Below are positions 1 through 64,000 of a stretch of 64,000 nt of DNA, in pieces. A program made the translations under genes and the position numbers. Each line of letters starts with the position of its first letter. Positions within the stretch are counted from its first letter, which is position 1. Origin of the DNA: Dysgonomonadaceae bacterium PH5-43. GTDB lineage: Bacteria; Bacteroidota; Bacteroidia; Bacteroidales; Azobacteroidaceae. The notes below the pieces were generated by a model that made no database searches, had not been told where the DNA came from, and worked only from the letters and a program-made list of their open reading frames with translations. Location: positions 1-64,000 of the forward strand of contig JARXWK010000001.1 in assembly GCA_029916745.1 (NCBI GenBank). Reading direction: 5' to 3'.

Positions 1-2175
1 ATAAAAATTACTCCTAAAAGTGGTTCTGCTTCTTCTTATCAGTCGGGAGAAGAGATTGCAAAAGCTTTTGATGGAGATATGAGTACTATCTATCACTCAA
101 GTTGGGGAAGTACAACATTCCCTGTTACTCTTCAATTTAATTTACCAGATAATTCAGATGTTGATTATCTTATATATCACCCAAGAAGCTCTGGACACAA
201 TGGTCTTTTCAAAGAAGCTGAAATATTTTACAAATTAGCAAGTGGAGATGAAGTATCTTATAAAACTATAGATTTTGGTGGTTCAAATTCAGCTACAAAA
301 GTAAGCTTTCCAAGCACATTAACAAATGTTGAATACGTTAAGTTTGTTGTTAATTCAGGAGCTGGTGATGGTAAAGGTTTTGCAAGTTGTGCTGAAATGG
401 AATTTTACCAATATAATCAAAACGATGTAGATCTTTCAGCTTATTTTGTTGATGATTTATATACTGATGTTAAACCAGGTATAACTTTAGAAAATGTAAT
501 GGCTGCTGATATACCATTATTCTTTAAGGTATTAGCAAAAGAACAACTTGAAGGTAATTATCCTCAAACAAGAATAAGAGAATACGAAGCTTATCGTCCT
601 TATGGAGACTTACAAAAAGAATTCAAAACAAGTACTTACAACCAATACGAAAACCCAACAGGTATTTTTGCCGAAGCTGGTAAACAAATGGCTGTATTTG
701 TTGCTGACACAAAAGACGAAAGCATTACAATTACTATAAGAGACTGGAATACTAATCAGCAAACAACTTATGCTTTGTCGACTGGTATCAACTTTATCAC
801 TCCTTCAATGAGTGGAAACTCGTATCTTAACTATTATACTTCTAATTACGAAACTGCCGAGCCTATTAAGATGCACATCTATGGAGGTAAAGACAATGGA
901 GTTTTCTATGGTCAGGGTATTTCAACTAACGAAGATTGGAAGTCTTTATTAGCAAACGCTTCAAGTGATTACATTGATATGGTTGGTAAGAATGTAAACC
1001 TAGCTTATTACATACCCGAATTAAAGAAGCAATGTCCCGATACTGGCGTTGAACTTATAAATGTTTATGATGAAATGATAAGTCACCAATACGATTTAAT
1101 GGGATTATACAAATATGAAAGAGTTCCTAAAAACCATATGTTTGGTAGAAATACTTTAGATGGATTTATGTCGGCTGGCGGTGTTGGTGCAAACTTCCAA
1201 TATGGAACACTTAATACTATTGGAAATTTTGAGAAAATAGTAAAAGGTGGTAATAGCTGGGGAATAGCTCACGAGTTCGGTCACGTTAATCAAGTAAGAC
1301 CAGGATTAAGATGGGTAGGAACTGTAGAATGTACAAACAATATTTATTCTTCTTATACTCAGTATATGTTACAGAAAAAATATTCTACATTTGATTTGCG
1401 TTTAGAGCACGAAAACTGTAGAGCTTTAGAGGGCGGAAGTAATGTGATAGGAGGGCGTTTTAATGCTCACTTAAATAATGGAGTATTGAAAGGCGAAAAA
1501 TGGTTATACCAATGGGGACCTGACGGTGGTAGCGATCCTTTTGTTAAGTTAGTTCCTCTATGGCAATTAAATCTATACTTCAAAATAGCAGATACAGAAT
1601 GGCGCAAAGAAGATTGGTATGGCGATATTTGTGAAGAAGTAAGACTACAAAGCGATGCTGGTTTGGTTAATGGCGATCACCAGATTAACTTTATGATGAG
1701 AGCTTGTAAATATACTCAAACAGACTTAACAGAGTTTTTCGAGAAAGCAGGTATGTTAAAACCTATCAGTGAAGTAATTGATGATTACGGTGAAAGTAGT
1801 CTTATTATAACAGAGGAAATGTGTCAAAAGGTAAAAGATTATGTTGCTGCAAATCCTACTTGGAAAAAACCTGCAGGGGTAATCAACTATATAAGCGGTA
1901 TGACTGTGGGAATATATGAGACTAAAGCAGAAGTTACTGGTGTTCTTAATGAAGGAATAACTGTTAACTCAGATGCAACAGTAACTGTAGACCACTCAAC
2001 TTGGAAAAACGCAGTAGTATACGAAACTTATGCAGGCGACGAACTTGTGCGTATAACTATGGCTGGAACAGGTGTGAAAGATAATTCTTCAACTAAAGTT
2101 TTCTATCCTGCAGGCTCTAACAAAATTGTAGCTGTAGCTTGGGACGGAACAAAAACTACTGTTTATCAACCATAA
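1..2175 (+). CDS. Secreted M60-type (enhancin-like) metallopeptidase with N-terminal F5/8-like module, 5' end missing
   Basis: The frame is open from base 1, so the gene starts upstream of the window; the first in-window ATG (79) lies inside a domain and is not the start. The first ~120 codons resemble an F5/8 type C (discoidin) carbohydrate-binding module (AKAFDGDMSTIYHSSW, then a beta-rich stretch). The zinc site is HEFGH at window codons 424-428, with a likely third ligand Glu at codon 443 (VEC), the gluzincin HExxH-x14-E spacing of family M60. M60 enzymes cleave mucin-type glycoproteins and in Bacteroidetes are usually exported or surface-bound; the signal sequence would be upstream. The C-terminal ~100 residues look like a small beta-sandwich, not an obvious T9SS sorting domain. 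The substrate is inferred from the family only. Confidence 0.85.
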   Translation: MKITPKSGSASSYQSGEEIAKAFDGDMSTIYHSSWGSTTFPVTLQFNLPDNSDVDYLIYHPRSSGHNGLFKEAEIFYKLASGDEVSYKTIDFGGSNSATKVSFPSTLTNVEYVKFVVNSGAGDGKGFASCAEMEFYQYNQNDVDLSAYFVDDLYTDVKPGITLENVMAADIPLFFKVLAKEQLEGNYPQTRIREYEAYRPYGDLQKEFKTSTYNQYENPTGIFAEAGKQMAVFVADTKDESITITIRDWNTNQQTTYALSTGINFITPSMSGNSYLNYYTSNYETAEPIKMHIYGGKDNGVFYGQGISTNEDWKSLLANASSDYIDMVGKNVNLAYYIPELKKQCPDTGVELINVYDEMISHQYDLMGLYKYERVPKNHMFGRNTLDGFMSAGGVGANFQYGTLNTIGNFEKIVKGGNSWGIAHEFGHVNQVRPGLRWVGTVECTNNIYSSYTQYMLQKKYSTFDLRLEHENCRALEGGSNVIGGRFNAHLNNGVLKGEKWLYQWGPDGGSDPFVKLVPLWQLNLYFKIADTEWRKEDWYGDICEEVRLQSDAGLVNGDHQINFMMRACKYTQTDLTEFFEKAGMLKPISEVIDDYGESSLIITEEMCQKVKDYVAANPTWKKPAGVINYISGMTVGIYETKAEVTGVLNEGITVNSDATVTVDHSTWKNAVVYETYAGDELVRITMAGTGVKDNSSTKVFYPAGSNKIVAVAWDGTKTTVYQP

Positions 2176-2176
2176 G

Positions 2177-2349
2177 CAAGCTAAAAGTTAAAAACTAAAA
2201 ACTAAAAGTTTGAGCGAAGCAACAAAATAGGTTGAAAGCCTAACAAACATAAAGGGCGCGAAGTATAAATTACCTCGCGCCCTTTTTTATTACTAAGAAT
2301 AAGTCGCTTTGCGCTAACTTTTATCTTTTAGTTTTTAACTTTTAGCTTG
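2177..2349. repeat. 24-bp perfect inverted repeat (TTAAAAACTAAAA family)
   Basis: Bases 2177-2200 and 2326-2349 are exact reverse complements (24 of 24). They enclose the terminator hairpin at 2251-2285. Both arms belong to an A-rich sequence built from AAAACTAAAA words followed by GCGAAGC/GCGCAAAGC. A third copy of the same family lies at 50662-50712. The pair sits between two convergent genes. Confidence 0.8.
2251..2285. terminator. Bidirectional intrinsic terminator between M60 gene and feoAB
   Basis: An 11-bp perfect GC-rich stem (AAAGGGCGCGA at 2251-2261, TCGCGCCCTTT at 2275-2285) has a 13-nt loop and is followed by a T run on the plus strand and by A/T-rich sequence on the other side. 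It lies between convergent stop codons. Confidence 0.85.
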
Positions 2350-2366
2350 TGCGAAGCACACAGTTC

Positions 2367-4826
2367 TTAGTTCAGTAACGTTCCAATCTGATATACCGTA
2401 AAACTAACTATCCAAGCAAGAGCAGTGGTGTAGAAGATGGTAAAGAAAGCCCATTTCCACGAACCCGACTCATTTTTAATTGCCGCAATAGTAGCAATAC
2501 AAGGGAAATAAATAAGTGTGAACAGTAATAAACTTAAAGCTACTAAAGGAGTAAACACTGGCGAACCATCGGCATATTTTTCGGTTTGAAGTCGCTGTTT
2601 AAGTAGTGGACTGTCTTCGTCATCTGTTTCGTTTTGTTCGTCAATACCAACATACAAAATACCCAAAGTGCTAACAACAATCTCTTTGGCAGCCATTCCT
2701 GAAAGTAAACTTGCACTAACTTTCCAGTCGAAACCCAAAGGACGAAATACAGGCTCTATAGTTTTCCCTATACGACCAATGAAAGAATATTCTTTTTGCT
2801 CTTCGTCTTTTTTATGTTTCATATCACTAATCTCGTTCTTGTCGGCATTGTTGTTTTCCAACAAGGTGATTTGAGCGTCGTAATAATCATTTCGCTCTTT
2901 GTTTTGAGGGAAGTATTCTAAAAACCATATAATAATTGAAGCAACAAGTATAATACCTGCCATTTTCTGTAAATACTGAGACGTTTTATCCCATACGTGG
3001 CGTACCATAGCTTTTGTAGTAGGCATACGATAGGGGGGTAGCTCCATTACGAAAGGTAAATCTTCTCCTTTAATTAATAATTTTTTGAAGAGCAGAGATA
3101 CTAATATCGCTAATACTATTCCTGTTATGTAAAGTCCGAATAATAGTAAACCTCCGTGTTGAGGGAAGAAGGCTCCTATCAATACAAGATAAACAGGCAG
3201 ACGAGCCGAACACGACATAAGAGGATTGATAAGCATAGTAATAAGCCGCACATTTCTACTTTCGATAATACGAGTACTCATAATTGCAGGCACATTACAA
3301 CCAAATCCCATAACCAAAGGGATAAACGATTTACCGTGTAAGCCTATCTTTTGCATAAACTTATCCATAATAAAGGCTGCCCGAGCCATATATCCAGTAT
3401 CTTCCATAAAGGAAATGAAAAAGTATAGAATAACAATGTTGGGTAAGAAAACAATAACGCTGCCCACTCCTCCTATAATACCATCGGCTATCAAGTCTTT
3501 AAGAGGTCCATCTTGCATATAATTCCCAACAAAATTACTTAAAACTGTAACTCCTTCTTCTATCCATTCCATAGGATAAGCACCCAAAAAGAATGTAGCT
3601 TGAAATATCAAGAACATAAATAGTATGAATATGGGATAACCCCAGAATTGATTCGTTACTATATGGTCGATTATGTGAGTCATCTTAAGACTATCCTTCT
3701 CGCCTGGAGTAAACGTTTGTTTTAATGCTCCATCGATAAATCCGTATCGAGCATCGGCAAACACAGTTTCGGTATCTTCTCTATAGTCGTCTTCTATATA
3801 TTTAATATGAATATCACGCTCTTTAAGGATTTTGTCGCTGTTGGGAAATTGTTTAATCAAATCTTCGGTTAACTTGTCTTTCTCCAACAACTGAATACTA
3901 AGGTATCTGGGTGAGGTATCGCTACCTATTATATTTTCCTTCTTAATTAATTTTCTTAGATGATTGATTCCCGTTTCAACCTCTTCGCCGTAGTTAATAT
4001 GTATATGTCGACTTACAGAACATTTATTTTCGTAAACCTCTATAACCTTATCGAATAGTTCGGTAATACCTTTGTTAGATTTTGCAACAGTAGGAACAAT
4101 AGGGCAGCCAATCATTTCGCCGAGCATTTCATAGTCGAATTTTGCTCCCGATTTCTCCAGCTCATCGTACATATTAAGAGCGATAACTACTTCTGCGTCC
4201 ATATCAATTAGCTGAGTAGTCATATAAAGATTGCGCTCTAAGTTTGAGGCAGCAACTACATTAACAATTACATCGGGGTGAGATTCAAGTATTTCTTTGC
4301 GCACATATAGCTCTTCGGGAGAGTAGGCAGTAAGAGAGTAGGCTCCCGGCAAGTCTACAATATTAAAGGTGTATCCGTTTTGTTTAAACTTACCTTTTTT
4401 TGCATCAACAGTTACTCCGCTATAGTTTCCCACACGCTCGTGAGTTCCAGACGCAATGTTAAATAAAGAAGTTTTACCCGAATTAGGATTGCCAACCAAA
4501 GCAACATTTATTATTTTACTCCGTTCTTTAGCTACTGTTTGCAGTTGCTCATAATCTATTGTTAGTGGCTGATTATTGTCGGTTAATTCTTTTTTAACCT
4601 CTTCGTTAGTTATAACCTCGATTAGTTCGGCTTCACTTCGTCTAAGAGAAACTTCATAATCCATTACTTTATATTCAGTAGGGTCTTTAAGTGGAGCATT
4701 TGTAATAACTTCCACCTTTTTACCTTGCACAAATCCCATTTCTACGATTCGTTTACGAAAGGCTCCGCGTCCCCTAACTTTTGTAATTATCCCGCTCTCA
4801 CCGGGCTTTAATTCAGATAATCTCAT
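2367..4826 (-). CDS. feoB: FeoA-FeoB fusion, ferrous iron transporter
   Basis: This inner-membrane Fe(II) importer carries the small SH3-like FeoA domain (about residues 1-72) fused in front of FeoB, as in many Bacteroidetes. The G domain has G1 GNPNSGKT (about 112-119), G3 DLPG and G4 NMYD. The C-terminal half has two Gate regions with many membrane segments, including GFGCNVPAIMSTR and a second Gate block near the end. I placed the start at the ATG at 4826 (MRLSELKPGE). The frame stays open to 4865, but that extension overlaps a promoter -7 box (4846-4853), while the ATG at 4826 has AAAGGAAAG just before it. At about 819 residues it is normal for an FeoAB fusion. It is transcribed alone, divergently from recF, and probably under iron control. 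Confidence 0.95.
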   Translation of the reverse strand: MRLSELKPGESGIITKVRGRGAFRKRIVEMGFVQGKKVEVITNAPLKDPTEYKVMDYEVSLRRSEAELIEVITNEEVKKELTDNNQPLTIDYEQLQTVAKERSKIINVALVGNPNSGKTSLFNIASGTHERVGNYSGVTVDAKKGKFKQNGYTFNIVDLPGAYSLTAYSPEELYVRKEILESHPDVIVNVVAASNLERNLYMTTQLIDMDAEVVIALNMYDELEKSGAKFDYEMLGEMIGCPIVPTVAKSNKGITELFDKVIEVYENKCSVSRHIHINYGEEVETGINHLRKLIKKENIIGSDTSPRYLSIQLLEKDKLTEDLIKQFPNSDKILKERDIHIKYIEDDYREDTETVFADARYGFIDGALKQTFTPGEKDSLKMTHIIDHIVTNQFWGYPIFILFMFLIFQATFFLGAYPMEWIEEGVTVLSNFVGNYMQDGPLKDLIADGIIGGVGSVIVFLPNIVILYFFISFMEDTGYMARAAFIMDKFMQKIGLHGKSFIPLVMGFGCNVPAIMSTRIIESRNVRLITMLINPLMSCSARLPVYLVLIGAFFPQHGGLLLFGLYITGIVLAILVSLLFKKLLIKGEDLPFVMELPPYRMPTTKAMVRHVWDKTSQYLQKMAGIILVASIIIWFLEYFPQNKERNDYYDAQITLLENNNADKNEISDMKHKKDEEQKEYSFIGRIGKTIEPVFRPLGFDWKVSASLLSGMAAKEIVVSTLGILYVGIDEQNETDDEDSPLLKQRLQTEKYADGSPVFTPLVALSLLLFTLIYFPCIATIAAIKNESGSWKWAFFTIFYTTALAWIVSFTVYQIGTLLN

Positions 4827-4845
4827 CTTTCCTTTGTTAAGAGTG

Positions 4846-4867
4846 CAAAGGTCGGAAATTATCATTA
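4846..4867 (-). promoter_or_regulatory. feoAB promoter with Fur-box-like sequence
   Basis: On the minus strand GACCTTTG (4846-4853) is a near match to the Bacteroidetes -7 box TAnnTTTG. Directly upstream, TAATGATAAT (4858-4867) matches the core of the classical Fur box (AATGATAAT). A repressor bound there would overlap the -12 to -25 region, which fits iron repression of feoAB. The Fur assignment is inference from the short core. Confidence 0.5.
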
Positions 4868-4987
4868 ATAAACAATGTTTTTACTCCCTTTATTTTGAAT
4901 AAGTTTAAATAAGCTACGGTAAGAAAACCTCAATAAACGTTAATTCAAGCTTGACAAACGCCTTAAAATGTTGTATCTTTGCGTAAG

Positions 4988-5034
4988 CAGAAAGTATATG
5001 ACCACTGAGAGATAACCTCCAGTGGCTTTTTTTT
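4988..5034 (+). ncRNA. Candidate short promoter-hairpin transcript, copy A
   Basis: A strong promoter (TTGACAAACG from 4951 and -7 box TATCTTTG at 4974-4981) is followed within about 25 nt by a terminator: stem CCACTG(a)GAG / CTCCAGTGG at 5002-5025 with loop ATAAC, then eight T. The predicted RNA is about 47 nt with no room for an ORF. Copy B at 27863-27909 has the same promoter with only three differences over 32 bp and identical box spacing, but different stem bases. Family unknown; it could be a small RNA or a promoter-proximal attenuator. Confidence 0.5.
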
Positions 5035-5077
5035 GCTGTTTTGCAAGGTAAAACTCTTTGAGTTTAAAATAAAAGAC

Positions 5078-5110
5078 ACTGTGTTTTTTATGTTGCGTAC
5101 TGTGTTTTTT
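5078..5110 (+). repeat. Direct repeat of ACTGTGTTTTTT, 21-bp period
   Basis: The 12-mer occurs exactly at 5078-5089 and 5099-5110. Related words (ACTGAGTTT, CTGTGTCTTTTTT, ACTGTGTTTG) lie at the corresponding place downstream of ncRNA copy B (27968-28025). The rest of the 5035-5276 gap shows nothing else I recognise. Confidence 0.5.
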
Positions 5111-5276
5111 CAAAAACTCCTTATCTATCCGAAAACATACAGTTTGTGCGAAAATGCAGGCGGTTAAAGATTGTAAAATGTAGTTAATGTTACTATTTAG
5201 AATACTATGATTCTGTGTATTTTGTTTCCCTCAAAAAAGAAGAAATAAGGTTGTTAACTTGTTGCGAAAGTTTAAT

Positions 5277-5284
5277 TACCTTTG
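5277..5284 (+). promoter_or_regulatory. recF promoter -7 box
   Basis: TACCTTTG matches TAnnTTTG exactly. It ends only four bases before the chosen recF ATG (5289), which predicts a leaderless or nearly leaderless message if it is the promoter in use. Confidence 0.55.
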
Positions 5285-5288
5285 TGGT

Positions 5289-6389
5289 ATGATTATCGAA
5301 AGAATTTCAATCCTAAATTTTAAGAATATAGAGGAATCCGAATTGTTGTTTTCTCCTAAAATAAACTGCTTGTTTGGAAACAATGGTATGGGCAAAACTA
5401 ATCTTCTTGATGCTATTTATTACCTGTCGCTTGTAAGAAGTTATAACAATCTTCCTGACTCGCAAATAATGATGCACGACAAAGAGTTTGCTGTTATACA
5501 AGGTTTTTATACTGGCGAGTCGGACGAAGAAGTTTATTGTGGTATCAAAAAGAGACACAAAAAGGTTTTTAAAAGGAATAAAAAGGAATATCAACGATTG
5601 TCTGAGCATATAGGATTGATACCTGTTGTGATGATTTCTCCTTCTGACATTGACCTTATTCAAGGTGGAAGTTCTGAAAGACGTAAATTTATTGATATGA
5701 TTCTTTGTCAGTACGATAAAGAATACCTTAATGCTCTTATTAATTACAATAAAGTACTGTTTCAACGCAATTCTTTACTTAAAGAGGTGAGTCATTTGTC
5801 GGACGAATCGCTGTTTGATATTATCGAAGAACAGATGGAAATGTATGGAAATATTATATATAAAGGACGAGAACAGTTTATGCAGTCCTTTGTTCCTCTT
5901 TTCCAGAAGTATTATAAGATTATAAGTAAAGATAATGAAGAGGTTAACTTTAGATATGAGTCTCATCTTAAAGAGTTTTCTTTATCGTATCTACTATCAA
6001 CAAAGCGAGAAAAAGATATGATATTGGGATATACAAGCGTTGGGGTACATAAAGACGATTTTGATTTCCTTTTAGATAACTATCTTATCAGAAAAATAGG
6101 CTCGCAAGGACAAAACAAAACTTTCCTGATTGCTCTTAAGTTGGCGGAATATACAATGTTGGTAGAGAAAGGTTCGTCTGTTCCTATTCTTCTTTTAGAC
6201 GATTTGTTTGACAAATTAGATTCGGATAGGGTAGAGCAGATAATTAATTTAGTAGGCAAGTCGGACTTCGGACAAATATTCATCACAGATACTAATCGTA
6301 AGTATCTCGACGAAATACTTAAAAGTATACAACAAGACTATAAACTGTTTTTTGTAGAGAATGGTAAAATAGATTCAATAACTAACTAA
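5289..6389 (+). CDS. recF: DNA replication and repair protein RecF
   Basis: RecF is an SMC-like ATPase that binds ssDNA-dsDNA junctions and helps RecOR load RecA at gaps. Visible motifs are Walker A GNNGMGKT (about residues 30-37), the signature region SQGQNKTFLIALKLAEY and Walker B ILLLDDLFDKLD near residue 306. At about 366 residues it matches the family. The frame extends back to a TTG at 5259, but that extension contains the -7 box TACCTTTG, so the ATG at 5289 (MIIERISILNF) is preferred; RecF proteins typically begin just so. The DUF721 gene follows after 9 bp, a common Bacteroidetes arrangement. No dnaA or dnaN is present here. Confidence 0.95.
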   Translation: MIIERISILNFKNIEESELLFSPKINCLFGNNGMGKTNLLDAIYYLSLVRSYNNLPDSQIMMHDKEFAVIQGFYTGESDEEVYCGIKKRHKKVFKRNKKEYQRLSEHIGLIPVVMISPSDIDLIQGGSSERRKFIDMILCQYDKEYLNALINYNKVLFQRNSLLKEVSHLSDESLFDIIEEQMEMYGNIIYKGREQFMQSFVPLFQKYYKIISKDNEEVNFRYESHLKEFSLSYLLSTKREKDMILGYTSVGVHKDDFDFLLDNYLIRKIGSQGQNKTFLIALKLAEYTMLVEKGSSVPILLLDDLFDKLDSDRVEQIINLVGKSDFGQIFITDTNRKYLDEILKSIQQDYKLFFVENGKIDSITN

Positions 6390-6398
6390 CCAAACAGA

Positions 6399-6692
6399 AT
6401 GAAAAAAGTTAATACAAAATCGATAGGGGAGTTACTCAAATCGTTTATTGAAGAAGATCCACAAATGGCAAACAAATTAGCAGAGGCACGACTAATAGAT
6501 TATTGGAACTCGATGAACTCTGCAATTACAAAATATACTTCATCTTTGTATGTAAATAACAGAGTGCTGTATGTAAGACTGTCTTCTTCGGTGTTGAAGC
6601 GAGAACTATATTTGAGTAAAAGCAGTTTAATTCAGAAACTCAACGCCGAATGTGGACGCGGTATCATTGATGACATCGTATTCTTGAGTTAA
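6399..6692 (+). CDS. DUF721 (DciA-like) protein
   Basis: This 97-residue protein has the DUF721 pattern: an N-terminal helix around SIGELLKSFIEED, a central KH-like stretch (TSLYVNNRVLYVRLSSSVLKREL) and a short conserved end (IIDDIVFLS). DUF721 includes DciA, which loads the replicative helicase in most bacteria lacking DnaC, so a replication role is plausible but inferred. It follows recF by 9 bp and is probably co-transcribed. Its last 66 bp overlap tail-to-tail with the protease gene on the other strand; both C-termini look authentic. Confidence 0.85.
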   Translation: MKKVNTKSIGELLKSFIEEDPQMANKLAEARLIDYWNSMNSAITKYTSSLYVNNRVLYVRLSSSVLKRELYLSKSSLIQKLNAECGRGIIDDIVFLS

Positions 6693-8273
6693 AACTTCTA
6701 TTGCTTTTTCTATCATTGGGTCTTGTTTTAGCATTGTTGTGTAGTATGCTTCATCTCCAAAGAAATTATTAAGTATAGCAGCCTGAGTGTATACTTCTAT
6801 ATGACTTGCTGAACGTCTTATAAGGTGACTTCTTCGTCTTATACCTTTCTTATCTGCATACATAATTATTTCTTGTAGTAAAGGTTGACTTTCGAGATAA
6901 GCAAGCATCGACTTAAAATCTTTATATTCGTTTAGTAAGTGTAGGTTTTTGTCGAAATAATCGAAAGCAAACTGATTAAATATATCATCATTTTCTAAGT
7001 CGATAAAATAAGTTGTAAGATAGTCGGCATCAATAGGGATAAATATATCAGGAACTATACCTCCACCTCCATACACAGTTCTACCGTGAAGTGTTTTGAA
7101 AGTTAAAGTTGTATCTATCTTTATGCTATCGCTATAAAAGCCTTCTCCTCCATACAGTTGGTCTATCCAATCTTGGTTATACTTTTCGGCGTTTCCTAAT
7201 TCGTATTTTCTTTGTATATTTCTTCCCGAAGGAGTGTAATATCGAGCTACCGTAAGACGCAAAGCCGAATTATCGGAAAGATTTATATGGCTTTGTATTA
7301 GTCCTTTGCCAAATGATCGGCGACCAATAATCCATGCTCTATCATTATCTTGTAATGCTCCGGCAAGCACTTCACTTGCTGAAGCCGATATTTGATCCAT
7401 AAGCACAACCACTTTATTATTTGGAAAGTTTCCTAAACCATCAGCTATATATTCTTTCTTGGGGAAAGATTTACCTTCGGCATACACAATAGGGCTACCC
7501 GCAGGAAGAAATTCGTTTGCTATTTTGATTGCAGCATTTAATAATCCTCCTCCATTCATTCTTAAGTCGATAATAAAAGATGAGCAACCTGCATTTGTAA
7601 GTTTTGTAACGGCTTTAATAAATTCATCGTAGGTAGAGTTGCTAAAGTTGTCGTAAATTTTAACTACACCAATGCCGTCATATATTTCGGTTGCAACTTT
7701 AATAGTTGTAATAGGAATTTCGCCTCTAACAATATCATAATTTAATATTGAGTCGGAGTTGTTTCTTTTAATTCCTAATTTAAGAGAAGAGCCTATTGGT
7801 CCTCTTATTTTATTAAGAATAGTTTCTTGTGTTATGTTATTAAGAATAGAATCGTTTAATAAAACACAACGGTCGCCAGGCATAATTCCTGCCTGAGATG
7901 CTGGTCCTCCGTGCGTAACGTGCATAACAACTAAAGTATCGTTATATAAATAAGGCGTTACGCCGATACCGCCAAAGTATCCATCTAATTGTTCGTTTAC
8001 ACTTTGTAGTTCTTTTTCAGAGAAGTAAGTCGAGTGGGGGTCTAATTGTTTTATAATGTTGGATATTGCATTTTCGGTAAGAGTGTTTACCTCAACAGTA
8101 TCTACATACTCTTGGCTTATAAAATCAAGTATTACGCTTATTTTGTTGTGCGGAGTAAGATATAGTTTACCACCGAATGTGCGTCCCGACATAAAATATC
8201 CGATTACTATTCCTCCAAACAAAACAATAACCAAACAAAGAGCAAAAAACAAATACGTTTTTCTAAATCTCAT
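6627..8273 (-). CDS. S41 family C-terminal processing peptidase (CtpA/Tsp-like)
   Basis: The 548-residue protein has an N-terminal membrane anchor or signal (about 8-28), a PDZ domain (about 90-170, with GGIGV and GPASQAGIMPGD) and a tail-specific protease domain. The catalytic block SASASE (about 296-301) supplies the nucleophile, and Lys323 in RRSFGKG the general base. It acts in the periplasm on protein C-termini; the substrate is unknown. The gene overlaps the upstream dCMP deaminase gene by 11 bp, so translation is probably coupled. Its 3' end overlaps the convergent DUF721 gene by 66 bp. The long C-terminal extension after the protease core is usual in Bacteroidetes homologues. Confidence 0.92.
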   Translation of the reverse strand: MRFRKTYLFFALCLVIVLFGGIVIGYFMSGRTFGGKLYLTPHNKISVILDFISQEYVDTVEVNTLTENAISNIIKQLDPHSTYFSEKELQSVNEQLDGYFGGIGVTPYLYNDTLVVMHVTHGGPASQAGIMPGDRCVLLNDSILNNITQETILNKIRGPIGSSLKLGIKRNNSDSILNYDIVRGEIPITTIKVATEIYDGIGVVKIYDNFSNSTYDEFIKAVTKLTNAGCSSFIIDLRMNGGGLLNAAIKIANEFLPAGSPIVYAEGKSFPKKEYIADGLGNFPNNKVVVLMDQISASASEVLAGALQDNDRAWIIGRRSFGKGLIQSHINLSDNSALRLTVARYYTPSGRNIQRKYELGNAEKYNQDWIDQLYGGEGFYSDSIKIDTTLTFKTLHGRTVYGGGGIVPDIFIPIDADYLTTYFIDLENDDIFNQFAFDYFDKNLHLLNEYKDFKSMLAYLESQPLLQEIIMYADKKGIRRRSHLIRRSASHIEVYTQAAILNNFFGDEAYYTTMLKQDPMIEKAIEVLTQEYDVINDTASTFGVEFLN

Positions 8274-8709
8274 TAAATTCTTCTTTATCTATATATACAA
8301 CTTCTATTCCTGCCCTTTCTAAAAGTTCGATTCCATCGTTTAAGCGATACTTTTCGGAGTACACAATTCTCTTTATGCCAGCTTGTATTATAAGTTTAGC
8401 ACATTCGATACAAGGAGATGCAGTTACGTATAGAGTTGAGTTTTTACTGTTATTGTTAGAACAAGCTATTTTAGTTATAGCGTTTGCTTCGGCGTGAAGA
8501 ACATAAGGTTTAGTAACACCCGAATCATCTTCACAGATATTTTCAAACCCAGCAGGGGTTCCGTTATATCCGTCAGAAATTATCATCTTATCTTTTACTA
8601 TTAGAGCTCCAACTTGTCGGCGCTCACAATAAGAGTTTTCGGCCCATATTGTAGCCATTCTTAAGTATCGTATGTCTAAACGTTTTTGTTTCTTCATTGA
8701 ATTATTCAT
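8263..8709 (-). CDS. dCMP deaminase (ComEB-like)
   Basis: This zinc-dependent deaminase converts dCMP to dUMP for dTTP synthesis. The zinc and catalytic motifs are HAEAN (about residues 72-76) and PCIEC (about 99-103); there is also the NGTPAG substrate loop typical of dCMP deaminases. The frame opens at a TTG (8715), but the ATG at 8709 is preferred; a further ATG lies at 8697. A -7 box (TACATTTG) at 8729-8736 gives the pair deaminase-protease its own promoter. It overlaps the protease start by 11 bp. Confidence 0.9.
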   Translation of the reverse strand: MNNSMKKQKRLDIRYLRMATIWAENSYCERRQVGALIVKDKMIISDGYNGTPAGFENICEDDSGVTKPYVLHAEANAITKIACSNNNSKNSTLYVTASPCIECAKLIIQAGIKRIVYSEKYRLNDGIELLERAGIEVVYIDKEEFNEI

Positions 8710-8728
8710 ATACAATGGATTTGAAGCG

Positions 8729-8736
8729 CAAATGTA
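8729..8736 (-). promoter_or_regulatory. Promoter -7 box for dCMP deaminase / S41 protease
   Basis: The minus strand reads TACATTTG, an exact TAnnTTTG, 20 bp upstream of the deaminase ATG. Confidence 0.6.
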
Positions 8737-8763
8737 CGAATAAAAGAATAATCTTAGAAAGTA

Positions 8764-9291
8764 TTACTCATTATTTATTTGCTGCATAAAGTAAACATCA
8801 GAAAATCCGTTAGATGTTTTTATCCAATCTTTTAATAATCCACTGTCTATGTAGCCAGCATTTGTAAATAACCTGCGACTGGGAGCGTTGCTTACAGGTA
8901 TAAAGGCGTAAAGTTGTTTTAATAATAAAAAACGGAAAGCATATTCTTTCATTAACTCAAGTGCTTGCAGCCCAAAACCTTTATTTCTGTAGTCGGCATC
9001 TAAAAGAATACCTACTCCGGCTCTTAAGTTAAGAGGTTCAAAATCGTATAAATCGATAGTACCAATAGCTTTGTCGGAAGCTTTTTCTACAATCATAAGT
9101 CGTAGTTGTCTGGTTTGAAATATATCTTGAGTAGAACTTGATAGGTATTCACGTAAAGCAAACTTAGAGTAGGGGGTTAACGTAGAACCATAATTCCACA
9201 GAGATGAATCGTTTTCCCATTTATAAAGAGCGTCTAAGTCTTCCGGCTCCAATGCTCTTAACAAGATGTTTGTGTTTTCTAAAAGAGACAT
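8764..9291 (-). CDS. GNAT family N-acetyltransferase (RimJ/SpeG-like)
   Basis: This is a 175-residue acetyl-CoA-dependent acyltransferase. The fold markers are the N-terminal LLRALEPEDLDALYKWEND, the acetyl-CoA pyrophosphate-binding loop region DYRNKGFGLQAL (in place of the usual R/QxxGxG/A) and the C-terminal RLFTNAGY. Its overall pattern is that of the RimJ/RimL or polyamine (SpeG) type; the substrate cannot be told from sequence. It starts 5 bp after the recQ stop and is likely the last gene of recJ-recQ-GNAT. Confidence 0.85.
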   Translation of the reverse strand: MSLLENTNILLRALEPEDLDALYKWENDSSLWNYGSTLTPYSKFALREYLSSSTQDIFQTRQLRLMIVEKASDKAIGTIDLYDFEPLNLRAGVGILLDADYRNKGFGLQALELMKEYAFRFLLLKQLYAFIPVSNAPSRRLFTNAGYIDSGLLKDWIKTSNGFSDVYFMQQINNE

Positions 9292-9296
9292 AATGA

Positions 9297-11189
9297 TTAT
9301 TTATTTAATGATATAATATTGTTAGAGATAATAATTTGTCCGCTATCAGACATAAAACGCAAAGCTTTAACAATTTGTTTTTCTGAATAGCTTAATTTTT
9401 CTTTCAGTATTTCAAAAGTAGTGCTTTCGGTTAAAGCTATTTTTATGTCTTTGATAATATTATCAAGTTCGGAGTTATGTTTCTTTTTAGCCAAGCAAAC
9501 ATCACAACAACCACATTCGGGAGCTTCTTTCTCTCCGAAGTATTCTAATAATAGTTTACTTCTACAAGTTGTTTCAGATGTTCCATAATCAATAACTCCT
9601 TTAATTCTGTCTGTTAAGCGTTGTTTTCTATCTTCGTAAACAGACTTAGGGATTTCAAGGTGCTTTAATTCTTGTCTTTCTCTTGTATAGTATATAATAG
9701 GTATCTTTTTAGCAGGCACATAATGTATAATGTTTTGAGAAGATAGTTCTTTAAGCCCCTCATAAACCTGATGAGGAGTTAAGTTTGTACGTTGAGCCAA
9801 CAAAGTTTCATTGATATATACGTAATCGGCAAACAGTCCGGTGTAGGAGCGGAGCACAATTTGTAATAGGTTGTCGAGTTCGGGCTTTAATCCTTTTATC
9901 CCATACAGGTCGTCGCGCCGTGTAGTGAATATTAACTTAGAATGTCGGTCGGTATCTTCTATATATTCTATATGCCCCGATAAGTCTAATAGTTTAAGCG
10001 CACTATGAACGTGTTTGATATTATATTTATAAACAGAACAAAACTGCTCGATAACAAAGTTATGTCCTGAGTGCATTCCTAATCCCATACCTATTTCATA
10101 AAAATAAGCAAGTCTTTGGTATACATCTTTTATAAAGTCTTTCTCAGGAAACTCATCTTTAATTCTTCTTTTTAGTAAAGATTTGTCTTTGTCGTTATAC
10201 AATGCAACAGCAAAAGCTTTGTTTGAGTCGCGTCCTGCCCGTCCGGCTTCTTGGAAATATTCTTCTAAAGAACTGGGAAGTTCGAAGTGAACAACTATTC
10301 TTACATCTGGCTTATCTATTCCCATTCCGAAGGCATTCGTACAAACAATTATTCTACATTGATTATTCTTCCAGGCATTTTGTTTCTTAATCTTTTCATC
10401 AGAGGTTAATCCAGCGTGAAAGAAATCGGCATCGATATTATGATACTTAAGTTCTTCTGCTATTTCTTTTGTTTTTCGTCTGCTTCTAACATAAACAATG
10501 CCACAGCCTTGCACCTTAGATAATATGTTTATTAATTCGAACTGTTTATCTTCGGTTTTACGGATAACGTAAGCTATATTCTTTCTTTCAAAGCTTTTCT
10601 TGAAGACATTCTTTTCTCTAAAAAGTAGCTTCTCTTGTATATCGTCGATTACTTGAGGGGTAGCAGTGGCGGTTAAAGCTAAAACAGGAACTTCGGGAAG
10701 CATTTCTCTTAGCTCTGCTATCTGAAGGTATGACGGGCGGAAGTCGTAGCCCCATTGCGAGATACAATGCGACTCGTCTACAGCAATAAGGCAAACGTCT
10801 AAATCTTGTAACTTTGCTTGAAATAGCTCTGTTCCTAATCGTTCGGGAGATACATAAAGGAACTTGTATTCGCCAAAGATGCAGTTTTCTAAAGCAACAA
10901 TTATCTCTTGTCGGCTCATTCCCGAATGAATCATTGTTGCTTTTATGCCTTTGGCTTTAAGGTTGTCGACTTGGTCTTTCATTAAAGCAATAAGAGGGGT
11001 AACTACAATACAAATGCCGTCCATTAGCATAACAGGCACTTGAAAGGTAAGAGATTTTCCGCCTCCGGTAGGCATCAATCCCAGGGTGTCTTTCCCTTCG
11101 TACACAGATGTAATTATTTCTTCTTGTAACGAACGGAAAGAGTCGTAACCCCAATATTGTTTTAATATTTCGTGAAAAGCTTGCTTCAC
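9297..11189 (-). CDS. recQ: ATP-dependent DNA helicase RecQ
   Basis: RecQ is a 3'-5' superfamily 2 helicase. Motif I TGGGKS is at 41-46 and motif II DESH at 138-141, followed by the aromatic-rich loop (CISQWGYDFR). Motif VI is EEYFQEAGRAGRD. The RecQ-Ct zinc module follows (CRSKLLLEYFGE, then CGCCDVC), then a winged helix. At 630 residues there is only a short C-terminal segment after the winged helix and I see no clear HRDC domain. recJ lies 18 bp upstream, so a helicase and a 5'-3' exonuclease that cooperate at stalled forks are co-transcribed. Confidence 0.93.
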   Translation of the reverse strand: MKQAFHEILKQYWGYDSFRSLQEEIITSVYEGKDTLGLMPTGGGKSLTFQVPVMLMDGICIVVTPLIALMKDQVDNLKAKGIKATMIHSGMSRQEIIVALENCIFGEYKFLYVSPERLGTELFQAKLQDLDVCLIAVDESHCISQWGYDFRPSYLQIAELREMLPEVPVLALTATATPQVIDDIQEKLLFREKNVFKKSFERKNIAYVIRKTEDKQFELINILSKVQGCGIVYVRSRRKTKEIAEELKYHNIDADFFHAGLTSDEKIKKQNAWKNNQCRIIVCTNAFGMGIDKPDVRIVVHFELPSSLEEYFQEAGRAGRDSNKAFAVALYNDKDKSLLKRRIKDEFPEKDFIKDVYQRLAYFYEIGMGLGMHSGHNFVIEQFCSVYKYNIKHVHSALKLLDLSGHIEYIEDTDRHSKLIFTTRRDDLYGIKGLKPELDNLLQIVLRSYTGLFADYVYINETLLAQRTNLTPHQVYEGLKELSSQNIIHYVPAKKIPIIYYTRERQELKHLEIPKSVYEDRKQRLTDRIKGVIDYGTSETTCRSKLLLEYFGEKEAPECGCCDVCLAKKKHNSELDNIIKDIKIALTESTTFEILKEKLSYSEKQIVKALRFMSDSGQIIISNNIISLNK

Positions 11190-11207
11190 CTACTACTAAG
11201 TTCTTTA

Positions 11208-12935
11208 CTATTCGTTTATAATAATGTCTTTAATAAGTAGCTGTACATTGATGTTGTTGTTATAATTGTTTTCTTCAATCGTATAACAAATATCGAATAG
11301 TTTACCTGCCGTTATTTGCTCGAAAAACTTATGTTTACCAAAGGCTATTGCGTGAACTACCTCTGAAGTAGACTCGTCGATAAGCTCTAATTTAATGTGC
11401 TCCAACTCTTTTCCAACCAACTTACTGCCTCCTGCGTCTTTTACCTTGAAGGAACAGAATACAGGCTTTTGATTTTCAGGACCAAATGGGTTCATCTTTT
11501 TAATATCGTAAAGAAGCTTTGTGTTTACTTCATTTAGCTTAATAGCCATATCGATATCTAAAGTTTGAGTCATTTGTTCTTCAATCATATTTTTATCGGC
11601 AAAGATTTCTAAACGTTCTTTGAATGTTTCGATATTCTCTTCCTTTATGGTAACGCCAACGGCAAACGTATGTCCTCCGAAGTTTTCCAAAATATCTTGA
11701 GTAGATTCTATTGCCGCATAGATGTCGAATCCCGTTATAGAACGTGCCGACCCCGAGATAGTATTATTAGACTCGGTTAATACTATTGCCGGTTTATAAT
11801 ACTTTTCGGTAAGTCGAGATGCTACAATGCCGATAACCCCTTTGTGCCAGTCTTTATTGAAAACAACAATTACCTTTCGGTTAAGCATCGAAGGGTCGGC
11901 GTCGATAATAGCGTAGGCTTCATCGGTTATTCGTTTGTCGAGTTCGCGTCGATCGTCGTTATATTGATCAATGTTTTCGCTCTTCTCTTTAGCCGACTGA
12001 GAATCCTTTGCTAACAAAAGATCGACGGCTTCTTTTCCGTCTACCATTCTGCCAGAGGCATTTATTCTTGGTCCTATCTTGAACACAATGTCGCTCATTG
12101 TAATCTCTTTGCCCGATAGTCCGCAAACGTCTATAATGCCTTTCAACCCTTTGCTTGGGTTCTGATTTAATTGTTTCAGTCCGTAAGTAGCCATTATTCG
12201 GTTCTCTTCGGTTACAGGCACAATGTCTGAGGCGATGCTTACGGCGCACAGGTCGAGAAGAGGTTTCAGGGAAGAAAACTCTATACCGTTGTTTTTTGCG
12301 AATGCTTGCATCAACTTAAACCCAACGCCGCAACCCGAAAGGTGGGGGTAGGGATATTCCGAATCTATCCTTTTGGCATCTAATATTGCCAACGCTTCGG
12401 GAAGTTCGTCTCCCGGCGTGTGATGATCGCAGATTATTACGTCTATGCCTAAAGTGTTGGCATACTCAACTTCTTCGTTGGCTTTAATTCCGCAATCGAG
12501 GGCGATAATTAGGTTTACGCCCGTTTGTTTAGCGTAGTCGATACCTTGTACTGATATTCCACACCCTTCGTCTGAACGGTTTGGGATATAGTAGTCTAAT
12601 TGCGATTTAGAGCAAAATTGCTCTAAGAACTTGTAAACGAGAGCTACAGCCGTAGTTCCGTCTACATCATAATCCCCATAAACAAGTATTCTCTCCTTGT
12701 TTCCTAATGCGCGCTCTAATCGCTTTACGGCGATTGGCATATCTGGAAACATAAAGGGATCGTGTAAATCCCTAAGGTTAGGAGCGAAAAATCTTTTGAT
12801 TTCGTCTTCAGTAGTTAGCCCTCGCTGCACCAAAAGCATACATACGGCAGGAGCTAAACCAAACTTCTCCGAAATTTCGTTTTGCTTAAGTGTCTGTGTT
12901 TGTGTAGGGGGTTGATAATTCCATTTGTTAGTCAT
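11208..12935 (-). CDS. recJ: Single-stranded-DNA-specific exonuclease RecJ
   Basis: RecJ degrades ssDNA 5' to 3' in recombination and mismatch repair. DHH-family motifs are visible: DYDVDGTTA (about 88-96), LDCGIK, CDHHTPGDELP, then GPRINASGRM and the DHHA1-type FGGHTFAVGV. The C-terminal OB-like domain is present. At 575 residues it is normal length. It is the first gene of the run recJ-recQ-GNAT on the minus strand and is divergent from the PBP1A gene; the shared 275-bp spacer carries the ACGTRCGT array. Confidence 0.95.
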   Translation of the reverse strand: MTNKWNYQPPTQTQTLKQNEISEKFGLAPAVCMLLVQRGLTTEDEIKRFFAPNLRDLHDPFMFPDMPIAVKRLERALGNKERILVYGDYDVDGTTAVALVYKFLEQFCSKSQLDYYIPNRSDEGCGISVQGIDYAKQTGVNLIIALDCGIKANEEVEYANTLGIDVIICDHHTPGDELPEALAILDAKRIDSEYPYPHLSGCGVGFKLMQAFAKNNGIEFSSLKPLLDLCAVSIASDIVPVTEENRIMATYGLKQLNQNPSKGLKGIIDVCGLSGKEITMSDIVFKIGPRINASGRMVDGKEAVDLLLAKDSQSAKEKSENIDQYNDDRRELDKRITDEAYAIIDADPSMLNRKVIVVFNKDWHKGVIGIVASRLTEKYYKPAIVLTESNNTISGSARSITGFDIYAAIESTQDILENFGGHTFAVGVTIKEENIETFKERLEIFADKNMIEEQMTQTLDIDMAIKLNEVNTKLLYDIKKMNPFGPENQKPVFCSFKVKDAGGSKLVGKELEHIKLELIDESTSEVVHAIAFGKHKFFEQITAGKLFDICYTIEENNYNNNINVQLLIKDIIINE

Positions 12936-13068
12936 TTATATATATTTTATTTTTTCTTCTTATCTCGAAATGAACTGTTTTTTCGACTTTTTCATCGTAA
13001 AAATCATTCACTCCGTAAAGTTAAGCATTTATTGTTACATACATAATTATTTTTTTCTTTTTTATGAG

Positions 13069-13166
13069 TTTGAAATTTACGCACGTACGAAAATTTATTT
13101 TCAGACGTACGTAAATTTATTTCCAGACGTGCGTAAATTATTTTTCGTACGTGCGTAAATTTCAAA
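13069..13166. promoter_or_regulatory. Operator-like array: 25-bp perfect inverted repeat with four ACGTRCGT sites
   Basis: The arms at 13069-13093 and 13142-13166 are perfect 25-bp reverse complements. Between them are two more copies of the core (ACGTACGTAAAT from 13105, ACGTGCGTAAAT from 13127). With the right arm (ACGTGCGTAAAT from 13149) these make three direct copies at exactly 22-bp spacing, plus one inverted copy in the left arm. The right arm covers the expected -33 region of the downstream promoter (-7 at 13176). This looks like cooperative binding sites for a regulator of the PBP1A gene and possibly recJ. Confidence 0.65.
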
Positions 13167-13175
13167 ATAAAACCT

Positions 13176-13183
13176 TACTTTTG
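13176..13183 (+). promoter_or_regulatory. PBP1A gene promoter -7 box
   Basis: TACTTTTG matches TAnnTTTG and lies 27 bp before the ATG at 13211, directly downstream of the ACGTRCGT array. Confidence 0.65.
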
Positions 13184-13210
13184 CATACATTATTATAGTA
13201 TATTTGATCA

Positions 13211-15595
13211 ATGACGCAAACAAATAAAACTTCATCTCTTAAAAAACAAATCGTAAAGTGGTTTTGGATTCTTTTCTCGGTAGGAATTTTATCGGTAGTC
13301 GCTTTCTTTTTTATGATATCTAAAGGCTGGATAGGCTATATGCCGCCTGTAGAAAGCCTCGAAAACCCTATAAATAAATATGCAACCCAAGTTATTTCTG
13401 TTGATATGCAGAATATGGGAAATTATGCTCAGAGTAAAGAAAATCGTGTATATGCTAAATTCGACGACCTATCGCCATATATTGTTCAGGCACTTATCGC
13501 TACGGAAGACGAACGGTATTACGATCACTCGGGTATAGATGCTTATGCTCTTTCGCGCTCTCTTATTAAACGTGGATTACTGTTTCAGAAAAATGCAGGA
13601 GGGGCAAGTACTATTTCTCAGCAGTTGGCAAAACAATTATACTCCGACCACGCTCAAACTACGTTAGAACGACTTCTTCAGAAGCCAATAGAGTGGGTTA
13701 TTGCCGTGCAGTTAGAGAAACATTACACTAAGGAAGAAATTATTAATATGTATCTTAATCAGTTCGACTTCCTTTACAACGCTGTAGGTATACAGTCGGC
13801 GTGTTGGGTTTACTTCGGAAAACACCCTAAAAACATAAGCATCGAAGAAGCGGCAACCCTTATCGGTATGTGTAAAAATCCGTCTTACTTTAATCCGATG
13901 CGCAAAGTAGAGCGAACTCAAGGACGACGAAATGTGGTGCTTCAACAGATGTGTAAAAATAATTACATATCAGAAGCAGAGTGCGATTCGCTTAAAGCAT
14001 TGCCTTTGATTACCAATTATAATAAGGCCGACCATAAGGAAGGAATTGCTCCTTACTTCAGAGCATACCTAAATAAGATGATGACTGCTAAGAAGCCTAC
14101 TCGAAAAGATGCTCAATATAGGTACAATCCACATAAGTACCCCGAAGATTCTTTGGCGTGGGAGACTAATCCGCTTTATGGCTGGTGCCAAAAAAACCAG
14201 AAAGCCGACGGCTCTAACTACAACATCTATACCGATGGATTAAAGATATATACAACTTTAGATTCGCGTATGCAAGCCTATGCAGAACAGGCAGTTGAAG
14301 AACATTTATCGGGATACTTACAAAATGCTTTCTTCAAAGAGAAAGCTAAACCTTCGGCAACGTATCCTCCTTATTCTATTACAAGCAATTTCTCTAAGAA
14401 AGACGCTGAGAATTTATTAGAAAGAACTCTAAAACAATCAGATAGATACCGAACCTTAAAGCAAGAAAACAAATCAGATGCTCAAATAAAAGAGATATTT
14501 GATACGCCTACCGATATGCAAGTTTTTAGTTGGGCAGGAACAATAGACACTATAATGTCGCCTCGAGATTCAATAAGGTATATGAAATATTTCTTACGTA
14601 CGGGATTTATGGCTATGGATACTCACTCAGGAGCTGTAAAGGCTTACGTTGGAGGTATCGACTATAAATATTTTCAGTACGATATGGTGAGTATGGGTAA
14701 ACGCCAGATAGGATCTACTATCAAACCTTACTTATATTCTCTGGCTATGGAGAGCGGTTTCACTCCGTGCGACCAGATGCTTTTGGTGCAACAGACTTTA
14801 TTAGACGAGAACGGGACTGCTTGGTCGCCCAAGACTTCGAGCGTAAACCGCAAGAGGGAAGGCGAGATGGTTACTATTCAATGGGGATTACAAAACTCCG
14901 ACAACTGGGTTACGGCTTATCTTATGAAACATTTATCGCCTTATGCTCTTAAACGTTTATTGCTTGCTTACGGACTTAACGAACCCATCGACGCCGTTGT
15001 TGCGCTTTCGCTGGGAACTAATGATGCCTCAATCTCTGAGATGGTTTCGGCTTACTCAACTTTCGCTAACGGAGGGATACGAGTTGAGCCACTGTTTGTT
15101 AACCGCATAGAAGACAGGAACGGAAATGTTGTAGCAAGCTTTGCTCCACAGATTCACGAAGTTATTAGCGAACAGGCAAACTACAAAATGTTGAGTATGT
15201 TGCGCGGAGTTGTAGACGGAGGAACAGGAAGCAGAGTGCGTTACGCTCACGGAGTTAAAGTTCCAATGGGAGGAAAAACCGGAACAACGCAAAACAATTC
15301 TGATGCTTGGTTTATGGGATTCACTCCATCGCTGGTAGGAGGTGCTTGGGTAGGAGGTGAAGACCGTTCGATACACTTTAATTCTATGGCAGACGGTCAG
15401 GGTGCTCGTGCAGCACTTCCTATTATGGGCATATTCTTAAATAAAGTATATTCCGACCCAAGATTAGGATATTCAGAAACAGAACAATTTGAAGTTCCCG
15501 AACAATACGCTAATCCTTGTGCTTCTAATTATGGAGAGTCTGTAGTAGTTGAACGACAAGAAACAACTGCCGAAATGGACGATTTGTTTAATTAA
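13211..15595 (+). CDS. mrcA: Penicillin-binding protein 1A (bifunctional transglycosylase/transpeptidase)
   Basis: This class A PBP polymerises and cross-links peptidoglycan. Order: short cytoplasmic tail, membrane anchor (about 17-38), GT51 domain with catalytic Glu99 in ATEDERYYDH and GGASTISQQLAKQLYSD (130-146), then the penicillin-binding domain with nucleophile Ser502 in STIK, an SDN-like motif (QNSDNW) and KTG in GGKTGTTQ (about 688). At 794 residues it is complete. It stands alone on the plus strand; its stop overlaps the convergent YihY gene by 4 bp. The upstream inverted-repeat array suggests dedicated regulation. Confidence 0.93.
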   Translation: MTQTNKTSSLKKQIVKWFWILFSVGILSVVAFFFMISKGWIGYMPPVESLENPINKYATQVISVDMQNMGNYAQSKENRVYAKFDDLSPYIVQALIATEDERYYDHSGIDAYALSRSLIKRGLLFQKNAGGASTISQQLAKQLYSDHAQTTLERLLQKPIEWVIAVQLEKHYTKEEIINMYLNQFDFLYNAVGIQSACWVYFGKHPKNISIEEAATLIGMCKNPSYFNPMRKVERTQGRRNVVLQQMCKNNYISEAECDSLKALPLITNYNKADHKEGIAPYFRAYLNKMMTAKKPTRKDAQYRYNPHKYPEDSLAWETNPLYGWCQKNQKADGSNYNIYTDGLKIYTTLDSRMQAYAEQAVEEHLSGYLQNAFFKEKAKPSATYPPYSITSNFSKKDAENLLERTLKQSDRYRTLKQENKSDAQIKEIFDTPTDMQVFSWAGTIDTIMSPRDSIRYMKYFLRTGFMAMDTHSGAVKAYVGGIDYKYFQYDMVSMGKRQIGSTIKPYLYSLAMESGFTPCDQMLLVQQTLLDENGTAWSPKTSSVNRKREGEMVTIQWGLQNSDNWVTAYLMKHLSPYALKRLLLAYGLNEPIDAVVALSLGTNDASISEMVSAYSTFANGGIRVEPLFVNRIEDRNGNVVASFAPQIHEVISEQANYKMLSMLRGVVDGGTGSRVRYAHGVKVPMGGKTGTTQNNSDAWFMGFTPSLVGGAWVGGEDRSIHFNSMADGQGARAALPIMGIFLNKVYSDPRLGYSETEQFEVPEQYANPCASNYGESVVVERQETTAEMDDLFN

Positions 15596-16920
15596 AGATC
15601 TTTTACCAACAAATCTTTATTCTTCTCGAAGGTATCTAATCGAGAGTTTAGTATGGTTTCCCATTCGGGTAGGAACTGCTTTTTGTTGTCTACCTTAAAG
15701 TTTTCAGAGCCATACCTGTCTATCTTTTCAAACAAATAACTAACCGTAATCTGATTAATATCTATAGCAGGTTGATAATTGGGCGACTCGTCTTGTTCTT
15801 TCACCTCGTTTATTATTCCTAAATCTACTAAAAGAAAGATAACCTGATTGGTTAGTCGTATCGGAATTTGGTAATGATTAGAAATTTCGATTGCCGTATA
15901 TGGTTTTTCTCCCTTCTCGAAGCGTTTAGTGATAAGAGAAGTTATGGTAAGCGTAAGAAAATCAAGATACCTACGAGATATGTTTTTGCTATCTCTCTCG
16001 AACTCGAAGTTCTGAACGTTTTGTCCTGCGTAAGCTATCTCTGCGCCTATCAAACAAATAACCCACGAAAGTTGAACCCATAGTAGAAGCAAAGGTATTA
16101 AAGCAAAGCTTCCGTAAATAGCATTGTACTTCGATACCCATATCTGTCCATTGATATACAAATATTGGAAAACCTGAAATCCTAAAGCTGCAAATATTCC
16201 AGCATATAAAGCGTGCTTAAACTGAACCTTAGTGTTTGGCATAAACATATACAACGAAGCAAATACAATTATTGTAATAACAATAGGGACCACTGTTATA
16301 AGCACTTCTGATATTGGAGCCAGCACATCATATTTATTAAGCGTAGTAAATGTTGTGGCAAAAAAGATAGAGATACCCGACGAACAAACTAAAAATATAG
16401 GAATAAGCAAGAAGGCAGAAAAATAATCGGTAATCCGACGTGCATAAGTGCGCCCTTCGGGAACTTGCCATATCATATTGAAAGTATTCTCTATAGTTGA
16501 TATTAGGTTAAAGACTGTGTAGAGCAACATTACAACTCCAATACCAAGAAAAAGACCGTCTTTGGTATGCGCCATATAAGAGTTTACGAAATCAAGAACG
16601 TTAGAAAACATTTCTTTCTGACCAGGAAAATATTGAAACAATTGACTTTCTACAATATTTTCGAAACCAAAACCCTTGGCAATACTTAACAATACGGCTA
16701 ATAGAGGAATTAAAGAAAGGAAGGTACTGTAGGTTAGGGCAGATGCACTTTTCTGAAGATCATCTTCTTGATATCGCCTAACAGCCAGAGCTATAACCTT
16801 AAGAACTGTATAGCTTTTTCTCTTCTTATTACTCAAATCACGAGAAGAAGCTCGCCAAATATCTTCAGTTATAAACTTTATAAACTCTTTTATCTTATTT
16901 GGAATATCCTTTATACTCAT
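15592..16920 (-). CDS. YihY/virulence factor BrkB family inner-membrane protein
   Basis: This is a polytopic membrane protein of about 442 residues with the YihY core: LTYSTFLSLIPLLAVLLSIAKGFGFE, about six membrane segments and the conserved YNAIYGSFALIPLLLLWVQLSW. The C-terminal ~110 residues are a soluble winged-helix-like tail (EISNHYQIPIRLTNQVIFLLVDLGI). The family was once called RNase BN, which is not supported; its function is unsettled. The frame remains open to 16986, but the first 22 codons of that frame lie inside rnpB. The ATG at 16920 (MSIKDIPNK) is the sensible start. Confidence 0.88.
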   Translation of the reverse strand: MSIKDIPNKIKEFIKFITEDIWRASSRDLSNKKRKSYTVLKVIALAVRRYQEDDLQKSASALTYSTFLSLIPLLAVLLSIAKGFGFENIVESQLFQYFPGQKEMFSNVLDFVNSYMAHTKDGLFLGIGVVMLLYTVFNLISTIENTFNMIWQVPEGRTYARRITDYFSAFLLIPIFLVCSSGISIFFATTFTTLNKYDVLAPISEVLITVVPIVITIIVFASLYMFMPNTKVQFKHALYAGIFAALGFQVFQYLYINGQIWVSKYNAIYGSFALIPLLLLWVQLSWVICLIGAEIAYAGQNVQNFEFERDSKNISRRYLDFLTLTITSLITKRFEKGEKPYTAIEISNHYQIPIRLTNQVIFLLVDLGIINEVKEQDESPNYQPAIDINQITVSYLFEKIDRYGSENFKVDNKKQFLPEWETILNSRLDTFEKNKDLLVKDL

Positions 16921-16942
16921 AGTATTCAAACAAATAAAATTG

Positions 16943-17286
16943 CAGTTGGTTGATAAGCCGGATTCTGTTACTCCCGAAAGAGTCATCTGTCATTTATCTA
17001 GATTTGTTGTCGCCAACAAACTCAAGCAATCTACCCCCCGACATCGGACGAGTAATCCTACATACGTCGGTATACATGATTTTGCAACCCCTAAGTTGTA
17101 CGGCTTCCTATATTGCTATAAGAACCGGTGAGCTCTTACCTCACCTTCTCACCCTTACCTTAAAAAGGCGGTTATTTTCTTCTACTTAACTCTGCTCTCG
17201 CAAACAGCTATCCGTTAGATAATAGGGCACTCTGTGTTGTCCGGACTTTCCTCTTCTCTGAGAGAAGCGACAGATTAACCAACTAC
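16943..17286 (-). ncRNA. rnpB: RNase P RNA (bacterial class A)
   Basis: The minus strand carries the universal RNase P elements in order: GAGGAAAGTCCGGAC near the 5' end, a GCGAGAGCAGAGTTAAGTAG-type segment, GGTAAGGGTGAGAAGGTGAG, and ACAGAATCCGGCTTAT near the 3' end. The ends pair as helix P1 (AGTTGGTT with AACCAACT). A TACCTTTG box at 17294-17301 places the 5' end near 17286; the 3' end is approximate. It processes tRNA 5' ends with the RnpA protein, which is not in the window. Confidence 0.93.
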
Positions 17287-17293
17287 AATGCCA

Positions 17294-17301
17294 CAAAGGT
17301 A
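17294..17301 (-). promoter_or_regulatory. rnpB promoter -7 box
   Basis: The minus strand reads TACCTTTG, an exact TAnnTTTG, a few bases before the first P1 base. Confidence 0.7.
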
Positions 17302-17364
17302 ATGAATTTATCGAAAGGGTTATACTTTTCATTAAAAGCTTTTGGTATTTAGTTAAAAATAATA

Positions 17365-17372
17365 TACTTTTG
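17365..17372 (+). promoter_or_regulatory. Promoter -7 box of the DUF418 gene
   Basis: TACTTTTG ends 10 bp before the ATG at 17383, implying a very short leader. Confidence 0.55.
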
Positions 17373-17382
17373 TATTACATTT

Positions 17383-18552
17383 ATGGAGAATAAAACAGGA
17401 AGAATAGATTTAGTAGATGCTTTGCGTGGCTTTGCAGTTATGGCAATACTGTTAGTTCATAGCTTAGAACACTTTATATTCCCTGTATATCCCGATGCTT
17501 CATTACAGCCAAACTGGTTAAACACTCTGGATCAGTTTATATTCAGTACTACTTTTACTTTATTCGCAGGCAAAGCTTATGCAATATTTGCATTGTTGTT
17601 TGGTTTCACATTTTACATTCAGTACAACAATCGACTAAAGAAAGGAGAGGACTTTGGTTTTCGTTTCTTATGGAGATTATTGCTCTTAGCTGCTTTTGCA
17701 ACTATCAATGCAGCCTTCTTTCCTGCAGGAGATGTTTTACTATTGTTCAGTATTGTAGGTATATTCTTGTTTGTTGTACGCAAATGGAGCAACAAAGCCA
17801 TACTGATTACTGCAATTATATTACTTCTTCAACCAGTAGAATGGTTTCATTACATAATGAAATTGTGTAACGAAACATACAAACTTCCCGATTTAGGCGT
17901 GGGAGCTATGTATGCCGAAGTTGCAGCCTACACCAAAGAGGGTAACTTTAAAGAATTTTTATTAGGCAATATAACTTTAGGACAAAAAGCTAGCTTGCTA
18001 TGGGCAGTAGGAGCCGGACGTTTTTTACAAACAGCCGGACTATTTATGCTTGGATTATTGATAGGGCGAACAAAGCTTTTCGTAAATACATCTGAAAATT
18101 TACGTTTTTGGGTTAAAGCTCTTATCGTATCCGCAGTATTATTTGCCCCTTTGTATCAACTAAAAATAGAAATAAATAGTAGCGATGCCGATATTACACA
18201 AACAATAGGGGTAATACTTGATATGTGGCAAAAGTTTGCTTTTACAACAATATTAGTATCATCGTTTGTTCTGCTATACCAAACAAAACCATTCAGAAGG
18301 TTAACAAACAATCTTAAGTTTTACGGACGAATGAGTTTAACAAACTACATTACACAATCGGTAATAGGAGCGTTAATTTACTTCCCGACAGGCTTATATC
18401 TTGCTCCATACTGTGGCTATTCTCTGAGCTTTGCAATAGGAGTTGCCGTATTTTTCTTACAAATTACATTCTGCAAATGGTGGTTATCGCACCACAAACA
18501 AGGACCTTTTGAAAGTCTTTGGCACAAACTTACCTGGATATTACAGAAATAA
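17383..18552 (+). CDS. DUF418 family membrane protein (acyltransferase-like)
   Basis: This 389-residue polytopic membrane protein begins with the family hallmark RIDLVDALRGFAVMAILLVHS, found in DUF418/heparan-alpha-glucosaminide acetyltransferase-like proteins. It has roughly nine to ten hydrophobic segments. The DUF418 C-terminal domain is recognisable at GRMSLTNYITQSVIGALIYF and in the final FCKWWLSHHKQGPFESLWHKLTW. Such proteins are thought to be membrane acyltransferases or transporters, but no substrate is known. It is a single gene on the plus strand, followed by the first 23-bp-unit element. Confidence 0.88.
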   Translation: MENKTGRIDLVDALRGFAVMAILLVHSLEHFIFPVYPDASLQPNWLNTLDQFIFSTTFTLFAGKAYAIFALLFGFTFYIQYNNRLKKGEDFGFRFLWRLLLLAAFATINAAFFPAGDVLLLFSIVGIFLFVVRKWSNKAILITAIILLLQPVEWFHYIMKLCNETYKLPDLGVGAMYAEVAAYTKEGNFKEFLLGNITLGQKASLLWAVGAGRFLQTAGLFMLGLLIGRTKLFVNTSENLRFWVKALIVSAVLFAPLYQLKIEINSSDADITQTIGVILDMWQKFAFTTILVSSFVLLYQTKPFRRLTNNLKFYGRMSLTNYITQSVIGALIYFPTGLYLAPYCGYSLSFAIGVAVFFLQITFCKWWLSHHKQGPFESLWHKLTWILQK

Positions 18553-18579
18553 CTTAATAAAAGGAGGCAAAAAAGTTAA

Positions 18580-18826
18580 TAGATACTCCGTGTCTCTCTA
18601 CTAAGAACACCCTTCTCGTTATTACTAAAGAGGCGAGTTGCTTCTTAGTAGATACCCCTCGTCGTTCTTAGTAGAGACCCGATGCCGCTCTTAGTAGAAC
18701 CGCCCCGCCTTTATACTTAAGACACCCCGTCTTTCTACTAAGAGACACCTCGCCTATCTACTAAGAGAGAGAAGGGGTCTCTTAGTAGAAAGACGACCCT
18801 AAGTGAAGCTTTGCATTTTCAGGAGA
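18580..18826 (+). repeat. 23-bp-unit intergenic element, copy 1
   Basis: There are about ten consecutive units of 21-24 bp. Each starts with the core CTTAGTAGA or its partner CTACTAAGA (sometimes degenerate, as in TACTTAAGA) and continues with a GC-rich spacer such as TACCCCTCGTCGTT, GACCCGATGCCGCT or GACACCTCGCCTAT. The last two cores form a perfect 11-bp hairpin (18758-18768 with 18778-18788, 9-nt loop). The element ends with AAGTGAAGCTTTGCATTTT and AGGAGA (18801-18826). Copies 2 and 3 lie at 33499-33795 and 50391-50660. No ORF fits it. I do not recognise the family. Confidence 0.8.
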
Positions 18827-19502
18827 AAACTTACTCCAAATTGTATCTAAAACGATATTAAATATCAAAACCTAAACTCTCTGAGAATCGCGTAAAATAA
18901 AACAACTGTAACTTTGGTCGGAAATATCCAATTCTCGCAGACTTTTGTAAATCATAGATACTTATGTATATATATTCAGTATATATACAAATGTAAAGTA
19001 TATATATGTATTATAATGATAAAGAACAAAAGTATAAAACTACAAAAGTAAACAGAGTAGGAGGGTACTGTTGTATACTAAATCTTAAATACAAATGTAT
19101 ACAAAAAGTAAAACGACTATACATAAGCATACCTCAAACAAATGTAAATCACACTATCTGTACTAATATAAACACAATAAATAAAGCCGTTAAATACTGA
19201 ACAACCAGTGATTTAAGCAAAATTATTTAAGTATTAGATTTAATTTCTGCTTACTACACGCAAATACATTTGTAATCGGAATAAAAACAATCAAATAATT
19301 CTTATTATACTATTAATAATCAGCTTTTTAGTGTTTATAATTAAAGTAAAATAAAGCACACTTTATACAATCTTTCAAGGAGTTTACTTTTGTATTGTAA
19401 ATCGTATCTACTTATGTAAATTTACTGGTTTACTTTTGTAGTTTTGTTTTGTAAATAATTATTTTTACATTTGTAGTCTGAATTCACATATACGAATGTA
19501 AA
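18827..19502. promoter_or_regulatory. AT-rich gene-free region with nine TTTACWTTTGTA-like sites
   Basis: Sites with the pattern TTTACwTTTGTA or its complement TACAAAwGTAAA occur at 18986, 19041, 19090, 19138, 19264, 19383, 19429, 19464 and 19491; the last abuts the ATG of the XRE gene at 19503. The pattern contains the -7 box (TACTTTTG or TACATTTG), so some may be stacked promoters, but it is also nearly palindromic (TACAAATGTA). A 64-codon frame at 19006-19200 runs through the sites and does not look like a gene. Confidence 0.5.
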
Positions 19503-19946
19503 ATGACAAACAGAATACAAGAGATTATCGACAAAGAAAATACAACAGCATCAGCTTTTGCAGATGAAATTGGTATTAGTCGCGGTGCAATGAACCACAT
19601 ACTAAACGGAAGAAACAAAGCCAGTCTTGATGTTCTTATGAAAATCTTAGACCGATATAAAAACATCAATACCGATTGGTTGATGTTTGGTAAACTTCCT
19701 ATGTACAAAACAGAGATGCCTATTATTCAACGAAGTTTATTCGACGAGAATGCTATAAATGAGACCGAATGTACGGCTCACGACAAATATGAGCAGGAAA
19801 ACGAGGATAAAGAGGCACTTTCGCCCCCTAAACAACCTAACCCACAACAACTTATGCCCGAATTTTCTATATCAGGAAATATCGACAAAATAATAATCTT
19901 CTTCAAAGACAAGACGTTTATTACTCTAAAACCAGAAGAGGAGTAA
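19503..19946 (+). CDS. XRE-family helix-turn-helix transcriptional regulator
   Basis: This 147-residue protein has an N-terminal HTH_3/Cro-CI domain (about residues 3-62): IQEIIDKENTTASAFADEIG, then ISRGAMNHILNGRNKASLDV, then ILDRYKNINTDWLMFGK. This is a form common in Bacteroidetes, with a variable acidic, proline-rich linker (about 80-120) and a short C-terminal beta stretch (IDKIIIFFKDKTFITLKPEEE). The many near-palindromic sites upstream, one touching the start codon, suggest it controls its own gene. It lies 58 bp before pyrK but pyrK has its own -7 box, so a link to pyrimidine synthesis is not shown. Confidence 0.85.
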   Translation: MTNRIQEIIDKENTTASAFADEIGISRGAMNHILNGRNKASLDVLMKILDRYKNINTDWLMFGKLPMYKTEMPIIQRSLFDENAINETECTAHDKYEQENEDKEALSPPKQPNPQQLMPEFSISGNIDKIIIFFKDKTFITLKPEEE

Positions 19947-19975
19947 GGTAATTTGAATTTCTCATCATTTTCTTT

Positions 19976-19983
19976 TATATTTG
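19976..19983 (+). promoter_or_regulatory. pyrK promoter -7 box
   Basis: TATATTTG is an exact TAnnTTTG match. The TTG at its end is also the first codon of the longest reading frame, showing that the frame's upstream start is an artefact. Confidence 0.65.
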
Positions 19984-20004
19984 TACCTCATTAAACAAAT
20001 AAAA

Positions 20005-20790
20005 ATGAAAAAGAATATTGCAGATTGGACTATAATCGAAAACTCTCTACAAAACAACAATCATTGCTTGATGAAGGTAAAGTTAGAGAATAACGGTACT
20101 CTTCCTACAATTTTACCAGGACAGTTTGTTCAAATTAAAGTCGATAATGTTGAAGATGTTTTTCTTCGTAGACCTATTTCGGTTCACTTTGTTGATTATA
20201 AAAACAACGAACTTTGGCTTCTTATACAATTAGTTGGTAAGGGAACGAATAAACTTGCCGAATATAAAGTTGGAGATAAAATTAATATAGTTTATCCTTT
20301 AGGAAATGGATTTACAATTCCAGAAAGTTCTGAGCCTAAAAAACTTCTGCTTATAGGTGGTGGTGTTGGCATTGCTCCTCTTCTTTATCTTGGTGCTACA
20401 CTTAAAGAAAAAGGTTTTAAGCCTGTATTCCTTTTGGGCGCACGTTCGGGAAAAGACTTAACACAATTAGAAGAATTTAAGAAGTACGGCGAAGTTCTTA
20501 TAACTACAGAAGATGGAAGTTTAGGCGAAAAGGGATTTGTAACCAATCATTCGTCGCTTCTTTGTGGTGATGCTGATTTTATTTACACTTGTGGTCCAAA
20601 GCCGATGATGGTTTCTGTTGCTCGATACGCAAAAGAATACAATATAGATTGTGAAGTGTCTTTAGAAAACCATATGGCTTGTGGTATAGGAGCTTGTTTG
20701 TGTTGCGTAGAAAAAACAACAAAAGGAAATACTTGTGTGTGTACTGAAGGTCCGGTATTTAATATAAACAAATTGACATGGCAAATCTAA
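20005..20790 (+). CDS. pyrK: Dihydroorotate dehydrogenase B, electron transfer subunit PyrK
   Basis: PyrK passes electrons from dihydroorotate oxidation to NAD+ through FAD and a 2Fe-2S cluster. It shows the FAD-binding LRRPISVH, the NAD-binding [13 protein letters not shown], and a Cys cluster CGIGACLCC followed by CVC near the C-terminus for the 2Fe-2S centre. I use the ATG at 20005 (MKKNIADW), because the longer frame starts in the promoter -7 box. It overlaps pyrD by 13 bp, so the two subunits are made together as an NAD-dependent class 1B enzyme. Confidence 0.93.
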
Positions 20791-21689
20791 AAGTTAATAT
20801 AGGTAATTTAGAGTTCAAAAACCCTGTGCTTACTGCTTCTGGTACGTTTGGGTATGGCATCGAGTACGCCGATTTTATGGATTTAACCGAAATCGGTGGA
20901 ATATTTGTTAAAGGAACAACCATACACCACAGAGAAGGCAATGACTATCCTCGTATGGCAGAAACTCCGTCGGGAATGCTTAACGCTGTGGGACTTCAAA
21001 ATAAAGGTGTTGATTACTTTATCTCTGATATTTATCCAAAGATAAAAGATATTGATACTAATATGATGGTTAATGTTAGTGGCTCTACAATAGAAGATTA
21101 TGTAGCTTGCGCCGCAAAGGTAAACGAACTCGAAAGGATTCCTGCTATAGAACTTAACATATCTTGTCCGAATGTAAAACAAGGAGGAATGGCTTTCGGC
21201 ACAAACCCCAACAGTGCTGCCGAAGTTGTTAAAGCCGTAAGAGAAGTTTACAAGAAAACTCTTATAGTAAAACTTTCACCTAACGTAACAGACATAACAG
21301 AAATAGCTCGAGCTGTAGAAGCTGAAGGAGCCGATGCAGTTTCTCTTATAAACACATTAATGGGAATGGCTATTGATGCAGAAAGACGACTTCCTTTATT
21401 ATCTACAATTACAGGTGGATTATCGGGAGCTTGTGTAAAACCTATAGCATTAAGAATGGTGTATCAAACATCTAAAGCAGTAAAAATACCAGTGATAGGT
21501 TTAGGAGGAATATCTAATGCAACAGATGCAATAGAATTTATACTTGCTGGAGCAACTGCAATACAAATAGGAACATACAATTTTATTGATCCTGCAATAT
21601 CTGCGAAAGTAGTAAAAGGAATAAACGAGTACTTAGATAGATTTGGTTACAGTTCTGTAAAAGACTTAATAGGTAATCTTCAGTGCTAA
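20778..21689 (+). CDS. pyrD: Dihydroorotate dehydrogenase B, catalytic subunit PyrD
   Basis: This 303-residue FMN enzyme of class 1B oxidises dihydroorotate to orotate in UMP synthesis. It has the TIM-barrel signatures [13 protein letters not shown] near the start, [11 protein letters not shown] (the active-site Cys of class 1B), KLSPNVTD, and the FMN phosphate-binding [19 protein letters not shown]. It overlaps pyrK and is followed by a strong bidirectional terminator. Confidence 0.95.
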
Positions 21690-21700
21690 TGTACGATTAA

Positions 21701-21746
21701 TTATCATCTTGAGTAAATCAATTTATCTTTTTGCTCAAGATGATAA
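21701..21746. terminator. Bidirectional terminator between pyrD and radA
   Basis: A 13-bp perfect stem (TTATCATCTTGAG at 21701-21713, CTCAAGATGATAA at 21734-21746) lies between the convergent stops, with T-rich loop and flanks. Confidence 0.75.
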
Positions 21747-21751
21747 CTATT

Positions 21752-23119
21752 TTAACCAAACAACTCCCTAAAAGCTTCTTCCACTTTTCTTACAACAACA
21801 ATATTAATATCTAACAGTTTGTTATTAGACTGTTTAAGATTGTTGTAAGGGATTATAATCTTCTTGAAACCGAGTTTTTCAGCCTCTTGTATCCGTTGTT
21901 CTATACGGTTTACAGGACGTATTTCTCCAGACAAACCAATTTCTCCACACATACAAATCTCTCTGTCTATCGCAACATCTAAATTAGAAGACAAAATAGC
22001 ACTAATAACAGCTAAATCCATAGCCGGATCGTTTACTCTTAAGCCTCCAGCAATGTTTAAGTAAACATCTTTTTGTCCGAGTTTGAAACCAACACGCTTT
22101 TCCAACACAGCCAGAAGCATATTCATACGTCTTATGTCAAATCCAGTCGCACTTCTTTGAGGAACTCCATAAGCAGCCGTACTTACCAAAGCTTGCGTTT
22201 CAATCAAAAACGGACGTATCCCTTCAATCGCTGAAGAAATTGCAACACCACTTAAACCTTCGTGATTTTGAGTAAGTAGTAGCTCCGAAGGATTATTAAC
22301 TTCTCTAAGACCAGTATTACACATCTCGTAAATACCTAATTCAGAAGTACTACCAAATCTATTTTTAATATTTCTAAGTATTCTATACATATAATGTTGA
22401 TCTCCTTCAAATTGAAGAACTGTATCAACAATATGCTCTAAAACTTTAGGACCAGCAATATTGCCATCTTTATTTATATGTCCGATAAGTAGGACAGGGG
22501 TATTGGTTTCTTTAGCAAATTTAAGGATAGAAGCTGCATTCTCACGCACTTGAGAAATACTTCCAGGACTGGATTCAATTCTTTCTGTATAAATAGTTTG
22601 AATAGAATCTACTATAACCAAATCAGGTTGAGTTTGATTAATATGAGTAAGTATTTTCTCTAAATTAGTTTCACAAACTATAAAGCAGTTATCGTTATTT
22701 GCTCCAAGTCGTTCGGCACGAAGTTTAATTTGCTTCGCACTTTCTTCTCCAGATACATATAGGGTTTTATAGTTTTGAAGTTTTAATACAGTCTGTAGAA
22801 CTAAGGTAGATTTACCAATGCCTGGTTCGCCACCTATAAGAACTAAAGAACCTGGAACTAATCCGCCACCAAGAACTCTGTTAAGTTCTTGATCGTTCAT
22901 ATCCATACGAAATTCATTTTCTGTTTGGATATTCTTCAACAATAAAGGTTTTGATTGAGCAGAATCGTAATTCGATAAAGGTAATTGGTGCGAGTTTGTT
23001 TTGCTTACTATTTCTTCTACATAAGAATTCCATTCTCCACAAACGGGACATTTACCGAGCCACTTGGGGGAGTCGTTTCCACATTGAGAACAAACGTAAG
23101 CTATTTTGTTTTTAGCCAT
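21752..23119 (-). CDS. radA: DNA repair protein RadA
   Basis: RadA is a RecA-like ATPase that drives branch migration during recombination. Domains in order: zinc finger with C10, C13, C24, C27; Walker A GGEPGIGKST (about 97-106); the RadA-specific KNRFGSTSELGIYEM; and a C-terminal Lon-like domain (about 280-455, GLSGEIRPVNRIEQRI). At 455 residues it is complete. A near-perfect 22-bp palindrome lies 16 bp upstream of its ATG. Confidence 0.95.
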   Translation of the reverse strand: MAKNKIAYVCSQCGNDSPKWLGKCPVCGEWNSYVEEIVSKTNSHQLPLSNYDSAQSKPLLLKNIQTENEFRMDMNDQELNRVLGGGLVPGSLVLIGGEPGIGKSTLVLQTVLKLQNYKTLYVSGEESAKQIKLRAERLGANNDNCFIVCETNLEKILTHINQTQPDLVIVDSIQTIYTERIESSPGSISQVRENAASILKFAKETNTPVLLIGHINKDGNIAGPKVLEHIVDTVLQFEGDQHYMYRILRNIKNRFGSTSELGIYEMCNTGLREVNNPSELLLTQNHEGLSGVAISSAIEGIRPFLIETQALVSTAAYGVPQRSATGFDIRRMNMLLAVLEKRVGFKLGQKDVYLNIAGGLRVNDPAMDLAVISAILSSNLDVAIDREICMCGEIGLSGEIRPVNRIEQRIQEAEKLGFKKIIIPYNNLKQSNNKLLDINIVVVRKVEEAFRELFG

Positions 23120-23135
23120 AATAAAATATGTTATT

Positions 23136-23157
23136 AAACATAATGGTCATTATGTTT
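23136..23157. promoter_or_regulatory. 22-bp palindrome upstream of radA
   Basis: AAACATAATG (23136-23145) and CATTATGTTT (23148-23157) are perfect 10-bp complements separated by 2 bp. The tight centre makes a DNA operator more likely than an RNA hairpin. No clear TAnnTTTG box is seen beside it. Confidence 0.45.
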
Positions 23158-23210
23158 TCAAAAAGTCTTTTTCTTTTTTATCTGTTTCTTAGATGTTTAT
23201 AACCCTAAGT

Positions 23211-23244
23211 ATCTACACCTATAAACCATTTTATAGGTGTAGAT
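23211..23244 (-). terminator. Hairpin downstream of the M3 peptidase gene
   Basis: A 15-bp perfect stem (23211-23225 with 23230-23244, 4-nt loop) follows the M3 stop codon by a few bases. No long T run follows, so it may be a weak terminator or a 3' stabilising hairpin. Confidence 0.6.
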
Positions 23245-23250
23245 TAGTAG

Positions 23251-25338
23251 TTATTTTATACCACATCTTTTCATTAATGCTTCAGTTGAAGGCTTCTGAC
23301 CTCTAAACTTAATATAAAGATTCATTGGATCTTCGGTATTTCCTTTAGTAAGGATATTCTCTAAGAATGAATTTGCCACATCTTTGTTGAGTATTCCTTT
23401 TTCTTTGAACAATGCGAACGCATCGGCATCTAAAACTTCTGCCCATTTATAAGAATAATAACCAGCCGAATAACCTCCAGAAAATATATGAGTAAAAGCT
23501 GACGATATACTCGAACCTTCAATTAATGGTAGTATTTGAGTTTGGTTAATTGATTTGTACTCAAATGTTAGAATATCGTCTGTGTATGGAGTTGTGATTG
23601 TGTGATAAGCCATATCTAACATACCGAACGAAAGCTGACGTAAACACATATAACCAACATTAAAATTAGTAGCATCAATAATTTTTTGTACTAATTCTTG
23701 AGGAATTTTCTCGCCAGTTTCGTAATGTACAGCAAACATATCAAGATATTCTTTCTCTAATAAGAAATTTTCCATAATTTGAGAAGGAAGTTCTACAAAA
23801 TCTCTTGATACATTGGTTCCCGAAAGATTTGGATATGTTGTGTTTGCAAACATTCCGTGTAGTGCGTGCCCAAACTCGTGAAGGAAAGTTTGTACTTCAT
23901 CAAATGTTAGTAAAGCTGGTTTTGTAGCTGTTGGTTTTGTGAAGTTCATAACAATAGAAACGTGAGGACGTTGCATTTTGCCTTTACGTATTTCTTGTCC
24001 TTGAAAATCTGTCATCCAAGCTCCTGCGCTTTTTCCTGCTCTTGGGTGAAAGTCGGTATAAAGTACTGCTAAGTAATTATCATCTTTATCAAACACCTCG
24101 AAGGCTTCAACATCTTTATGATAAACATCTATTTTGTTGTTTTTCTTAAACGTAATACCATACAACTCAGTAGCCAAGCCAAATACTCCTTTTTTTACAT
24201 TTTCTAATTCAAAATACGGACGCACCATTTCATCATTCAAATCAAATTTTGCATCTTTAAGTTTTTCTGAGTAATAAGAGAAATCGTAAGGCATCACCTT
24301 TATGCTTTTACCTTCCTTACCGATAGCAAAGCCTTGAACTTCGCGATATTCTTCGTGTGCTGTTCTTTCAAATCCTGTTAATAGTTCGTTTAGTAAATCA
24401 TAAACATTTTCAGAATTAGAAGCCATACTATTTCTTAGCGACATTTCGGCGTACGTGTTATAACCTATAAGTTTAGCAATTTCCAAACGAGTGTTTATTA
24501 TCTTTCTTATAAGGTCTATATTATCAAAATCGCCACCTTTACTTCTTGTTGTGTAAGCTGTATAAAGCTCTTTACGAAGTTCTCTGTTGTCGGCGTATTT
24601 CATAAAAGGAATATAGCTTGGTGCCGACAAATCGAATATCCACCCCTCCTCTCCTTTTGCTTTAGCTTTAGAAGCCGCTTCACTTAATACATCTTCAGGG
24701 ATACCGCTTAATTTTTCTTTATCTTTTATTAATAAGGTGTAAGCATTTGTAGCTTTTAGCACATTCTGACCAAAATTTAATGTATGCAAACTTAGCTCTG
24801 ACGACAATTCTCTGTATTTATTTTTGTCTGCTTCATTAAGATTTGCACCATTATTAACAAAACCATCAAAAGTTTTTTCCAATAATCTTAGTTGTTCTGC
24901 ATTTAATGAGAGTTTATCTTTTTCGTCGTAAACTACTTTAACTCTATTAAATAAATCCTCATTCAGATTGATATTGTTTGAGTGAGTTGTAAGTTTAGCC
25001 TGAACATTTTGAGCAATAAGCATAATTTCTTCATTACTCTCGGCGTGTAACACAGGGAAAAAAGCGCCAATAACTTTGCTCAATAAAGCCCCCGAATACT
25101 CTAAAGCCTCTATTGTGTTTTCGAAAGTTGGCTTTTGTTTATTATTTACTATTTTGTCTATCTCTTTATTTTGTTCGGCGAAAGCAGCATCAAAGGCAGG
25201 CTCATAATCACTTGTTTTTATCTTACTAAAAGGAATTGTTCCTCTTGGGGTATTATACTTCTCTAAAATAGGATTTTTTGCGTTTACCATACTAATAGAC
25301 GTTATTAATAAAACAGTTAAAAATATTTTCTTTATCAT
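23251..25338 (-). CDS. M3 family zinc metallopeptidase (peptidyl-dipeptidase Dcp/OpdA-like), exported
   Basis: This 695-residue thimet-oligopeptidase-family enzyme has a signal peptide (MIKKIFLTVLLITSISMVNA), so it should act in the periplasm on oligopeptides. The zinc site is H487-E-F-G-H491 in FLHEFGHALHGM, with the downstream Glu in the SQIMENFLLE helix. The C-terminal block FSGGYSAGYYSYKWAEVLDADAF is typical of Dcp. Bacteroidetes often have several such enzymes. A -7 box lies at 25407-25414 on the minus strand (TAATTTTG). It is monocistronic with hairpin 23211-23244. Confidence 0.93.
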   Translation of the reverse strand: MIKKIFLTVLLITSISMVNAKNPILEKYNTPRGTIPFSKIKTSDYEPAFDAAFAEQNKEIDKIVNNKQKPTFENTIEALEYSGALLSKVIGAFFPVLHAESNEEIMLIAQNVQAKLTTHSNNINLNEDLFNRVKVVYDEKDKLSLNAEQLRLLEKTFDGFVNNGANLNEADKNKYRELSSELSLHTLNFGQNVLKATNAYTLLIKDKEKLSGIPEDVLSEAASKAKAKGEEGWIFDLSAPSYIPFMKYADNRELRKELYTAYTTRSKGGDFDNIDLIRKIINTRLEIAKLIGYNTYAEMSLRNSMASNSENVYDLLNELLTGFERTAHEEYREVQGFAIGKEGKSIKVMPYDFSYYSEKLKDAKFDLNDEMVRPYFELENVKKGVFGLATELYGITFKKNNKIDVYHKDVEAFEVFDKDDNYLAVLYTDFHPRAGKSAGAWMTDFQGQEIRKGKMQRPHVSIVMNFTKPTATKPALLTFDEVQTFLHEFGHALHGMFANTTYPNLSGTNVSRDFVELPSQIMENFLLEKEYLDMFAVHYETGEKIPQELVQKIIDATNFNVGYMCLRQLSFGMLDMAYHTITTPYTDDILTFEYKSINQTQILPLIEGSSISSAFTHIFSGGYSAGYYSYKWAEVLDADAFALFKEKGILNKDVANSFLENILTKGNTEDPMNLYIKFRGQKPSTEALMKRCGIK

Positions 25339-25467
25339 ATCAAAATTAATTAAAACAATTTACTCATTTATTCATTATACTTATAATGAAAGCTTAATAG
25401 AAGTTACAAAATTAAGTATTTTATTTGAATTTATGGATTATAGAAGTATAGGAAAATAAATATTCCT

Positions 25468-25475
25468 TATATTTG
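25468..25475 (+). promoter_or_regulatory. Promoter -7 box of the patatin-like gene
   Basis: TATATTTG matches TAnnTTTG; its terminal TTG is the false first codon of the longest frame. The true ATG is at 25494. Confidence 0.65.
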
Positions 25476-25493
25476 CTCTTGAAAATAGATTAT

Positions 25494-27794
25494 ATGTTTA
25501 AGCGAGTTATTACATTATTATTCATCTTTACACTATCTACTCATTATTCTTTTTCTCAGAAAGTAGGATTGGTTCTTAGTGGAGGCGGTGCTAAGGGTGC
25601 CGTTCATATAGGAATTATTAAAGCTTTAGAAGAAAACGACATTCCTATCGATTGTATATCAGGAACTTCTATCGGGGCTATAGTTGGTAGTTTGTATGCT
25701 ATGGGATATTCTCCCGAAGAAATGCTTGAACTAATAATGTCGGAAGATTTTTATCATTGGCAAACAGGTAAGGTTGAAGAAAATTATCAGTTTTTCTTCC
25801 GTAAGCCACCCGACGATCCTTCGTTTGTGAAGTTTAATATCTCATTGAAAGACTCTATCGATTTAAGGGAGTCGCTTATGCCTAACAGTATTATCAATCC
25901 TATTCAGATGAATCAGGCTATCGTTCAGTTGTTTTCACAAGCCGAAGCTCAATGTGGAGGTAATTTTGATAACCTTTTTGTTCCTTTTCTTTGTATTGCC
26001 TCAGATATTTATAATAAAAAAGCCATAGTTTTTAGAGAAGGAAGTCTGGGTAATGCTGTAAGATCTTCAATGACTTTCCCTTTATTCTTCAAACCAATTC
26101 TAAAAGATAGTGTTCCTCTTTGGGACGGCGGTATTTACGATAACTTTCCTGTAAGACCAATGAAAGAGGCTTGGCAGCCCGATTTTATTATAGGTTCGGT
26201 GGTTGCTGGTATTAATTCTAAATCGCCTTCCGAACAAACTTTGTACGACCAGATAGAGAATATGGTTATGCAAAAAACTGAATACTCTGTTAACCCTGAA
26301 GACGGTATAATGATGCGCTTTAAGCTTGAAGATGTAAATCTGTTAGACTTCCAAAAGGCACAAACCCTTTTCGATTTAGGATATACAACTACTATAGAAA
26401 TGATTGATTCTATAAAAGGGCGGATAGATAAAAGAGTAAAAAAAGAAGAGGTTGATGTTAGAAGAGCCGAATATAAGCAGTCTCTCCCACCCTTAGTTTT
26501 TAGAAATATAAACATATCGGGTATTACAGAGTCTCAGAAAGATTATATTGAAAGTCAGATACGCCGAGATAGCGAAGACAAATTCACGATGAACGATTTT
26601 AAGCATACTTATTTCCGTTTGCTGTCTAACTCAAAGATAAAAGAGATATATCCTTCCGCAAAATACGATTCCGAAACAAACACTTTCGATTTGTATTTAG
26701 ATATAGAGATGAGTGAAGAAGTTGTTGTTTCTTTTGGGGGAAATGTATCTTCCGAAAGTGCAAACCAGATGTTTTTAGGAGTTGGCTACCAAAGTCTAAC
26801 TCAATATTCTATGTCTGTTAACTTAGATATGCACTTAGGTAATGCTTTTAACGGAGCTTCACTACAAGGTAGATTAGAAATACCAACTAAAATACCTTTC
26901 GATGTATCGGCTTTAATATCTTATAGTTCGCGTAAATTCTACGAAAGTGAGAAACTGTTTATAGATACCGATTTATCAACATTTTCAAACCAGCGCGAAA
27001 CTTTTGCTAAGTTAGGAATAGGATTACCTTTTAGGAGTAAAGGCAAAATAGACATTACGGCTGGGTTTGGAGAGCTTGAAGATAAATATTATCAAAACTT
27101 GTCAGGACCTTTATTAGAGGCAGAGTTCGACAAAAGTGTATATAAGTTATTTAACTTCGGTTTGTATTATCGCAAAAATACTCTTAATGCTAAACAATTT
27201 GCTACAACAGGGCAAAATCACTCGTTGTATGCACAATATATTAAGGGAAAAGAATCTTTTAAACCTGCAAACAGAGTTAAGAGTAACACAAAAACAAATC
27301 AATCTTATATTCAGCTGAATGCAAATCTTACTAATTATCACACAATTAGTTCGGTGTTTAATTTAGGATATACTTTTGAGGGAGTAGTATCGAGTAAAAA
27401 CTTGTGGCACAACTACAATTCGTCGGTGTTGCAAGCGCCAGGCTTTACCCCTACTCCACACAGTATGTTGGTATACAACGAAGCATTTCACGCCAATCAA
27501 TACTTGGCCGCTAATATTATACCTATTGTAAAACTCAACTCGGTATTTCACGTTCGAGGCGACTTCTACGCTTTCCTTCCTATTTATGCTATAAAAAGGA
27601 ATAGCGACAATTCGGCTTACAATGGAAAACTGTTCAAAGACCCTGCATATTCGGGAGAAATAAGCATAGTTGCACAATTTCCTTTTATGAATGTAAGTGT
27701 TTATGTTAACAATTACAGTTATCCGAAAAACAACTGGAACTTTGGTTTGAACATCGGATACCTAATCTTCGGACCTAAGTTTATAGCAAACTAA
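25494..27794 (+). CDS. Patatin-like phospholipase fused to an outer-membrane beta-barrel
   Basis: This 766-residue protein has a signal peptide (MFKRVITLLFIFTLSTHYSFSQ) and a patatin domain (about 24-300) with oxyanion loop GGGAKG (30-35), nucleophile Ser59 in GTSIG and a DGG catalytic Asp motif (DGGIYDNFPV). A POTRA-like linker follows (FRNINISGITESQKDYIESQIRRDS, split here only for description), then a C-terminal BamA-like 16-strand-type barrel ending in LNIGYLIFGPKF. This is the PlpD-like class of self-anchored outer-membrane lipases, common in Bacteroidetes. Lipid substrate unknown. Start ATG 25494 is chosen for the signal peptide and promoter position. Confidence 0.88.
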   Translation: MFKRVITLLFIFTLSTHYSFSQKVGLVLSGGGAKGAVHIGIIKALEENDIPIDCISGTSIGAIVGSLYAMGYSPEEMLELIMSEDFYHWQTGKVEENYQFFFRKPPDDPSFVKFNISLKDSIDLRESLMPNSIINPIQMNQAIVQLFSQAEAQCGGNFDNLFVPFLCIASDIYNKKAIVFREGSLGNAVRSSMTFPLFFKPILKDSVPLWDGGIYDNFPVRPMKEAWQPDFIIGSVVAGINSKSPSEQTLYDQIENMVMQKTEYSVNPEDGIMMRFKLEDVNLLDFQKAQTLFDLGYTTTIEMIDSIKGRIDKRVKKEEVDVRRAEYKQSLPPLVFRNINISGITESQKDYIESQIRRDSEDKFTMNDFKHTYFRLLSNSKIKEIYPSAKYDSETNTFDLYLDIEMSEEVVVSFGGNVSSESANQMFLGVGYQSLTQYSMSVNLDMHLGNAFNGASLQGRLEIPTKIPFDVSALISYSSRKFYESEKLFIDTDLSTFSNQRETFAKLGIGLPFRSKGKIDITAGFGELEDKYYQNLSGPLLEAEFDKSVYKLFNFGLYYRKNTLNAKQFATTGQNHSLYAQYIKGKESFKPANRVKSNTKTNQSYIQLNANLTNYHTISSVFNLGYTFEGVVSSKNLWHNYNSSVLQAPGFTPTPHSMLVYNEAFHANQYLAANIIPIVKLNSVFHVRGDFYAFLPIYAIKRNSDNSAYNGKLFKDPAYSGEISIVAQFPFMNVSVYVNNYSYPKNNWNFGLNIGYLIFGPKFIAN

Positions 27795-27862
27795 ATATTG
27801 ATTGTGAACGGATGTTAATCATAACTTGACAAACGTCTTAAAATATTGTATCTTTGCATTAG

Positions 27863-27909
27863 CAAAAACTAAAAGGCTGCTAAGAAGTAACTCTTAGCAG
27901 CCTTTTTTG
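27863..27909 (+). ncRNA. Candidate short promoter-hairpin transcript, copy B
   Basis: The promoter TTGACAAACG (27826) with -7 box TATCTTTG (27849-27856) is nearly identical to copy A and has the same 23-bp box spacing. It is followed by a 13-bp perfect stem (AAGGCTGCTAAGA at 27873-27885, TCTTAGCAGCCTT at 27892-27904, loop AGTAAC) and a T6 tail. The predicted transcript is about 47 nt. No protein could be encoded. The patatin gene ends 32 bp before the promoter, so this is not its own terminator alone: it has a promoter of its own. Confidence 0.5.
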
Positions 27910-27925
27910 TTGTGTATTACGAAAA

Positions 27926-28005
27926 AAACTCGGTGTTTTTCTACTTGGAAAACACCGAGTTTCGACCAAAAGACACTGAGTTTCCAAAAAATCTCTGTGT
28001 CTTTT
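27926..28005. repeat. Two tandem hairpins after ncRNA copy B
   Basis: Hairpin 1 has perfect 14-bp arms (AAACTCGGTGTTTT at 27926-27939, AAAACACCGAGTTT at 27949-27962). Hairpin 2 has 12-bp arms with one mismatch, with AAAAGACAC at 27968-27976 pairing with GTGTCTTTT at 27997-28005. Both share the word family ACTS(R)GTGTTTT seen after copy A. Confidence 0.6.
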
Positions 28006-28023
28006 TTCTGAACCTTACTGTGT

Positions 28024-28239
28024 TTGTCGTTTACTCCTGTGGCTGTATATTATTTGTTCAAGAGATATAATCCTGAAATTGCTTTAGATTATACCCTACC
28101 TTCTTTGCCTAAGTTTTCTATACACATAGACCCTATGGTACTAACTATGGGGTGTGCAGTATTGTTTCTCTTAATAGGAGATACTTTGTTTAGAAGTTAT
28201 AGATTTAAGAAAACACAACAAAACAACAATATTAAGTAA
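28024..28239 (+). other. Doubtful 71-codon frame, possibly a gene remnant
   Basis: The frame begins with TTG and has no ATG near its start or clear ribosome site. It encodes one hydrophobic segment (MVLTMGCAVLFLLIGDTLF) with a basic end, as in the last membrane segment of some small membrane proteins. It overlaps the NlpC gene tail-to-tail by 8 bp. It could be the 3' remnant of a lost gene; I do not recognise a family. Confidence 0.25.
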
Positions 28240-28756
28240 CTCGCCGAGCTCTTATGTAGCGAGTTGACCAATAATTATTAGTGCTATAATCTTCGGTAAC
28301 TCCACTTTTCATTGAAACGTGAATAAACTTAAAAGTATTATCGGTATAGGTTTCTACAACTATACCAACGTGCCCTACTTTTGACGAACTACTTCCTTTG
28401 AAAAACACTAAGTCGCCAGGCTTTATATCACTCTTTTTTATCTCTTTACCAACTTTAGATTGCTCTACAGAGTTGCGAGGCAGATTATAATTAAAGTTTT
28501 TAAATACATATTGCACATACCCCGAGCAATCAAAACCCTGAGGTGAAGTTCCTGCCACCTTATATTTTACTCCTATATATTTACGAGCAAACGACAATAG
28601 CTGTTTAGTATCTTTGTTATCTTTGGTTTTTTTTACGTCTTTACTTTGCTCATACACATAATCATAACGTTCTTTTTTCTGTGCATATTTAGAAGAAGAA
28701 CAAGACGCGAACAAAATAATAACTAAAAGTGAATAAAAAAGTAATCTTAGTTTCAT
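28232..28756 (-). CDS. NlpC/P60 family lipoprotein (cell-wall endopeptidase)
   Basis: This 174-residue protein has a lipobox ending at Cys19 (LLVIILFASC) and a C40 peptidase domain. The catalytic Cys77 lies in GFDCSGYVQ and His129 in KVGHVGIVV, with the third polar residue further on (FIHVS). Such enzymes cut peptide stems of peptidoglycan, usually the gamma-D-Glu-meso-DAP bond. It is a single gene with a -7 box at 28776-28783 (TATATTTG), divergent from nfnA. Confidence 0.92.
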   Translation of the reverse strand: MKLRLLFYSLLVIILFASCSSSKYAQKKERYDYVYEQSKDVKKTKDNKDTKQLLSFARKYIGVKYKVAGTSPQGFDCSGYVQYVFKNFNYNLPRNSVEQSKVGKEIKKSDIKPGDLVFFKGSSSSKVGHVGIVVETYTDNTFKFIHVSMKSGVTEDYSTNNYWSTRYIRARRVT

Positions 28757-28775
28757 ACAAGTAATCTATACAGCG

Positions 28776-28803
28776 CAAATATATAAAAAAATAGTTAACT
28801 TTG
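28776..28803. promoter_or_regulatory. Divergent promoter pair (NlpC gene and nfnA)
   Basis: The minus strand carries TATATTTG at 28776-28783 for the lipoprotein gene; the plus strand carries TAACTTTG at 28796-28803 for nfnA. Both match TAnnTTTG and lie within 28 bp. Confidence 0.6.
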
Positions 28804-28823
28804 CGGCAAATAATTATATAGAG

Positions 28824-29615
28824 ATGAATAAGATTGTTAAAAAAGAGGTTTTATCTCAGAATGTAGTGAAGTTGGAAGTAGAAGCTCCTCTTATTGCTAA
28901 ATCGAGAAAAGCAGGTCATTTTGTTATTGTGAAATTAGGCAAATACGGAGAACGTATTCCTCTTACCATCGCTGGCGCCGATACAAATAAAGGTACCATT
29001 GACTTAGTAATTCAGAATGTCGGTAAATCTTCTAAGAAAATATGCGAACTTAATGAAGGTGATTTTATTACCGATTTGGTCGGACCTTTAGGCAAAGCAA
29101 CTCATATAGAAAACTTCGGAACTGTAGTTTGTGCTTGTGGAGGTGTGGGAACTGCTCCTATGTTACCTATTATAGAAGCGATGAAGAAAGCAGGCAACAA
29201 AGTTATTACTGTTCAGGCAGCTCGCACTAAAGAACTTATTATACTTGAAGACGAAATAAAGAAATATTCAGACGAAGTTGTTATAATGACAGACGATGGG
29301 TCGTATGGCAATAAAGGACTTGTTACTAACGGTATAGAAGATGTTATTAATCGCGAAAAGGTAGACTTGTGTGTTACTATTGGTCCGGCAGTAATGATGA
29401 AATTTGTTTCTCTGCTTACACAGAAATATAACATACCAACAGTTGCATCTCTTAATACTATTATGGTAGACGGCACAGGTATGTGCGGAGCGTGTCGTGT
29501 TACTGTTGGTGGCAAAACTAAGTTTGTTTGTGTTGATGGTCCTGAGTTTGACGCACACCAAGTAGATTTCGATGAGATGATGATGAGGTTAAATTCTTAT
29601 AAAGATTTTGAATAA
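28824..29615 (+). CDS. nfnA: NfnA-like FAD/NAD-binding subunit (ferredoxin-NADP reductase, PyrK-like)
   Basis: This 263-residue protein resembles PyrK: an FAD domain (ERIPLTIAGAD), an NAD site (CGGVGTAPMLP) and four Cys for a 2Fe-2S cluster (DGTGMCGACRVTV and FVCVDGPEFD). It lies immediately before, and shares the stop/start TAATG with, the GltD-like subunit gene. The pair matches NfnAB, which bifurcates electrons from NADPH to ferredoxin and NAD+ or runs the reverse in anaerobes. It is also annotated as a sulfide dehydrogenase or glutamate synthase partner; no large glutamate synthase subunit is near, which favours Nfn. Confidence 0.85.
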   Translation: MNKIVKKEVLSQNVVKLEVEAPLIAKSRKAGHFVIVKLGKYGERIPLTIAGADTNKGTIDLVIQNVGKSSKKICELNEGDFITDLVGPLGKATHIENFGTVVCACGGVGTAPMLPIIEAMKKAGNKVITVQAARTKELIILEDEIKKYSDEVVIMTDDGSYGNKGLVTNGIEDVINREKVDLCVTIGPAVMMKFVSLLTQKYNIPTVASLNTIMVDGTGMCGACRVTVGGKTKFVCVDGPEFDAHQVDFDEMMMRLNSYKDFE

Positions 29616-31087
29616 TGGCTATAAATACAGAATATTTGAAAGCTCAACGTAACGAGCCTTGGAGAGAGGAACTAAGAAAAAGCACAAAAAACAAAGAACG
29701 TGCCGATATTCCTCGTGTAAAGATGCCTGAATTAAATGCCGAATATCGTAGTAAAAACTATGAAGAAGTAAACTTAGGTTTATCTTTAGATCAAGCTTTA
29801 CTTGAGGCTAAACGCTGTCTCGACTGTCCCGACCCTCAATGTATGACTGGTTGTCCGGTAGAAATCAACATTCCTAAGTTTATTAAAAACATAGAAAGAA
29901 ACGAAATACTTGAAGCAGCTAAAACTCTTAAAGAAACATCAGCCCTTCCTGCTGTATGCGGACGAGTTTGTCCTCAAGAAAAACAATGCGAAAGCAAATG
30001 TATTCATCTTAAAATGAAGAAAGAAGCAGTTGCTATTGGCTATCTCGAACGCTTTGCCTCAGATTATGAAAGAGAAAGTGGTTCTATATCGGTTCCAGAA
30101 CTTGCAAAAAGTAATGGTATTAAGATTGCAGTAGTAGGTTCTGGTCCTGCTGGTTTATCTTTTGCTGGCGATATGGCTAAATATGGCTACGATGTAACTG
30201 TGTTTGAAGCACTACACGAAATTGGAGGTGTATTAAAATATGGTATTCCTGAGTTTCGTTTACCTAATGATATAGTAGATGTAGAGATAGATATACTTCA
30301 AAAGATGGGCGTTAAGTTTATCACTAATTGTATAGTTGGTAAAACTATAAGTTATGAAGACTTACAAGAAGAAGGTTTCAAAGCTATATTTGTAGCGAGT
30401 GGAGCCGGACTTCCTAACTTTATGAATATACCAGGAGAAAATCTTTCTGGAGTATTATCTTCTAACGAATATCTTACTCGTGTAAACCTAATGTCGGCAA
30501 ATAAAGAAGAATCAGACACTCCTGTCTTCTTTGGTAAAAATGTTGCCGTTGTAGGTGGAGGTAACACAGCTATGGACTCTGTTAGAACTGCTCGTCGCTT
30601 AGGTGCTGAGAAAGCAATGATAGTTTACCGTCGTTCGGAAGAAGAAATGCCTGCGCGCTTAGAAGAAGTTAAGCATGCAAAAGAAGAAGGCGTTATTTTT
30701 ATGAACTTAAATAATCCTATTGAGTATATTGGAGATGACAAAGGTAGAGTAAAACAAATGGTTGTTCAGAAAATGGAACTTGGAGAACCCGATGCTTCTG
30801 GCAGAAGAAAACCAGTAGAAATACTCGGAGCAACAGAAACTATAGATGTAGATATGGTAGTTGTTGCTATAGGGGTCTCTCCTAACCCACTTATTCCAAG
30901 TGCATTTGAAGGATTAAACGTTAGCAAATGGGGAACTATTATAGTTAATCAAGATACTTTACAGACAGACCTTCCAGATGTTTTTGCTGGTGGCGATATC
31001 GTTAGAGGTGGAGCTACTGTTATTCTTGCTATGGGCGACGGACGAAAAGCAGCCGCTGCAATGCACAAAGCATTGACAGAAAAGTAA
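29615..31087 (+). CDS. nfnB: NfnB/GltD-like NADPH-dependent flavoprotein subunit
   Basis: This 490-residue protein has an N-terminal iron-sulfur region with the two Cys clusters of the GltD family (CLDCPDPQCMTGCPV and CGRVCPQEKQCESKC), an FAD-binding GxGxxG (VVGSGPAGLSFAG) and an NADPH site (VVGGGNTAMDSVRTARRLGA), and ends with the family block FAGGDIVRGGATVILAMGDGR (here only its outline). Together with the preceding subunit it forms the NfnAB complex. It is followed by a strong terminator, closing a two-gene operon. Confidence 0.88.
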   Translation: MAINTEYLKAQRNEPWREELRKSTKNKERADIPRVKMPELNAEYRSKNYEEVNLGLSLDQALLEAKRCLDCPDPQCMTGCPVEINIPKFIKNIERNEILEAAKTLKETSALPAVCGRVCPQEKQCESKCIHLKMKKEAVAIGYLERFASDYERESGSISVPELAKSNGIKIAVVGSGPAGLSFAGDMAKYGYDVTVFEALHEIGGVLKYGIPEFRLPNDIVDVEIDILQKMGVKFITNCIVGKTISYEDLQEEGFKAIFVASGAGLPNFMNIPGENLSGVLSSNEYLTRVNLMSANKEESDTPVFFGKNVAVVGGGNTAMDSVRTARRLGAEKAMIVYRRSEEEMPARLEEVKHAKEEGVIFMNLNNPIEYIGDDKGRVKQMVVQKMELGEPDASGRRKPVEILGATETIDVDMVVVAIGVSPNPLIPSAFEGLNVSKWGTIIVNQDTLQTDLPDVFAGGDIVRGGATVILAMGDGRKAAAAMHKALTEK

Positions 31088-31108
31088 AAATTACGATTAC
31101 AACATAAG

Positions 31109-31151
31109 AAAAGAGTTAAGGCAGGCATAAAAAGCTTGCCTTAACTCTTTT
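31109..31151 (+). terminator. Terminator of nfnAB
   Basis: A 15-bp perfect stem (AAAAGAGTTAAGGCA at 31109-31123, TGCCTTAACTCTTTT at 31137-31151) is followed by T-rich sequence. Confidence 0.85.
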
Positions 31152-31288
31152 ATTTTACTGCTCAACAAGTTACGGAGAGTGAATAGAGAGAAATAAAACT
31201 ACATGGAGAGTATGTTTTTGTAGTTATTTTTAATACCTTTACCCTTTGAGAAAACAAAAATAAGTTTTACCTTTAATAAATATATCTT

Positions 31289-33052
31289 ATGAATAAGCTC
31301 AATAAGTATTTCTTACTCTTGATTTGTACTTGTTGTATTTCTTTGCCAAGTATATTTTCACAAACTGTAGAACAAGTTTATGGTTTAAGGATTAAATCTG
31401 CAAACGATTTCATTTACAACATTCCTTATCCTATAAGCATTGATAGCACACAAGTTACAAACAAAGGTGTTCACCCTTCACGATTGAAGTACCAAAATGT
31501 GGTAGAAATTTATAATAACGGGAAAAAGAGGGTTGTCTTTGGAGATGATGAATGTTATCTGTTTTTATCAAAAACAATAGTATTACCAAATGAAAGGAAT
31601 AAACAACATAGCTGTTCCGTCTCATTGAATTACAAAAGTGAAATAGATAGCGTGCGCTTTATTATTACAGCTTTAGATAAATACGAGAATACGTTATACT
31701 CCGATTCAGCTTTCCTGAACAAGACAGACCAGTGGACTGATTTGACTTTCAATTTTCACAAAGAAAAAACACAGGCAATCAATCTTATTTTGTTTCGAGA
31801 CGGACGTTACGATGAAGACCAAGATCTAAGTCTTTACTTAGATAGAATAAGTGTTCGTTTGGGAGATCAAGAGCTAAACGATAGACTTGTTGATTCTTTG
31901 GTGGAGAAAGATAAAATTCAACTTAATCCCAAAGCTATTGTTAAGCTGTCATCTCAAGATATAAACTCTTTTTCGGCAATCAAAGAATGGAAAAATAAAA
32001 AACTTATAGCACTTGGAAGTAGTCTTGAGAACATTGATGACATATTGAACGCTCAGGTGCAAAGTATGAAATACCTTATCTCTTCTGAGAATTGCAAACT
32101 GATTTTACTAGAAGTTCCAGTTAATTTATGCACACGATGGAATCTATATCTTCAAGGAATTTGGACTGAGGTAGATGAAGGTAAGTTAAATGAAGAACTG
32201 AAAGATAATGTTGCTCAACCTCAAATTTGGTTTGACTTCTTCAAATGGGTCAGAAAATACAATATGACAGCTAAAAATCCTGTACGAGTAGCTGGAACAA
32301 AATTAGATGTTAACCAACATTGGTGGTTGAAAGATTATTTATTAACTCTTTCTGACAACGAAAAAGATTCCATTTACATACAGAAAGCTTTAACTAATTT
32401 TTATAGAAAAGAAATTGTAGAGGAGCTTAAAGAATATATCTTGCAATCGTCAATTGTAAAGAAATTAAACAAGCAAGATTGTCAATATTTAATGTATACG
32501 TTAGATGTGTGGAGCATATCTCCACTAATGTACATAGGGTACGAAAGTGATGAAAGTAGACTTACAAGCTTTGAGAGTCACACAAAACGTATAGAGCAAG
32601 CTATTGATATATATTTATCGTCCAACGAAAAGGCAATTCTTATAGCTCCTTTGAGGCGCATAAACAAACGATACCCTCTACTTAATATAGCAGAAAAGTA
32701 CGGAGAAGATATAAAATCAGACCAATTAGGTTCTTATTTACATCAACGCTACGGTAAAAAATACTTTGCCGTTAGCTTTCAACTTGGAGAAAGACCTCAG
32801 AATCATAATTGGATTCCTAAGAGCAACCAAGAGTATAACTTCCATACGTTTCCTTTTGCATTTGAACGAGCTGCATTGGATACTAAACTTGATTACTTTT
32901 ACTATCCTTCCAATAAGATACCCGATGGCATTATGGGATTGAATATGTATTTTAGACCAAGTGGCATTAATAACATTCCTTTTCGTTATTGTTATATACC
33001 CTATCATTTCGATGCTTTGGTATTTATCTCTGATTGGATAGTTCTGATTTGA
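31289..33052 (+). CDS. Exported erythromycin-esterase-family protein with degenerate active site
   Basis: This 587-residue protein has a signal peptide ending near SIFSQ. Residues ~30-195 look like a beta-sandwich (carbohydrate-binding-like) domain. From ~230 the sequence follows the erythromycin esterase/succinoglycan-biosynthesis fold: LIALGSSLENI stands where the family has LGExTHG, LILLEVP where it has FALEA, FFKWVRKYN where it has FVxWMRxYN, then LGSYLHQRYGKKYFAVSFQLGE and a C-terminal FDALVFI. The catalytic Glu and His of GExTHG are replaced, so hydrolysis is unlikely and a binding or structural role is possible. Its promoter region shares a 24-bp segment with that of the CotH gene. Confidence 0.7.
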   Translation: MNKLNKYFLLLICTCCISLPSIFSQTVEQVYGLRIKSANDFIYNIPYPISIDSTQVTNKGVHPSRLKYQNVVEIYNNGKKRVVFGDDECYLFLSKTIVLPNERNKQHSCSVSLNYKSEIDSVRFIITALDKYENTLYSDSAFLNKTDQWTDLTFNFHKEKTQAINLILFRDGRYDEDQDLSLYLDRISVRLGDQELNDRLVDSLVEKDKIQLNPKAIVKLSSQDINSFSAIKEWKNKKLIALGSSLENIDDILNAQVQSMKYLISSENCKLILLEVPVNLCTRWNLYLQGIWTEVDEGKLNEELKDNVAQPQIWFDFFKWVRKYNMTAKNPVRVAGTKLDVNQHWWLKDYLLTLSDNEKDSIYIQKALTNFYRKEIVEELKEYILQSSIVKKLNKQDCQYLMYTLDVWSISPLMYIGYESDESRLTSFESHTKRIEQAIDIYLSSNEKAILIAPLRRINKRYPLLNIAEKYGEDIKSDQLGSYLHQRYGKKYFAVSFQLGERPQNHNWIPKSNQEYNFHTFPFAFERAALDTKLDYFYYPSNKIPDGIMGLNMYFRPSGINNIPFRYCYIPYHFDALVFISDWIVLI

Positions 33053-33070
33053 ATGTATATAAAAAACAAG

Positions 33071-33097
33071 CCGTGAATAAATCAGATTCATTCACGG
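33071..33097 (+). terminator. Hairpin after the esterase-like gene
   Basis: The arms CCGTGAAT (33071-33078) and ATTCACGG (33090-33097) are perfect complements, followed by a modest T-rich stretch. Confidence 0.6.
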
Positions 33098-33134
33098 ACT
33101 TATTGTTTGCTTTCCTATAATCATAGTAATACAA

Positions 33135-33344
33135 TTAAATCAAGTAAGAATAAGTAGGCACTCTTAATTTTTCTCTCTCTATTTCTGACACACGAGAGAA
33201 ATGATGTTTCTTGTTCCCTTTTTTAGTGAATAAGTCCATCTGCCTTTCTCTTTTTATTGGAGAAACGGTATTCGAAATCTCATTGGATTTATAATCCTTA
33301 GATTTGTCGTAATTTGATATAATTCTTGAATTTTTCATAAGCAT
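33135..33344 (-). CDS. Small basic hypothetical protein
   Basis: This 69-residue frame (MLMKNSRIISNYDKSK at its start) is rich in Lys, Arg and Ser, and ends in LRVPTYSYLI. I recognise no family and see no membrane segment or signal. Support for it is a clear -7 box on the minus strand (TACATTTG at 33371-33378), 27 bp upstream of the ATG at 33344, and the lack of any other use for that promoter. A second ATG lies at 33338. It could still be chance. Confidence 0.4.
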   Translation of the reverse strand: MLMKNSRIISNYDKSKDYKSNEISNTVSPIKRERQMDLFTKKGNKKHHFSRVSEIEREKLRVPTYSYLI

Positions 33345-33498
33345 CTACATGACTCATGCAATTACTAATACAAATGTATTAATTTATTCAACAACTAAAC
33401 AAATAACTACAATAAAAAGATTATTATTGTGGCTTATTTAGAATGATTGCTAAATAATACAAGAGATTTTTGTATACTAATATTGATGTGAAAATAAT

Positions 33499-33795
33499 CT
33501 TAGTAAAATGATTGCTAAGAAGTTATTAGCCCCCTCTCCTTTCTTATTAGATACCCTTTGCCTTTGTTACTAAATAGGCGAGTTGCTTCTTACTAGATAC
33601 CCCCTGTTGCTCTTAGTAGATACCCCTTGCCGTTCTTAGGAGATACCCGATGTCGCTCTTAGTAGAACCGCCTAATCTCTCTTAGTAGAACCACCCCGTC
33701 GTTCTTAGTAGAGAGACATCGCCTCTCTTAGTAGAGACACGAGGGGTCTCTACTAAGAGAGAAGACCCAAAGTGAAGCTTTGCATTTTTAGGAGA
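33499..33795 (+). repeat. 23-bp-unit intergenic element, copy 2
   Basis: This is the longest copy. It has degenerate units at the 5' side (CTTAGTAAAATG, GCTAAGAAGTTATTAG) and then about ten units with spacers TACCCCTTGCCGTT, TACCCGATGTCGCT, ACCGCCTAATCTCT, ACCACCCCGTCGTT and others. The last pair of cores forms a perfect 14-bp hairpin (33725-33738 with 33746-33759, 7-nt loop). The tail AAGTGAAGCTTTGCATTTT and AGGAGA (33770-33795) is identical to copy 1 but for one base. It ends 8 bp before the promoter of the CotH gene. A 12-mer AATGATTGCTAA occurs at 33442 and 33507 just before and in its start. Confidence 0.8.
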
Positions 33796-33802
33796 TATTC
33801 AC

Positions 33803-33825
33803 TACCTTTACCCATTGAAAAACAA
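33803..33825 (+). promoter_or_regulatory. CotH gene promoter/leader segment shared with the esterase-like gene
   Basis: TACCTTTACCCATTGAAAAA at 33803 is nearly identical to TACCTTTACCCTTTGAGAAA at 31234. Both contain TACCTTTA, one base off TAnnTTTG. The two downstream genes are both exported proteins and may be co-regulated. Confidence 0.45.
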
Positions 33826-33836
33826 TATGATACAGA

Positions 33837-35870
33837 ATGAAAAACTTAGTGCTTACTTGTTGCCTTACTTTGTTTTTGAGTTTGTTGTATTCTGAAATAT
33901 ATTCGCAAGCAATATTAAAACAGTATACAAATATACCTACTATGTATATAGATACCGAAGGAGGAATACCTGTAACAAGTAAAACCACCTACATACCTGC
34001 CGTTGTTAATATTGTAAGTAGTGATACTACTGAAAATCTGAGTATGATTACAGAAATAAGAGGACGAGGAAACGGCACTTGGGGTAAACCAAAGAAACCA
34101 TACCGCATTAAATTAAGCAAAAAAACTAATCTTCTTAATATGCCAGCAAAAGCTAAAATATGGACAATGTTGGCTAATCAAGCTGATAAAACATTAATGA
34201 GAAATGCTCTTGCTTTTAAGATAGGAGAACTGGTTGAGTTGGAGTTCACTCCTTCTGGGCGTTTTGTCGATTTGGTATTCAATGGCGAATATCAGGGTAA
34301 CTATTTTGTTGCAGATCAAATAAGAGTGGAAAAAGATAGAGTTGATATTGAAGAACAAGAGCCTTTTGATACTGAATTACCTGACATAACTGGAGGGTAT
34401 CTTTTGGAGTTAGATGGCTATGCTTCGTCTGAACCTAAATACTTTGTCAGCGGCAAAGGAGTACCCATTACGGTTAAGTATCCTAATGATGATGAAATAA
34501 GTGATGCTCAAATGGAATACATTGAAGAGCATATAAATAAGTTTGAATCTCGATTGTTTGCCAAAAATTTCAAAGACTCAATAGAGGGTTATAGACCTTG
34601 GATTGATGAGCATTCTTTAATTAACTGGTATATAGCTTGCGAACTCACTGGAAATCCCGATTGTTTTTGGAGCACGTATATATATAAACGCAGAAATAAC
34701 AACAAAATATTCTTTGGTCCTTTGTGGGATTACGACATAGCTTTTAATAACGACCATCGTATGGGAAATGCGGAAGAAAAACTAATGAGAAATTATGCTC
34801 ATTATCCTATAAACAAACAATGGTTGATGCAAATAAGTAGAGATGAATGGTTTCATAAAGCGGTAAAAGAACGTTGGAATCAATTAATAGAAAACAAGTT
34901 AGAGGAAAAGCTTTTAGCTTTTATCGATGATACTCGAAATCTTATTTATGAATCGCAAGAGTTAAACTACAATATATGGGGACCTGTACATCAAGCAAGC
35001 CATCTCGAATATTATCTTTTCGATACTTACGATGAAGGTGTTGATTATCTATCCGATTATATTAAAGTAAGAATTGCTTACCTTACTGAAAGTTTCAATA
35101 CGAATATAGAACCTTATACTCCTTTTGAGCCTGAGAATTATTATTATATGATAAAGAACGATGCCGCTGATAAATTTATAAGCGTTGTTGACAACTCTAC
35201 CCTACCCGATGCTGCTTTATGTATATGGGACGAAGAGAAAGATAATTATTCGCAACACTGGGAAATCGTATCTACAGATACCGACAACGAATATCAGATA
35301 ATCAACAGAGCTTCGAAGCTCGCTATTTGGAATGAAAATTTAGCTAAAGACATATTACAAAAAGAATCTGACTCTAATGATATTAATCAACGCTGGAAGC
35401 TTGAACAAATATATGATAATAATGGAGTTGTTGGTCTTACGAATATAGCTTCTTCATCTGCATTAGATAACAGAGGCGGAGCTAAAAACAATGGCAATCT
35501 TCTTATTGGCTGGACTTCAGAAACAACATCGAACGCTAATCAACAATGGAGATTTGTTAAAGTAGAACCTATAAATCCCGAAGAACCTAATATTCCCGAC
35601 AATGTAAAAGACGTAAAGTTCAGTAGAGTATATATTACGTCAAATCCTATAAGTAAGTCTGATGGTATAACAATAATACTTCCTGAAAATGTATCGGGAA
35701 GTATTATTGTTGAGTTGTTTAATGTAAAGGGTAATCGACTGTTTAATAAGAATTACAGAAACTTACAAGAAATACACCTTGCAATTCCATCAATCAATAA
35801 AGGGATATACATACTAAGAATAACTACAAAAGATATTCTGTATAATCAAAAACTGTTTGTTTTAGAGTGA
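33837..35870 (+). CDS. CotH-family protein with ricin-like lectin module and T9SS-type C-terminal domain
   Basis: This 677-residue exported protein has a signal peptide (about 1-24). The CotH domain (about 30-400) includes RGRGNGTWGKPKKPYRIKL and the metal-binding LWDYDIAFNND. CotH proteins in spores and some other bacteria are atypical kinases; the role here is unknown. Residues ~430-585 look like a ricin B beta-trefoil (YQIINRASKLAIWNE, QRWKLEQI, NQQWRFVKVEP). The last ~75 residues (IIVELFNVKGNRLF, INKGIYILRITT) fit a type A T9SS sorting domain, which predicts transfer to the cell surface. It is a single gene, tail-to-tail with the alcohol dehydrogenase (no gap). Confidence 0.82.
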   Translation: MKNLVLTCCLTLFLSLLYSEIYSQAILKQYTNIPTMYIDTEGGIPVTSKTTYIPAVVNIVSSDTTENLSMITEIRGRGNGTWGKPKKPYRIKLSKKTNLLNMPAKAKIWTMLANQADKTLMRNALAFKIGELVELEFTPSGRFVDLVFNGEYQGNYFVADQIRVEKDRVDIEEQEPFDTELPDITGGYLLELDGYASSEPKYFVSGKGVPITVKYPNDDEISDAQMEYIEEHINKFESRLFAKNFKDSIEGYRPWIDEHSLINWYIACELTGNPDCFWSTYIYKRRNNNKIFFGPLWDYDIAFNNDHRMGNAEEKLMRNYAHYPINKQWLMQISRDEWFHKAVKERWNQLIENKLEEKLLAFIDDTRNLIYESQELNYNIWGPVHQASHLEYYLFDTYDEGVDYLSDYIKVRIAYLTESFNTNIEPYTPFEPENYYYMIKNDAADKFISVVDNSTLPDAALCIWDEEKDNYSQHWEIVSTDTDNEYQIINRASKLAIWNENLAKDILQKESDSNDINQRWKLEQIYDNNGVVGLTNIASSSALDNRGGAKNNGNLLIGWTSETTSNANQQWRFVKVEPINPEEPNIPDNVKDVKFSRVYITSNPISKSDGITIILPENVSGSIIVELFNVKGNRLFNKNYRNLQEIHLAIPSINKGIYILRITTKDILYNQKLFVLE

Positions 35871-37046
35871 TTATCCCTTCGCTGCTATTTCGTATATTGC
35901 ACGAGCATCAGCCATCTCTAACTTACGGAAAGCTCCAATAGTTTCTCCGTTATTAATCCGAAGTTGTTTAACTAATGTATCTATATCAGAAGCTTTAGCT
36001 CCAAGTTCGTTAAAGTTTACAGGTAAGCCTATCGACTTAAAGAAGTCTTTTATAGCTGATATACCTTTAAGAGCTGTCTCTTTTTTGTCGGAACTTTCGG
36101 TTATTCCCCATACATTTACAGCAAAACGAACAAAACGATTAACATCAGAAGAATAAACATATTGCATCCATGCAGGAAACATTACAGCTAAGCCTGCTCC
36201 GTGAGCAACATCATACAATGCACTTAGTTCGTGCTCTAATTCGTGCGATGCCCAGTCTTCTTCTCTTCCTACACCACATATACCATTATGAGCAACAGTT
36301 CCTGCCCACATTATATTTGCACGAGAATTGTAATTATTTGGTTCGGCAATAACAATCGGAGCTTCTTTTATTATAGATTTAAGAATAGCTTCGCACATAT
36401 TATCGGTTAGTTCAACCCCTTGTGTTTTTGTAAAATACCTTTCCATAACGTGTGCCATCATATCGGCAATGCCACAAGCTGTTTGGTATGCAGGCAAACT
36501 AAAAGTAAGCGTTGGATCCATTATAGCAAACACAGGACGAAGACGCTCACCGCCTGCTCCTCTTTTCAGCATTCCCTCTGTTTTTGTTATAACCATACTA
36601 TTAGAAGCCTCGCTACCAGCAGCCGGAATAGTAAGTATTGTTCCTAAAGGCAAAGCTTTGGTTATAGAAACAGTTCCTTCGAAGAAATTCCAAAAATCTC
36701 CAGCATAAGGAACTCCTGCTGCTATTGCTTTTGCAGAGTCTATAACGCTACCACCTCCTACTGCAAGAATAAAGTTTACGTTTTCTTTTCTACAAAGTTC
36801 TATTCCTTCATAAACAAGTGTGTCAAGAGGATTAGGTTGCACCCCTCCTAACTTAATATATTCTATAAATTCATTTTGAAGAAGACTTTCTACTTCTTTA
36901 AGCAAACCACTACGCTCTGCGTGTTTACCTCCATAATGAATTAATACTTTCGTTGCATTATACTTTTTAAGTAAAGCAGCTGTACGCGAAATCGTATCTT
37001 TACCGAAAACGAATTCGGTAGGCGAACAAAATCTAAAGTTATTCAT
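35871..37046 (-). CDS. Iron-containing alcohol dehydrogenase (butanol-dehydrogenase type)
   Basis: This 391-residue group III alcohol dehydrogenase has the NAD(P)-binding GGGSVIDSAKAIAAG (about 96-110) and the metal-binding region DMMAHVMERYF, with further His in HELEHELSALYDVAHGAGLAV. It is closest in form to YqhD/BdhA enzymes, which reduce aldehydes with NADPH; the natural substrate is unknown. It overlaps the upstream DUF3298 gene by 8 bp, so the two are co-translated although no shared function is evident. Confidence 0.9.
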   Translation of the reverse strand: MNNFRFCSPTEFVFGKDTISRTAALLKKYNATKVLIHYGGKHAERSGLLKEVESLLQNEFIEYIKLGGVQPNPLDTLVYEGIELCRKENVNFILAVGGGSVIDSAKAIAAGVPYAGDFWNFFEGTVSITKALPLGTILTIPAAGSEASNSMVITKTEGMLKRGAGGERLRPVFAIMDPTLTFSLPAYQTACGIADMMAHVMERYFTKTQGVELTDNMCEAILKSIIKEAPIVIAEPNNYNSRANIMWAGTVAHNGICGVGREEDWASHELEHELSALYDVAHGAGLAVMFPAWMQYVYSSDVNRFVRFAVNVWGITESSDKKETALKGISAIKDFFKSIGLPVNFNELGAKASDIDTLVKQLRINNGETIGAFRKLEMADARAIYEIAAKG

Positions 37047-38667
37047 ATCTGTATTCGTTTGTTAAATACTTTTTAATATCAGAGAAGGGTAAATGTATAG
37101 TTGTTGTTCCTAAAGAATAAGGCCCTATTTCGTAAGGATTATAGATAAATGTTATTCCTTCTTCGTCAATATAGAAGTTGTTGGTAGGAACAATCTTGTT
37201 TATTTCATATCCTTCATTTTTCAGTTCATTTATATTCTCGAACTCTTTAGAATCTAACAAAGCGTTTACCAATAAAGGTTTCAATCCTTCTATTGAAGTT
37301 GGAATTAAAATATCGCTGTATTTAATTAATTTAGCTTCCGATAGTTTAACGGTAAAACCTTTAGTTATTTCCATTCCGTGAGCACCACCATCGTAATTGT
37401 AAGTAGTTATTGTATAACTTATTAAATCGTTATTGTTAAGATAGAAATTATTAGTCATAGTAAACTCCTTACTCAAAGCCATTATAGTTTGAGGAAAGTT
37501 GTTTTCACTTTGTTCTATTTCGCTAACCATTTTTTGTGTTTCTCTTGAAGATGTAAAATCATCATATTCAGAAAGCATCTTAGAATAGAAAAGTCGAAGA
37601 GCTTCTTCTGGTGTAAATTCCGAATACACTTCTCCTAAACCATTAGTTATAAATAATTTTTGAAGATTTTCAAGAGTTACTTGATCGCGATAAGCTTTAG
37701 GGTATGTAAATTGCATTTTACAAACAAATCCAGGAAACTTTTCGCGGTCGTAAGCGTAAAACTCTTCATTAAGATATGAAGTGTCGTATTTTATCCTGTT
37801 ACCCGCATAGTAAAGATTTGCCCAACGAAATAAAGAGCATTCGGGTTTCATATAAACATACAATTCAGAGTAAGGAACAAATATATCAATCAAACTAAGA
37901 GCAAACGATCCTACATCGTATCTATTATATATAAAGGTAATACCTTTGTCGTTGGCAATAAAATTATCTGATGGAGGAATTTGAGTAGTTGTAAATCCTA
38001 AGTCTATCATTACTTCTTCGTTGGCAAACATTCTTTCTTCCATTAAACTCTTAGTTATAAGCTCCGATATTTTATCTTCTACATCATTGTAAAATATATC
38101 TTGGTAAGAAATGTTTTTACCAGTTTCTATATCGTAAACTAAACCTTTTGTGTAAGACGACGCATGCGGTCCGCCTTCGTATTCGGTTACATTAATTACC
38201 TGACTAACTATACTACCTTTATTAAACTTGATAGTATTTCGCATTGTTTTATCGAAATTGTAGTGGTAGCCAAAGTCATTAACCGTTTCTCCTTTCGCTT
38301 TAGCATTTTTCTCATCAAGTTTATATAATCCCGACTTTTCGAAGGTTTCTTTATAGTTTTCCAGATAGTTTTTAGAATAAGCTTTAGTTGCCTTTTCTGG
38401 AGTCATTGAAGCATATTCTGCACCAAAAAATTCTTCTATAAAATACGATTGTAATTTAGTTTGTAATTCTTTATTTATTGCAGTATGAGGATAAAAGAAA
38501 TTAATCCTCAAATTACACGAAGGGTTGTTTTTCTTCCCGTATAGGTTGTACGATTTAACTTCTTCTACTCCTAAAAACCTGAAATCATTGTCCCTATAAA
38601 TAGATGTTTGAGCCACTATATTTATAATAAAACAACACAAACTAAAGCTTAATACTACCTTCTTCAT
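37039..38667 (-). CDS. Exported protein with two DUF4163/DUF3298 repeats
   Basis: This 542-residue protein has a signal peptide (MKKVVLSFSLCCFIINIVAQ). It is an internal duplication: each half has a Y(E/D)GGxH block (TEYEGGPHASSYTKGL and YNYDGGAHGMEITKGF), then a soluble beta-alpha stretch, then GITFIYN(R/P)Y(D/E)(V/I)G and a final PYSELYVYM / PFSDIKKYL. This arrangement is that of DUF4163 plus DUF3298 (RsiV-like). RsiV binds lysozyme, but nothing here shows that activity. First gene of a run with the alcohol dehydrogenase. Confidence 0.82.
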   Translation of the reverse strand: MKKVVLSFSLCCFIINIVAQTSIYRDNDFRFLGVEEVKSYNLYGKKNNPSCNLRINFFYPHTAINKELQTKLQSYFIEEFFGAEYASMTPEKATKAYSKNYLENYKETFEKSGLYKLDEKNAKAKGETVNDFGYHYNFDKTMRNTIKFNKGSIVSQVINVTEYEGGPHASSYTKGLVYDIETGKNISYQDIFYNDVEDKISELITKSLMEERMFANEEVMIDLGFTTTQIPPSDNFIANDKGITFIYNRYDVGSFALSLIDIFVPYSELYVYMKPECSLFRWANLYYAGNRIKYDTSYLNEEFYAYDREKFPGFVCKMQFTYPKAYRDQVTLENLQKLFITNGLGEVYSEFTPEEALRLFYSKMLSEYDDFTSSRETQKMVSEIEQSENNFPQTIMALSKEFTMTNNFYLNNNDLISYTITTYNYDGGAHGMEITKGFTVKLSEAKLIKYSDILIPTSIEGLKPLLVNALLDSKEFENINELKNEGYEINKIVPTNNFYIDEEGITFIYNPYEIGPYSLGTTTIHLPFSDIKKYLTNEYRYE

Positions 38668-38673
38668 AAATTA

Positions 38674-39408
38674 TTAAAATTTAATATCTTGAACTATTAC
38701 TTGTTCTGTTTTTGCAAAAAGTTCAGGGAAAGACGTCTCCTTTACTGATATAGGCTCTTGAATTATAAATTCAAGTGTATTGCATAGACTTAGAGGAAAA
38801 GCTCCCCACTTTGTCATTTTCCACGAATTGTTAATAGTAACAGGAACAACATAAGCCGATGGCGCATATTTACAAAGAATTTTCAATCCGTTTTCGGCGA
38901 AGCGTCCTGGTTTTCCTGTTTTACTGCGTGTTCCTTCAGGAAATATTACAACAGCTCGTTTGTTTGTTTCTATATATTGCCCCATTTCTTTAATTGCAGT
39001 TAGAGCCTGTTTCGAATCTTTTCTGTCAATAAGTACCGACCCTCCATGATTTAGATTGTACGAAATACTGGGAATTCCTTTTCCTAACTCAATCTTACTA
39101 ACAAATTTAGGATGTGCTTTCCTCATAATCCAACCAATAGTAGTTATATCGTATAAACTTTGATGATTGGCGGCAATTATAAGAGGCACTCCTTCCGGAA
39201 GTTTGTCTAGGTTCTTTATTTTGTACCTTGTACCTAAAACGTATGTATTCGCTACCAAGAAGAAAAATAGTATATCTACACTCTTTTTATGTGCTTCATA
39301 GCCAAACAAGTTGAAACAAATCCACTGCACAATATGAAAAAACACTAACGTGAATCCAAAAAGCAGATAATAGATAACAGAAAGAGGATATGCCAGTATT
39401 TTTTGCAT
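38674..39408 (-). CDS. plsC: 1-acyl-sn-glycerol-3-phosphate acyltransferase (PlsC)
   Basis: This 244-residue membrane enzyme makes phosphatidic acid. It has an N-terminal hydrophobic segment, the catalytic NHQSLYD (the NHx4D motif), the substrate-binding FPEGTRS and VPVTI. It follows the nitronate monooxygenase gene with no gap (39408/39409), so both are in one transcript, with the DUF3298 gene 6 bp further on. Confidence 0.9.
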   Translation of the reverse strand: MQKILAYPLSVIYYLLFGFTLVFFHIVQWICFNLFGYEAHKKSVDILFFFLVANTYVLGTRYKIKNLDKLPEGVPLIIAANHQSLYDITTIGWIMRKAHPKFVSKIELGKGIPSISYNLNHGGSVLIDRKDSKQALTAIKEMGQYIETNKRAVVIFPEGTRSKTGKPGRFAENGLKILCKYAPSAYVVPVTINNSWKMTKWGAFPLSLCNTLEFIIQEPISVKETSFPELFAKTEQVIVQDIKF

Positions 39409-40488
39409 TTAGATTCCTCCTTCTGCTGCTTTTGCTTTAAGAAATTCAGCCTTTAGTTTGGTAATAACTTCTTTTACACTTGATATTTTTTCAGACAAAT
39501 GAACATTAATTCCTGAAAAGGCGTATCCTTTCTTCATATTGCCTCTGGCTGCCTGATAAAGACATTGAACAATACAATATGGACTTTTAGTATAATCGCA
39601 GGTTTTTATACAATGGAAAGGACAGTTTTTAGGTTTCTCCAAACCTTTTTCTACACTTTGAATAAACTCACCATCAATCGCTCTTCCAGGCATTCCTACC
39701 GGACTTTGAATAATCTTTATATCTGTTTGTTTTGCATTTACAAACACTTCTTTGAATGTATCTGATGCATCACACTCTTTAGTTGTAACAAATGTAGTTC
39801 CCATTTGCACACCCGAAGCTCCCATTTCGATAAAACGAAGTATGTCTTCTCCTGTAGAGATTCCTCCAGCAGCAATAACCGGAATGTTTTTCTCTTCTTT
39901 GTATAAGCTGGCAATGTTTACCACTTCAGGAATAAGCTGTTCCAGAGAATAATGCTCATCTTCAAGTTGGTCTACTTTGAAACCTAAGTGTCCACCTGCT
40001 TTTGGACCTTCTACAACAATAGCATCTGGTAAATATCCAAAGTTGTTTTTCCATTTGTCGCAAATAATTTTAGCTGCTCGCGAAGACGATACAATAGGAA
40101 CCAATTTAGTTCTGCTTTCGCTTGTTAAATAAGAAGGTAAATCGAAAGGTAGTCCTGCTCCAGCAAAGATAATATCAACCTTTTCGGCTATAGACGTTTT
40201 TACCATATCGGCATAATTGCTTAATGCAACCATAATATTGACTCCAACTATACCTTTTGTCTTTTCTTTAGCTTTTGATATTTCTTCTTTTAATCCTAAA
40301 ATACATTTGTTTAAATAATCTCCTGGATATTTATTGTAGATTAAACCTAAACCTGCACACGAAATAACGCCAATACCTCCTTCGTTAGCTACTGCCGAAG
40401 CTAATCCCGATAAAGAGACTCCAACTCCCATACCTCCTTGAATTACTGGAAGCTTTACTTCCAGATTTCCTATAAAAAATGACTTCAT
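39409..40488 (-). CDS. Nitronate monooxygenase / 2-nitropropane dioxygenase-like FMN enzyme
   Basis: This 359-residue TIM-barrel flavoenzyme has the family signatures PVIQGGMGVGVSLSGLA at the start, the active-site region VVEGPKAGGHLGF (catalytic-type His) and the FMN phosphate site AAGGISTGEDILRFIEMGA. The family also includes FabK enoyl-ACP reductase; adjacency to plsC makes a lipid role worth considering. The C-terminal part holds a Cys cluster (CPFHCIKTCDYTKSPYCIVQC, spread over ~21 residues) with five Cys, which may bind a metal or FeS cluster. A -7 box lies at 40515-40522 (TAACTTTG). Confidence 0.82.
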   Translation of the reverse strand: MKSFFIGNLEVKLPVIQGGMGVGVSLSGLASAVANEGGIGVISCAGLGLIYNKYPGDYLNKCILGLKEEISKAKEKTKGIVGVNIMVALSNYADMVKTSIAEKVDIIFAGAGLPFDLPSYLTSESRTKLVPIVSSSRAAKIICDKWKNNFGYLPDAIVVEGPKAGGHLGFKVDQLEDEHYSLEQLIPEVVNIASLYKEEKNIPVIAAGGISTGEDILRFIEMGASGVQMGTTFVTTKECDASDTFKEVFVNAKQTDIKIIQSPVGMPGRAIDGEFIQSVEKGLEKPKNCPFHCIKTCDYTKSPYCIVQCLYQAARGNMKKGYAFSGINVHLSEKISSVKEVITKLKAEFLKAKAAEGGI

Positions 40489-40514
40489 CTAATTTGATAA
40501 AAATATTAGTCGAC

Positions 40515-40522
40515 AAAGTTAT
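40515..40522 (-). promoter_or_regulatory. Promoter -7 box of the nitronate monooxygenase-plsC run
   Basis: TAACTTTG on the minus strand, 27 bp before the ATG, is an exact TAnnTTTG match. Confidence 0.6.
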
Positions 40523-40581
40523 GAAAATAAATTAACAAACTCGGGAGAACTGAGTGTTTTTCATATAAAAACACAATGCAA

Positions 40582-40613
40582 AAGCCGCTGAGAAATACAT
40601 CTCAACGGCTTTA
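40582..40613 (-). terminator. Terminator of the POT transporter gene
   Basis: A 13-bp stem (40582-40594 with 40601-40613, one G-U pair in the minus-strand RNA, 6-nt loop) is followed by TTTT on the minus strand. Another 8-bp hairpin (GTGTTTTT / AAAAACAC, 40555-40575) lies next to it. Confidence 0.7.
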
Positions 40614-40645
40614 TACTATTTTTTTTAACGTTTATCGAATACTGA

Positions 40646-42346
40646 TTAACAGTCGTTAGTTACTTTTTCTAATTTCTTTAATATAGAGAACATAAAGATA
40701 GCAGATATTAAGCATAATGCTACAAGTATACCCCATACTAACCAAAGAGGTAATCCTCCCCATAAGTAACCAATAATAGCTACTAAGTAGTTACCGATTG
40801 CCGTTGCAGCAAACCAGCCTCCCATCATTAATCCTTTATATTTAGGAGGAGCTACCTTAGATACAAACGAAATACCCATCGGACTTAATAATAATTCTGC
40901 GAATGTTAATACTAAGTAAGTACTTATCAACCAGTTTGGAGATACTAAAGTATCGCTAACACCACCTGTTGCTTTTAATTCTTCAGGAGTTGCTAATCCC
41001 ATAGAGCCTACTGCTAAAATTAAGAAACCTAAAGCTGCGATAACCATACCGATTCCGATTTTACGAGGAGCTGATGGCTCTTTGCCTTTGCTCGCTAACG
41101 CACCAAATATAGCAAGCGATACAGGAGTAAGCACTACTACAAAGAAAGGATTAAACTGTTGGAATATTTGTGGGAATACATCTACAGAGTCGTTTGCTTG
41201 CATATAATTGAAAACAAGAGCTGCTACGGCTGCGGCAAAGATACCGCCTCCTATTGCTTTCGCTTTGGCAGCAGCAGATTGGAATATATTAAACAAAGCA
41301 TAAACTGCAATTATAATAAAAGTAAGATTCAACACATCGAAACCTATTCTATCTAATCCTGTGGCAGCGTTGGCTGTATAGTCGCGAGCAAAGAATGTCA
41401 TTGTAAGTCCGTTTTGGTGGAAAGACATCCAGAAGAAGATAACAACAGAGAACACTAAAACTAAAGCAACAATTCTTTCTTTTGTTTGCTGAGGAGTAAG
41501 TTCTGCCTCTTTAGCAACAGTAGAATTGCCAGTAGCTTGTTGAGCTGCTAATTGTTTTGCATTGTAATCAGCGTGTTTGTATGTTTTTCTGAAACCAAGA
41601 TATATCAACATAGATACAACAAGAGAGAAACAAGCAACAGCGAAACCGTAGTTGTAAGCTTCTGATAATTTATCTATATATAAGTTACTGAACTCTGTAA
41701 GTTCCATTCCTGCTTTTTGAGTAGCAGCTAAATTTGTAAATTCAGCTAAACCAGCAGGGTCCATTTCTTTAGTTGTATCTAAGAATTGATGAGCAAGATT
41801 AGGAATTTTAGCATTATAAACTAAACCTTCTTGACCTAAGAAATAGTTAGTTACCTTAGTAGCAGCCGTTGGAGCATATAAAGCGCCTAAGTTGATAGCC
41901 ATATAGAAAATACTAAACGCATTGTCGCGTTGTGATTTATACTTAGGATCGTCGTACAAGTTACCAACCATAACTTGTAAGTTACCTTTGAATAAACCAG
42001 TTCCTGCTGCAATAAGGAATAAAGCGGCAAACATAATTCCCATTGATGCGCTATCTCTCGCCGTTGGTATCGACAAGAACAGATAACCAGCAAACATAAC
42101 TATAATACCTATAGTTACTGTTTTACCATAACCGAGCCATTTGTCGGCGATTATACCTCCTACAAGGGGCATAAAATAAACTAACGCCAAGAAACCTCCG
42201 AAGATGGTTGACGTTGTACTTTCATCTAATCCAAACTTAGCTTGCAAAAACAATACGAATATCGCAAGCATAGTGTAATACCCGAATCTTTCTCCGGTAT
42301 TAGCAAGGGCTAAAGCGTATAAGCCTTTAGGGTGATTGTTAAACAT
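40646..42346 (-). CDS. Proton-dependent oligopeptide transporter (POT/PTR family)
   Basis: This 566-residue inner-membrane symporter imports di- and tripeptides with protons. It begins PKGLYALALANTGERFGYYT, containing the ExxER-like POT signature, and has GGIIADKWLGYGKT and the PTR2 block AINLGALYAPTAA. There are about 14 hydrophobic segments. A long loop with an alanine- and glutamine-rich stretch lies near residue 285. A -7 box (TATCTTTG) at 42397-42404 precedes it. Confidence 0.92.
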   Translation of the reverse strand: MFNNHPKGLYALALANTGERFGYYTMLAIFVLFLQAKFGLDESTTSTIFGGFLALVYFMPLVGGIIADKWLGYGKTVTIGIIVMFAGYLFLSIPTARDSASMGIMFAALFLIAAGTGLFKGNLQVMVGNLYDDPKYKSQRDNAFSIFYMAINLGALYAPTAATKVTNYFLGQEGLVYNAKIPNLAHQFLDTTKEMDPAGLAEFTNLAATQKAGMELTEFSNLYIDKLSEAYNYGFAVACFSLVVSMLIYLGFRKTYKHADYNAKQLAAQQATGNSTVAKEAELTPQQTKERIVALVLVFSVVIFFWMSFHQNGLTMTFFARDYTANAATGLDRIGFDVLNLTFIIIAVYALFNIFQSAAAKAKAIGGGIFAAAVAALVFNYMQANDSVDVFPQIFQQFNPFFVVVLTPVSLAIFGALASKGKEPSAPRKIGIGMVIAALGFLILAVGSMGLATPEELKATGGVSDTLVSPNWLISTYLVLTFAELLLSPMGISFVSKVAPPKYKGLMMGGWFAATAIGNYLVAIIGYLWGGLPLWLVWGILVALCLISAIFMFSILKKLEKVTNDC

Positions 42347-42396
42347 AGAGTTATTTTTATTGTTAGTAATTTATTATAAATTCAGCATTATTCTCG

Positions 42397-42404
42397 CAAA
42401 GATA
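42397..42404 (-). promoter_or_regulatory. POT transporter promoter -7 box
   Basis: TATCTTTG on the minus strand, 51 bp upstream of the ATG, is an exact match to TAnnTTTG. Confidence 0.65.
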
Positions 42405-42456
42405 GAAAATATTTAGGTTCTTTAAAGTAAAGAGACTTAAACTTTTTATACAAAAG

Positions 42457-44709
42457 TCAATCTATCCTTATTACACTCTTAACGCCTTTAACTTTTTGTA
42501 TTTTGGAAAGTAGCTTTTGTACATCGCCAACATCGTGAACAAAAACTTCTATCTTTCCCTCGAAAAATCCGTCTTTCGACTCCATCGACATCTTTCTTGT
42601 GTTTACCAACAAGTCGTTAGTTATCACTTGTGTTATATCATTAAGAATCCCTATCCTATCTATTCCTTTTATTTCTAAGGTACAGGGGAAAGAAAAAGTA
42701 TGACAATCGTCCCAAGTGCAAGCAACAATCTTATCTCCGTGATGAGTTTTTAGTTTAAGAGCTGGCTGACAAGAGATTTTATGAACATCTAATCTTCCGT
42801 CGGCACGTATAAAACCAAAGACTGCATCTCCTGGTATAGGACGACAGCAATTATACGTTACGAAGTTTTTTTGAAAATCTTCTTCTTTTAATAGAAAAAC
42901 CTTCTTCTTATCTATTTTGTTATCAATTTTGTCTTCGCTTGTTTCTTTATCCGACGAGTTGTTTGATGATTGGTTTCCTACATTGAAAGCCTGTTTAACG
43001 TAACGCATAAAAACGTTTTCTTGCTTATCTTTAAGAAACTTCATAGGATTTTCGGGGAGCTTTATTAGTCCTTCGGCGTATGCATAAAAGAAGTCGTCTC
43101 TTTTATTATATCCAAAGTGAGGCAATAGCATATCTACTATTTTATTTCTTTGCTCGGGTTCCATATCTTTATAAAGTTCGGCAACTAAAGTTTCCCCTTC
43201 TTTGGTTTTTATTTTTCTTTGCTTTTTAAGATACGATACAATTTTTGTTTTAGCTTTAGCCGTTGTTACAAAAGACAACCATTCTTCTTGTGGGGTTTGG
43301 GCTTTTGAAGTTAATATTTCTACCTGATCTCCACTTTCTAACTTGTAACTTAGTGGCACTAATTTATGATTAATCTTTGCTCCTATACAACGATCGCCAA
43401 GATTACTATGTATAGCGTAAGCAAAATCGAGAGCGGTTGCGCTCTGAGGCAGAGTTCTCATCTCTCCTTTAGGTGTAAATATAAATATCTCGTCGCCATA
43501 AAGATTTAATTTAATAGTATCTAAAAACTCCATTGCATCAGAATTTTTATCTTCTAATATATCTTGTATGGTTTCCATCCAGTTGTCGAGTTCGGTTTGC
43601 TCTTGTATTTCAGAGGCGTTTCCTTTACTTTCTTTATATTTCCAATGAGCTGCAAATCCTTTTTCGGCTACATCGTCCATTTGTGTAGTTCTTATCTGAA
43701 CCTCTATCCATTGTCCATCAGGACCCATTACTGTTAAATGTAAAGCTTGATAACCGTTAGCTTTAGGACGGCTTACCCAATCTCTTAATCTATCGGGGCG
43801 AACTTTGTAAATATCTGTAATTGCCGAATATATTTCCCAGCATTGTTGTTTAACTACAACATCGGGCTTTGGCTCAAAAATTATTCGAACGGCAAATATA
43901 TCGTAGATGTCATCGAATCCAACTTTCTTGGCTTGCATTTTATTCCAAATAGAATAAATAGACTTAACTCTTGCCTGCATCTTAAATTCATAACCCAACG
44001 AGTGGAGAATATTTTCTACAGGCGCAGCAAAACGTTGATAAATATAATCTCTATTTTGCTGAGTAGCGGCTAACTTTGTTTCTATCTGTTTGTATTCGTC
44101 GAGGTGTTCGTATTTGAAACTTAAATCTTCTAATTCTGTTTTTATTGAGAAAAAACCTAATCTATGAGCCAGAGGAGCGTAAAGGTACATTGTTTCTCCT
44201 GCTATTTTATATTGTTTAGCAGGCAACATAGAACCTAATGTTCTCATATTATGTAAGCGGTCGGCAATCTTTATAAGTATAACACGAATATCGTCAGACA
44301 TAGTAAGAAGTAGTCGGCGCATATTCTCTGCTTGTGTTGAAGCGGCTTCAGCAAATATACCACCAGATATTTTAGTTAGTCCGTCTACTATCTGTGCTAT
44401 CTTTTCGCCAAACATATTGCTAATATCTTCAACAGTATAATCCGTATCTTCAACCACGTCATGTAGTAGAGCCGAACAGATAGAGGTAGAACCTAATCCC
44501 ATTTCTTGCGACACAATCATAGCTACTGCTATCGGGTGCATTATATAAGGTTCGCCAGAGCGTCTTCTTGCTCCTTTGTGAGCATTATTTGCAAACGTAA
44601 ACGCTTTCTGTATTATCTCTGTTTTCTGACGGTGATTAGAGTTCTTATAACTTGTCAGTAGAGCCTCAAAAGCATCTTGTATCATTTTGTCTTCATCAGT
44701 TTCTTTCAT
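42457..44709 (-). CDS. spoT: Bifunctional (p)ppGpp synthetase/hydrolase (RelA/SpoT family)
   Basis: This 750-residue stringent-response enzyme has an N-terminal HD hydrolase domain with the intact HD motif (H83-D84 in LLHDVVEDTD), so it should hydrolyse ppGpp. The synthetase domain follows (about 220-350: RPKANGYQALHLTVMGPDG, QIRTTQMDDVAEKGFAAHW), then a TGS domain (about 405-465) and a C-terminal ACT domain (about 675-750). Both active sites look complete. It is the last gene of the parA-parB-DUF5683-mltD-spoT cluster, 5 bp after mltD. Confidence 0.95.
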   Translation of the reverse strand: MKETDEDKMIQDAFEALLTSYKNSNHRQKTEIIQKAFTFANNAHKGARRRSGEPYIMHPIAVAMIVSQEMGLGSTSICSALLHDVVEDTDYTVEDISNMFGEKIAQIVDGLTKISGGIFAEAASTQAENMRRLLLTMSDDIRVILIKIADRLHNMRTLGSMLPAKQYKIAGETMYLYAPLAHRLGFFSIKTELEDLSFKYEHLDEYKQIETKLAATQQNRDYIYQRFAAPVENILHSLGYEFKMQARVKSIYSIWNKMQAKKVGFDDIYDIFAVRIIFEPKPDVVVKQQCWEIYSAITDIYKVRPDRLRDWVSRPKANGYQALHLTVMGPDGQWIEVQIRTTQMDDVAEKGFAAHWKYKESKGNASEIQEQTELDNWMETIQDILEDKNSDAMEFLDTIKLNLYGDEIFIFTPKGEMRTLPQSATALDFAYAIHSNLGDRCIGAKINHKLVPLSYKLESGDQVEILTSKAQTPQEEWLSFVTTAKAKTKIVSYLKKQRKIKTKEGETLVAELYKDMEPEQRNKIVDMLLPHFGYNKRDDFFYAYAEGLIKLPENPMKFLKDKQENVFMRYVKQAFNVGNQSSNNSSDKETSEDKIDNKIDKKKVFLLKEEDFQKNFVTYNCCRPIPGDAVFGFIRADGRLDVHKISCQPALKLKTHHGDKIVACTWDDCHTFSFPCTLEIKGIDRIGILNDITQVITNDLLVNTRKMSMESKDGFFEGKIEVFVHDVGDVQKLLSKIQKVKGVKSVIRID

Positions 44710-44714
44710 GGCTT

Positions 44715-46052
44715 CTAACTTTTAGATGAGTATCCTCCGTTATTAATATATATAGTTAATTTTTTGCCTACCCCTATTCTACTTGACTTTAATCCATTCC
44801 ACTTACGTATCTCTTTAGCAGTAACTCCATATCTATTTGCTATGGTATATAACGAATCTCCTTTAACTACCTTGTAAGTTATTTTTTCTTTAGTTGGAGC
44901 TGTATCACCTGTATATGTTTTGTTCGCTATTTGCTCAACCTGTTCGTGATTAATAATCGAATCTTGCTTTTCTATAAAGGCATAAGTTTTGATAGCAGGT
45001 AACCTAATTGGTCTTGGTTTTGATTGTCCTGGCACTAAATCCATTTTATACTGAGGATTAAGAGCTCTCAACAAATCTATGTCTATGTCTAACTTTTCAG
45101 ATAATTGATTAAAATGTATTGTAGATTCAACCATTACTGTATCTGTTGCATAAGAAGTAAAACCTGTGCTTTGTGCAGGATATAGTTGATGGTGAGCGTA
45201 GTAATTCATAACGTATGTAGCCGCAATAAACAAAGGAACGTACATTCTGGTTTCTTTTGGTAGATAAGGATATATTGTCCAATAGTCTTTACTTCCCTTT
45301 GCCCTTTTTATTGCTTTGTTTACATTGCCTGCTCCACAGTTGTAGGCAGCAATACAAAGAGTCCAATCTCCAAATATTTTATACATATCTTTGAAATACT
45401 CACAAGCAGCATAAGTAGCTTTCAGAGGGTCTCTGCGTTCGTCTACTAAACTATTTATTTCGAGCCCGTATTGTTTTGCTGTAGGTAACATAAACTGCCA
45501 AAGCCCCGAAGCTCCTACTCTCGATAAAGCCACTGGGTTTAATGCCGATTCTACTATTGCTAAATATTTTAATTCATCAGGGAGTCCGTTTTCGTCTAAT
45601 GCTTGCTCTATCATAGGAAAGTAATAGTTTTCTAAACCAAGCATATATTCTACCGAACTTCTTCTTCTATCTACATATAAATTTATACAATTACGTACTA
45701 TATTGTTGTAAGGAAGGTCTACTATATTGTTAAGTCTTTCTAATCTATTCATATACACAGCATCTGTAGCAGCTACTGTTTCGTTGTATCCTGAATGTTC
45801 TTTCTTTTCTAAGAAGTATTTGATGTGCCACGAATTAAGTAAACTATCTATACTTACATCGAAATATTCTGGAGCTGTAAACAGATCGTCATCAAAATCT
45901 ATTTCTTTATAAATATCAGGCACACTATCGTTTGGCCAAACGTCGGAAGGTTCTGCATATACTATATATTCTTCTGTTGTTGGAGTTTGTGAAAACAGAT
46001 TAAAGCAAAGAGTAAGTAATAAAAATAAGATAAAATGTTTTTTCATGTTCAA
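44715..46052 (-). CDS. mltD: Membrane-bound lytic transglycosylase with C-terminal LysM (MltD-like)
   Basis: This 445-residue exported protein has a signal peptide (about 1-21) and an SLT domain with the catalytic Glu168 in AIVESALNPVALSRVGASG, followed by GLWQFMLPTAKQYGL, AYNCGAGNV and the C-terminal PYLPKETRMYVPLF. One LysM domain (about 395-440, YKVVKGDSLYTIANRYGVT) binds peptidoglycan. It cleaves glycan strands to anhydromuropeptides. An alternative ATG is two codons in (46046). It lies 5 bp before spoT. Confidence 0.92.
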   Translation of the reverse strand: MNMKKHFILFLLLTLCFNLFSQTPTTEEYIVYAEPSDVWPNDSVPDIYKEIDFDDDLFTAPEYFDVSIDSLLNSWHIKYFLEKKEHSGYNETVAATDAVYMNRLERLNNIVDLPYNNIVRNCINLYVDRRRSSVEYMLGLENYYFPMIEQALDENGLPDELKYLAIVESALNPVALSRVGASGLWQFMLPTAKQYGLEINSLVDERRDPLKATYAACEYFKDMYKIFGDWTLCIAAYNCGAGNVNKAIKRAKGSKDYWTIYPYLPKETRMYVPLFIAATYVMNYYAHHQLYPAQSTGFTSYATDTVMVESTIHFNQLSEKLDIDIDLLRALNPQYKMDLVPGQSKPRPIRLPAIKTYAFIEKQDSIINHEQVEQIANKTYTGDTAPTKEKITYKVVKGDSLYTIANRYGVTAKEIRKWNGLKSSRIGVGKKLTIYINNGGYSSKS

Positions 46053-46072
46053 GACATAATATTAAGAAACCA

Positions 46073-46699
46073 TTAAAAACTAAAACTACACTGAAGACCA
46101 AAGGCTCTATCGTTGTGTTGGGTTTTATCAAACATTACAGGATCTAATTTCAATGATAAATCCTGACTAATATCAAACTCAAATAAATGAGCATCTACAT
46201 AAGCATCTACCATACATACTGCGTATAAACCTACAGCTATAAAGCAACTCAAATCTCTATATCGCCTAAAACTATCTCTACGCCTTTTTAATATAGGAGT
46301 AAGAATCTCTTCGTTACTTCCATAGTTTTGCCACGAGTTAGTAGAAGGGTCGTCGTCTAATATATCTCTATATGCGTTCTTGTAATCTTTGTATGTTTTA
46401 TGATTCCAAGTTATTGCATAAGCACAGCCTATAAAACCTCCATAAACTATTGGTAGTTTCCAATATTTTTTATTGTAAATTTGTCCTAATCCTGGAATTA
46501 TAGAATATAGCACAGCTTTGTTTGGATCAGGTATAAACTTAGAATCGGTAATAGATATTTGTTCATCTTGCGATAATACGGCTACAGCAGAGTTTATGCT
46601 ATCGCCTTCGAAAACATATTCATTGGTATTATCTTGCGAATATACGTTCGCACAACAACACACACACAAAGCTATTATTAGTAAAAGATAATTTTTCAA
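46073..46699 (-). CDS. DUF5683 domain protein
   Basis: This 208-residue protein has a signal peptide (about 1-21) and the DUF5683 core: PNKAVLYSIIPGLGQIYNKK, then hydrophobic WKLPIVYGGFIGCAYAI and a second hydrophobic stretch (LSCFIAVGLYAVCMVDAYVDAH). It ends in a strand-like FGLQCSFSF. Function is unknown, but the gene is consistently found between parB and a lytic transglycosylase in Bacteroidetes, which hints at a cell-envelope role. It has its own -7 box at 46755-46762. Confidence 0.88.
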   Translation of the reverse strand: MKNYLLLIIALCVCCCANVYSQDNTNEYVFEGDSINSAVAVLSQDEQISITDSKFIPDPNKAVLYSIIPGLGQIYNKKYWKLPIVYGGFIGCAYAITWNHKTYKDYKNAYRDILDDDPSTNSWQNYGSNEEILTPILKRRRDSFRRYRDLSCFIAVGLYAVCMVDAYVDAHLFEFDISQDLSLKLDPVMFDKTQHNDRAFGLQCSFSF

Positions 46700-46754
46700 A
46701 TTATTTATAATAACGTCTTTTACACCTCAACAAGGTATATTACCGACAATCGCA

Positions 46755-46762
46755 CAAAGATA
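46755..46762 (-). promoter_or_regulatory. Internal promoter -7 box before the DUF5683-mltD-spoT genes
   Basis: TATCTTTG on the minus strand lies in the 94-bp gap between parB and the DUF5683 gene, allowing that part of the cluster to be expressed without parAB. Confidence 0.6.
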
Positions 46763-46793
46763 ATAAAATCAGCTAATAAAATAAGATTTTTAA

Positions 46794-47675
46794 CTATTTC
46801 AACGAATCAAATTTTTGAATAAGCTTTTCTAATTCGTCATTCGACATAAAAGGTATAGTTATTTTTCCTTTTCCTTTATCGTTGATACTAAAAGAAACCT
46901 TTGTTCCGAAAAAAGTAGAAAGATGTTTCTTTAAGAGTTTATATTCTTCGGGAGTTTTATTTTTTGCTTTAGGCTTATCTCCTATTTCTGGGTCTTCATC
47001 GTTATTTATAGCACGCACTATCTCTTCTGTTTTTCTTACCGAAAAACCATACTTGATAATCTGTTCGTAAACCATTAGTTGAGTAGATGCATCATCAAGA
47101 GATAGCAACGACTTAGCGTGCCCCATATCAATTTTTTTATCTTTCAACCCCATCTGTATTTCAGCTGGTAATTTCAGTAGACGAAGAAAGTTTGCTATAG
47201 TTGCTCTTTTTTTACCTATACGTTCGCTTAGCTTTTCTTGTGTTAGATTGTATGTATCTATTAGAGTTTGAAAAGCCAAAGCTATTTCTATTGCATTAAG
47301 GTCTTCTCTTTGTATATTTTCGATAAGAGCCATTTCCATAACATTTTCGTCGGTAGCTCTTTTCACATAAGCAGGCACAGTTGTAAGTCCCGCTTTAAGA
47401 GAAGCTCTATATCGTCTTTCGCCAGAAATTATCTGATACTGGTCTTTAGATACTTCTCGCAGAGTAATAGGCTGAACAAGTCCTAAAGCTTTTATTGATG
47501 TTGATAATTCGATAAGAGCATCTTCATCGAACATTGTTCTTGGCTGATCTGGATTAGGCGTTATCTTTGATAGTTCTATTTCATTTATCGACGATGAACC
47601 GCCAGTATTCAAATCGTCCATAGTAATTAAAGCATCTAAACCTCTTCCTAAGGCCGACTTTGTTTGCTTTGCCAT
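46794..47675 (-). CDS. parB: Chromosome-partitioning protein ParB
   Basis: This 293-residue CTPase clamp binds parS and spreads on DNA. It starts with the usual KSALGRGLDALI, and has the CTP-binding box SGERRYRA (84-91), ENIQREDLNAIE, the HTH (TQEKLSERIGKKRATIANFL) and a short C-terminal dimer domain. I could not find a parS site (TGTTTCACGTGAAACA-like) in the window. It follows parA by 2 bp. Confidence 0.95.
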   Translation of the reverse strand: MAKQTKSALGRGLDALITMDDLNTGGSSSINEIELSKITPNPDQPRTMFDEDALIELSTSIKALGLVQPITLREVSKDQYQIISGERRYRASLKAGLTTVPAYVKRATDENVMEMALIENIQREDLNAIEIALAFQTLIDTYNLTQEKLSERIGKKRATIANFLRLLKLPAEIQMGLKDKKIDMGHAKSLLSLDDASTQLMVYEQIIKYGFSVRKTEEIVRAINNDEDPEIGDKPKAKNKTPEEYKLLKKHLSTFFGTKVSFSINDKGKGKITIPFMSNDELEKLIQKFDSLK

Positions 47676-47677
47676 AT

Positions 47678-48442
47678 CTATTTATTCTTTTCTATTATTT
47701 CTTTTGCTAATTGTATATGGTTCAACGAACCTCTTGAGTCGGGGTCGTAAAGTAAAACAGGCTGTCCATAGCTTGGTGCTTCACAAAGCTTCACGTTTCG
47801 TTGTATAACTGTAGAGAACACCATATCTCCGAAGTGCCTTTTTACTTCTTCGTAAATCTGATTTGCTAATCTTAATCGAGAGTCGTACATTGTTAAAAGG
47901 AAACCTTCTATCTCTAAACTAGGATTAAGTTTCGACTTTATAATCTTAATTGTATTAAGCAGTTTACTGATACCTTCTAAAGCAAAGTATTCGCACTGAA
48001 CGGGAATAATAACTGAATCGGCAGCTGTTAAAGCGTTTACAGTTATAAGACCTAAAGAAGGAGAACAGTCTATAAATATGAAATCGTAATCATCTTTTAG
48101 TTTATTCAATAATTCTTTAAGCACATTTTCTCTTTTATCGAAATTAAGCATTTCTATTTCTGCTCCAACCAAATCAATATGTGAAGGTATTAAACTAAGG
48201 TTAGGAACCTCCGTTTCTGTTATAGCTTCATAGGGGTCTACACCATTAACTATACATTCGTAAATGGAATTTTCAACTTGTCTTAAATCAATACCAAGCC
48301 CCGATGACGCATTTGCCTGAGGGTCGGCATCTACTATCAATATCTTTTTATCTAAAGCAGCTAACGAAGCAGCTAAGTTAATAGTTGTTGTTGTTTTACC
48401 AACTCCTCCCTTTTGATTAGCTAATGCAATTATTTTACCCAT
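47678..48442 (-). CDS. parA: Chromosome-partitioning ATPase ParA (Soj)
   Basis: This 254-residue deviant Walker ATPase has KGGVGKTT (10-17), the nucleotide-dependent DVDPQAN-type block (here DADPQANASSGLG) and IFIDCSPSLG. It works with ParB to segregate the origin region. At 254 residues, without an N-terminal HTH, it is a chromosomal-type Soj. It is the first gene of the cluster; the -7 box TACTTTTG lies at 48468-48475. Confidence 0.95.
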   Translation of the reverse strand: MGKIIALANQKGGVGKTTTTINLAASLAALDKKILIVDADPQANASSGLGIDLRQVENSIYECIVNGVDPYEAITETEVPNLSLIPSHIDLVGAEIEMLNFDKRENVLKELLNKLKDDYDFIFIDCSPSLGLITVNALTAADSVIIPVQCEYFALEGISKLLNTIKIIKSKLNPSLEIEGFLLTMYDSRLRLANQIYEEVKRHFGDMVFSTVIQRNVKLCEAPSYGQPVLLYDPDSRGSLNHIQLAKEIIEKNK

Positions 48443-48467
48443 AAGTAATCTTTATAATTATTGAAAG

Positions 48468-48475
48468 CAAAAGTA
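48468..48475 (-). promoter_or_regulatory. parAB promoter -7 box
   Basis: TACTTTTG on the minus strand, 26 bp upstream of the parA ATG. Confidence 0.6.
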
Positions 48476-48565
48476 AGAATTTTTATTTTTTCAGTTAAGT
48501 ATCTTATTGTAAACAATGTTAATGTTGTTAATAACTTTATGTAAATGTTGATAACTAAAAAAATA

Positions 48566-48591
48566 AAGGCCACCTCGTAAAAGGCAGCCTT
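48566..48591 (-). terminator. Terminator of the acidic lipoprotein gene
   Basis: In the minus-strand RNA AAGGCUGCC pairs with GGUGGCCUU over 9 bp (two G-U pairs) with an 8-nt loop, followed by UAUUUUUUU. It lies 35 bp after the stop codon. Confidence 0.75.
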
Positions 48592-48625
48592 CATTATCTA
48601 TTTAGACTTAAAAAAAGTCGTTATT

Positions 48626-50065
48626 TTATTCTTCTTCTCCTAAGAAAGAATCAATGAACTTATTAAGATTATTAATAAATTTGTCGAAACCTGAAGAGAA
48701 ATATACTTCTGCATCAATGCTTGTTCCATCTTCAAAAACGAAGCAAGCAACTGTATCCCAATATTCTGTCACTGTATATTTTTCTATATAACGATTATAA
48801 ATTTCCCATTCTTCTGTTTCTTCATTCCAACGTTCATCAGAAATCCAATATCCACCATAAGTATAAGTTCTTTCTTTAGCTCTCATTTGAACTTTAGCTA
48901 TTTTTGTTTCATCAGAAGGAGAAACCAAATAAAGTTCTGTGCAATTATTAAATCCATCAGCCATAGTTTTATTGTAAGCTTCATCTGCATCTTCCCAATT
49001 GTAATAATCGTCCCAAATATTGTCAGCTTTATCAGCTATAGCAAGATAAGCCGAAACATTTAATTCGCCAGTAATAGCTAATTTGTTGTAGATATTAATT
49101 AATATGTTACCGTTCATAACACCTGTTTCAAACAAGTTTTCTTGAGCTAACTTATCCATATTACCTGTTAAATCAGCTTTAGCTTCAAATAACACTTTGC
49201 TACCCTTCTTCATTGTAGAAGTAACTACATTAGGAGATGATTTTGTTGCTTTTGCATCTATTGTATAGTTGTCTAATTTGAAGTTTAATTCAGAAAGAGT
49301 AGGAATTGTTTTGTTGTCTTTAATAGCTGAAGATGCTTCTAATTTACCAACTTCGCTACTGCCTAAATATATTTTAGCTGTAACTTCTTTTGGCAATTCA
49401 ACTTGTTCAACAACAACATCAATATATTCACCAGTTTCATCATCCCATTCTTCATCAATATCTGAATCTATTTTTACACCTGAAGTTTTAGATGTTATTA
49501 CAATCTTACCGGTTTGAGTTTCTGTTACAGGAAAACCTGAAAACTCTAATTTTGAAGAAGATTCTTCAACGTCCCACTCTCCAGTCTTCTTGTCATACTT
49601 AAAGATGCCATAGAAATCAGACATTTTAATTAAATCTATGTCAGATCTTAAAGCATAATATTCTTTACCTGTATTGTTAATCTCTTCTCCAATACCACCT
49701 TCATCTTCATCATCTTCATTAAAAGGATTAAACATAGCAAAAGCTTGTAACACAGCTACTGTTTTGTTGTCTTTTACATCTGAAAATTCAGCAAGAAGAG
49801 CATTAGCATCGCCTTGTAGCTTTTCTTTTTGTTCTTCAATTGTTAACTCAGAGTATTCATATTCATCATAAGGTTTGTCTCCTGGTTTTGGCGTTTCATC
49901 TCCATCGCCATCGCCTGAGCCGTCACCATCACCATCACCTCCTCCATCTACTATACCGCTATCATCATCACCTCCAGGACCTTCAGGACCGTCATCTCCA
50001 CAAGCTGTAAATAATGTAACCGAACATATTAACAGCATACTTAAAAAATAAGATAATTTCTTCAT
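48626..50065 (-). CDS. Acidic surface lipoprotein with Gly/Asp-rich linker
   Basis: This 479-residue protein has a lipobox (LLICSVTLFTAC), with CGDD at the mature N-terminus; acidic residues just after the Cys are the Bacteroidetes signal for export to the cell surface. A low-complexity linker of Gly and Asp repeats (about 23-55, GDGDGDGSGDGDGDE) follows. The rest is very acidic and beta-rich, with internal similarity between segments around KVDSDI/EEWDDETGEYIDVV and RWNEETEEWEIYNRYI. I do not recognise the family. The Asp-rich linker might bind calcium. A -7 box (TACATTTG) at 50107-50114 drives it. Confidence 0.8.
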   Translation of the reverse strand: MKKLSYFLSMLLICSVTLFTACGDDGPEGPGGDDDSGIVDGGGDGDGDGSGDGDGDETPKPGDKPYDEYEYSELTIEEQKEKLQGDANALLAEFSDVKDNKTVAVLQAFAMFNPFNEDDEDEGGIGEEINNTGKEYYALRSDIDLIKMSDFYGIFKYDKKTGEWDVEESSSKLEFSGFPVTETQTGKIVITSKTSGVKIDSDIDEEWDDETGEYIDVVVEQVELPKEVTAKIYLGSSEVGKLEASSAIKDNKTIPTLSELNFKLDNYTIDAKATKSSPNVVTSTMKKGSKVLFEAKADLTGNMDKLAQENLFETGVMNGNILINIYNKLAITGELNVSAYLAIADKADNIWDDYYNWEDADEAYNKTMADGFNNCTELYLVSPSDETKIAKVQMRAKERTYTYGGYWISDERWNEETEEWEIYNRYIEKYTVTEYWDTVACFVFEDGTSIDAEVYFSSGFDKFINNLNKFIDSFLGEEE

Positions 50066-50106
50066 TTTATTCTCTTTTAATTAGTAAAACATAAAATATT
50101 TATGCG

Positions 50107-50114
50107 CAAATGTA
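50107..50114 (-). promoter_or_regulatory. Promoter -7 box of the acidic lipoprotein gene
   Basis: TACATTTG on the minus strand, 41 bp upstream of the ATG. The region 50115-50390 beyond it is AT-rich and then carries TTAACTCTCGGAGAAGAGCG (50335), related to 18873-18895; I see no gene there. Confidence 0.6.
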
Positions 50115-50390
50115 AATATTTTTTAATACACACACAAATATATAGCAACTATTCAGCAAAAGCTTTTTCTTTTTTTCCTATTTCACCCAAATTCTCGACA
50201 TTTTTTCTACTTACTTATTTTTACAATACTTCTCTTTTTTCTATTATTTTGATATTATCGACCCTTTGTGTCATTTAAGAGAGGGATCAAGAGAGTAAGC
50301 AAACTACCCCCAATAGGCAACTATCTGGAATCTCTTAACTCTCGGAGAAGAGCGTAAAAGTGAGCGACTGGATAAATGGACGGCTATACA

Positions 50391-50660
50391 TCTCTTACGA
50401 AGCACTCCGATGCTCTTGGTAGAACACCCTCGTGTCTCTTAGTAGATAGGCGAGCAGGTTCTTACTACAGACCCCTCGCCTTTGTTAGTAGATAGGCGAG
50501 CTGCTTCTTAGTAGAGACCCGATGTCGCTCTTAGTAGAACCTCCCCGTCGTTGTACTTAAAGCACCCTGTCGTTCTTAGTAGAGAGACCTCGCCTATCTA
50601 CTAAGAGACACGAGGGGTCTGTAGTAAGAGAGACGACCCTAAGTGAAGCTTTGTGTTTCA
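50391..50660 (+). repeat. 23-bp-unit intergenic element, copy 3
   Basis: About ten units with the same spacers in the same order as copy 1 (TAGGCGAGCTGCTT, GACCCGATGTCGCT, ACCTCCCCGTCGTTG, GAGACCTCGCCTAT, GACACGAGGGGTCT), but one 23-bp unit fewer after the GGCGAG unit. The tail GACGACCCTAAGTGAAGCTTTG (split at 50632-50653) is identical to copy 1 over those bases. The core before GACCTCGCCTAT is CTTAGTAG here but CTACTAAG in copy 1. Confidence 0.8.
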
Positions 50661-50661
50661 C

Positions 50662-50712
50662 AAGTTAAAAACTAAAAGATAAAAACTAAAAGTTAGCGCG
50701 AAGCGAAGCCAA
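50662..50712 (+). repeat. TTAAAAACTAAAA-family dispersed repeat
   Basis: AAGTTAAAAACTAAAAGATA followed by AAAACTAAAAGTTAGCGCGAAGCGA matches the arms at 2177-2220 and (reversed) 2311-2350, including the GCGCAAAGCGA-type end. It follows element copy 3 directly. A further imperfect GC-rich hairpin (GAGATGTGGC / GCCGCGTCTC, 50728-50749) lies before the stop of the TolC-like gene. Confidence 0.6.
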
Positions 50713-50788
50713 TCGCAATGCACAGTAGAGATGTGGCGTGCCGCGTCTCCAGAGATAAGGTGAGCGAAACAGATTAAATATTATTTTT

Positions 50789-51952
50789 TTACAAATTCCA
50801 TTGCTCCATTTCGGCAACTACAAGGTGAAAATCACGCTCCATTTCGAGTTTGTTTTGCACTAATTCGTAATAAATACCCAATTCAAGTATAAAGTCTATC
50901 AACGATATTTCGCCCTTATCTAAGGATTTTTTCAACAAAACTACAGTATTATCTGATAACTGAAAGTTCTTAAACTCATTTGTCATAAGTTGTAATTCTA
51001 CAGCTTTTTGATATATAGCCTTTGTTTGATGATAATGTTGTAGATTTGCATCAGCCTCTGCTTGTTCGTAAGCCTTTGTTTGTGCTTTTATCTGCTTAAC
51101 AGTATTTCTATTTTCCCAAAGAGGAACCGACAAACCAAGTATTACACCGTGAGAACTTACATTAGGAAGTTTTTCCATTCTATAACCTGCTGTAATTTTA
51201 GGTAAGTTTATAGCTCGTTGCAACTTTTCATTATTCTTACTTACTGCTATTTCTCTATTCAGATAAAGAAGTTCTTGATTATTTGCTTTTTGTGCGTTAT
51301 ACCACGCTTCAAAGTCGGCAGGAAGCATAATCTCCGAGAAGTTGTTGTTAGTGAAATTTATAGCAATTCCTCCATTAAGACGTTTAAGCTCTTCGAGCAA
51401 AGAATTTCTTTCTATCACTACGTCGTTATAATCTTTCTGTGCATTAAGATAATCGTACTTCGATTTATTCAAATCAAGAATCGAAACTTCTCCTACTTCA
51501 TACCTTTTTAAGTATGCGTCAGAAATTTGTTTAGTAAGCTCCATTTGCTGCTTAAGTTGTTCGGCAAGAGCATTACTAAACGTTAGTTGAATGCAAATAA
51601 TCTTAGCCTCTAACAATATATTCTTACGTTCTATAAGATATTTAAGTTCCGACTGAGAGTTTAACTTGTCTGTGTACTTCTTACGTTGATAATAAGTTGT
51701 TGGGAAATCGAAACTCTGAGTAACCTCTAATTCAGTAACTTCTTCACCGCTCAACATCTTAGCGAACTCAATTTCAGGATTTTCAGGTGTAAGTCCAACC
51801 TTATTGCCTATTTTCTCAGCTTCGGTAAGCGAACGCAAAGAACTCAACAATGTATTATTCTCTTCTATTTGTTTTAATATATGTTCTTGCGAAAAAATAT
51901 TTGTATTAAAAGAGACAATACATACTAAGCTTATAATTAATGTCTTTTTCAT
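50789..51952 (-). CDS. TolC-family outer-membrane component of metal efflux (CusC/CzcC-like)
   Basis: This 387-residue exported protein has a signal peptide (MKKTLIISLVCIVSFNTNIFSQ) and the long alternating coiled-coil helices of an outer-membrane efflux protein, with two OEP repeats (KRYEVGEVSILDLNKSKYDY and KKSLDKGEISLIDFILELGI). It should form the trimeric outer-membrane exit duct of the RND pump. Its ATG overlaps the RND gene stop in ATGA (51949-51952). Last gene of the operon. Confidence 0.88.
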   Translation of the reverse strand: MKKTLIISLVCIVSFNTNIFSQEHILKQIEENNTLLSSLRSLTEAEKIGNKVGLTPENPEIEFAKMLSGEEVTELEVTQSFDFPTTYYQRKKYTDKLNSQSELKYLIERKNILLEAKIICIQLTFSNALAEQLKQQMELTKQISDAYLKRYEVGEVSILDLNKSKYDYLNAQKDYNDVVIERNSLLEELKRLNGGIAINFTNNNFSEIMLPADFEAWYNAQKANNQELLYLNREIAVSKNNEKLQRAINLPKITAGYRMEKLPNVSSHGVILGLSVPLWENRNTVKQIKAQTKAYEQAEADANLQHYHQTKAIYQKAVELQLMTNEFKNFQLSDNTVVLLKKSLDKGEISLIDFILELGIYYELVQNKLEMERDFHLVVAEMEQWNL

Positions 51953-54900
51953 ATTTGTTTCTTTTTATTCATTAATTCGTATATAATTGGAACTATGTAT
52001 ATATTCAATAAAGTAGATGTTATTAATCCACCTAATATAACTATCGCCATCGGACTTTGTATCTCGTTACCTGGTTTATCTCCATTAATCACCATAGGTA
52101 TAAGAGCTAAGCCAGCAGTTATAGCTGTCATAAGTATTGGGTTTAATCTATCTACCGAACCGTTTAATACTGTTTCGTGTAAAGATATTTGTTTCTTTGC
52201 TAAATTCTGATAGTTAGACACAAGCAATATACCGTTGCGAGTAGCAATACCAAACAGAGTTATAAAACCTATAATAGACGGAATACTTACTACGCCTGAT
52301 GTGAAATATACCGCAAACACCCCTCCTATCAATGCCAAAGGAAGATTTATAAGTATTAATCCTGCAAGTTTTACATTCTTAAATTCTTGATAAAGCAGTA
52401 AGAATATAACAAATATAGCTAAGATAGAGGCTATAAGTAGTGTACGTGATGCTTTCTGCGCACTCTCGAATTGTCCGCCATACTCAATACGATAACCTTC
52501 GGGAAGATTAATCGACGAAGCTATAGTTTTTTGTATCTCTTCGACAGCCGAACCAATATCCCTTCCTGCTACATTTACAGAAACAACTATCTTACGTTGA
52601 ACATTCTCTCTGCTTATAGCATTTGGACCCATAGTTGATACAATATCTGCAACTTCTTCTAAAGGAATTTTAGTTCCTTCGTCTGTATCTATCAACGCAG
52701 AGCGTATACCTTCTATAGTATTTGTATAATTTGCATTAAGTCTTAGTATCAGGTCGAAGCTTTTCTGTCCTTCAAAAATCTCAGCTTGTTTCTCTCCTGC
52801 AAAAGATAGATTAACAAATCTATTAAACTCTTCCATACTAATACCATACTTTGCAAGCATTAAACGATTAGCCTTTATCTGTATTTCGGGAACTTCTGTC
52901 TGTTGTTCTACGCTAACATCTACTAATCCGGGTATATCAGAAATAGTATTTTGTATTAAGTTACCTAATGTGAATAACTGATTTAAGTCGTTACCAAACA
53001 ACTTTATTGCTATATTAGCTCTTGTTCCAGAAAGCATATGATCGATACGATGCCCCAGAGGCTGACCTACCGTTGTGGCTACCCCTGGTATATTACCTAA
53101 TCTCTCACGAACTTCAGTTAAAAATTCTTCTTGAGAACGTTCTCCAAGTGTAAAGTTTACATCTATTTCAGCTCCATTAGTCGATTGAGAATGTTCATCA
53201 AGTTCACCCCTACCTGTTCGTCGCGCAGTGGTTTGTACTTCAGGAATACTTAAAAGTTCTCGTTCCATAAGCTGTCCTGCTTTATCACTTTCTTCTAATG
53301 ACACACCGGGCTTACATACTGCCGAAATGGTTAAAGCTCCTTCGTTAAATTCTGGTAAGAAAGCCGAACCCATAGTTGAAAACAACACTAAGGCAACAAC
53401 AAACAAAGCTATAGCCGACGACAATATAGTTTTTTTATATCTTAAAGCTCCCTCTAATGTTATTTTGTACCATTTACTAAGATTACGAACCAACCAACTA
53501 TCCTTTTTGTTTTTGTCTAAGTATTTTTCATTAGATAGAAGCATCTTACAAAGTAAAGGAGTAAGTGTCATAGCTACTATCAAAGACATAAACAGTGATA
53601 CGATATAAGCAATACCTAACGGTTTAAGCATACGCCCTTCCATTCCTGAAAGGAAAAATAAAGGAATAAAAGCTACTATAATAATCATTGTTGCATTAAT
53701 AATAGATGCTCGTATCTCTTTCGATGCTTCAAATACTATTTTGAATGAAGACTCTCTATCTGGTTTAGGCTTCTGATGATTTTGCTTTAGTCGCTTATAA
53801 ACATTCTCTACATCTATTATAGCATCATCAACTAACGAACCTATAGCTATACACATTCCTCCCAAACTCATAGTATTAATGTTCATACCCAACAAATGCA
53901 TTATAATAATTGCTCCCAATAACGATAAAGGTATGGCAATAACAGATATAATGGTTGTTCGGAAACTGCCCAAGAAAAGGAAGAGAATTATTATAACAAA
54001 TAAAGCCCCTTCTACAAGTGCACGAGAAACATTATTGACTGAAGTATTTATAAAATCAGCCTGACGGAATATCTTTGTATCCATCTTTACATCAGCTGGA
54101 AGAGTTTTTTGAAGTTCTTCAAGATTCTTCTCTATGTTATTAGTAACGTTTAGTGTGTTTATATTTGGTTGCTTAGACACAGATACTATAACTGCTGGCG
54201 AAGCATTCTGCGATGCCGTTCCCATTTTAACAGCCGCTCCAATCTTCACTTCGGCTACATCACTAAGATACACTGGCTGATTATTGTTGTGTTTAACAAA
54301 AGTATTGCCAAGCTCTTCCAAATCGTGAGTACGAGCCATACCTCGCAACATATATTCATTACCAAACTCACGAACAACACCACCTGTTGAGTTTTCTGAA
54401 ATGCTCGAACAAACTTCCGATAGTTCGGATAAACTTACACCATAATACTTCATAAGATTAGGGTCGGCAAGCACCTGATATTGTTTATACTCACCACCTA
54501 TTATAGTAACTTGAGATACTCCACCAGTTGCAAGTATAACTGGCTGAACCAACCACTCTGCTATAGTACGAAGCTCCATTAGAGATGTGGTGTCTGACTG
54601 CAAACCTATAAACAATATCTCACCCATCACACTTGATTGAGGAGCTAATACAGGCTGAATACCCTCAGGCATACTTTCCGTTAGAGTTACCATCTTCTCA
54701 CTTACTATCTGACGAGCCTTGAAAATATCAGTGCCCCAATCAAATTCAATCCATACAAAAGAATATCCCTGCATAGAAGACGAACGCACACGCCTTACAT
54801 CGGTAGCGCCATTAACTGCGGTTTCTATAGGAAATGTAACCAATCGTTCTACTTCTTCCGAAGCCATACCTTCAGCATCTGTCATAACAACAACAGTTGG

Positions 54901-55032
54901 GGCAGTAAGGTCGGGGAATACATCTATATCCATTTTATCGGTAGTATACACTCCGTAAACAACCAACAAAACAGCTGCTAACAATATGAATAACTTATTG
55001 TTAAGCGAAAAACTTATAATTTTATTTAACAC
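51949..55032 (-). CDS. Heavy-metal RND efflux permease (CusA/CzcA-like)
   Basis: This 1027-residue inner-membrane proton antiporter has the 12-TM RND layout with two large periplasmic loops. It carries LFLGSFRTTIISVIAIPLSL, the TM4 region GMCIAIGSLVDDAIIDVEN with the conserved acidic residues of heavy-metal RND pumps, and the C-terminal GIATRNGILLVSNYQ. The metal class cannot be fixed: the TM4 motif is not a plain CusA, CzcA or CnrA type. The start codon is GTG (55032). It overlaps the TolC-like gene by 4 bp. Confidence 0.9.
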   Translation of the reverse strand: MLNKIISFSLNNKLFILLAAVLLVVYGVYTTDKMDIDVFPDLTAPTVVVMTDAEGMASEEVERLVTFPIETAVNGATDVRRVRSSSMQGYSFVWIEFDWGTDIFKARQIVSEKMVTLTESMPEGIQPVLAPQSSVMGEILFIGLQSDTTSLMELRTIAEWLVQPVILATGGVSQVTIIGGEYKQYQVLADPNLMKYYGVSLSELSEVCSSISENSTGGVVREFGNEYMLRGMARTHDLEELGNTFVKHNNNQPVYLSDVAEVKIGAAVKMGTASQNASPAVIVSVSKQPNINTLNVTNNIEKNLEELQKTLPADVKMDTKIFRQADFINTSVNNVSRALVEGALFVIIILFLFLGSFRTTIISVIAIPLSLLGAIIIMHLLGMNINTMSLGGMCIAIGSLVDDAIIDVENVYKRLKQNHQKPKPDRESSFKIVFEASKEIRASIINATMIIIVAFIPLFFLSGMEGRMLKPLGIAYIVSLFMSLIVAMTLTPLLCKMLLSNEKYLDKNKKDSWLVRNLSKWYKITLEGALRYKKTILSSAIALFVVALVLFSTMGSAFLPEFNEGALTISAVCKPGVSLEESDKAGQLMERELLSIPEVQTTARRTGRGELDEHSQSTNGAEIDVNFTLGERSQEEFLTEVRERLGNIPGVATTVGQPLGHRIDHMLSGTRANIAIKLFGNDLNQLFTLGNLIQNTISDIPGLVDVSVEQQTEVPEIQIKANRLMLAKYGISMEEFNRFVNLSFAGEKQAEIFEGQKSFDLILRLNANYTNTIEGIRSALIDTDEGTKIPLEEVADIVSTMGPNAISRENVQRKIVVSVNVAGRDIGSAVEEIQKTIASSINLPEGYRIEYGGQFESAQKASRTLLIASILAIFVIFLLLYQEFKNVKLAGLILINLPLALIGGVFAVYFTSGVVSIPSIIGFITLFGIATRNGILLVSNYQNLAKKQISLHETVLNGSVDRLNPILMTAITAGLALIPMVINGDKPGNEIQSPMAIVILGGLITSTLLNIYIVPIIYELMNKKKQI

Positions 55033-55051
55033 GGCAATTCTTTATTATTCA

Positions 55052-56545
55052 TTAATGAACGTGTCCTGCATGAGGATCTAAAGCACCTGCTGCTTGAGCA
55101 AGTTTAACAGACACAGCTCCTTTACTTACCACCCTCTCCGAATAATCTAATCCCGACAATACTTCGGTAGAAATACCATCTGTTGCACCTATGTAGACTT
55201 GTCGGCGTTCAAAGTTTTCAGTGTTAAGTTGCAAATAAACAAAGAACGAGCCTTGTTCTTCCGTGAGAGCTGATGTGGGTATAGTCATTACTTCTTTATC
55301 GGTTTTAGTTTTAATAAAAACCTCGACAAAGCTACCCGCAACAAGACCTTCTTTATAGTTTAGTTCAAAGTTTACAGGAAGCATAAAATTATCACTGTTT
55401 ACCGACCTACCATAAGATAGTAATCTACCGTTTAGTTCTTCAATTGAATATGTTTTATTAGAGTTAAGAACTCTAAAATTAGCGGTAGAAATATCTTTAA
55501 GTAAAGATGCGTATTTCATTCTTACATCAGCCTTTAGTAATAAAGTTTTATTCTTAGCAACACTTGCTAAAGCTTGCCCCGCTTCAACATATTCGCCATT
55601 AGCCACAAAGATTTCTTTAATAAAACCAGCTTGTGTGCTTGTTACTTTCTGTCCTTTATCTGAGAAGTTTTTATACAGGTTATCGTACACCACTTTAGAT
55701 GTTTCGTATATACTCTTTATATAAGTATACTCTTTTTGCGATACTATACCATCTTCTACAAGTTTATTAGCACGATTGTAATCGCTTTCAGCTTTAATAT
55801 AATCGTTTTGAGCCTCAATAAGTCGCACGTTAATATTATCGTCTATCATACCTGCACCCGAAACTGTAAACAGTTCTTGATTAGAAGATACTGCTTGTCC
55901 TTGCAAAACATTTCTGTTTAAGATAACCACACCTGATGTTTTAGCTACAATAATAGTTTCGTCTGCTTGCGAAGATACTATTTGACCAGTAGTAGATATT
56001 ACCTGTCCAAACATCTCTTGTTTAGGCAGTTTCGTTTCAAAATCTATCTTCCACTGTTGTATCTTATTAAAAGTAATAGCATCTGCATTAGTTTGCTCTT
56101 CCGCTATATGTTCGGCAGTATGAGCATCAGCATATACCATTACATCGTTTATAGCCAACTGTCTATTGCCTTTATCCGAATTAATATCTACTAATATTTT
56201 TGCCACTCCATCTATTTCAGGAGTTAGAGCAAACTTATAAATACCTGTATCGAAAGCATTCGTCTGCACTTGTCGTATACCTTTATTATCTATTATCAAA
56301 CTAAGAGTAACCGATTGCACTACAACAGGCGTATTAGGCAGTTCAGTAAGATATAGAGTAACTTCCGATGGCTTATCTTTTGCTAAAGGTGAAGCTTCAA
56401 GAAACACTTCATAATAATCATCGTAAGTGCTTAAATACAAAGGAGTGTTATGTGAATGTGTTTCTTCTGGGTGTTCATGCGAATGTGTATGACACCCTGT
56501 AAGTATCATTGTTATGATACTTAAACATATAAATTTTAATTTCAT
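55052..56545 (-). CDS. Periplasmic adaptor lipoprotein of metal RND pump (CusB/CzcB-like)
   Basis: This 497-residue membrane-fusion protein has a lipobox (IITMILTGCHTHSHEH) whose mature N-terminus is His-rich (HTHSHEHPEETHSHN). It has the usual lipoyl, hairpin and beta-barrel domains (GQVISTTGQIVSSQADETII, IRLIEAQNDYIKAESDYNRA, IFVANGEYVEAGQALASVAKN), and ends with another His pair (DPHAGHVH). The N-terminal ~150 residues before the MFP core form an extra beta domain. The terminal His residues likely bind the exported metal. It lies 20 bp before the RND gene. Confidence 0.9.
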   Translation of the reverse strand: MKLKFICLSIITMILTGCHTHSHEHPEETHSHNTPLYLSTYDDYYEVFLEASPLAKDKPSEVTLYLTELPNTPVVVQSVTLSLIIDNKGIRQVQTNAFDTGIYKFALTPEIDGVAKILVDINSDKGNRQLAINDVMVYADAHTAEHIAEEQTNADAITFNKIQQWKIDFETKLPKQEMFGQVISTTGQIVSSQADETIIVAKTSGVVILNRNVLQGQAVSSNQELFTVSGAGMIDDNINVRLIEAQNDYIKAESDYNRANKLVEDGIVSQKEYTYIKSIYETSKVVYDNLYKNFSDKGQKVTSTQAGFIKEIFVANGEYVEAGQALASVAKNKTLLLKADVRMKYASLLKDISTANFRVLNSNKTYSIEELNGRLLSYGRSVNSDNFMLPVNFELNYKEGLVAGSFVEVFIKTKTDKEVMTIPTSALTEEQGSFFVYLQLNTENFERRQVYIGATDGISTEVLSGLDYSERVVSKGAVSVKLAQAAGALDPHAGHVH

Positions 56546-56563
56546 TATTTCCGAATTTAAGGG

Positions 56564-56764
56564 TTATTCCTCTACGGTAAAGCTCTCTTGAGCAGGAGTG
56601 TCGTGATGATGATCGTGATTACAATTAGCATCGTGTTTGTGCTCGTGGCTATCTACGTGTTCGTGATTGCAATCTTCACCATGAATATGTTCTGTTGATT
56701 TTGTTTTGTTACAAGCAAATAATGTAAGGCCGCATACAGCCAATGTAAATAATATCTTTTTCAT
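56564..56764 (-). CDS. Small His-rich metal-binding lipoprotein
   Basis: This 66-residue protein has a lipobox (FTLAVCGLTLFACNK). More than a third of the mature part is His, Asp, Glu or Cys, in repeats of the type H-x-H-x-x-x-C-N-H (HIHGEDCNHEHVDSHEHKHD, then ANCNHDHHHD). It has no fold of its own and probably buffers a divalent metal in the periplasm for the adjoining pump. Known relatives are short His-rich lipoproteins next to Cus/Czc systems. It lies 19 bp before the adaptor gene. Confidence 0.8.
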   Translation of the reverse strand: MKKILFTLAVCGLTLFACNKTKSTEHIHGEDCNHEHVDSHEHKHDANCNHDHHHDTPAQESFTVEE

Positions 56765-56805
56765 TGTAATTTAATTTTAATTGTTATAGAATAGTTTTGT
56801 TTCAT

Positions 56806-56836
56806 AGTTCGTTATCTCTATCGAGGTATACGAACT
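56806..56836 (-). other. Imperfect hairpin between the first two efflux operon genes
   Basis: AGTTCGT (56806-56812) pairs with ACGAACT (56830-56836), with partial inner pairing. It lies in the 76-bp gap of the operon. It may set the ratio of the first gene to the rest, but there is no T run, so this is uncertain. Confidence 0.35.
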
Positions 56837-56840
56837 GAAA

Positions 56841-57269
56841 TTAAATACGTGGAGGTGCACGTAACCCAACTATTCCATCAACATCAGCCGATGAATAAGA
56901 TATTAAATAGGGTGGAATTTTATTACTATAATCACAATTTAGATTTAATTCGAAATTATAGTACAATAGAATGGCTTGATAAAGTAAATCGTTATGACTA
57001 CAATCATTACAACAAACTAAATTATGATAATCTTGTTCTGTTGTAAGAATAGCATCAATACCTAAATCTAACTGACAACTACCCTCCTCCTCAGCTTCTC
57101 CGTGGTTGCAACAACAAGAGTTATTGCTGGAGGGATTATGGTCAGCGTGTTTTTCGGTAATTATAAAATGCGGTAACCCATCATGATGATGATGAGGTAT
57201 TACTGCATGACTTAAAAATAAGATATTAACAGTAAAGATTAGTAGTATTGATAGTAACTGTTTAAACAT
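56841..57269 (-). CDS. Small His/Cys-rich exported protein (DUF6769-like)
   Basis: This 142-residue protein has an N-terminal membrane or signal segment followed by SHAVIPHHHHDGLPHF, then a Cys cluster (NNSCCCNHGEAEEEGSCQ) and a second one (NLVCCNDCSHND). It resembles the small Bacteroidetes proteins with PHHHH just after the signal that accompany Cus-like pumps (DUF6769). A metal-binding or sensing role is inferred. It is the first gene of the efflux operon; the -7 box TATATTTG lies at 57287-57294. Confidence 0.7.
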   Translation of the reverse strand: MFKQLLSILLIFTVNILFLSHAVIPHHHHDGLPHFIITEKHADHNPSSNNSCCCNHGEAEEEGSCQLDLGIDAILTTEQDYHNLVCCNDCSHNDLLYQAILLYYNFELNLNCDYSNKIPPYLISYSSADVDGIVGLRAPPRI

Positions 57270-57286
57270 TTATCATATTTTCTGTG

Positions 57287-57294
57287 CAAATATA
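57287..57294 (-). promoter_or_regulatory. Metal-efflux operon promoter -7 box
   Basis: TATATTTG on the minus strand, 18 bp upstream of the first ATG of the five-gene operon; pepE diverges from the same 82-bp spacer. Confidence 0.6.
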
Positions 57295-57351
57295 TAACTT
57301 TTCCATTAAAAATAACGTTCTTTGTAAAAAGAAATATTAAAACATATAGTT

Positions 57352-58080
57352 ATGAACCTACTTTTATTGAGTAATTCCACCAATCCGGGTGAAGAGTATT
57401 TAGGTTGGGCGAAAGAACACATCAAAAATTTTATTGGTGAAGCAACAACCGCAGTGTTTATTCCTTATGCAGCAGTAACGCTTACTTACGATGAGTATGA
57501 AGCTAAGGTAGATAAGGTATTTTCGGAGTTTGGCTGTAAGGTAACAAGTATTCATCACGCTTGGAGTCCTCTTCAAGCTATAAAAGAAGCCGAAATGATA
57601 ATTATAGGCGGAGGTAATACTTGGCGATTAGTTCAACAAATGCGTGAATTAGATTTACTTAGTGCAATAAAAACGAAAGTAAGCAATGGGACTCCTTATA
57701 TAGGTTGGAGTGCAGGAAGTAACGTGGCTTGTCCGACAATGAAAACAACCAACGATATGCCTATTGTAGATCCAAGAGGAATGAATACATTAAACTTAAT
57801 TCCTTTCCAAATCAATCCTCATTACTTAGATGCACACCCTGCCGGACACGGAGGCGAAACTCGTGAAGACCGTATAAAAGAGTTTATGGTACTCAACCCC
57901 GACACTTACGTTGTTGGTCTTAGAGAGGCTACTCTACTTAAAGTTATAGGTAACAAACTTGAGCTAATAGGCGACAAAACAGCTCGTTTATTCAAATACA
58001 AAACAGAAACTACAGAGCTTGCTACCACCAACGATTTGTCTTTTTTGCTTCATCGCGCCCCTGAAATAGAAAGTTGTTAA
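57352..58080 (+). CDS. pepE: Dipeptidase E (peptidase S51)
   Basis: This 242-residue cytoplasmic serine peptidase cleaves Asp-X dipeptides. The nucleophile lies in GWSAGSNVACPTM (G-W-S-A-G-S), and the family blocks IIGGGNTWRLVQQMRE, INPHYLDAHPAGHGGETR (with catalytic-type His) are present. Length and ends match PepE. It is transcribed alone and divergently from the metal operon, ending at the terminator 58090-58129. Confidence 0.93.
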   Translation: MNLLLLSNSTNPGEEYLGWAKEHIKNFIGEATTAVFIPYAAVTLTYDEYEAKVDKVFSEFGCKVTSIHHAWSPLQAIKEAEMIIIGGGNTWRLVQQMRELDLLSAIKTKVSNGTPYIGWSAGSNVACPTMKTTNDMPIVDPRGMNTLNLIPFQINPHYLDAHPAGHGGETREDRIKEFMVLNPDTYVVGLREATLLKVIGNKLELIGDKTARLFKYKTETTELATTNDLSFLLHRAPEIESC

Positions 58081-58089
58081 ATAATTAAT

Positions 58090-58129
58090 AAAAAACGCGA
58101 AGCACATATATAGTTGCTTCGCGTTTTTT
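58090..58129. terminator. Bidirectional terminator between pepE and the Bro-N gene
   Basis: A perfect 15-bp stem (AAAAAACGCGAAGCA at 58090-58104, TGCTTCGCGTTTTTT at 58115-58129) with T runs in both directions. The Bro-N stop is 8 bp beyond it. The GCGAAGC word is the same as in the dispersed repeat family at 2177-2358 and 50662-50712. Confidence 0.88.
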
Positions 58130-58136
58130 TATTGCT

Positions 58137-58997
58137 TTATTCTAAATCAATTTTATCTTGTTGCGAAGAATCTTCCCCTTTCAACATAATTCCATCTTTC
58201 GCATTCAGAGGCGAGATAACAGGCTTTCCTGTTTTAGCCTCTAATTCGATGCGAGCGTTTCGAGCAACTTCACCTCCTTGTTGTGCAACTTGTATATGCT
58301 CATTGAATGTTTCAGGGTCAGTAGCTTCTGATATTTCCTTAGTAGAAAGTTCAGCTAACATATTTAACACTAATTCTTTATTGGTCATATTATCGCGCAG
58401 ATTTTCTTTCTTCAATCCTTTATACTGTTTGTATTCTTTAGCCGTTTTATCTGCCCATGCTTGGTAGATAACGTCTGTTAATGTAGCAAACTGAATACCC
58501 TCTTCTAAACCTCGTTTCTTCCATTCATCAGTTAAGTCTTTACGAATTTCGATAGATTTCAAGCGTTGATTAATCCAACTATCCGAATATCCCAAACGTT
58601 TATAATCCGTCATTGCCTGTTCTATAGAAAGTTCTGGGTCTTGTATTTGGTCTAACCGATCGGCTGCTACTTTTGCCATCCATTGTTTGAATGGTTCCGC
58701 TTTAGGTGACGGAATAGACTGTATAAGACGAAAAAGCTGTTCTGTATCAGCAACATCAGTCATACGTTTCTTTCCATCAGCAGCTACCAATTTCAAACCG
58801 TGACAGTTTGTCACGGTTTCATTTCCTTCTACTTTTAACCGTTGTTTCAATTTACGCCAATAAGCATTTGGGTCTGTACTATCCGTTAATATAGCAACCG
58901 CATCTACAATAGAGAAATACCATTTCTCTTGCTCTTCGTCCCATATGGTACGAACTTTCTTTTCTTCAAATAGTTTTATGGTTTCTTGTTTTGTCAT
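58137..58997 (-). CDS. Bro-N domain (phage antirepressor-like) chromosomal protein
   Basis: This 286-residue protein starts with a Bro-N domain (about 10-110): RTIWDEEQEKWYFSIVDAVA, then ILTDSTDPNAYWRKLKQRL and RMTDVADTEQLFRLIQSIPS. The rest is helical (RLGYSDSWINQRLKSIEIR, KELVLNMLAELSTKEIS). Such proteins are widespread in Bacteroidetes chromosomes outside prophages; their function is not known. No other phage gene is near, so this is a lone gene. A perfect 11-bp inverted repeat (58795-58805 with 58809-58819) lies inside the reading frame. Two 17-bp direct repeats precede the start. Confidence 0.85.
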   Translation of the reverse strand: MTKQETIKLFEEKKVRTIWDEEQEKWYFSIVDAVAILTDSTDPNAYWRKLKQRLKVEGNETVTNCHGLKLVAADGKKRMTDVADTEQLFRLIQSIPSPKAEPFKQWMAKVAADRLDQIQDPELSIEQAMTDYKRLGYSDSWINQRLKSIEIRKDLTDEWKKRGLEEGIQFATLTDVIYQAWADKTAKEYKQYKGLKKENLRDNMTNKELVLNMLAELSTKEISEATDPETFNEHIQVAQQGGEVARNARIELEAKTGKPVISPLNAKDGIMLKGEDSSQQDKIDLE

Positions 58998-59003
58998 TGT
59001 TTG

Positions 59004-59038
59004 TTGTTTTGTTATTGTTTATTGTTTTGTTATTGTTT
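59004..59038. repeat. Two tandem 17-bp repeats (TTGTTTTGTTATTGTTT) upstream of the Bro-N gene
   Basis: The 17-mer occurs exactly at 59004-59020 and 59022-59038 (18-bp period). It lies in the 5' leader of the Bro-N gene and reads ACAAAACAATAAC on the coding strand. Slippage could change leader length. Confidence 0.6.
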
Positions 59039-59072
59039 TGTTGTAATTGTATCTTTGATTAATCTTATAAAT

Positions 59073-59471
59073 CTATGCTATTCCAAATAATTCAATTTCA
59101 AATATGAGTGTCGATCCTCCTGGAATACCTGGCTGTGAAAACTTGCCATATCCAAGTTCAGCAGGAATATAAACTTCCCATTTATCTCCAATGCACATTT
59201 GCTGCATTGCTATAATCCAACCCTCTATCAGCTCGTTTAGGCGAAACGCTATTGGTGCACCACCACGACTACTATCGAATTTTTTGCCGTTGATAGTCCA
59301 ACCCGTGTAATGGGCGGTAACAATACTGCGAGGAGCTGGATGTTTGCCGTCTTTTTCCCCTTCGTTTATTTGCTTATAATATATGCCTTTGGAAAGAGCC
59401 TTGACACCCTCCTCCTTGGCTTTTGCTTCCAACCAATCTTTGTTGGTCTGTATGTATTCTCGTTTGTTCAT
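59073..59471 (-). CDS. FKBP-type peptidyl-prolyl cis-trans isomerase, cytoplasmic
   Basis: This 132-residue single-domain FKBP has the core AHYTGWTINGKKFDSSRGG, the EGW-type active-site motif (ELIEGWIIAMQQMCIGDKWE), the IPAELGYG block and the final STLIFEIELFGI. There is no signal peptide, unlike most Bacteroidetes FKBPs, so it works in the cytoplasm. It lies 22 bp after mnmE. Confidence 0.92.
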   Translation of the reverse strand: MNKREYIQTNKDWLEAKAKEEGVKALSKGIYYKQINEGEKDGKHPAPRSIVTAHYTGWTINGKKFDSSRGGAPIAFRLNELIEGWIIAMQQMCIGDKWEVYIPAELGYGKFSQPGIPGGSTLIFEIELFGIA

Positions 59472-59493
59472 AAATTGTTTATTTATTCGACCC

Positions 59494-60894
59494 CTACTTC
59501 CCGATACAAAAATTCTGGAAAATATTCTGTAGTATATTATCTGTTGTTACTTCACCTCCTGTAATTTCGCCCAAATAATGCATACACTCTCGAATGTCTT
59601 GCGAAACGAGGTCGGCAGGAATACCATCTTTTAGTCCGGTTTCAACTCTTTCTATTGCTGTTAACGCTTTCGACAATGCTTCGTAGTGGCGCATATTGGT
59701 AACAACAACGTCTTCATTTTTCAATTCAGGTAAATTCGCAGCTGATAGTAATGCCTTTTCTAATATTTCTGTATTTTGTTTATATTTAGCAGATAAAAAG
59801 ATACGCTCTGCTGGAATGTGCGGTAAAAATTCATCTTCTAATAATGAAAGTTCTTCGTTATTAAGCTTATCTATTTTATTGAAAATAATAATCAATTTCT
59901 TATCTTCTGATGATGGAATTATTTTATCAGCAATATATTCTATTTCTTTATTAAAATGAGTAGTATCTATCATCCATATTATTATAGAAGCCTGACTTAT
60001 TTTCTGAAATGTTCGTTCAATACCTAATGATTCTATTTCATCTGTAGTACTCCGTATTCCTGCCGTATCTATAAAACGAAATGTTATACCATTAATATTA
60101 ATCACATCTTCTATTACATCGCGAGTTGTACCGTGAACGTCTGAAACGATGGCTTTATCTTCATTCAAGAAGTGGTTTAAGAGGGTTGATTTACCTGCAT
60201 TGGTCTCTCCTACTATAACTACAGGAATACCGTTCTTTATTGCATTACCCAAGTTAAACGAATTTACTAATTTAGATATTAACTCTTTTATAATATTAGT
60301 AAGGTCTAAAAGTTGAGTTCTATCTGCAAATTCTACGTGTTCTTCGCCAAAATCTAATTCTAATTCTATTAACGAAACAAAGTCTAATAGTTTTGTTCTT
60401 AGATTTAGGAGTTCTTTGCTAAAACCTCCTCTCATCTGGTTTATTGCCAATCGATGCGATGCCGAAGATGAGGAAGATATAAGATCGGCAACTGCTTCCG
60501 CCTGCGACAAGTCCATTTTACCATTTAGGAAAGCTCTTTGAGTAAACTCACCAGGAGCAGCTAATGAAGCTCCATTTTCTATCAAAAGCTTTAATATTTC
60601 TTGTTGTATATAGGTCGAACCGTGACAAGTTATTTCTACTGTATTTTCTCCTGTAAAAGAATTTGGATTATGAAATACTCCTACTATTACTTCATCGAGT
60701 ATTTCATCTCCTTTTAATATTTTACCATAAATTAAAGTGTAAGGTTTTTGCTGCGACAATGAAGTATTTTTCTTTGTAGAAACAAATATCTTATCAACTA
60801 CCGTAAAGGCTTCGGCTCCAGATACTCTTATTACTGCAACGCCTCCAACTCCAGGAGCGGTTGATATTGCACAAATAGTAGATTGATTAGTCAT
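59494..60894 (-). CDS. mnmE: tRNA modification GTPase MnmE
   Basis: MnmE and MnmG install the cmnm5 group on U34 of certain tRNAs. The 466-residue protein has the N-terminal folate-binding domain (about 1-120), a helical domain and a G domain at about 215-380: G1 GETNAGKST, G3 DTAGI, G4 NKID. It ends in FCIGK with the conserved C-terminal Cys. MnmG is not in the window. It overlaps the SanA-like gene by 8 bp. Confidence 0.95.
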   Translation of the reverse strand: MTNQSTICAISTAPGVGGVAVIRVSGAEAFTVVDKIFVSTKKNTSLSQQKPYTLIYGKILKGDEILDEVIVGVFHNPNSFTGENTVEITCHGSTYIQQEILKLLIENGASLAAPGEFTQRAFLNGKMDLSQAEAVADLISSSSSASHRLAINQMRGGFSKELLNLRTKLLDFVSLIELELDFGEEHVEFADRTQLLDLTNIIKELISKLVNSFNLGNAIKNGIPVVIVGETNAGKSTLLNHFLNEDKAIVSDVHGTTRDVIEDVININGITFRFIDTAGIRSTTDEIESLGIERTFQKISQASIIIWMIDTTHFNKEIEYIADKIIPSSEDKKLIIIFNKIDKLNNEELSLLEDEFLPHIPAERIFLSAKYKQNTEILEKALLSAANLPELKNEDVVVTNMRHYEALSKALTAIERVETGLKDGIPADLVSQDIRECMHYLGEITGGEVTTDNILQNIFQNFCIGK

Positions 60895-61564
60895 TTGATT
60901 TTTCCTCTCCTATAATAATTTGTTCTCCTAAAAATTTAGGTTGTTTGTTTATCAAAAAGTCTATAAACAGATTAACTCTTGCAAGTTTTTCTCTTACCTG
61001 CACCTTAAATCCGTTTATACGTCTGCTGCTTACTCCTTTTGCGTTAAAACCAATAGCATTTAGCCCATAATGTTTAGCTATATAAACAGCCCTCTCGTTA
61101 TGAAAACGCTGAGATATTACTGTAAACTCGGTTTGTCCGAATATTTTTTCCATACGAACTATAGAATCTAAAGTGCGAAGTCCTGCATAATCTAAATAAA
61201 TAACATTTTCTGGAATCCCCGCCGCTACTAAATCTTCTTTCATAAGTTTTGGTTCGTTATAGTTTTTCCTACTGTTATCACCACTAACTACAACGTAGTC
61301 TATTTTTCCAGCCTTGTAAAGTTTTACCGTTGCATCTATTCTGTATTTGAAATATAAATTAACCCGTCCAGAACCCAAATACTTAGCTGTTCCTAACACA
61401 ATCCCCACTTTATTTTTAGGAATAGAATTAACATTAGTATATATCGAAGAGCGTGTTTTATTTATTACAATTCTATCTGCACCCCAAATTATGAATAACA
61501 ACACAAAGCCCAAAACAATTACAGATAATAAAATTTTAACTGCAATGTTGAATTTCTTTTTCAT
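60887..61564 (-). CDS. SanA/YdcF family membrane-anchored protein
   Basis: This 225-residue protein has one N-terminal membrane segment (about 9-28) and a periplasmic DUF218 domain: KVGIVLGTAKYLGSGRVNLY, YVVVSGDNSRKNYNEP, LDYAGLRTLDSIVRM, ISQRFHNERAVYIAKHYGL. E. coli SanA affects envelope permeability to vancomycin, but its chemistry is unknown. It overlaps the nucleoside phosphorylase gene (1 bp) and mnmE (8 bp). Confidence 0.9.
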   Translation of the reverse strand: MKKKFNIAVKILLSVIVLGFVLLFIIWGADRIVINKTRSSIYTNVNSIPKNKVGIVLGTAKYLGSGRVNLYFKYRIDATVKLYKAGKIDYVVVSGDNSRKNYNEPKLMKEDLVAAGIPENVIYLDYAGLRTLDSIVRMEKIFGQTEFTVISQRFHNERAVYIAKHYGLNAIGFNAKGVSSRRINGFKVQVREKLARVNLFIDFLINKQPKFLGEQIIIGEEKSND

Positions 61565-62424
61565 TATATTCTGTCTAATACCTTTATTATCAAATCATCG
61601 AACGAACTCTTGTATTCTGTATTCATTTTACCAGTGTATCGACCTGCTATAATTAAGCAAATAGTAACTGCTTTATGCCCCATAAGTTTCGACAATCCAC
61701 CTAAGGCTGCACCTTCCATTTCGTAGTTGCAAAATTTTAAGTTATCGTATTCAAAAGATTCTAATAATGCGTTTTGTTCAGGAGAAGTTAACCCTAAACG
61801 AACGTTACGCCCTTGTGGACCATAAAATCCAGAAGCAGAACAAGTAATTCCTTTTATCATTCCCTCTCCTATTTTATCTACAAGTTCTTTATTAGAACGA
61901 ATAAAATAAGGAGTTGCTAAATCTTTATTCCAATTAGTATGAGAAATAAATTGTTCTGTAATAGTTGATTCATTTATCTCCTTGCCACCTTCGTAAAAAT
62001 AAAGCAATCCGTCTATCCCCATAGATACTTCCGATACAACGTAAGAACCTATGGGAGCAAACGGTTGAAGACCTCCCGAAGTACCTATTCTAACTAAAGT
62101 TAGCTGCTTAAATTCATCTTTTACTTCACGAGTTTTCAGATTAATATTAGCCAAAGCATCAAGTTCAGTCATCACTATATCAATATTATCACAGCCTATA
62201 CCATGCGATAAGGCTGTGATACGTTTACCTTTGTAAGTTCCGGTGATAGTTCTGAACTCTCTACTTTGCTGATCGAATTCAACATTATCGAAATACTGAG
62301 CTACTTTAGCTACTCGCTCAGGGTCGCCCATCATCACCACTCTATCTGCTAACTGTTCTGGAAGCAAATGAAGATGAAAGATAGTGCCATCAGCATTAAT
62401 AGGAAGTTGATCAGGAGATATCAT
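61564..62424 (-). CDS. Nucleoside phosphorylase (uridine-phosphorylase-like)
   Basis: This 286-residue PNP/UDP-family enzyme cleaves nucleosides with phosphate. Family blocks are VVMMGDPERV, the phosphate-binding LVRIGTSGGLQP (with TSGG) and the ribose-binding NYEMEGAALGG near the C-terminus (Glu-Met-Glu). It is closest to the longer Bacteroidetes nucleoside phosphorylases; whether it prefers uridine or another nucleoside is inferred. It overlaps the SanA-like gene by one base and follows floA by 2 bp. Confidence 0.9.
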   Translation of the reverse strand: MISPDQLPINADGTIFHLHLLPEQLADRVVMMGDPERVAKVAQYFDNVEFDQQSREFRTITGTYKGKRITALSHGIGCDNIDIVMTELDALANINLKTREVKDEFKQLTLVRIGTSGGLQPFAPIGSYVVSEVSMGIDGLLYFYEGGKEINESTITEQFISHTNWNKDLATPYFIRSNKELVDKIGEGMIKGITCSASGFYGPQGRNVRLGLTSPEQNALLESFEYDNLKFCNYEMEGAALGGLSKLMGHKAVTICLIIAGRYTGKMNTEYKSSFDDLIIKVLDRI

Positions 62425-62426
62425 TA

Positions 62427-63416
62427 TTATTTATTTTGTTGTGGCTTATTAGGTTTAGCTATTGCATCTCTCATATCGGTATCAGCCTGGATATTCTTCA
62501 TTTTATAATAATCCATAATACCTAAATTTCCGTTTCTGAAAGCTTCTGCCATAGCTTTAGGCACTTCAGCTTCAGCCTCAATCACTTTAGCACGAGCCTC
62601 TTGAGCTTTAGCTTTCATCTCTTGTTCTAAAGCAACAGCCATAGCACGACGCTCTTCTGCTCTTGCTTGAGCAATATTTTTGTCTGCCTGAGCTTGATCC
62701 ATCTGAAGTTCAGCTCCAATATTCTTACCTATATCAATATCCGCTATATCAATGGAAAGAATTTCAAAAGCAGTACCTGCATCTAAGCCTTTTTTCAATA
62801 CAACTTTAGATATGCTATCTGGTTCTTCTAATACTTCAGCGTGAGTTTCCTGTGCTCCAATAGAAGCAATAATACCTTCGCCTACACGAGCAATAACGGT
62901 TTCTTCGCCTGCCCCTCCAACTAATTGTTTGATGTTGGCGCGAACTGTTATACGAGCGCGAACTAATAATTGAATACCATTCTTAGCCACTGCTGCAATA
63001 GCTGGCGTGTCAATAACTTTAGGATTTACCGACATTTGCACTGCATTAAACACATCACGACCAGCCAAGTCTATTGCTGTTGCCATTTGAAAAGTCAAAT
63101 CGATATTTGCTTTTTCTGCCGAAACTAAAGCATGAACTACTCTTTCTACATGACCTCCTGCCAAGTAGTGAGCCTCCAATAAGTCTCTCGTTATGTTTTT
63201 TAACCCTGCCTTATGCGCCTCAATCATTGCATTAACAATCACTGGGGGTGGCACTTTCCTTAATCTCATTAAGAACAGTTGAATTAACGAGATATTAACT
63301 CCCGATGCCTTTGCGTTTATCCATAACACAAAAGGCACGTAGTAAAAGAATATCGACAACAATACTATTGCCGCTATAACCAATACTACCCAAAGAAACA
63401 TTCCTGATTCTACCAT
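62427..63416 (-). CDS. floA: Flotillin-like protein FloA
   Basis: This 329-residue membrane-associated protein forms lipid-raft-like domains. It has an N-terminal hydrophobic segment (about 6-33), a conserved SPFH-like core ([59 protein letters not shown]) and an alanine/glutamate-rich coiled coil (about 235-300). The neighbouring NfeD-type gene is its usual partner. It lies 25 bp after nfeD. Confidence 0.93.
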
Positions 63417-63441
63417 AAATTTGTTTTTAAATTGTTTATAT

Positions 63442-63906
63442 TCACTTCGTTTTTACCAATAATTGCGTAGGCGATACTTTTACCACCACAATGGGGGTAT
63501 CTTCGTTTATAAAATCGCCTATAGATTTCCCTTCTATAACAACACCATTCACTTTAACCTTACCTATAGGGTTTAGTCGCGATATAGTTACACCTTCATC
63601 TCCTACTTCATAATTTGTCTGCGATTCGCTTGCTACTGTTGAGCTTATATCTGTTTTCAAAGCTATAGAATCTAAAGCTTTCGACTTTATCAGATATACT
63701 ACTGCCAACAATGTTACTACCGATACCACCGCTACAGTTATTATACCTGCTGTTGTCCCTAAGCTACTAAAAGCATAAAATATCCCACCAAGAGCAAACA
63801 CTGCCCCTATTATAGCAGCTATAGTGACTCCCGGTATAAGAAATATTTCTACCAATATCAGGAGTATTCCCAATATACATAATGTAACTACAATAAATAT
63901 ATCCAT
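63442..63906 (-). CDS. NfeD-family membrane protein (FloA partner)
   Basis: This 154-residue short NfeD protein has about three hydrophobic segments (about 4-28, 31-50 and 56-75) and a C-terminal OB-fold domain ([20 protein letters not shown], then [12 protein letters not shown]). NfeD proteins with an OB fold are found beside flotillins and are thought to help their assembly. The usual ClpP-like domain is absent; this is the short form. Confidence 0.88.
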
Positions 63907-63910
63907 ATCG

Positions 63911-64000
63911 TTATTTTCTTAAATATTTAATTTCAAAATTACGTGCATTTCGTTGTGTTTCTTCTAATTGCAATATTAAAGATTCTATCTTAGATTCTTT
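63911..64000 (-). CDS. 3' end of a gene continuing past the window
   Basis: The minus strand is open from base 64000 to a TAA at 63911-63913 (29 codons). The residues (SKIESLILQLEETQRNARNF) are charged and heptad-like, so the end of a coiled coil. The stop lies 4 bp before the nfeD ATG, suggesting one transcript. Nothing more can be said. Confidence 0.5.
   Translation of the reverse strand, partial: KESKIESLILQLEETQRNARNFEIKYLRK

Follow-up and report, generated by a model that had tools for sequence, protein, structure and literature searches.

A probably MITE-like element with ordered 23-bp palindromic arrays, dispersed in the intergenic gaps of a Bacteroidales genome

Gene-free gaps in bacterial chromosomes may hold repeats whose kind has to be established. 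Three such gaps in a stretch of 64,000 nucleotides from Dysgonomonadaceae bacterium PH5-43 (contig JARXWK010000001.1, positions 1 to 64,000; hereafter the window) contain ordered arrays of units of about 23 bp, and the question is what kind of element these arrays belong to. An earlier note, made from the letters of the window, described them as an unrecognised element and named a mobile non-coding element, a protein-binding scaffold and a multi-hairpin RNA as candidates. We consider it probable that they belong to a high-copy, non-autonomous MITE-like element that carries a palindromic minisatellite and has the architecture of BrickBuilt, with terminal repeats and a core of its own.

The three window copies are present at the positions first described, with the ordered units and the tail, and their parts are listed in Table 1. 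The sites stand, but the array starts are corrected to about 18575, 33522 and 50415. The array of copy 3 is likewise real, but it belongs to a longer element, which opens at 50144 with a terminal repeat and extends to about 50761; a 3′ terminal repeat was looked for in this copy and none was found, so that it has a 5′ end only. None of the three elements overlaps an open reading frame of 100 aa or more, which bears out the earlier remark that they contain none. Copy 1 has a DUF418 protein on one side and a helix-turn-helix protein on the other; copy 2 lies between a protein of no confident family and a CotH protein that bears a sorting tail, and copy 3 between a protein without assignment and an efflux protein of the outer membrane. 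Elsewhere in the window, at 2181-2207 and 2318-2348, heptad runs (CTAAAAA / CTTTTAG) resemble the tail of the long element, with no adjoining 23-bp array.

Table 1. Parts of the three window copies, with positions in the window
Feature	Position	Strand	Remarks
Copy 1 array, leaderless form	18575..18800	+	ordered ~23-bp units, cores CTTAGTAG / CTACTAAG
Copy 1 invariant 3′ joint AAGTGAAGCTTTGCATTTT	18801..18819	+	followed by AGGAGAAAA, the 3′ block of leaderless forms, to ~18837
Copy 2 upstream block GAAAATAATCTTAGTAAAA	~33491-33521	+	5′ of array
Copy 2 array, leaderless form	33522..33769	+	ordered 23-bp units
Copy 2 3′ joint AAGTGAAGCTTTGCATTTT	33770..33788	+	
Copy 3 5′ terminal inverted repeat AGCAACTATTCAGC	50144..50157	+	long form
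Copy 3 leader	50158..50414	+	85-92% identity to other long-form leaders
Copy 3 array	50415..50640	+	ordered 23-bp units
Copy 3 3′ joint AAGTGAAGCTTTGTGTTTC	50641..50659	+	
Copy 3 heptad (AAAAACT) tail and shared segment GCGAAGCGAAGCCAATCGCAATGCACAGTAGAGA	50660..50761	+	

A whole-genome search, proposed earlier as a check, finds many further copies. The exact tail AAGTGAAGCTTTG occurs 73 times in the genome (0 for the reversed control), and the exact pair CTTAGTAG-N15-CTTAGTAG, that is, two cores at 23-bp spacing, 190 times (0 for the reversed control pattern). In total, at least 82 elements are present in the genome (2.54 Mb, 46 contigs). They were counted in 387 kb, comprising the window, the remainder of its contig and stretches round the pattern sites, and 82 is a lower bound because the search patterns are exact. 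An extra leader with a single core only, at C29:8342, lies beyond the 82. The single orientation described for the window copies holds locally but not genome-wide, as 36 copies lie on the plus strand and 46 on the minus strand.

The order of the spacers was read by cutting the copies backwards from the tail in 23-bp steps, and with this anchoring it is common to the copies. The arrays are therefore unlike a CRISPR, as had been proposed, since their spacers recur at different loci in the same order and are not locus-unique. Most arrays have 8-12 units; their mean pairwise identity is 78% and their G+C content 46%, against 35% for the window. The middle of the array exists in two versions, TAATCTCT in 31 copies and TACTTA in 39. 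The array is also one large inverted repeat, since its right spacers AGACACCTCGCCTAT and AGACACGAGGGGTCT reappear on the left in reverse complement, as ATAGGCGAGGTGTCT and AGACCCCTCGTGTCT. At its 3′ side stands the joint, which a single pattern recovers in 81 of the 82 copies; an exact 13-mer of the joint is found in 73/82, whereas no array 13-mer exceeds 72%, and where the exact tail word is missing, CCCTAAGTGAAGCTTT or a single close variant of it is still present. The sequences 3′ of the joint fall into heptad repeats, a AGGAGAAAAATAC block, a TATAAAG block and others.

Predicted RNA folding of the arrays beats that of shuffled sequences on both strands where tested (z -4.5 to -7.3), and folding of the array as DNA is 5.9 standard deviations better than that of shuffles. 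Rfam gives no match to the elements at the gathering score; with further copies present and no RNA family of the database matching, neither outcome that the earlier note named as a refutation came about. Within the window, Rfam matches nothing but the class A RNase P RNA at 16938-17286 (-). Highly stable predicted folds on either strand, in copies that are always intergenic and in several cases lie just past a gene end, would suit a regulatory multi-hairpin RNA that is co-transcribed with its neighbours and stabilises or ends transcripts, as REP/BIME elements do. Such a role is unlikely, however, as the inverted-repeat make-up by itself suffices for stable folds, and the last three cores vary in orientation with no hint of compensation. 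Nor do the flanking genes set the orientation: the copy shares the strand of its left gene in 39 of 69 cases and of its right gene in 33 of 69, and the 69 gaps (22 convergent, 31 same-direction, 16 divergent) have no clear gene-end bias.

The orientation of the copies is random not only relative to flanking genes but also relative to neighbouring copies (same in 28 cases, different in 22; p 0.24) and to the GC skew of the flanks (p 0.95). A replichore- or strand-linked (KOPS-like) function was considered and rejected, as orientation is unlinked to GC skew or neighbours.

More is learned from the longer copies. Among the 81 joint-bearing copies, 31 have a leader (near-complete in 17, at ~270 bp from the terminal repeat on) and 32 a heptad tail; 22 have both and 40 neither. 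The order of the long form is a terminal repeat GTAACTATTCAGC, an AT-rich leader (~250 bp), about 8-12 units, the near-invariant joint AAGTGAAGCTTT, the heptad tail and the inverted terminal repeat. The leader begins with AGTAACTATTCAGC, whose reverse complement closes some tails. Sites of AGTAACTATTCAGC with at most one mismatch number 12 in the genome, of which 11 are at these elements and the twelfth is within apparent coding sequence. When the ends are taken as GTAAC...GTTAC, both are readable in four copies; C7 was left out, its 3′ end match being spurious. Three of these four two-ended copies are flanked by 8-bp direct repeats, namely AAATATTT/AAATATTT, AATTTAGG/TATTTAGG and TGACAATA/TAACAATA, which agree at 8/8, 7/8 and 7/8 positions, whereas 20 unmatched left-right pairs used as a control agree at 0-4/8. 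As regards the general features of a MITE, terminal inverted repeats are thus found in the long form only, and target-site duplications in three of the four long copies that can be evaluated.

At least 82 dispersed copies in random orientation, together with a long form that has terminal inverted repeats and 8-bp duplications, back the mobile non-coding element among the options named at the outset. The long form may have been moved in trans, via its ends, by a DDE-type transposase that has since been lost from the genome or is unrecognised. No autonomous element with matching ends was found in the genome, where such ends occur only at these elements, and a parent transposase was not found among the families sought there, IS66 (PF03050) and Y1 (PF01797), both of which are absent. 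The 8-bp duplication and the GTAA ends suggested IS66 as the parent, a candidate that was rejected because the genome has no IS66 transposase (PF03050).

The leaderless majority is less easily accommodated. Its ends, 5′ ATTGCTRTA and 3′ TACARCAA, are weak and no more than suggestive, and target duplications are not demonstrated for it. Furthermore, both terminal repeats occur in four copies only, and the joint is more highly conserved than movement of the long form would by itself demand. These points stand against the MITE-like reading, which we nevertheless prefer. Array, joint and tail behave as modules that occur in different combinations, and the 8-bp cores stand in both orientations between identical flanks; the leaderless copies could be long forms that have shed a leader or tail, or else recombination between copies could have moved their arrays.

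Absence of Y1 also bears on a further possibility, that of a REP/REPIN-like element dependent on a RAYT (Y1, HUH) transposase for its movement. The core CTTAGTAG carries GTAG, a tag that marks one REP superfamily (PMC3733652), and adjoins partly palindromic spacers; palindromic intergenic units with GTAG in the core are what the element has in common with REP, BIME and REPIN sequences (PMC3733652). It differs from them in its long ordered arrays with terminal repeats and in a genome without the Y1 transposase (PF01797). Ordered arrays of more than 200 bp, terminal repeats and target duplications are foreign to REPs, and most units of two sister array families described below lack GTAG, which makes this origin highly unlikely.

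The oddest feature of the element is that the core is turned round on the spot while its flanks stay as they are, and that there are hardly any intermediates. Of the CT-N4-AG centres at the last unit boundary, 53 read TAGT, 22 ACTA and 2 something else, and the flanks are alike in the TAGT and ACTA groups (GGGGTCT on the left, AGAGACGACCCT or close variants on the right). As TAGT and ACTA differ at all 4/4 positions, stepwise mutation should leave intermediates; a single inversion within the palindrome TCT-N4-AGA explains the swap. At the next boundary (ACTA 45, TAGT 18, CAGT 13), the TAGT group has different flanks, so whole-unit exchange also plays a part. The simplest route to a clean flip is hairpin formation with template switching, and a site-specific recombinase is possible. 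More generally, the dyad-rich array might extrude hairpins at replication, with the result that units expand, contract and invert by slippage or template switching.

Dyad arms that are kept while the centre flips are also what a symmetric site predicts, and the near-invariant joint fits the same idea: the core and the TCT-N4-AGA dyad would be the site of a dimeric protein, and the arrays would organise the chromosome. This is improbable, given that an orientation or replichore pattern is absent, that the 23-bp period is out of phase with the helix and that the element is confined to one lineage. Any host function of the element is putative.

Returning to the MITE-like element, its closest counterpart is BrickBuilt of Porphyromonas gingivalis, which has a 23-nt unit, a leader of up to 285 nt, a tail of up to 318 nt and 19 intergenic copies; a minority of its copies have ends, its predicted stem-loops are long and it has no transposase (PMC4596501). 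The two are alike in belonging to Bacteroidales, in a 23-nt tandem unit, part of it conserved and part variable, in similar leader and tail lengths, in being always intergenic, in small terminal inverted repeats that a minority of copies carry, in long predicted stem-loops, in having no transposase remnant and in being limited to one or two species. They differ in their terminal repeats, GAGACCTTTGCA / TGCAAAGGTCTC in BrickBuilt (PMC4596501) and GTAACTATTCAGC here, and in copy number (19 there, at least 82 here); ordered spacers and inverted units are found here, and the duplications are 8-bp here and variable there. The BrickBuilt unit is published as a figure only, and the evidence against a shared unit sequence is indirect: a one-genome-per-species scan, presuming that the species was included, found no Porphyromonas with three CTTAGTAG cores at 23-bp spacing. 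The element works like BrickBuilt yet does not qualify as a member, because its ends differ and its core was not found in Porphyromonas. The word "unrecognised" in the earlier note is thus right for the sequence but not for the kind, as the plan of leader, 23-nt array and tail is that of BrickBuilt (PMC4596501). In short, the sequence and several details are new, and the kind of element is already known.

To our knowledge, no elements of this kind have been known outside P. gingivalis and P. gulae. BOX of Streptococcus pneumoniae, whose middle unit is longer, at about 45 bp, parallels the modular array more distantly. BOX shares end modules round variable tandem middles, high copy number and strong folding, but it belongs to another phylum and has another sequence (PMC3049150).

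The sequence of the element is narrowly distributed. The array consensus has no match among 40 other genomes of the genus or 392 other genomes of the order, and the double core is absent from the order sample too. Among 41 genomes, the leader is confined to the source genome, save for one other genome with a weak match of 30 bases. With one genome per species, three CTTAGTAG at 23-bp spacing match 11 genomes, some of them outside Bacteroidales, with unrelated spacers. Cross-species conservation of the core was rejected on these grounds: since the spacers are unrelated and the order sample is empty, the 11 foreign matches are probably chance or independent arrays. Viral contigs gave 0 matches to the joint and 3 short matches to the double core. 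No empty orthologous site was readable, the gene left of copy 1 having only distant homologues (at most 44% identity), in one relative.

Other arrays of similar period occur in the same genome. A second 23-bp family, with units built on GTTTCA...TGAAAC, is found at C1:65738-65841, C1:145767-145894, C11:57598, C29:26901 and L155 (C29) 8671-8817; the last of these stands in the place of the CTTAGTAG array, between a leader with a single core and a heptad tail. A 22-bp dyad-rich family, ACGTACGTAAATTTATTTTCAG, lies at 13083-13162 in the window, C1:74136-74237 and C1:137675-137851. In sampled sequence of other Bacteroidales amounting to about 1.2 Mb, leaving out five loci of the source genome, array counts by period were 7 (22 bp), 9 (23 bp), 8 (20 bp), 2 (19 bp) and 1 (25 bp), or 6 (22 bp), 6 (23 bp) and 2 (20 bp) for arrays of at least 2.5 units, in a sample that is small and has no outgroup. 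Several of the 22-23-bp arrays have dyads and recur within one genome. Unrelated arrays of this period are seen at L163 100-340 (which also has an inverted unit), L177 9075-9269, L190 8231-8298 and 9647-9736, and L232 737-1291 and 19005-19100. Arrays of 41 bp appear twice in other Bacteroidales (L179 11897-12130; L199 3630-3738), with the period of the PgRS repeats of P. gingivalis; the BrickBuilt paper mentions repeats of 22 and 41 nt in that species (PMC4596501).

The pattern in this Bacteroidales sample is a lead only, because the sample is small and without outgroup. Tentatively, there might be a broad and so far undescribed Bacteroidales class of dispersed intergenic 22-23-bp dyad arrays, with this element as a lineage-specific case, in which the period is kept, the sequence is replaced between species and the cores invert, all through one common polymerase, recombinase or transposon process; we regard this as possible but rather doubtful.

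With this element the BrickBuilt-type plan reaches a further lineage of Bacteroidales, in which the ends are unrelated, the copies more numerous and the target duplications clearer. Its copies, at least 82 in number, are a large natural data set on the expansion and inversion of palindromic arrays. Should the 22-23-bp period prove general in the order, many gut bacteria may have the same machinery at work.

Follow-up and report, generated by a model that had tools for sequence, protein, structure and literature searches.

REP and BIME elements of the RAYT (Y1 transposase) systems are dispersed, intergenic and composed of palindromic units, as is the repeat described here from the genome of Dysgonomonadaceae bacterium PH5-43. 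They were set aside as its source: PF01797, the Y1 transposase family, gave no match in this genome (control matches were obtained in 5 of 14 genomes), and the copies here are ordered 23-bp arrays with end words. Like MITEs, the element is of high copy number, intergenic and non-coding. A MITE of comparable architecture is BrickBuilt of Porphyromonas gingivalis, with 19 copies and the unit AGAYCATARTATCCTCTCRTRTG (Klein et al., 2015; PMC4596501). As far as the excerpted text of that paper describes it, BrickBuilt has in common with our array a leader, 23-nt tandem units, a tail, inverted ends on some copies only, an intergenic location and a narrow lineage. It differs in its unit (AGAYCATARTATCCTCTCRTRTG versus TCTTAGTAGA plus spacers here, compared by eye only), in its ends (IS5-type terminal inverted repeats GAGACCTTTGCA versus TAACTATTCAGC ... 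GCTGAATAGTTA here) and in copy number (19 versus 87), and it is in the present array that ordered slots with flipped cores were found. Because unit, ends and copy number differ, we did not file the element as BrickBuilt; it is of similar kind in another lineage and adds a second, apparently independent, element of 23-nt-minisatellite architecture.

Inversion of a short centre between intact arms has been described in other settings. In yeast, short spacers flanked by inverted-repeat arms are turned around by template switching, recurrently and reversibly, and the portions of that study drawn on here report centres of 2–5 bp inverted in place between intact arms (PMC8604942), as in our array; the yeast cases concern single-copy coding genes across strains, whereas here they concern paralogous repeats within one genome. 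Likewise, rRNA data that include bacterial examples, as excerpted from PMC8794818, contain loop-only inversions, typically of four bases, with the stem unchanged; these lie in functional RNA genes, whereas the array may not be transcribed at all. In chloroplast spacers such as trnH-psbA an inverted loop between palindromic flanks is often homoplasious, again as here, although the loop of 25–27 bp and the flanks of 18 bp given in the available part of that report (PMC2903610) contrast with 4 bp and 5 bp in the array. Our literature search found no paper joining loop inversion, inverted repeats and bacterial genomes and, judged by title, none on such a repeat among the matches listed for the literal core string.

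Architecture of the array

The body of the dispersed repeat is an array of about 220 bp of near-palindromic 10-bp cores with a period of 23 bp, each unit comprising a 10-bp core and a 13-bp spacer (e.g. TCTTAGTAGA with spacers such as TACCCCTTGCCGT). The core TCTTAGTAGA is termed F and its reverse complement TCTACTAAGA is termed R. At its 3′ end the array runs into a tail, GACCC[T/A]AAGTGAAGCTTTG, and slots were numbered in register from this tail, slot 1 being the core that adjoins it. Apart from one 22-bp step in a subfamily (e.g. 18712–18734), the 23-nt units follow each other in tandem without gaps. Their order is fixed, each slot having its own spacers and core variants, and the units are not interchangeable; variation at most core positions is much lower than at the majority of spacer positions (n = 579 units). 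In most copies, spacers of C-rich (TACCCCT...) and G-rich (TAGGCGAG...) type alternate across slots 7 to 10, as if adjacent units were mutually inverted. One divergent copy (L141, G000:C4:12134), with cores TCTCCTATCA and TCTTAGGAGA, perhaps represents an older subfamily.

Orientation depends strongly on the slot. Among the 87 copies read, the exact cores comprised 55 F and 23 R at slot 1, 20 F and 44 R plus 14 TCTCAGTAGA at slot 2, and 73 F and 6 R at slot 3, while all 206 exact cores of slots 4–8 were F and slot 9 held a single R, in copy 1 of the window. At slot 2 the R cores probably differ in history from those of slot 1 and belong to an inverted block: with both adjacent spacers included, they correspond to the slot 8–7 segment in reverse complement.

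Copies in the window

Three copies, all on the forward strand, lie in the window, i.e. the whole 64 000-nucleotide stretch that was analysed. Copy 1 (array and tail, 18597–18813) has R at slots 9, 3 and 2 (R core at 18757–18766), F at slot 1 (18780–18789) and its tail at 18795–18813. The ten cores of copy 2 (slots 10 to 1, 33542–33758) are all F-like except that of slot 1, which is TCTACTAAGA (33749–33758), with the inverted centre ACTA (33752–33755) between the arms TCTCT (33747–33751) and AGAGA (33756–33760); the conserved tail GACCCAAAGTGAAGCTTTG follows at 33764–33782. By sequence and folds, a local hairpin surrounds this core (33744–33768), in which GGGTCT (33744–33749) pairs with AGACCC (33763–33768) and the flipped centre falls within the loop. 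Copy 3, of a longer class (50146–50653), starts with the end word CAACTATTCAGC at 50146–50157, followed by a leader to about 50413, the array (50414–50629) and the tail (50635–50653).

The first-pass annotation of these copies had reported that core octamers are inverted in place with the hairpin kept; its letters were found at their coordinates, while the rule that pairing is kept did not survive. It had correctly read the core before the TCGCC spacer as R in copy 1 (18734) and F in copies 2 (33703) and 3 (50574), and the last two cores as R then F in copy 1 versus F then R in copy 2, with the arms swapped. The hairpin that it drew between slots 2 (F) and 1 (R) of copy 2 (33723–33761) is indeed perfectly paired, over 16 bp rather than 14 bp (CTCTCTTAGTAGAGAC, 33723–33738, with GTCTCTACTAAGAGAG, 33746–33761; loop of 7), and in this copy the TCGCC spacer reads GAGACATCGCCTC, not ...TCGCCTAT. 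Copy 3 had been left out of the statement on the last pair of cores; its last two cores, an R and the degenerate R-like TGTAGTAAGA, do not pair with each other, and the 16-bp hairpin of copy 2 is absent from most other copies.

The word CTTAGTAG occurs 22 times in the window versus 3.1 expected, a count reached by 0 of 100 shuffles. No promoter or terminator match was found at 33400–33900, and Rfam returned RNase P only for the window. No SSU rRNA was detected anywhere in the assembly. A separate repeat, ACGTACGTAAATTTA, with a 22-bp period and 3.6 copies, was seen at 13083–13162; it also occurs in the right flank of L103 (eight matches in 4 of 84 sources).

Copies, ends and neighbourhood in the genome

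The genome (2.54 Mb, 46 contigs) contains 87 tails at up to three mismatches, 59 of them exact, and no match to the reversed tail pattern; the exact core–13N–core pattern was matched 93 times on one strand and 91 times on the other, and its reversed pattern 0 times. All 87 copies were retrieved, 84 from elsewhere in the genome and three from the window. A word of the leader (about 250 bp), which is shared among long copies, was matched in 35 of the 87 (the long class), the others being mostly short (about 290 bp). Long copies often start with TAACTATTCAGC and some finish with GCTGAATAGTTA; many carry the left end word only, and short copies carry neither. Both end words (up to three mismatches) were present in L068, L108, L109, L129 and L138, which measure about 730–760 bp overall, or about 600 bp in L129, and no target-site duplication was visible by eye at these five two-ended copies. 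The flanks of L109 prolong the inversion of the end words (AAATATTTG / CAAATATTT), as if the element had inserted into a palindrome.

The element is almost always intergenic: with a crude ORF caller, overlap with an ORF of 70 amino acids or more was seen for 2 of 87 arrays. Short copies are most commonly placed between convergent genes (18 of the 42 whose neighbours on both sides were called), and several copies are situated at ends of the 46 contigs. A search for a parent transposase found six DDE_Tnp_1 loci in the genome, without a matching end pair; spread of the element is probably non-autonomous, in the manner of a MITE. In many long copies (L067, L082, L104, L113, L126) the region downstream of the tail carries A-rich direct repeats (AACTAAAAACTAAAAGATAAAAG; AACTAAGAACTAAGAGTGAAG), joined there by a GCCGTACGGCGAGCGAAGCGTTGCC block with 26 matches in 22 of 84 sources. 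Tetranucleotide runs of CTATCTAT, possibly contingency repeats, stand beside the element in the left flanks of L075 and L107 (3 of 84 sources).

Outside this genome, a DNA search of the 37 further genomes of the genus did not recover the array, and a degenerate triple, counted 259 times per strand in the source genome, had no match in 44 further genomes of the family. The leader gave only one 30-base match in 57 relatives, and plasmid and phage collections gave no match. The exact core pair was matched in a Betaproteobacteria MAG (genome_contigs) and in a viral contig (viral_contigs), each as one single-match stretch that we estimate to be due to chance.

Evidence for inversion in place at core centres

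The last 103 positions of 86 of the 87 copies were scanned in 75 four-base windows for pairs of copies that differ by at most two of 24 flanking bases and yet at all four bases within. Such pairs occurred at just seven windows. At the slot-1 centre 575 of 667 pairs were exact reverse complements, at the slot-3 centre 243 of 247, and at the slot-2 centre 46 of 324, the remainder there being presumably, from the centre counts, mostly ACTA versus CAGT; the other four windows gave 64 pairs and 0 reverse complements. Complete reverse-complement differences in near-identical context are confined to the centres of the three tail-proximal cores (slots 1, 2 and 3), as expected from one of the two interpretations offered by the first-pass annotation, a real inversion at the 4-bp centre. 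Between copy 2 and L078, for example, one of 93 flanking bases differs but all four centre bases do, and copy 2 is the sole R clustered with eight F copies at up to two flank differences. No mixture of TAGT and ACTA was found at the slot-1 centre, which argues against stepwise substitution. The data support inversion in place of the 4-bp core centres.

Clusters holding both slot-1 orientations numbered two, three and five at up to one, two and three flank differences respectively. On a tree of 80 copies, built with the three cores left out, slot-1 orientation required 21 changes versus 19.2 with shuffled labels, i.e. no tree signal; the values were 13 versus 17.1 for slot 2 and 5 versus 5.9 for slot 3. 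For 42 other two-state columns the ratio had a median of 0.61 and a maximum of 1.09, which is also the value of slot 1. In homoplasy slot 1 thus equals the highest of these columns; exchange by conversion between copies may therefore play a part, and would produce the same pattern on the tree. The flanks of slot 1 are linked across the core (P = 0.0002) more strongly than either is to the core (P = 0.03 and 0.08), and the core also shows a weak association with the GACCC/GCCCC letter of the tail (P = 0.01). Together, tree and flanks indicate repeated turning or exchange at slot 1, explained most simply by turning in place, with conversion of very short tracts as the main rival.

A possible route through a small hairpin

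The centre flips probably arise as a side effect of hairpins that form while DNA is copied, rather than as a structure-preserving change, and we regard it as somewhat probable overall that the slot-1 loop of this high-copy element is inverted by template switching in a local hairpin. The slot-1 core would cap a small hairpin, GGGTC.TCT-NNNN-AGA..GACCC, a position that would make the 4-bp centre its loop. During replication the polymerase would switch strands at the palindromic arms, and the loop would then be copied off the opposite strand, reversing the centre and leaving the arms and the local stem as they were; since the flip leaves that stem intact, it may be close to neutral.

The slot-1 centre does lie between TCTCT/AGAGA and an outer GGGTC/GACCC, and in folds it sits in the loop in either orientation (with RNA parameters for the F version). 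Arms of 5 bp were found in 70 of 78 exact slot-1 cores (21 R, 49 F), the others having 3-bp arms (two R, five F) or, in one F core, 6-bp arms; at slots 4–8, where all 206 exact cores are F, five have arms of at least 5 bp. Copies with a broken outer stem (GCCCC) were R in 0 of 10 cases versus 22 of 64 of the rest (P = 0.028), although they may simply be one F subfamily. Other results count against the hairpin route: R cores with 3-bp arms make up all six exact cases at slot 3 and occur also at slots 2 and 9, as DNA, the hairpin on its own has no unusual stability (z = −0.95), and the spacer inversions in yeast, in the part of that study drawn on here, had arms of more than 9 bp versus 5 bp in the array (PMC8604942).

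Alternative explanations

Compensatory evolution that keeps a hairpin between adjacent cores, the other interpretation of the first-pass annotation, might seem apparent from copies 1 and 2 of the window, both of which pair perfectly with swapped arms. It predicts slots 2 and 1 in opposite orientation. Exact cores at both slots, available in 58 of 87 copies, were RF in 23, FR in 2, FF in 18 and RR in 15, so that 25 of the 58 are in pairing combinations versus about 33 expected under independence, and 33 are not; the association is in the wrong direction, towards the same orientation (odds ratio 5.9, Fisher P = 0.03). With up to two mismatches allowed (85 copies), 34 pair and 51 do not, again towards the same orientation (P = 0.02). 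Complementarity of the 3′ arm to the 5′ region of its own copy (18.97) showed no excess over that to other copies (19.12) among 80 of the 87 copies, 1033 of 2000 within-class permutations reaching the observed value. Long-range pairing of 5′ and 3′ arms was rejected as a candidate, its striking cases (L140, 42 of 42 complementary) being equalled by comparisons between copies. Arrays do form stronger folds than their dinucleotide shuffles (mean z of −4.7 and −4.2; 21 of 84 eligible copies), which is no sign of selection because such shuffles destroy repeats; column mutual information, in a fixed register with a 1-base shift between subfamilies and with 13 of 84 rows dropped for low identity, was not taken as evidence. 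Core orientation is not arranged to pair, and compensatory evolution is hardly credible: across the fetched copies, orientation relative to the pairing partner is random or even biased away from pairing, the outcome that the annotation itself had named as speaking against preserved structure. The pairing of adjacent cores that it noted would be a chance outcome of a set of flipped cores.

Ectopic gene conversion, in which a flip of one or few origins was spread by the copying of short R-core tracts between elements, is possible, if clearly the less likely account. The elements are visibly mosaic, many columns lack tree signal (upper quantiles 0.79–1.09), and some R copies have an adjacent spacer in common with F copies; yet the tracts would have to stop within a few bases of the core, as in copy 2, whose right-hand word GAGAA is absent from all other R copies with the same spacer, the flanks stay linked across slot 1, and an original inversion is still required. 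Merging of reads from different copies into chimeric cores seems improbable. An assembly of 46 contigs with 87 similar elements, several of them at contig ends, invites the suspicion, and genomic repeats were reportedly linked to misassembly in P. gingivalis reference strains (PMC5771137), but slot 1 is R in 23 of 87 copies, across many different flanking haplotypes, and merging accounts for mosaics rather than for the existence of both exact states. We consider it very improbable that a site-specific recombinase or hairpin-resolving enzyme inverts the cores in a programmed manner, perhaps as a regulatory switch. The flips are exact and the conservation of the cores relative to most spacer positions is as for a protein-binding site, but the usual recombination sites are larger than a 10-bp site with 3-bp arms, flips are limited to the three tail-proximal cores, bar the slot-9 R of copy 1, and the identical cores of slots 4–8 are invariably F.

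Significance

Beyond the template switching that we prefer, the tail-proximal cores could be a built-in inversion hot spot, at which cruciform or hairpin opening in vivo has nearly randomised the orientation of the 4-bp loop genome-wide. We think this unlikely; if it were true, every copy would in effect keep a natural record of hairpin opening, or of a hairpin-resolving enzyme. With 87 copies within one genome, loop inversion can be separated both from substitution and from compensatory pairing, and hairpins that are ‘swapped but still pairing’ require no selection on structure. As an example of loop inversion in a dispersed repeat of a bacterium, the element is modest but clean.
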